Origin: Blepharisma japonicum | Lineage: Eukaryota; Ciliophora; Heterotrichea; Heterotrichida; Blepharismidae | NCBI GenBank assembly: GCA_949751835.1 | Contig: CATKHK010000187.1 | Location: 1-22,923, forward strand | Direction: 5' to 3' | Length of the DNA: 22,923 bases | In this document: positions 1 through 22,923 of the stretch, piece by piece | Layout of the letters: every line of letters starts with the position of its first letter | Position numbering within the stretch: the stretch's first letter is position 1 | Made by a program: the position numbers and the translations under genes | The notes under the pieces: model-generated | Databases searched by the model: none | Seen by the model: the letters and a program-made list of their open reading frames with translations, nothing else | What the model was told of the DNA's origin: nothing

Positions 1-281
1 AATTATTTAAATTTACAAAATATATAATCAGTGAAATAAGAAAAGGATCAATCAAACTTTTTGATGTAATTCTTTGCAAAGATGTATCATTAATTAAAAA
101 ACTCTTAATTTGTTCCATTCCAGATAACGCCGATCAAGATAGCTGCTTAATGCTACTATTAGAGCTATCTATATATTTAGACCATCAATCTTATTTCAAC
201 TTTAAAGAATCAGAGTCTGCATGAGATCAAAACTTCTTAGATATTAATCTGAGATCTACACATTCTCATAATATATTATAA
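1..281 (+). CDS. 3' end of an unidentified gene (5' end outside the window)
   Basis: A reading frame is open from base 3 to a TAA at 279-281, about 92 codons, with one in-frame TGA (222) read as Trp. The peptide is leucine- and isoleucine-rich. It includes the string LIKKLLICSIPDN and a serine/glutamate patch around KESESAW, and ends in HSHNIL. Open length, absence of TAA/TAG and ordinary composition suggest real coding sequence rather than a chance frame. I do not recognise the family. ICSIPDN recalls the ICPxPDN motif of the Kelch-like genes downstream, but the surrounding residues do not fit that family. It may be helical, but no domain can be assigned. Confidence 0.4.
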
Positions 282-474
282 TATGCTTTCTCAACTTATT
301 ATTATTTGTTGCTATTAATCTATTTTCTACAAGTGAGCTTTTTTTCCAATAGGTATGACAGTGCAAAAGCACCATTGACCTTTTTACCCCCTTTTTTTCG
401 CTATGATGGACTATTTTATTGCAAAAAAAGTTCCCAAACATTTACTGATCTTTTGACGGTGAAAATTCTAGGGT
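282..474. other. Intergenic, no gene seen
   Basis: This stretch separates the partial gene at the left edge from the 5'-truncated Kelch gene. It holds homopolymer runs (a CCCCC-T7 tract near 387-398, an A7 run near 423-429) and no convincing coding sequence on either strand. One plus-strand frame stays open from 353 into the Kelch gene, but it has no ATG and no likeness to the N-terminal third of the Kelch family. Confidence 0.5.
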
Positions 475-497
475 AAAAAAGTTCACTGAACTTTTTT
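475..497. repeat. Near-perfect palindrome at the break of the first Kelch gene
   Basis: The arm AAAAAAGTTCA (475-485) is followed by a single C and by its exact reverse complement (487-497). The palindrome sits at the point where recognisable Kelch-family coding sequence begins. A related AAAAAAAGTTC string occurs about 50 bp upstream near 423-433. Function unknown. It could be a junction left by a deletion or insertion, or a hairpin. Confidence 0.6.
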
Positions 498-499
498 CA

Positions 500-1051
500 A
501 CTCAACCCTTAAATAATGGTTTTCCATGCTATCAATCTGGAGGAGTGTTTTATGATGGAAATGTCTATGTCTTCGGCGGGAGAAATCAAGATTTAAAACC
601 AACTGAATGGGCTTCAAAATATTGCTTAAATGAAAAGAAATGATATAAAATTGCGAATTTTCCAGCACGCGGAACATATTGTTCATGCATCGAATATATG
701 GGATTTATATTAATAGGAGGTCGGTATAGTGCAGATAAAATATTTGCTTATAATAAAGACGCTGATACTTATTCAGAAACTTTGTCAGACTTGCTGGATT
801 GCAAAATCTTATTTAAGAATGATAACTATGCTTATCTAATAAATCTTGGTGGAAATATTTATGAAAGTGATTATAATAAGCCGTTTGATTGAAAATCTAT
901 TATGAAATGCGTGTTGAGAAGAGAGGATTTCGATTTTTCAGAATTTCAAATGGTTTTTGATAATTATTTTTATTTTGTTCTTCACGATATGGATAGAATC
1001 ATATATTATAGATTTGATTTAGCTCAGAAAAGGTTTGAAGATTTATCTTAA
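500..1051 (+). pseudogene. Kelch-repeat protein, 5'-truncated copy
   Basis: Reading with TGA as Trp, the frame runs to a TAA at 1049-1051 and gives roughly the C-terminal 180 residues of the local Kelch family. A Kelch blade with GGVFYDGNVYVFGG is followed by KWYKI, then CSCIEYMGFILIGG, then the family signature YAYLIN-GGNIYESD ending PFDW, and a C-terminal YYRFDL. In-frame TGA codons at 641 and 890 fall on conserved Trp positions. The two intact-start neighbours have about 107 residues before the first GG; the matching DNA is absent here and no in-frame ATG precedes the blade. It is either a 5'-deleted pseudogene or a gene using an unidentified start. Kelch blades form beta-propellers that bind other proteins; the partner is unknown. 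Confidence 0.6.
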
Positions 1052-1224
1052 ATATTAAAATTATTGTAAATATTTATAAAAATGTTTTTAATTTCGAAGA
1101 TGAAAATTCTAGCAAACTTTATTAATATTAATTAATTCTCGATGTTATGATGTATAATAGAAGGAGTTTATTTCGACTTTTAAATCTCTATGCCTAGTCT
1201 TAAAATTGATAAATTTTAAATAAA

Positions 1225-2094
1225 ATGAAAGCCATGTTGGATCAAAAATTCTACAACAATGGAGACTCCTGCAAGCTTGATTTTCTATGCTCGCTAACAA
1301 ACTCTACAAGAAATGAGCTGACAGTATTTTCGCTTAAAAATTTTTCACAAAAAAAATCTATTTTAAATCTCCCAGTATTTATTGACGAAAATATTTGCAT
1401 TTGCCCGATTCCAGATAATAAAGTGTTTTGCTATGGAAACTTGTGCTGAAATAAAGCCAATTCTCACATTCCTACAGTATCTGGGCTAACTTTTATTATA
1501 AATCCAGATTTAAGTACAGAAATTTTAGAAGAAGGAATTAAATGTTATGGATCTGGAGGTGTTTTTTATAACGAGAATGTCTATGTTTTTGGAGGATATA
1601 ATGAAACAGGAGAAATTGAAAAAATAGCTTCAAAATATAATTTTCAGGACAAAAATTGAAAAATAATTGCAAATCTCCCAATTCGTTCCTCGTTTTGTTC
1701 CTGTATAGAATATATGGAATTTATTTTAGTAGGAGGTGCGAGTAGATCGAATAAAATATTTGCTTATGACATAGCTTCTAATTCTTACTCAGAATTTTTA
1801 TCAGAAATTGAAGGAACAAAAATTTTGTGCAAAAACAATGGGCATGCTTATATTATTAATCCAGGTGGATTAATTTATGAAAGCGAAAGCTGCAACCCTT
1901 TTGAATGAAAATCTGTTAACAAATGCGAATGAAGTAGAGATTTCTGTGATTTAATCGGCTTTCAAATGGTTTTTGAAAATTATTTTTATTTTATCGAATA
2001 CGAATATGGACTGTGCAATTATTATAGGTTTGATTTAATCCGCAAGCGTATGGATTTTGGCACTTTAAATAATGGACCAAGATTACATTATTAA
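1225..2094 (+). CDS. Kelch-repeat protein, intact (289 aa)
   Basis: It begins with MKAMLDQKFYNNGDSCKLDF and stops at TAA 2092-2094. Four in-frame TGA codons (1447, 1657, 1906, 1930) are read as Trp. Kelch-type blades are visible: ICPIPDNKVFCYG, GGVFYNENVYVFGG around residues 111-124 followed by NWKII, ILVGG near 170, then AYIINPGGLIYESES and PFEW, and a terminal YYRFDL. No signal peptide or membrane segment is seen, so it is probably cytoplasmic. The start is supported by the paralogue at 2391, which begins MKAKLAQKLYDNG. A beta-propeller scaffold or adaptor role is expected from the fold; substrate and pathway cannot be inferred. It is the best preserved member of this three-gene tandem array. 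Confidence 0.85.
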
Positions 2095-2189
2095 AAATCC
2101 ATCACCTAATATAATTTAATTTTATTAGTTTTAAAATCTCTCCACCTTGAAAATTCCTAAAGAATGTAGAGTTAAAAATATTTGTAAAC

Positions 2190-2290
2190 TAGCCAGTTTT
2201 CAAATTATTTTGGAGACTTTCTAATTTTATTGAATATAAGTTTGGGTTCTTGACTGTTATAAATTTGATTTAGTAAGAAACAATTTTTAT
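2190..2290 (+). pseudogene. Relic of a Kelch-like C-terminus
   Basis: The DNA here follows the last ~30 codons of the preceding Kelch gene (its segment FQMVFENYFYFIEYEYGL to YYRFDL), with small indels and a stop in place of a conserved codon. It has no recognisable upstream part. It appears to be the remnant of a former array member lying between the second and third Kelch genes. Confidence 0.5.
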
Positions 2291-2390
2291 AGAGGCTTTG
2301 TGCAATGGATTAGTATTGAGCTATTAAAACCATCAGATAATTTTGTTTACCATAAAATATTTCCATAATAATAGTAAAATTTATTTTGCA

Positions 2391-3224
2391 ATGAAAGCTA
2401 AACTTGCTCAAAAATTATATGATAATGGAGATATCAGCAAGCTAAATTTTTTATACTTGCCAGATGAACCAAATGATATGACCAAAATTTCACTTATTGA
2501 CTTTTCACCCAAAAAAATAATAAATCTCCCATTGGATCTTAATGAAATGATTTGTATGTGCCCACTTCCAAATGATAAAGTCTTTTGCTATGGAAGTTTG
2601 AGATGGAAAGAAGCCCACAAACATCTGATTCCTATATTAGGTGGCAATACTTTTATTATTAACCCTGATTTTAGCATAGAAACCTTAACTAAAGGTGCTC
2701 CATGCTATGGATCTGGAGGCGTTTATTATGATGGAAATGTATATGTGTTTGGTGGGCATAATGATAATGGGAAAACTAAAAATACAGCATCAAGATATGA
2801 TTTAAATGAAGATAAATGAAAAATGATCTTAAATTTCCCAGTCAGCTCAGCATTTTGTTCCTGTATAGAATTTATGAGATTTATATTAATAGGAGGCTTC
2901 AGTTTGTCAAGTTATGTATTTGCTTATGATATATTTGAAAATTCTTACTCAATGTTTTTATCTGGTTTAAATAGAACAAAAATTTTGTGTAAGCATAATG
3001 GATATGCTTATTTAATCAATCCTTGTGGAAATATTTATGAAAGCGATTATAAAAATCCATTTGTTTGAAAATCTGTAAATGGATATGAATGAGATAGAGA
3101 ATTCTATGATTTAATAGGTTTTCAAATGGTTTTTAATGATTTTTTTATTTTGTCGAATTTGGAGGGTTATGTACTTATTATAGGTTTGATTTGACTAGTA
3201 AAAAAATGGTCAATGATAATTTAA
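2391..3224 (+). CDS. Kelch-repeat protein with frameshifted C-terminal tail (277 aa as read)
   Basis: The start MKAKLAQKLYDNG matches the start of the gene at 1225. The protein has MCPLPNDKVFCYG, GGVYYDGNVYVFGG at about residues 109-122, then DKWKMI, CSCIEFMRFILIGG, a YAYLINPCGNIYESD signature and PFVW. TGA codons at 2817, 3066 and 3090 are read as Trp. After FQMVFNDFF a run of seven T (3140-3146) is one base short of the family frame. As written the frame ends at TAA 3222-3224 with an unrelated tail. One extra T would instead give the conserved YFVEF and YYRFDL ending, closing at TAA 3230-3232. This is either a recent frameshift or a homopolymer sequencing error. Probably a cytoplasmic beta-propeller protein. 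Confidence 0.8.
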
Positions 3225-3232
3225 ATGAATAA

Positions 3233-3819
3233 TTAGTGTAAACTTTTTAGAAAGATTTATTCGTTTCTTGCAGTTAATTTTACTTAGAGCTAAGCTAATA
3301 TTATAAGCAATAACCTTTCTTAATATGAATTTCTTAATAAATATTAAAATATGAATTTTTTGACTTTTTAGCAAAACAAAGTAATTTAATTACTCGACCC
3401 CTGTGCCAACCTGCATAGGCCGATTATAGATGATTTTTATAAAAAAATATATTTATTTTAAGATAATTCTATTATAATCATAGATTTTATCTTAAAATTA
3501 CTATGACCAAACTTTGAAACTCATTTTGATAATTCTCATTTCTCTAATGAAATCCTAAAATTAGCTATATATAAGCATATCTGCTGAAAATTAACCATTT
3601 TCTGATTAAAAATGTTTTGATAATATACTAGGAAATTCTCCACAAATTTTATTTTATTTCTAATCGTCCATAAGCTTGCAATTATTAACTGGCCTAAAAA
3701 TGGAATAACTTTAAATTCTCATATAAATAAAAAATCTAATCAAGCTTTATCTAAACCAATATCTTCTCAATAAAATTCTTTATCCTAACTAGATATTGTT
3801 TCATTTTCTTATAAAAATA
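3233..3819. other. Intergenic region upstream of the receptor gene
   Basis: About 590 bp of AT-rich DNA without a gene. It contains one small island of higher GC near 3398-3425 and a long imperfect palindrome at 3455-3498. The 5' region of the receptor gene must lie at its right end, but no promoter motif can be pointed to. Confidence 0.5.
3455..3498. repeat. Inverted repeat with 18-19-bp arms
   Basis: The left arm ATTTTAAGATAATTCTAT (3455-3472) pairs with the right arm at 3480-3498 around a 7-nt loop, with one bulge and one mismatch. The stem is almost entirely A/T. It lies in the middle of the intergenic region upstream of the receptor gene. It could be a hairpin, a mini-transposon core or a chance AT palindrome. 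Confidence 0.45.
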
Positions 3820-6800
3820 ATGAGAACCAAAGCGCTAATGCTCATTTTTGTGAGTTTAAATTTCTTACTATGCCAAGCTCACGACTTCATTTTTATATAC
3901 GAATCGAACGAATCCTCAGAATCAAAATTATATGGAAATATCTTTTACGAGCATTACAAATCAAGAATATTTTTTTTACGCGGAAACGAAATTCAACTAC
4001 TTTTCCAAGAGCTTATACTATTAGGCCATGACATCATGCTTTTTGACTTGACAGAAAATTCAGCTACACATTACGAAATCTCAAAATTTGCTTGAGAAAA
4101 TCAAATTTTGCATTTTATCACTGAAGATTTATCAGGCTACTATTATGATTGGACATTTGGCTTAAAAATTGCCAGAAAATCATATGGAAAGTCCATAAAT
4201 TCTATATTAGAATATTATAATTGAAAGAATGGGACAGTTTTTGTAAGTTTTGATAATAGGGTGTTTATGGAAGAAGTCGAGCTGGACAAAACAACGTATT
4301 TAATAATAGAGGATAATACAAATATGGAAAATTTAATAAATAGCATTGTATTTCCTTTAGGATCAAAATATTATTATATTTTCACGGGCGAAAATATAGG
4401 AATCAAGATTGTCGAATTATTAGATTCGAAAAATCTTTTAGGAAATGATAGCATGATATTTTTAGATGAATCCTCTGGAAAGCAAGTAAAATACAAAGGT
4501 TCTTTAGTATTATATGAAACTAAGCTCGATAGTGATATAAACTGCACCGTTCTTGAATTAATTTTTAACTTTTTAAATCGAACAATTGAAAAACTCGACA
4601 CATTTGATGACAATATTGAATCAAAAGAATACCTTCAAAACATTTGCTATAAAAATTATTGCACCGATACATTAAAACTTATAAATTTAGTAGATTCGAG
4701 AAATCAAGTTGGGTATGTGAAAAACGAGAATTATTATCCAGTATCAAGCATAACATACCCTGGAGGACTATTAACACCTCCTATAAATAAGAAAAAAGTC
4801 ATTGAGTTTAGTGTTAATAGTGGAACTTATAATTTAGATGAAAATCCCGCTAGAGACAACGGCGAGTACAACCGTGGGACTTTTATAGCAGTCGACGAAA
4901 TTAACGCCAGTCATGAAATTCTTAAAAATTTTTATCTTCAAGTAAACCCATTTGACTGTGGAGTCGACGTTTTTGATGAAAACTATTCTTTATCTTGTTA
5001 TGGATCACAGCTAAATAGGTTAGGAGTATCATTCATCCCTCCTTACGTGTCTGACACAACTGCAAAGCTAGTAAAAGACACTTTCGTTGATTTAAACATC
5101 ACAATTCCTGTAATTTCTGCTGCAGCTTCAGATGACACATTATCATCAATTACAGATTTTCCAAAATTTGCTAGAGTTTGCATATCAAATCATGATCTAG
5201 CAGTTCGGGCTGCTGGAGTTTTAAAGGTGTTAGGGTGGGAGAAATGCGCAATTTTGTATCAAAATGATACATTTGGCAATAATTGGTATAGTAGCTTTGT
5301 GGCTGGGGCAAAGCTACAAAACCTAAAAATTATGAACGATAAGCATTTAAGGTCATTACCTGCAGGCTACGATAGCCTTGAGACTTACAAATACGTCTTA
5401 GAAGAAGTAATTACTTCAAATGCCAGACTAATAGTATTAGTATTAGAAGCTCATCTAAGTATTGAAGTAATCACTATGTTCTATTCTATGGGAATGCGCA
5501 AAGGCGATCTTCTCTTTTATTTTGCTATGGACGACGTTATGACCAGCCTTTATTCTACTCATTATAGCAATTTCACAATAAGGATCGAACTGGGGGTTCC
5601 TGCAGTTAGAATGCATCAAGAAGAATACATAGGCACAACCGGAGACTGAGTGGAAGAAAAAATAATAAGCTTGTATGGCGGAAAACCTCGGCTCAGCAAT
5701 TATTTAGCCTGCAATTTTTATGATGCAGTGACTCTTATAGCTCAAGCTTTAGACTGGATGGTAAATAATGGCTTAAACTATAAAGACCCAGACGCGCTTA
5801 TGAAAATCATAAGATTTGTGTCATTTATAGGGTGCTCAGGATCTGTAAAAATCAATGAAGGGACTAATGATAGACTTACCCATTCGATGGTTTTCCAAAG
5901 CTCAATGATTGATACTGATACAGGGAATATCACAATTTATGACTCAATTATATATTCACCTTGAAGTGCTAATATGATAACTACTGTTAAGCCACTTTTG
6001 TATGCTGATAATACAACTGTGAAGCCATCTGATGAAAGAGTAGTTATAGGGAATTGCCCATTCCCAAGCTCTAAGGTAAGAACTTTTGTGAAAGGAAGAA
6101 TTTTAGTATTTATCCTGTGCTTTTTTATTGCGTTTGTAACAGCAATTTTAACTTTTATTATATGAAAAAAATGATGGCATATTAAGATTGAAATGCTGAC
6201 TACAAAAAAAGAAATTTCTTATGAGGATTTTATTGTTGGAATCACAATTTTGATAGAGTTTTTTCAAATTATTTCGATGGGGCCTGATGTAAAAGCAATC
6301 AGTTCTCTAGTGGGGCATATTGGGGATGGGTTTTCTTTGAATTTAGATAGTATTTATCATATGAAAGGTAATATTTTTTGGGTCTTAATTATTTGTACAT
6401 ATGGCTTAACTCTTTTATGGCTAATCCTCTGTGGCGTTGTACTTCTTCAACTTGATGTGGTCTTGCCTAAGTGGCCTCTCTTTAAGCTGCTTGTCCAATT
6501 TTCTGAAAGTATGATGCCAATCCTAGGAAATTTATTATTTATCCCTATAATTTCTATTTTATTAGACGTCTTTGTATGTGACGAATCCATTGGTGAAAAT
6601 TTCTCTGACAGTTTTCTATGAAAAGATTGTACACAATTTTGCTGAAATGGAATGCATATTACATTTGCAGTCTTATCAGGAGTTGCTATATTGATATATC
6701 ATCCTTTAGCTGTATTTTGTAGACCACTGTGGCAAGAGCTTCAGCCAATGCTTCATGTAAAAACGTCGCCTTTGCATTTAATGGTAAAAACCGTGTTTGA

Positions 6801-7359
6801 AATATGACTTATTGTTTTTAACAAAACAATTAAAAGGGCAAGCTCAAGTATTCATGGGCTTTTATTTATAGGACTGATTGCAATATATATAATTTTTATT
6901 TATATCCATAAGCCTTATAATTATCATAGGTTCAGCTTATGGCTTGGAATAAGCTTGGTTGGAGTTATGTGAATTTCAGGCTTATCGACCGTTAATTTGC
7001 TTTTGGATAATATTTCTTATTTTATTTGGACACCTCTATTATTTTCTGGATGAACATGTTTAATCGCCTTTGGATATATCTTACAAAAGAAATTTCCTTG
7101 CATGCTGACAAAAAGACCATCAAAAGATACTAAATTATTGTTTAAATTTGCGTTTACTTTTGGGAAAGCCTCAAATTTAATTGCTAAATCTGATCTGTTT
7201 CCACATAAAAAGAAGGAGCAAGAAGACGCTAAAGTTTACCCAGAGCCTGAAGATGAAGAAATAATAGCTAGTATTTCAGCCAATCCAAACACTTTGAATG
7301 TTCCAAATCCAAATATTTTAAATGTTCCAAAGGATAGGATAAATAAATTTAATCCATAA
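3820..7359 (+). CDS. Receptor-like multi-pass membrane protein with tandem ANF/PBP1-type ligand-binding domains (1179 aa)
   Basis: One frame runs from ATG 3820 to TAA 7357-7359, with about eleven in-frame TGA codons read as Trp. Residues 1-20 (MRTKALMLIFVSLNFLLCQA) are a signal peptide. Residues ~21-320 look like a degenerate type-1 periplasmic-binding-protein fold, with KYYYIFTGENIGIKIVELLD and a MIFLDE strand. Residues ~325-715 are a clearer ANF-receptor-type domain, containing GTFIAVDEINASHEI, the ISAAASDDTLS strand, LGWEKCAILYQNDTFG and YDAVTLIAQALDWM. Hydrophobic segments follow near 759-781, 802-824, 852-877, 886-917, 947-967, 1011-1030, 1041-1060 and 1066-1087, so seven to nine membrane passes. 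The cytoplasmic tail is charged and repeats NPN-x-LNVP twice. Related ciliate receptors exist, but ligand and effector are unknown. It resembles family C GPCRs in layout, though the membrane half lacks motifs I can assign to 7tm_3. Confidence 0.85.
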
Positions 7360-7448
7360 ATAAATATAAATAACTTATTGTAAATTTTCTCAATATTTTT
7401 GCCCTAAATTTATTCATTAAATTGATCTCTATCAGCTAAATATGAAAA

Positions 7449-8329
7449 ATGAGTGTGCTTCTTAAAAAGATTGAAGGAGAAGCTCAAATGGAAAGCAAAA
7501 GTTTGTTTCTTTTCCAAGGATTTGATATGTCCCAATATATAAAAACTAATCTAGAAACTTTTGTTTCTTCAAAGTATCAGTATAAAGTATCAGAAAAATT
7601 TAAATCTCCACCCTGCATATGTTCTCTTCCTAATGATGAGCTGTTTTGCTATGGATTTCAATTGGGTGCTTTTGGATTTTCTGGGTCAGCACTTATACTA
7701 AACTCATATAATAGAATAAAGAACTTACCTCCTGGAATTCCTTGTATTGAAGCAACAGCAATTTATTATAAAAATGCAGCTTATATATTCGGAGGAAGTC
7801 GCCATGGATTTGATTTATGTCCTTTTCCTTTAAACAGAGCCAGAAAGTTTGATTTTTTGCTAAATAAATGAATTAATTTAGCAAATTTACCTGAGCCTTC
7901 TCTTTTTTTGTTTTGTACAGAATTTTTTGGTGAAATTTTGATTGCAGAGTATGAAATAAATAAAATTTATTCTTAGCCATTTTATAGTAAAAAATCTTGC
8001 TCAATTGTGGGATTTATGATATTTTTTCAAATATTTATAGCGAAATACCTTTGGAACTAGCTGAGCAATCAGCTAAAATATTATTTAGATATGAAGATAG
8101 GGCTTATTTAATTGACAGTAAAAGAATGATAAATGAAAGTGGAATAAAAGATGCTTTCACATGAGAAAATATAGGCCAAATTAATCGAATTGCTGGGTTT
8201 AAAATATATCATTGAGTTTATTATAGTGGATCCATTTATTTTGGGATTGGGAAATCGGTTTATAAATTTTTTATGAATAAAAAGGCTGCAGAAATTGAAA
8301 GAGTAATAACTAAATGCAATTTTAGATAA
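7449..8329 (+). CDS. Kelch-like protein interrupted by a 47-bp insertion (277 aa if the insertion is absent)
   Basis: The 5' part starts MSVLLKKIEGEAQ and contains ICSLPNDELFCYG, AIYYKNAAYIFGG and NKWINLANLP, then stops at an in-frame TAG (7974). The 3' part is in another frame. It carries SEIPLELAEQSAKILF, RAYLIDSKRMINESG, FTWENIG and VYKFF, and ends at TAA 8327-8329. Both parts match the local Kelch family in order. Leaving out the 47 nt between two ATTTAT copies joins the frames across NKIY and DIFSNIYSE, the exact equivalent of NKIFAYDIASNSYSE in the gene at 1225. The resulting length, 277 aa, is typical for the family. The break may be an unexcised germline-type element or a disabling insertion. 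TGA codons on conserved Trp positions include those in NKWIN and FTWEN. Confidence 0.7.
7965..8017 (+). mobile_element. 47-bp insertion flanked by ATTTAT direct repeats (candidate IES-like element)
   Basis: ATTTAT occurs at 7965-7970 and 8012-8017, and each copy contains a TA dinucleotide. The 47 nt between equivalent points contain in-frame stops, lack any 15-16-nt GT..AG intron, and break the gene. Excision between the repeats restores the reading frame and the family motif. TA-bounded short elements are the known form of internal eliminated sequences in several ciliates, including Blepharisma. No clear terminal inverted repeat is visible. Confidence 0.5.
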
Positions 8330-8411
8330 TAATGCTTATGAAGTCCATGAATCTATTGAGCTTTTATAATTTAATTAAAATCTTATTTTTAAATTAATTA
8401 TGTTCGAGTTC
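8330..8411. other. Short intergenic spacer
   Basis: AT-rich spacer after the Kelch-like gene. No feature was recognised. Confidence 0.5.
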
Positions 8412-8815
8412 TTAGTATTTTTCATTATTTTTCATAAGATGAAAAACACCAATGGAACGTTTACTAATATATATTTCAAAGATACGTTTCAAATCACAAT
8501 CTAGGCCAATTTCACTACGCACTTGCCACTCTTCAAGAAATAAGCTCAGAGAAACTTTAAGAGAACGTTTCTTAAGAAGATCACTTTTGGCAAGTGTCAT
8601 ACGAATGGCATCCTAATGCTTCTGAGAATATAACAATATCAAAATTCCGAGGAAAAGTCACACTATCAAAAGGCACCGATCAAAAGTTATGCACCTACGC
8701 AAAATTAAAATCGCATAAAGAAACATAATTCTTTATTAAATTGCCTAATAATTATTTAAAATCGCTCATAATCCCAGACAGATTTCAAAGTTTAGAAATT
8801 TCTGAGTCACAATCC
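8412..8815 (-). pseudogene. Possible decayed gene of unknown family
   Basis: On the minus strand a 62-codon frame (8412-8600) has protein-like composition, including SLFLEEWQVRSEIGLDCDL and KRSIGVFHLMKNNEKY. Directly upstream in another frame is VPFDSVTFPRNFDIVIFSE, preceded by two isolated TAG/TAA stops in an otherwise open frame. This looks like one former coding sequence broken by a frameshift and two stops. The family is not recognised, and chance open frames cannot be excluded. Confidence 0.25.
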
Positions 8816-8888
8816 ATATAATCATATTGAATAAAATTTTTGTATTATTTTAGCAACAATAATATATTTTTGTAGAGTCAAACTAAAA

Positions 8889-10316
8889 ATGGAGTTTATA
8901 TCAACTAGTGACTATATTGTGCAAGAGATCCTCTATAAAGCAGGCTCAATAGAACTCTTCACAGCAGTTTTAGCATCAGGCCAAGAATTTTTTGTAAAGA
9001 AGGTAAAATTTCTGTCGCCTGAGGGATTTAATGCGATAATTAGAGAAGGGAAAGCAATGGCTGCTCTTGAGCATCCAAATTTTGTAAAATTCTATGGTAT
9101 TTCGCAAGAAGAATCAGAACTTAATGATAGATTTATCCTTTTATTTATGGAATACCCCTCTCGAGGAGATTTGTCGAAAGAAATAAAAAGGAGAATAACT
9201 GACAATGAGTATTGGGCTGAACAGGAACTATGAGATTGCTTTAAATCGCTCATCAAAGCTTATTCGTTTTTGCAAAGACAAAGAATAGCCCATAGAAATA
9301 TAAAACCCCAAAATATTTTTGTGGGAGATGATGGAACTTTAAAAGTAGGTAATTTTGGATGTTTTTTGCAAAGTGAAGATCAGGAAAGGACAATACTATC
9401 AGATCATACGATTACAGGGACACCATTATACTTGAGCCCTAAATTAAGAGAAGCATATAAGAATTTAAAATCAGGAATAAGTGATAATAGAGCATACCAT
9501 GATCCTTTTAAATCTGATGTTTATTCACTGGGATTGACATTTCTTTATATGGCAAGCTTGAAAGATTTAACTGACTTGACGGATTTAAATACGCTAAATT
9601 ACAAAAAAGCACAAAGAATTAATGAGTTAAGATATTCTCAAAGTATAAAAGACTTTTTAAGCTATATGCTTGAAAATGATGAGGCAAAAAGGCCTAGTTT
9701 TATAAAACTTGAAGAAATTTTAACAAATTCCATTGAAGGAAATATGCAAGTTCAGCCAAAATTTAATGCATGTAAAATAAAAGCAACTCAAATATCAGAT
9801 TTTTGCATGCTGCAAGGTTTCTACTCAATTAAAGTAAATATTAAAGCTTCATATATAAATCCATACTTTTCATACATTTTACAGGTCATCAGAAATGATG
9901 CAAATAGTTACTATGTATGGGCTCTTATAACATTTGCGAAATCTATGAACTGTAATATCAGAATTGGCACTCTTACCTATAAATGTTATATTTGTAGAAC
10001 TGGAAACATTAATTTTTTGTATATGTGCAATTGTGGAGCTAAATATTTTATTCATCAAGAGTGCTGAAATAGTGGATTTAATTGTCCTTATTGCTACCAG
10101 TCTTGTGCATTATATAATGAAAGCACCAGCCCGCAGCAAGATCAAATAGAAGAAATGAAAGAAAATAGCGATATTAAAATTAAAATAAAACCCCGTAAAT
10201 GCTTTCAATGCAAAAAACAAAAAAATGGATTTACTTATCATCAAGGCCATCGAATTTGTGAAGATTGCTCAAAATATAATGAATCTTACCTATGGAATAG
10301 TTGCATTTTAATTTAA
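8889..10316 (+). CDS. Pseudokinase with C-terminal RING-like and second zinc finger (475 aa)
   Basis: The protein-kinase fold covers residues ~10-280. It has a degenerate glycine loop (LYKAGSIELFTAV), the beta-3 lysine in FVKKVKF (K37), the helix-C glutamate in REGKAMAALEHPN (E53), the hinge LLFMEYPSRGDL and GTPLYLSP in the activation segment. The catalytic HRD is HRN (135-137) and DFG is NFG (155-157), so both catalytic aspartates are missing; phosphotransfer is unlikely. Near residue 366 a CxxC..CxC..HxxC..CxxC array (YKCYIC to CPYC) resembles a RING finger. A second Cys/His cluster follows (KCFQCKK to CEDCSKYN). TGA at 9231 and 10065 is read as Trp. The next gene is a tandem duplicate 32 nt downstream. 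A scaffold or ubiquitin-ligase-like role is inferred. Confidence 0.85.
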
Positions 10317-10348
10317 TTCATTAAATATTTATAGACTTGAAACTAAAA

Positions 10349-11563
10349 ATGGGCTCTATATCAATTAGTGACTATACTAAGCAAGAGACTCTCTATAAAG
10401 AAGGTTCAGTCGAAATTTTCAAAGCAGTTATAAAAACGACAGGCCAAGAAATTGTCATAAAAAAGGTAAAAATTCTATCATCTGAGGAATTGAATGAGAT
10501 ACATAGAGAAGGGTTGATGATGGCAACACTTGAGCATCCTAATTTTGTAAAATTCTATGGTATTTCGCAAGAAGAATCAGGATCTAATAGATTTGTCCTT
10601 TTATTTATGGAATACTTCCCTCGAGGAGATTTGTCAAAAGAAATAAAAAGAAGAATAACTGATAATGAATATTGGGCTGAAGAGGATCTATGAGATTGTT
10701 TTAAATCGCTCACCCAAGCTTATTCATTTTTGCAAAGACAAAGAATAGCCCATAGAAATATAAAGCCCGAAAATATTTTTGTGGGAAATGATGGAACTTT
10801 AAAAGTGTCTGGCTTCCAATGTGCTTTGCAGATAGAAGAGCAGGAAACGAAAACGGCATCAAAATATACAATTGAAGGGACACCACTCTACTTTAGCCCT
10901 AAATTAAGAGAAGCATATATGAATTTTAATTGAGGATTAAGTGATAATTATTGTGTAAAGCATGACCCTTTTAAATCTGATGTGTATTCACTGGGATTGA
11001 TTTTTCTTTATATGGCAAGTTTAAAAGAGTTAGTTGACTTAACAGATTTAAATACCTTTAATTACAAAAAAGCACAAAGAGAAAATGATTTAAGATACTC
11101 TCAAAGGGTAAAGAGCCTTTTAAGATGTATGCTTCGATATAATGAAGCAAAAAGGCCTAACTTTATAAAACTTGAAGAAGTTTTTACAAATAATGCTGAT
11201 GGAAATATACAAGTTCAGCCAAAACTTAACACCGTTAAAATAAAAGCAACGCAAATATCAGATTATCGCATGCTGCAAGATTTCCACTCAATTAAAGTAC
11301 TTTTTAAAACTTCATATATAAATCCATACATTTCATACATTTTACAAGTTATCAAAAATGATGTAAACAGTTACTATGTATGGGCTCTTATAACATTTGC
11401 GAAATCTGTGAACTTTGACATCAAAATTGGCACTCTTACCTATAAGTGTTTAATTTGTAGCACTGGAGACATTAATTTTTTGTTTTCGTGCAATTGTGGA
11501 GCTAAATATTTTATTCATCAAGAGTGCTGAAATCAAAAATTTATTTGCCCTTATTGTTGCTAG
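10349..11563 (+). CDS. Pseudokinase with RING-like finger, C-terminally truncated paralogue (404 aa)
   Basis: It is a tandem duplicate of the preceding gene, sharing MGSISISDY, EHPNFVKFYGISQEES, KRRITDNEYWAE and most of the C-terminal half. The start ATG has the same AAACTAAAA leader as the upstream copy. The beta-3 lysine (VIKKVKI) and helix-C Glu are kept. HRD is HRN at 135-137 and DFG is GFQ at 155-157, more eroded than in its sister. The RING-like Cys/His array is complete up to CPYCC. It then ends at TAG 11561-11563, where the sister gene has CAG (Gln); residual homologous codons continue past the stop. The second zinc cluster is therefore lost. TGA at 10691, 10931 and 11528 is read as Trp. 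Confidence 0.85.
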
Positions 11564-11805
11564 TCCAATGCTCTTTTAAATAATGAAATTACTTAGATAA
11601 TGAAGCAATGCTCTAAAATTGGTTAAGTAACTAATAAAAATAAACAGTGATTAATCTCAATACAACTCTCTATAACATAAAAATTAAATAAAATACCAGC
11701 ACAATTCTCTAGGAAGCTGCATAAGCGAAACATTGGTATGATAGAAATGCAACCACGCTTTCCATAAATAATTAAAATAATACTAAGTTTTTACTAAATA
11801 TAGAT
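11564..11805. other. Convergent 3' intergenic region
   Basis: Spacer between the pseudokinase (plus) and a Kelch-like gene (minus). The first ~30 nt are a remnant of the pseudokinase tail, lost by the CAG to TAG change. The rest is AT-rich and holds nothing recognisable. Confidence 0.5.
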
Positions 11806-12645
11806 TTATTCTAAAGGATATTCCTTATCCCAAATAGATTCATTTCCATATGAAATACTTCCATTAGTTTTGCAAACAGACTTTTTGTCTAAATTAAATT
11901 TCATAATTACAGAATCTATGTTAAAATACCAAGAATTTTTATAAAATATTATATTTGAATAAGATCAAAAATATATTGGTTTGCAAAACCCTACAATATT
12001 CCATCAATAAAGATTGCTTTTATCACTTTCCCATATTGACCCAGAAAAATCGATTAAATAGGCTGCATGTCCAGATTTACATAGAATTTTTGTGCTATCT
12101 TGCTCTAGCTCAAGGGAGCATCAAGAATGAGAATTAGTCCATAAATCAAATACAAAAGCATATACATAATCAAAATAGGCAGCCACAATCATGCCATCTA
12201 AAGATATACAAGTGCAAAAATAATAAACGCAATTTGGAGGTTTTGATAACTTTTCCCATCTCCTTTTAATCAGATTACATCTGCAAAGAGAATCCTTCCC
12301 AAACATATAAACAAAATTATCATGATATGTTGCACAATACCCAATAGTAGATAATTCAGTAGAAAGGGGTTGAATTTTATGATCTTCATCTATTATAAAA
12401 GATGTGCATTTTATATCTGTTGCATTGCTAATACAGCAAAATGATTTGTTGCCAGGTAAAGGACAAATTAAATTAAATCAGTTGGTATAATCTTTAGGAG
12501 CTGATATTCCATAAAAAGCTTTTTCCATAGTCTCAAGATTAATTTCTTCAAGAGTTTCTAGATCATAAGTAGGAATTCAACGAAATTCAGCTGTTTCTAT
12601 TGGCGAATAGTCGTTGTCCAGCATCAGATTATCCAAAATTTTCAT
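11806..12645 (-). CDS. Kelch-like protein (279 aa)
   Basis: On the minus strand an unbroken frame runs from ATG 12645 (MKILDNLMLDNDYS) to TAA 11806-11808, with five in-frame TGA codons read as Trp. The order of blocks matches the gene at 17753-18571: ISAPKDYTNWF, LICPLPGNKSFCC, SFIIDEDHKIQPL, GYCATYHDNFVYMFG, RRWEKLSKPP, CTCISLDGM, CSLELEQDSTKILCKSG, AAYLIDFSGSIWESD and KNSWYFNIDSVIMKFNL. It belongs to the MKIL-starting subgroup, also found in both duplicated blocks. No signal peptide or membrane segment is visible. A cytoplasmic beta-propeller is the likely fold; the Kelch consensus is weaker than in the genes at 1225 and 2391. Function unknown. Confidence 0.85.
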
Positions 12646-12707
12646 TATTTAATGTATTTTTATAATGAATATAAAAAGTGAGCCTTATAGATAATAATTA
12701 TAATTGA

Positions 12708-13032
12708 ATTGAAGAAATTATTATGAAATACTTGCGCTTGTTCTTTCAACAGTTTTGTATTAAATTTCACAATTGCATCATTGATGTTAAAATACTAGGA
12801 GTTCTTATAAATACTTAAGGGAAAATGGTATTATTAAAAGGTGTACAATAACCTATAATGTTTCATACATAAAAATTATTTTTTTCGCTTTTTCATATTA
12901 ATTTAGAAAAATCAATTAAATAAGCAACATTTCCAGATCTGCAAAGCACTTTTGCAATATCTTGACTGAGATCTAAAGAGCAAGAAGAAAAAGAGCAAGT
13001 ACACAAATCATATAAAAATATATATAGAAATT
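12708..13032 (-). pseudogene. Relic of a Kelch-like gene (C-terminal third)
   Basis: This minus-strand stretch aligns closely with the C-terminal third and 3' flank of the gene at 17753-18571, from the CSFSSC segment to its stop and on into the downstream spacer (down to about 12666). Small indels break the frame several times, including a lost base near the fragment matching KNSWYFNI. Homology ends abruptly near 13032. It is a partial, decayed duplicate placed just upstream of the start of the gene at 11806-12645. Confidence 0.75.
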
Positions 13033-13288
13033 TATAAGTAAAAGCAAGCTATTTGTAAAGAGATCCAAAAGCATGATTTTGAAAGATGGGCATTTTTGAC
13101 ATTATGGATACTGAATTAGACAATATTACTAAAACTTTAATACTACCAATAAGTTATATTAAAAGTTTTAAGGCTCATACTTTAATATTTTATTTTTTTC
13201 ATAAACAACAAGAGAACTTCGAAACTTTTGGTCAAATTAAAAATATTAACAAAGAATACTATGCAAGATGCATCCATATAGCATGTAA

Positions 13289-14732
13289 TTAAATATTATT
13301 AAAGTGTGTATTTGGGCAATTATAAATTTCAATTGGAAATGGTTTTCTACATTCTATGCATACTACTTCTTTCAAATCAAAACACGCACTAATACTCAAT
13401 GAACAGTTGACATAGTTTAAAAAATTCATCTTTGCAATATTTATATCCACAATCATGGGTAAGCTCATCACTATTACATAATTCACAACTATTAATACTC
13501 CTAAATCCATTATTTTCATCACTGTCAAATTCTTCCTCTAATATTGTATTTTTTTCATATTGTTTAACTTCTTCCTGATGATTTGCAGAAATAGTCTCAC
13601 CTTGTTTAATTTCTTCCTGAGTATTTGTAGAAATCGTCAGACCTTGCTTAATTTCTTCCTGAAATTTTACTGAATCACTTTGCATATAATATCTTTTATC
13701 AGATGAATGGGGATTATAAAAGTCTCCAATAAGACCATTTTTATTACTGTTAAATCCCTGAAAAAGAAATATACTTTCTGCATTCCCCCCTTTAAATCAG
13801 AAATCGGTGGAGTTGGTACCTAGACGAGTTGTATCATGTGGATCAGATGTTTCGATTTCTTGCCCTATTTTTTGTAATAACTCCAAGACCTTTCCGATTT
13901 TAGGCCTATTTTTATAGTCATCAGCGAGCATTCATTTTAATAAAAGTATCAAATTTGCGGGTCGATTTCTCAATTTATTATCAACTATTTCGAAAATTTC
14001 ATTTTCTGAAGCAGGAAAATTTGCATAAAGATCTAATGCAGCCATCTCATAAAAAGTTTTCCCAACTGACCATACTTCTTCTTCTTTAAGCCTATTTTCT
14101 TCAGATCTCTTCTTTCCGTCAGCTTTATCAACAGGAAGACTTTTTCGGTGTTCTAAATAGCTTGGCGACATGTAAATTTCTGTTCCGTTTGCTGTATATT
14201 TTGACTCTCCAATTCTAATTTCTTTTGATTCACCAAAGTCTCCAATTCTAAGTACTTCATGATTTTTAACAAAAATATTGTCAGGCTTCATATCTCTATG
14301 GATGTAGTTATTGCTGTGCAAAATTTCTATTACTCCTGCAATAGTAATAAAATGATTTATCAGCTCTGAGTCAGTCCATGGTGTATTTTCATTCTTTCTT
14401 CTTTCAATCACTTTTGAGACACTGCCACAGTCACAGTATTCCATAAAAATCCTAAATGTTCCATCAAATTCTGTATGGTAATAATGCTTTACAATGTTTG
14501 GGTGAAGTGCTGACAAGTCCTCCAAAAATTTCGCTTCTTTTTTATATTTTGTGAGAACTTTATAAAATGGTTTTAAAATTGCAAATTTTGGGAAATCTCG
14601 AGGACGTTCTTGAAAAGTAAATTTAACAACTTTCAATGTTTTTTGGATTGATTTGTCATGAGAATCTAAAATATTGAATTGCTGATAATATGCAGATTTA
14701 AAATCTTCTTCGCTATGATTGCTTCTCATCAT
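13289..14732 (-). CDS. Ser/Thr-type protein kinase with C-terminal zinc finger; one 16-nt intron (475 aa)
   Basis: The minus-strand ATG is at 14732 (a second Met follows directly). The kinase domain covers residues ~45-290: beta-3 lysine in FAILKPF (K54), KKEAKFLEDL with the helix-C Glu, hinge FMEYCDCGSVS, intact HRDMKPDN (145-152), intact DFG (165-167), GTEIYMSP and EEEVWSVGKTFYEM. The glycine loop is not recognisable. TGA codons follow LLLK and STDF and are read as Trp. Then comes a 14-residue repeat (QEEIKQGLTISTNT, QEEIKQGETISANH, and a partial third). From C416 a zinc-finger-like Cys/His array begins (CELC, HDC, YC). It continues after a 16-nt intron into CQLACFDLKEVVCIEC and NCPN, ending at TAA 13289-13291. 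Exon length is divisible by three only with the intron removed. Probably an active kinase; substrate unknown. Confidence 0.85.
13389..13404 (-). other. 16-nt spliceosomal intron
   Basis: On the minus strand GTTCATTGAGTATTAG starts with GT and ends with TAG. Its removal bypasses an in-frame TAG and shifts into the frame that carries the remaining zinc-finger cysteines (VVCIECRKPF). Neighbouring GT..AG pairs near this length give the wrong phase. Introns of 15-16 nt are characteristic of heterotrich ciliates. Confidence 0.65.
13560..13672 (-). repeat. 42-nt coding repeat in the kinase linker
   Basis: Two full and one partial copies of a 42-nt unit encode QEEIKQ followed by eight variable residues, in the linker between kinase domain and zinc finger. 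Copies differ at several bases, so the expansion is not very recent. The unit is polar and may form a short helix. Confidence 0.7.
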
Positions 14733-15044
14733 TCTACAAAATAAATATGAATTTTGATTATAAATGATGTGAATTTATATAAAATTATAAAAATTATAAT
14801 TTATTTAGGCATTGTATTCCATTGCGCCATAGAATATAGATTGGTCAAAAGCTAGAAATTTCTTTTAATTGAGAATTTTAAGACAATTTTTTAGAAAAGT
14901 AGTGATATATATTGATTCAGCTGAAACTATTTTTTTGCCTCTATTTTTTATAATTTGCAGCCTATTATTTAATTACTAGCTGTTCTGTTTTAGCTTCTTG
15001 AGTTCCTAAATACCTAATTATACAATAAAAACTGCTAATTGAAA
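14733..15044. other. Divergent intergenic region
   Basis: Lies between the kinase start (minus) and duplicated block A (plus). It is AT-rich, with no coding sequence, tRNA-like structure or strong repeat recognised. The kinase promoter must lie here, but no motif stands out. Confidence 0.5.
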
Positions 15045-15300
15045 AAATTATTAATCCTGAAGAGACCTCGAGGAAGCAGCTTGCATATGATATTTGTCAG
15101 ATAATAAATATTTTGTTGTTGAAGTTTTGAATGAGAGCATTGATAATATTTATTTTATAATCGATGATGACTATTCTACCTACATTTTCCCTTCAGAAGA
15201 CATATATATAGGATATTCTGTAGCTTATTATAATAATTGTGTCTATATTTGTGGAAATGCAAATGCTGCTAGATTTAATTTAGTTAAGTATATTTTAATA
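15045..15300 (+). pseudogene. Relic of an MKIL-type Kelch-like gene (copy A)
   Basis: The DNA follows the middle of the gene at 16840-17631. The correct frame gives RDLEEAACIWYLSDNK, parallel to RDLDEASCMCFLPDNK, and after shifts IYFIIDDDYS, YYNNCVYICGNANAARF. It lacks both ends and has at least two frameshifts. It also lacks one A present in copy B (near 15110). The 74-codon frame at 15094-15318 is a by-product of this decay. Confidence 0.7.
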
Positions 15301-15335
15301 CATCATTTAAACAAATAATCATAAACTTAATATTA

Positions 15336-16276
15336 ATGGAAACCTTCTTCTCAACAGAAAGTAAACAACCTTGAAAGCTGCCTCTACGATCTCATCAAAA
15401 AAATGATATCCGAACATCCAAATTTAAGTGATTTAGCGATGATTTTCCAGCTTTCTACGAATATGATTTTAAAACTTCAAAAGAAGCTTATTATCAGCAC
15501 AATCTTTCAAATACCTTCGCTTGTCAGATTAGATGCATGTGCCCTTTACCTGATAAAACACTTTTTGGCTACTCAAATTGGAGTGATTGATCTGAAGAAG
15601 GTGGCACTCTTTTTATAATAGACGAATTAAATGATATTAAAATCATTCAAAATTATAGCTTCTCTATAAACAGCTTGTATAGCTGAAATCAAAAGGAAAT
15701 TCTTTTCATGGAAGACGAAAAAAATGTTCTGCAAACATTTTTTATAAGGTCAAATTATACAGACATTCCTGGAACTTATTATAACAATTTATTTATATAT
15801 CAATGAAAAATATAGTAGGATTTGATCTGGTTAATCAAAGATGACATACAATAGTGAAAACAAAAGAAGAGCAGTCCTGATGCACTTCTATATCATTTAA
15901 TAACTTGATTTTGGCTTTAGAATATGAAAGCGAAAATATCTATATTATAGATCTTTTAATTTTATCAATTTCGTCGTATTCTCTTCCAATTGCAAAGCGC
16001 AGTGTAAAACGCAGTGCAAAAATGCTTTTCAGCTTTGACAACGTAGTGTATTTGGTTGATTTTTTTGGGAAAATATTAGAAAGCTCTATAGATGACCCTT
16101 TTAATTGAAAAATTATAAAAGATTCTAAATTTATATGTGCTCATTTTCTGTATTCTTATAGTGCATTTTGTAATAATTGTTGATACATGATAATTGATGA
16201 TTTTCAGGTTTGTAGTTTTGACTTAAACCAAAAGAACCTTAAAAAGCTTGATTTGTCTCTTAAAAAAGGAGATTAA
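15336..16276 (+). pseudogene. Kelch-like protein, copy A, frameshifted
   Basis: It starts METFFSTESKQPWKLPLRS and follows the intact copy B gene (20063-20989) throughout. Blocks include CMCPLPDKTLFGYSNW, GTLFIIDE, the blade YYNN, a Trp-containing RWHTIV, NVVYLVDFFGKILESS and PFNW. A three-T run at 15788-15790 is one T shorter than in copy B. The frame is lost after GTYYNN and ends at TAG 15813-15815; the rest continues in another frame to TAA 16274-16276. It also has a 12-bp tandem duplication (KRSV inserted in IAKRSAKM, near 15992-16015). Either a recent pseudogene or a homopolymer read error. Many TGA codons fall on Trp positions shared with copy B. Confidence 0.75.
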
Positions 16277-16839
16277 ATTACTTAAAAAACATTAAAAAAC
16301 ATTAATTACAGACTAATAAATTATTCATCTCTTGGAAATTTTTAGCAAGAAAAGCAGATAGTTTAAGAGTCTGCTTATTTTGCAAACTTTGTTGAAAATT
16401 CTAGGAAAGGATATATTAATTTTAGACATAATTAATTATTTTAAATATAATAGAGTCTGCATATTTGTTCAGCTTCTTAATGAAATTAAGATAAATAATT
16501 ATATCAATTTTCAAGAGATTGGAATTGAAACTTTAAAGCTTATATAATATATTTCTGAATCATAAGAGTAGATTTTTGAAAATGTGCTTATGTTATATAG
16601 AACTAAAATGACGAGATCTGATCTAATTATCTCTTAAAACAGTTTATAGTTTGAATCCCTTCAATTTAAACCAGTTTAATTTTTTTCAGAAACAAATTAT
16701 CTAAAATTTTAAAAATAGCTAGCATAAATTTTATATAGATATATGAGTTTAATCCCTAGAGAATGAGCTAATGCTCTAGCTCAATTGTAGCTGAATTGAT
16801 GACTTTCAGATTATCTAGCTAATAAAAAGAATAATTAAT
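16277..16839. other. Conserved noncoding region upstream of the MKIL-type gene (copy A)
   Basis: About 560 bp without a convincing reading frame, yet almost identical in copy B (20990-21553) and recognisable in the third copy (22430-22812). It contains a 7-bp hairpin (AAGCAGA 16352-16358 with TCTGCTT 16370-16376), the string GAAAATTCTAG at 16394-16404, and an AATTAATATG start context shared by all three genes. It probably holds the promoter. No RNA gene was recognised. Confidence 0.5.
16352..16376 (+). repeat. Conserved hairpin upstream of MKIL-type gene (copy A)
   Basis: AAGCAGA pairs with TCTGCTT across an 11-nt loop containing AGTTTAAGA. Copy B (21067-21090) keeps the stem with one mismatch. 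The third copy (22470-22492) keeps six pairs although nearby bases diverged. Function unknown. Confidence 0.45.
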
Positions 16840-17631
16840 ATGAAAATTTTAGAAAATATAGCACCAATGAGTCAAGACACTGAAACTGAAACATCAAAAT
16901 TAATGTGATTTTCAGGCCAACCATATGATCTTCATGTATTTAATCTGGAATCCAGAAGTAAAACTACTCAGAATATTATTCTTGAAAGAGACCTTGATGA
17001 AGCATCTTGCATGTGCTTTTTGCCAGATAATAAAATGCTTTGTTGTGGAAGTTTTAAATGAAAAAAATTTTACAAAATTTATTTTATAATTGATAAAGAT
17101 TATTCTGTCAGAATCCTCCCTCCACTAGACATATATATGTGATGTTCTGCTACTTATTACAATAATTTTGCTTATATTTGTGGGGATGCAACTGTTGCTA
17201 GATTTGATTTAATTAATTGGAGATGAGAAAAACTAATAATGCTCAGTGTCTGATTATATTCGCATACTTCTATGCAATTCAACGAAATGATTTTAATTTC
17301 AGCACAATATTATAAGGGTATTTTTGTGCTAGATTTATTAACTTTGTCTTTTTCTTCATGCCAACTTGAATTTGAAATAACTAAAACAAGATTCCTTTGC
17401 AAATGGGAAAATTCTGCTTATTTGGTTGATTTTTCTGGAAAAATATATAAGAGTGATAATAGTAATCCTTTCAATTGGAATTTTATAGGAAATTGCAACC
17501 CTTTAGATTGTTGCATATATGGGCATAAAACTTTCTATAAGGATTCATTGTATTTTTATGGAGGCTCCTATATTTTTAAATTTGATCTGAACAAAATGAA
17601 ATTAGAAAAATTTGATTTGCCATTTTATTAG
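16840..17631 (+). CDS. Kelch-like protein, MKIL type, copy A (263 aa)
   Basis: An unbroken frame runs from ATG 16840 (MKILENIAPMSQDTETETSK) to TAG 17629-17631, with several TGA codons read as Trp. Blocks in order: CMCFLPDNKMLCCGSFKW, IYFIIDKDYSVRILPP, TYYNNFAYICGDATVARFDL, WRWEKL, ILISAQYYKGIFVLDL, CKWENSAYLVDFSGKIYKSD and YKDSLYFYGGSYIFKFDLNK. At the conserved PFNW site it uses TGG where most relatives use TGA, which supports the code assignment. It closely matches copy B at 21554 and the start of a third copy at 22813. No targeting signal is visible. Probable beta-propeller protein of unknown role, convergent with the gene at 17753. Confidence 0.88.
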
Positions 17632-17752
17632 TAAATCATAAAACTACATAAAAATCATAATAATTAATAATAATTATGTTACTATAAAGGAAAATATAAT
17701 AATAATCTTATAAAAAATATAAAAAATGAACCTTATAAATAATAATTATAAT

Positions 17753-18571
17753 TTAGTCGAAGGGATTATCATATGAAATACTTGCGTTTGTTCTTTCAAC
17801 AGATTTTGTATCCAAATTAAATTTCATAATTGCATTATCGATGTTAAAATACCAGGAGTTCTTATAAAATACTTTAATAGAAATAGTTGAATAATTAAAA
17901 AGTATACAAGAACCTATAAAGCTTCATGCATAAAAATTATTTTTGTCGCTTTCCAATATTAATCCAGAAAAATCAATTAAATAAGCCACATTTCCAGATC
18001 TGCAAAGCACTTTTGTGACATCTTGGCCCAGATTCAAAGAGCAAGAAGAAAAAGAGCAAGCCCGCAAATCAAATATAAATAGATATGTGGAATAATACCC
18101 TGTAATCAATATCACATTACTTAACGATATACAAGTGGACAAATTATTACAACCAGGCGTTTTTGTTAGCTTTTGCCACCTTTTTTTAGTCAAATTATAT
18201 CTCAAAATAGAATCATCTCCAAACATGTAAACAAAATTGTTGTAAAATGTTGCACAATATCCATGAGCAAATATTTTAGAAGGAAGAGCTTGAATATTAT
18301 GATCTTCGTCTATTATAAAAGCAATACCATATAGTTTGTATTTCCTTGTAGGACCTCGATAGCAAAAAAACTTGTTCCCAGGCAAAGAGCATATACAAGT
18401 AAACCAATAAATATGATCTTTAGGAGCTGAAATTTCAAGAGTATCTGTTTCCATAGTTTCAAGATTAACTTCTTCAAAATCATATGGATCACCTATGTAA
18501 GTCCAACAAAATTTTGATGTTTCGACTTCGATTTCTTGGCAATCTAACACCAGCTTTTCCAGAATTTTCAT
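17753..18571 (-). CDS. Kelch-like protein, MKIL type (272 aa)
   Basis: On the minus strand the frame runs from ATG 18571 (MKILEKLVLDCQEIEVETSK) to TAA 17753-17755, through a TGA at 17924 read as Trp that would otherwise cut off the last ~57 residues. Blocks: ISAPKDHIYWF, CICSLPGNKFFCY, AFIIDEDHNIQALP, GYCATFYNNFVYMFGDD, LTKKRWQKLTKTPG, CTCISLSNVI, CSFSSCSLNLGQDVTKVLC, VAYLIDFSGLILESD and KNSWYFNIDNAIMKFNLD. It is the closest intact relative of the gene at 11806-12645 and the parent type of the relic at 12708-13032. It lies between duplicated blocks A and B and is not itself repeated there. Beta-propeller fold likely; role unknown. Confidence 0.88.
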
Positions 18572-18591
18572 TTACTTATTAATTACTAGGA

Positions 18592-18872
18592 ATTATGATA
18601 TAATTTTTAAATTCTTATTTGAAGTTCCTTTAGAATTGGCTTCTAATATAAAAATTTGGCTTATTTATTCAAATTAAAGAATAATAAACAAAAGCGTAGT
18701 TAAAGATGCTTTTAATGAAAAATGTAGGCATGTTAATCGAATTTGTATGTTTAGAAATAGCTCATTGAGCTTATTATAGTAGATCAATTATTTTGATATT
18801 TGAAAATCAGTTTATGAAGAAAAACGGTGACAAATATCGAAAGAGTAATAATTAAATGAATTTTCTAATCTA
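18592..18872 (+). pseudogene. Relic of the Kelch-like gene at 7449 (C-terminal part)
   Basis: The DNA follows the last ~95 codons of the gene at 7449-8329: GAAGTTCCTTTAGAATTGGC matches its EIPLELA segment, then come GTTAATCGAATT, a CATTGAGCTTATTATAGT segment and AAAGAGTAATAATTAAATG near the end. Frameshifts and stops are numerous. Its left edge lies next to the point where the gene at 7449 carries the 47-bp insertion. Confidence 0.65.
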
Positions 18873-19448
18873 ACTAAAATATTGCTTTAAGCTACTTTAA
18901 CAAAATTAATATATTTTTCAAATATATTTCAGAAATTCAATTTTTAATAAGCTAATATTCTGCTAGATTTATATTTATTAATATATTTAAATAAGCAATT
19001 ATTTATCCAATATATGATTAAAAATTAACAGAAAACTATCGAGTAACCCTTGTATAGAGAGACTTAACAATTAATATTTTATTAAACAAATACAGAGACA
19101 ATTTTATTGCTTTTATTTAGGTTACTTTCTCCACAATTTTATGGAAGAAATTATTAAAATAAAGTGTAGAAAATTTATTCTGATTTATATTTGCATGAAG
19201 TGTTTTGATGATATAGAATTCACTAGATATGGCATTATATTATTGAAGCTCTCAATAAAAAGGGCTACTTTCATATAAAAGGAATAAAGGTCTCTTTTAC
19301 GCTCTTAAAATTGTTGGCCAACAAGAATAGGAAGTGTGTGATACACTATTTCAAGGTAAGATTTAAGATTTTTTAGGTTTATAAATAAAGAAACAGTTTC
19401 AATTTCCTTATCTTCAGCAGCAATATTTTCGAATAAATATTGATATTT

Positions 19449-19572
19449 TTAATAAAATTTCTATGGAAACAATTGTTAAATTCTTTAGAACCAATGAAAG
19501 AAAAATTTAAATCAATTTTAATTTTAATAAAAGTTATTTTTAATAGCAATTTTCCATAGAATTTATAAGTAT
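19449..19572. repeat. Imperfect inverted repeat
   Basis: An arm around AAATTTCTATGGAAACAATT (19455-19474) has a near-complement at 19547-19564 (CAATTTTCCATAGAATTT), with outer partial pairing of TTAATA-type sequence. About 70 nt separate the arms. It may be a small non-autonomous element or chance in AT-rich DNA. Confidence 0.35.
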
Positions 19573-19744
19573 TAAATTCCTTTAGCAATGTTTACAAAGT
19601 TATATTTGAGCAATATGGCTATCTTAATAAAATATGCTAAAAATTTTAGGATGTTTTAACTTTAATTACAACAGTAACTAAGCACTAGCAATGAGAATAA
19701 AGCATTCAAATATTGATCAGATTGGCTGCGTTACTAGTGGTTTT

Positions 19745-19765
19745 GTTCCCTCATTGAGAGGGAGC
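19745..19765 (+). repeat. GC-rich hairpin next to the left edge of block B
   Basis: TCCCTC (19747-19752) pairs perfectly with GAGGGA (19758-19763) around ATTGA. One G-T and one G-C pair extend it. It stands out in a ~70% A/T setting and ends five bases before the duplicated sequence starts at 19770. It is absent from the left edge of copy A. Confidence 0.45.
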
Positions 19766-19769
19766 CAGG

Positions 19770-20025
19770 AAATTATTAATCCTGAAGAGACCTCGAGGAA
19801 GCAGCTTGCATATGATATTTGTCAGATAATAAAATATTTTGTTGTTGATGTTTTGAATGAGAGCATTGATAATATTTATTTTATAATCGATGATGACTAT
19901 TCTAACTGCATTTTCCCTTCAGAAGACATATATATAGGATATTCTGTAGCTTATTATAATAATTGTGTCTGTATTTGTGGAAATGCAAATGCTGCTAGAT
20001 TTTAATTTAGTTAAGTATATTTTAA
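19770..20025 (+). pseudogene. Relic of an MKIL-type Kelch-like gene (copy B)
   Basis: This is the same relic as at 15045-15300, with the missing A present. A frame from 19691 to 20005 runs across the block boundary into it, but in the wrong phase for the first part of the family sequence. I therefore treat that 104-codon frame as fortuitous. The visible family pieces are CIWYLSDNK in one frame and IYFIIDDDYS, YYNNCVCICGNANAARF in another. Confidence 0.7.
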
Positions 20026-20062
20026 TGGATCATTTAAACAAATAATCATAAACTTAATATTA

Positions 20063-20989
20063 ATGGAAGCCTTCTCAACAGAAAGTAAACAACCTTGAAA
20101 GCTGCCTCTACGATCTCATCAAAAAAATGATATCCGAACATCCAAACTTAAGTGATTTAGCGATGATTTTCCAGCTTTCTACGAGTATGATTTTAAAACT
20201 TCAAAAGAAGCTCATTATCAGCACAATCTTTCAAATACCTTTGCCTATCAGATTAGATGTATGTGCCCTTTACCTGATAATAAACTTTTTGGCTACTCAA
20301 ATTGGCGTGATTGATCTGAAGAAGGTGAAACTCTTTTTATAATAGATGAATCAAATAATATTCAAATCATTCAAAATTATAGCTTCTCTATAAACAGCTT
20401 GTATAGCTCATATCAAAAAAAAATTGTTTTCATGGAAGACGAAAAATATGTTCTGCAAACATTTCTTAGAGGGTCAATATATACAGACAGTCCTGGAACT
20501 TTTTATAACAATTTTATTTATATATCAATGAAAAATATAGTAGGATTTGATCTGGTTAATCAAAGATGACATACAATAGTGAAAAGAAAAGAAGAGCAGT
20601 CCTGATGCACTTCTATATCATTTAATAACTTGATTTTGGCTTTCGAGTATAAAAGCGAAAATATCTATATTGTAGATCTTTTAATTTCATCAATTTCGTC
20701 GTATTCTCTTCCAATTGCAAAACGCAGTGCTAAAATGCTTTTCAGCTTTGAAAACGTAGTGTATTTGGTTGATTTTTATGGGAAAATATTAGAAAGCTCT
20801 ATAGATGACGCTTTTAATTGAAAAATTATAAAAGATTTTAAATTTATAGGTGGGAATAGTCCGTATTCTTATAGTGCATTTTGTAATAATTGTTGATACA
20901 TGATATTTGATGATTTTCAGGTTTTTAGTTTTGACTTAAACCAAAAGAACGTTAAAAAGCTTGATTTGTCTCTTAAAGGAGGAGATTAA
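20063..20989 (+). CDS. Kelch-like protein, copy B, intact (308 aa)
   Basis: The start is MEAFSTESKQPWKLPLRSHQ and the stop TAA 20987-20989. The frame is unbroken with TGA as Trp (for example KQPW, NQRW, EEQSW, AFNW, NNCW). Blocks: CMCPLPDNKLFGYSNW, TLFIIDESNNIQII, GTFYNNFIYISMKNIVGFDLV, NQRWHTIVK, CTSISFNNLILAFEY, IYIVDLLISSISSYSLP, NVVYLVDFYGKILESS, CNNCWYMIFDDFQVFSFDLNQK. It is longer at the N-terminus than the MKIL type and forms its own subgroup with the frameshifted copy A. It is preceded by the Kelch relic. Two GG-free blades make the Kelch assignment rest on similarity within the array. Role unknown. Confidence 0.85.
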
Positions 20990-21553
20990 ATTGCTTAAAA
21001 AACATTAATAAAAAATCAAATTACAGACTAATAAATTATTCATCTCTTGGGAATTTTTAGCAACAAAAGCAGATAGTTTAAGATCTGCCTATTTTGCAAA
21101 CTTTGTTGAAAATTCTAGGAAAGGATATATTAATTTTAACCATAATGAATTATTTTAAATACAATAGAGTCTGCATATTTGTTCAGCTTCTTAATGAAAT
21201 TAAGATAAATAATTATATCAATTTTCGAGAGATTAAAATTGAAACTTTAAAGTTTATATAATATATTCCTGAATCATAAGAGTAGATTTTTGAACATGTG
21301 CTTATGCTATGTAGAACTAAAATGATGAGATCTGATCTAATTATCTCTTAAAGCAGTTTATAGTTTGAATCCCTTCAATTTAAACCAGTTTAATTTTTTT
21401 CAGAAACAAATTATCTAAAATTTTAAAAATAGCTAGCATAAATTTTATATAGATATATAAGCTTAATCCCTAGAGAATGAGCTAATACTCCAGCTCAATT
21501 GTAGCTGAATTGATGACTTTCGGATTGTCTAGCTAATAAAAAGAATAATTAAT
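20990..21553. other. Conserved noncoding region upstream of the MKIL-type gene (copy B)
   Basis: Counterpart of 16277-16839 with very few changes, including the hairpin (21067-21090) and GAAAATTCTAG at 21108-21118. No reading frame of note. Probably contains the promoter of the gene at 21554. Confidence 0.5.
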
Positions 21554-22345
21554 ATGAAAATTTTAGAAAATCTGTTGCCAATGAGCCAAGACACTGAAAC
21601 TGAAACATCAAAATTAATGTGATTTTCAGGCCAACCATGTGATCTCCATGTATTTAATCTGGAATCCTGAAGTAAAACTACTCAGAATATTATTCTTGAA
21701 AGAGACCTTGATGAAGCATCTTGCATGTGCTTTTTGCCAGATAATAAAATGCTTTGTTGTGGAAGTATTAAATGAAAAAAATTTTACAAAATTTATTTTA
21801 TAATCGATAAAGATTATTCTGTCAGAATCCTCCCTTCATTAGACATATATATGTGATGTTCTGCTACTTATTACAATAATTTTGCTTATATTTGTGGAGA
21901 TGCAACTGTTGCTAGATTTGATTTAATTAATTGGAGATGAGAAAAACTAACAATGCTCAATGTCTGATTATATTCACATACTTCTATGCAATTCAACGAA
22001 ATGATTTTAATTTCAGCACAATATTATAAGGATATTTTTGTGCTAGATTTATTAACTTTGTCTTTATCTTCATGCCAACTTGAACTTGAAACAACTAAAG
22101 CAAGATTCCTTTACAAATGGGAAAATTCTGCTTATTTGGTTGATTTTTCTGGGAAAATATATAAGAGTGATAATAGTAGTCCTTTCAATTGGAATTTTAT
22201 AGGAAATTGTAACTCTTTAGATCTTTGCATATATGGGCATAAAGCTTTCTATAAGGATTCATTGTATTTTTATGGAGGCTCCTATATTTTTAAATTTGAT
22301 CTGAACAAAATGAAATTAGAAAAAATTGATTTACCATTTTATTAG
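21554..22345 (+). CDS. Kelch-like protein, MKIL type, copy B (263 aa)
   Basis: It has the same length and block order as the gene at 16840-17631, starting MKILENLLPMSQDTETETSK and ending DLPFY with TAG 22343-22345. Differences are mostly conservative substitutions. One codon is TGA (Trp) where copy A has AGA (Arg), in ESRS versus ESWS. The PFNW site again uses TGG. The intact frame in both copies, despite silent and replacement changes, suggests both are functional. A third copy starts 467 bp downstream. Confidence 0.88.
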
Positions 22346-22812
22346 TAAATCATAGAACTACATAAAATCATAATAATGAATAATAATTAATTCAAAGTAA
22401 AAAATTTAATAAAATTCCCAATTATAATCTATTAAATTATTCATGTCTTGGAAAATTTTTAGCAAAGTTAGCAGAGAGTTTAAGAATCTGCTTAATTTAC
22501 AAAATTGAATATTCAAGAGAGGGTATATTAATTTTAACCTTAATTGAATTATTTTAAATAAAGCATATTTTACTACTTCTTAATGAAATTAAATAAATAA
22601 GAGGCAAATAATTATCAGATTTCTGAAAAATAAGAGTAGATTTTTGAATATGTACTTATGTTATACAGAACTAAAATGACAAGATCTCATCTAATCATCT
22701 CTTAAAACTGTTATCTTTTGTAGCTTGAAGATACTTAGCTAAAGCTCCAGTTCCATTTTTAGCTGAATTGATAGCTCTAGGATTATTTAGTTAATCAAAA
22801 AGAATAATTAAT
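22346..22812. other. Noncoding region upstream of the third MKIL-type gene
   Basis: After ~85 bp of unrelated AT-rich DNA, the sequence from about 22430 follows the conserved upstream region of copies A and B. It is more diverged and shortened by several deletions. The hairpin (22470-22492) and the AATTAATATG start context are kept. The other Kelch-like gene of the block is missing here. Confidence 0.5.
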
Positions 22813-22923
22813 ATGAAAATTTTAGAAAATCTGTTGCCAATGAGCCAAGACACTGAAACTGAAACATCAAAATTAATGTGATTTTCAGGCCAACCATGTG
22901 ATCTCCATGTATTTAATCTGGAA
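22813..22923 (+). CDS. Kelch-like protein, MKIL type, third copy (5' part only)
   Basis: ATG 22813 opens a frame of 37 codons to the window edge, starting MKILENLLPMSQDTETETSK and closely matching the N-terminus of the gene at 21554, including a TGA read as Trp in KLMW. The rest lies beyond the window. Its upstream region is more diverged than its coding start, which suggests either constraint or gene conversion on the coding part. Confidence 0.8.

What the first reader, a model, noticed from the sequence alone, without database searches (positions are those of the whole stretch)
7965..8017. 47-bp insertion between ATTTAT repeats breaks a Kelch-like gene; precise removal restores frame and motif
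Seen: two ATTTAT copies 47 bp apart, in-frame stops between them, and family-conforming coding sequence in different frames on each side. Joining at the repeat gives NKIY-DIFSNIYSE, matching NKIFAYDIASNSYSE in a paralogue, and a total length divisible by three. Known: ciliate internal eliminated sequences are often short and TA-bounded. Inference: this is an IES retained in this molecule, or the window is germline DNA.
Basis: partly seen in the sequence, partly recalled or inferred. Interest (0 to 1): 0.72.

Follow-up and report, generated by a model that had tools for sequence, protein, structure and literature searches.

The report
Short TA-bounded insert breaks Kelch gene
In a ciliate genome of Blepharisma type, one copy of a large Kelch gene family is cut in two by a unique 41-base insert, which may be a leftover piece of germline-only DNA that should have been removed or may be an ordinary gene-breaking mutation.

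Summary
Two ATTTAT copies lie 47 bp apart, with stops between them and Kelch coding sequence in different frames on each side. Relatives from the same genome put the extra DNA at 41 bp: 27 of 38 give 41, none 47, and the 41-bp join scores best against 59 of 60. It runs TA to TA (7974 to 8015) and gives NKIYSYDIFSNIYSE, the length of the paralogue motif. Code, telomere repeat and PiggyBac homologues fit a Blepharisma-type heterotrich. Known intron types and a single-base error do not fit. The contig looks somatic: 11 uninterrupted ORFs (13.7 kb) where germline DNA would carry about 13 IESs. So if the insert is an IES, it was retained, whole or in part. TA ends at this spacing arise by chance in about 5-14% of cases, 41 bp is below the 65-bp first length peak of B. 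stoltei IESs, and the array holds other damaged copies. An ordinary pseudogene insertion is nearly as likely; reads are needed to choose.

The parts
7449..7973 (+). 5' part of the interrupted Kelch-like gene, from ATG to the last sense codon (...NKIYS) before TAG 7974 (UGA=Trp)
   Evidence: 150 own-genome matches listed for 7440-7973, itself included; Pfam Kelch_6 E 5.5e-4, below its cut-off
7974..8014 (+). best-supported extent of the insert: 41 bp, TA-bounded, direct repeat TTA (7973-7975 / 8014-8016); begins as a stop codon (TAG), 29% GC
   Evidence: interior 39-mer 7976-8014 found once in 45.2 Mb at up to 3 mismatches
8015..8326 (+). 3' part of the interrupted gene (YDIFSNIYSE...), sense codons up to the stop that follows 8326
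   Evidence: of 38 paralogue matches of the right piece, 32 start at residue 8 or 9 of the piece
18594..18864 (+). decayed copy of the 3' part only; homology starts at or within a few bases of TATGATAT, which corresponds to 8015
   Evidence: BLASTN 75% over 8089-8323; segment 8015-8090 aligns better than any of 2000 shuffles, insert and left flank do not

Best explanation
The 41-bp segment 7974-8014 is germline-type DNA (an internal eliminated sequence, or the residue of a longer one) that stayed in the somatic (macronuclear) copy of one Kelch-like gene in a Blepharisma-type heterotrich. In normal development a domesticated PiggyBac excisase would cut at the flanking TAs and leave one TA, restoring ...NKIYSYDIF.... 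Here excision failed, was too inefficient for so short a segment, or used a TA inside a longer IES and left 41 bp behind. Shown: a unique 41-bp insertion relative to the family, TA/TTA repeat at its ends, in-frame stop, length not a multiple of three, somatic character of the contig, PiggyBac homologues in the genome. Inferred: germline origin, the excisase, and the failure of excision.
For: Family spacing and join scores define a clean 41-bp insertion with TA at both ends. In a screen of 57 records (56 loci and the window, 218 kb) it is the only insertion-type break supported by more than 4 query matches (25). Its interior has no second copy in the assembly at up to 3 mismatches and no other exact match longer than 12 nt in the output printed for the held loci, as expected of short IESs, described as largely nonrepetitive (PMC9942856, abstract). 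UGA=Trp frames, telomere repeat CCCTAACA (168 matches) and 12 PiggyBac-domain matches on 6 contigs fit B. stoltei as described in PMC9942806 (passages). No further stop lies in the 278 codons of the two halves, as expected of a gene intact until recently or restored by removal. About three quarters of B. stoltei IESs are TA-bound and about 70% lie inside genes (PMC9942856, Results part 1 of 3).
Against: 41 bp lies below the first B. stoltei length peak (65 bp; [quoted passage not shown] Residual IES retention in macronuclear DNA was at most 0.02 there (passage). TA at both ends is expected by chance in about 5-14% of cases, by criterion. No terminal inverted repeat is evident (both strands printed, compared by eye). 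No empty-site copy at up to 3 mismatches exists in the assembly, and no reads were available. Other damaged Kelch copies lie on the same contig. The TA repeat that is statistically the rarer one (ATTTAT, 47 bp) is not the one the family supports.
Confidence: 0.48

Rival explanations
1. Ordinary pseudogene: a 41-bp insertion mutation, or the scar of a transposon or repair event, in one member of a large and expendable tandem family. No programmed removal takes place.
For: The contig is a Kelch/kinase array with damaged copies: 353-1048 lacks its N-terminal part, 12818-13048 and 18594-18864 are fragments, and 15288-16273 has a one-base frameshift against its 94.6% duplicate. A Kelch copy in L003 has many stops. 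A TTA repeat could be a 3-bp target duplication.
Against: A unique, non-duplicated 41-bp filler is an uncommon mutation (general knowledge), and the screen found no other well-supported case in 218 kb of the family's loci. No second stop in 278 codons: under assumed rates, neutral drift of 5% would give about 1.2 stops and 3.3 frameshifts. So the gene would have to be very recently dead.
Confidence: 0.42
2. Unremoved spliceosomal intron, spliced from the mRNA.
For: The insert is in a coding region, is not a multiple of three and contains stops.
Against: B. stoltei introns are predominantly 15 and 16 bp (PMC9942806, passage). No GT..AG pair of 13-19 nt lies in 7931-8060. All 7 GT..AG removals of 10-159 nt found to restore the frame are 92-158 nt long and delete the conserved YDIFSN segment.
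Confidence: 0.02
3. Assembly or sequencing artefact (a chimera, or a germline read built into the consensus).
For: One-base frame breaks elsewhere in the family may be sequencing errors. The contig is small and no telomere repeat was seen at its ends.
Against: A 41-base error is unlike homopolymer errors, and the inserted letters occur nowhere else in the assembly at up to 3 mismatches.
Confidence: 0.05
4. Translational bypassing: ribosomes hop from a take-off TAT codon (7968) to a landing TAT codon (8015) over 47 nt.
For: The ATTTAT copies put matching in-frame TAT codons 47 nt apart. Known in principle from phage T4 gene 60 (recalled, no call).
Against: The product would be 2 residues shorter than nearly all relatives compared. 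No such case is known to me in ciliate nuclear genes (recalled, not searched).
Confidence: 0.01

Closest known systems
Internal eliminated sequences of Blepharisma stoltei (PMC9942856)
   Same: TA-containing terminal direct repeat, AT-rich, single-copy sequence, inside a gene
   Different: 41 bp is shorter than the 65-bp first peak and in the range under 50 bp that was filtered in that catalogue; the insert lies in a somatic-type contig; no germline evidence
TA-indels of Paramecium macronuclear DNA, residual and partial IES excision (PMC3464196, passages)
   Same: a short TA-bounded extra segment in a somatic gene; 134 of 689 residual indels with a known IES were shorter than that IES, and most of these were ascribed to an alternative boundary inside it
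   Different: there they are minor forms found in reads; here the insert is the assembled form; different class of ciliate
IES recruited into an exon in Paramecium (6 cases, PMC3464196, passages)
   Same: DNA once removed becomes permanent somatic sequence
   Different: here it breaks the frame and is not a usable exon
Tandem-family pseudogenes
   Same: damaged copies of the same family lie on the same contig
   Different: this copy has a single clean insertion and no other stop

Membership tests
Blepharisma-type IES | bounded by a direct repeat containing TA, one copy left after removal | tested here: met
   TTA at 7973-7975 and 8014-8016 for 41 bp; ATTTAT for 47 bp; chance about 5-14% for 41 bp
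Blepharisma-type IES | precise removal restores the coding sequence | tested here: met
   41-bp join: open frame, best against 59 of 60 paralogue ORFs
Blepharisma-type IES | present in germline DNA and absent from most somatic DNA | not testable with these tools
   no reads or germline assembly; no empty-site copy in the assembly at up to 3 mismatches
Blepharisma-type IES | length in the known range (65 bp and up, ~10-bp periodic to 115 bp, longer beyond) | tested here: not met
   41 or 47 bp; the published set filtered predictions under 50 bp, so the lower range was not fully surveyed
Blepharisma-type IES | host has PiggyBac-type transposase homologues | tested here: met
   12 DDE_Tnp_1_7 matches on 6 contigs, 0 of 14 control genomes; activity and catalytic residues not tested
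Germline (micronuclear) contig | about one IES per kb throughout | tested here: not met
   11 uninterrupted ORFs, 13,683 bp of 22,923; about 13 IESs expected in them
Spliceosomal intron of heterotrichs | 15-16 nt, GT..AG | tested here: not met
   none of 13-19 nt at 7931-8060
Kelch-repeat family | Kelch repeats similar to family members | tested here: met
   Pfam Kelch_6 in the left piece only below the curated cut-off, no Pfam hit in the right piece

The most novel reading that the evidence does not exclude
Blepharisma-type heterotrichs carry a class of IESs shorter than 50 bp, or leave TA-bounded residues of longer IESs in the soma. These fall under the length filter of the published catalogue, and some sit too far below the excisase's length limit to be removed, so that they silence family members in the macronucleus. 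The decayed copy at 18594, whose homology starts at or near the same TA, would be a product of excision with an alternative upstream boundary.
Probability: 0.15. Interest if true: 0.55.

Novelty: new member of a known kind. Interest (0 to 1): 0.3.

Why it matters
If it is a retained or partly excised IES, it gives one concrete somatic gene with which to test the lower length limit of excision in an early-branching ciliate class, in a size range that the published survey filtered (under 50 bp). If it is a pseudogene, it is ordinary family turnover.

Tried and rejected
The 47-bp ATTTAT junction was set aside as second best: it wins against 1 of 60 paralogue ORFs. Of the 20 best of 61 spanning paralogues printed, L047 is 2 residues and L039 net 1 residue shorter near this place, as the 47-bp join would need. 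A 65-bp TA junction (7950/8015), attractive because 65 bp is the first B. stoltei peak, was rejected because it wins against 0 of 60 and would remove the family-like NKIYS. GT..AG introns and tiny introns were rejected; a single-base error was rejected by argument: the left frame stops at 7974 while the right frame is open only from 7991, so one shift cannot join them (the third frame is open there, so two shifts could). A germline window was rejected. A second copy of the insert, or an empty site, in the assembly was sought and not found. Scans of viral contigs (1 pattern match) and genome contigs (29 pattern matches) confirmed no relative. The search for further insertion breaks in the held loci gave, besides the window site: single-query cases; L060 with 4 queries (450 nt, at the C-terminus); and the window at 15683-15698 with 3 queries (53 nt), where the intact duplicate 20015-20986 carries extra residues in frame and the copy has a one-base loss. 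A 137-nt single-query case in L003 proved to be a copy with many stops. Whether 5'-truncated copies start at this site in general was checked in 93 regions: 4 truncated regions were listed and no common start was seen, but the two decayed fragments of the window were not among the 4, so the check is insensitive to such fragments. The structure job for a window paralogue had not finished and was not used.

Rows dropped: L001, L002, L005, L006 and L032 (they overlap the window); L001 and L032. Of 98 paralogue ORFs (220 aa or more) 65 matched and 60 spanned the site with all three joins. Loci overlap one another in part, so the 60 are not all independent.

Full report
What the sequence shows. With UGA read as tryptophan, a Kelch-like frame runs from ATG 7449 to TAG 7974, and a second frame, shifted by 2 mod 3, carries the 3' part to 8326. 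The two ATTTAT copies at 7965 and 8012 are real. The left frame stops at 7974 and the right frame only opens at 7991, behind TAG-TAA, so no single-base change can join them. The third frame is open in between.

Extent of the insert. The own genome (45.2 Mb, 224 contigs) holds a large Kelch family: 134, 150 and 149 matches were listed in three searches, lower bounds by the tool's own note. In a comparison with paralogue ORFs from the held loci, matches of the left piece end at its last two residues in 39 of 65, and those of the right piece start at residues 8-9 in 32 of 38. The implied inserted length is 41 nt in 27 of 38 paralogues, 38 in 4, 44 in 2, 35 in 1, larger outliers in 4, and 47 in none. 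A separate chaining of translated matches gave 41 nt for 22 and 38 nt for 3 of 25 query matches. Joining at the TAs 41 bp apart scores best against 59 of 60 spanning paralogue ORFs (mean 97.9 bits), the 47-bp join in 1 (92.3), the 65-bp join in 0 (89.0). The 41-bp join gives NKIYSYDIFSNIYSE, the length of NKIFAYDIASNSYSE in the window paralogue at 1750. In 61 spanning paralogues x-K-I-Y-x-Y-D-I is the commonest pattern, column by column, at this place.

How unusual the ends are. A TA-containing direct repeat at offset 41 occurs within 9 nt at 8.9% of random window positions (4.7% for 3 nt or more), and within 15 nt at 14.3% (7.4%). The longer ATTTAT repeat is rarer (0.4% for offset 47, 2.9% over five allowed offsets, within 15 nt), but the family does not support its 47-bp spacing. 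The ends therefore add little to the case.

What the genome is. UGA-as-Trp frames, telomeric CCCTAACA arrays (77 + 91 overlapping exact matches to three repeats; the part listed lies on 13 contigs, at bases 2-421 on the + strand or at high coordinates on the - strand) and 12 PiggyBac-domain matches on 6 contigs (0 of 14 control genomes) match what PMC9942806 reports for B. stoltei (passages seen: UGA=Trp, CCCTAACA, eight PiggyBac homologues, predominantly 15-16 bp introns, 41-Mb somatic genome). This assembly is 45.2 Mb and may be another strain or species; no call names it. The window is the whole of contig C187 (22,923 bp); no telomere repeat is seen in the 300 bases printed at each end. Eleven uninterrupted ORFs (13,683 bp, picked for length; damaged copies and intergenic DNA not counted) would hold about 13 IESs in germline DNA at 39,799 per 41 Mb (figures from PMC9942856, Results part 1 of 3). 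This points to somatic sequence.

What the insert may be. It is found once in the assembly at up to 3 mismatches, and the short matches printed elsewhere in the held loci reach 12 nt at most. The intron models tested do not fit. A retained IES, or the residue of a longer one, fits the TA ends, uniqueness, in-frame stop, non-multiple-of-three length and otherwise open gene. In Paramecium, 134 of 689 residual TA-indels with a known IES were shorter than it, most ascribed to an alternative internal boundary (PMC3464196, passages); that would explain a length below the 65-bp B. stoltei peak. The B. [quoted passage not shown] On the other side, residual retention in macronuclear DNA was at most 0.02 there, and the array holds damaged copies that need no special mechanism. 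A recent ordinary insertion is nearly as likely.

A loose end. A decayed copy at 18594-18864 resembles only the part of the gene right of the insert. The segment 8015-8090, cut at 8015 for the test, scores above all of 2000 simple shuffles, while the insert and the left flank show no similarity to the stretch before it (p 0.96 and 0.47). The freer alignment runs on through a few matching letters inside the insert end, so the start is known to within a few bases only. A second fragment near 13.0 kb loses strong similarity about 12-15 nt before the equivalent place, read by eye. A wider check found no general rule but was insensitive to such fragments. This may be chance.

Verdict. Real insertion, corrected to 41 bp; somatic-type contig; IES origin plausible but unproven. 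Papers: PMC9942856 (abstract, Results part 1 of 3, Methods sections 23 and 24, passages), PMC9942806 (passages), PMC3464196 (passages). Four literature searches were made; no claim is made that sub-50-bp heterotrich IESs are absent from print.

Noticed in passing
15045-17676 and 19770-22389: Segmental duplication, 94.6% identical, carrying Kelch genes; the first copy has a one-base frameshift near 15788 and a 12-bp in-frame extra stretch at 15994-16005, the largest indel between the aligned copies
   Followed up: partly
18594-18864: Decayed copy of only the 3' part of the interrupted gene, starting at or within a few bases of the position that corresponds to the right TA of the insert
   Followed up: partly
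12660-13048 (-): Kelch gene fragment, 84% identical over 12660-13025 to 17708-18086, lacking the 5' part
   Followed up: partly
353-1048: Kelch copy without a recognisable N-terminal part near the contig start
   Followed up: no
3793-7356: 1188-residue uninterrupted frame with a receptor ligand-binding domain (ANF_receptor, E 1.1e-25), next to protein kinases at 8835-10313, 10325-11560 and 13392-14774 (-)
   Followed up: no
L046, L049 and L054 (loci of the own genome): Single-base-type frame breaks in Kelch relatives, supported by 3, 6 and 44 query matches; either sequencing errors or recent pseudogenes
   Followed up: no
own genome, contigs C112, C5, C214, C9: PiggyBac-domain matches that are split or contain several TAA/TAG stops, beside three long frames on C6 and C86
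   Followed up: no
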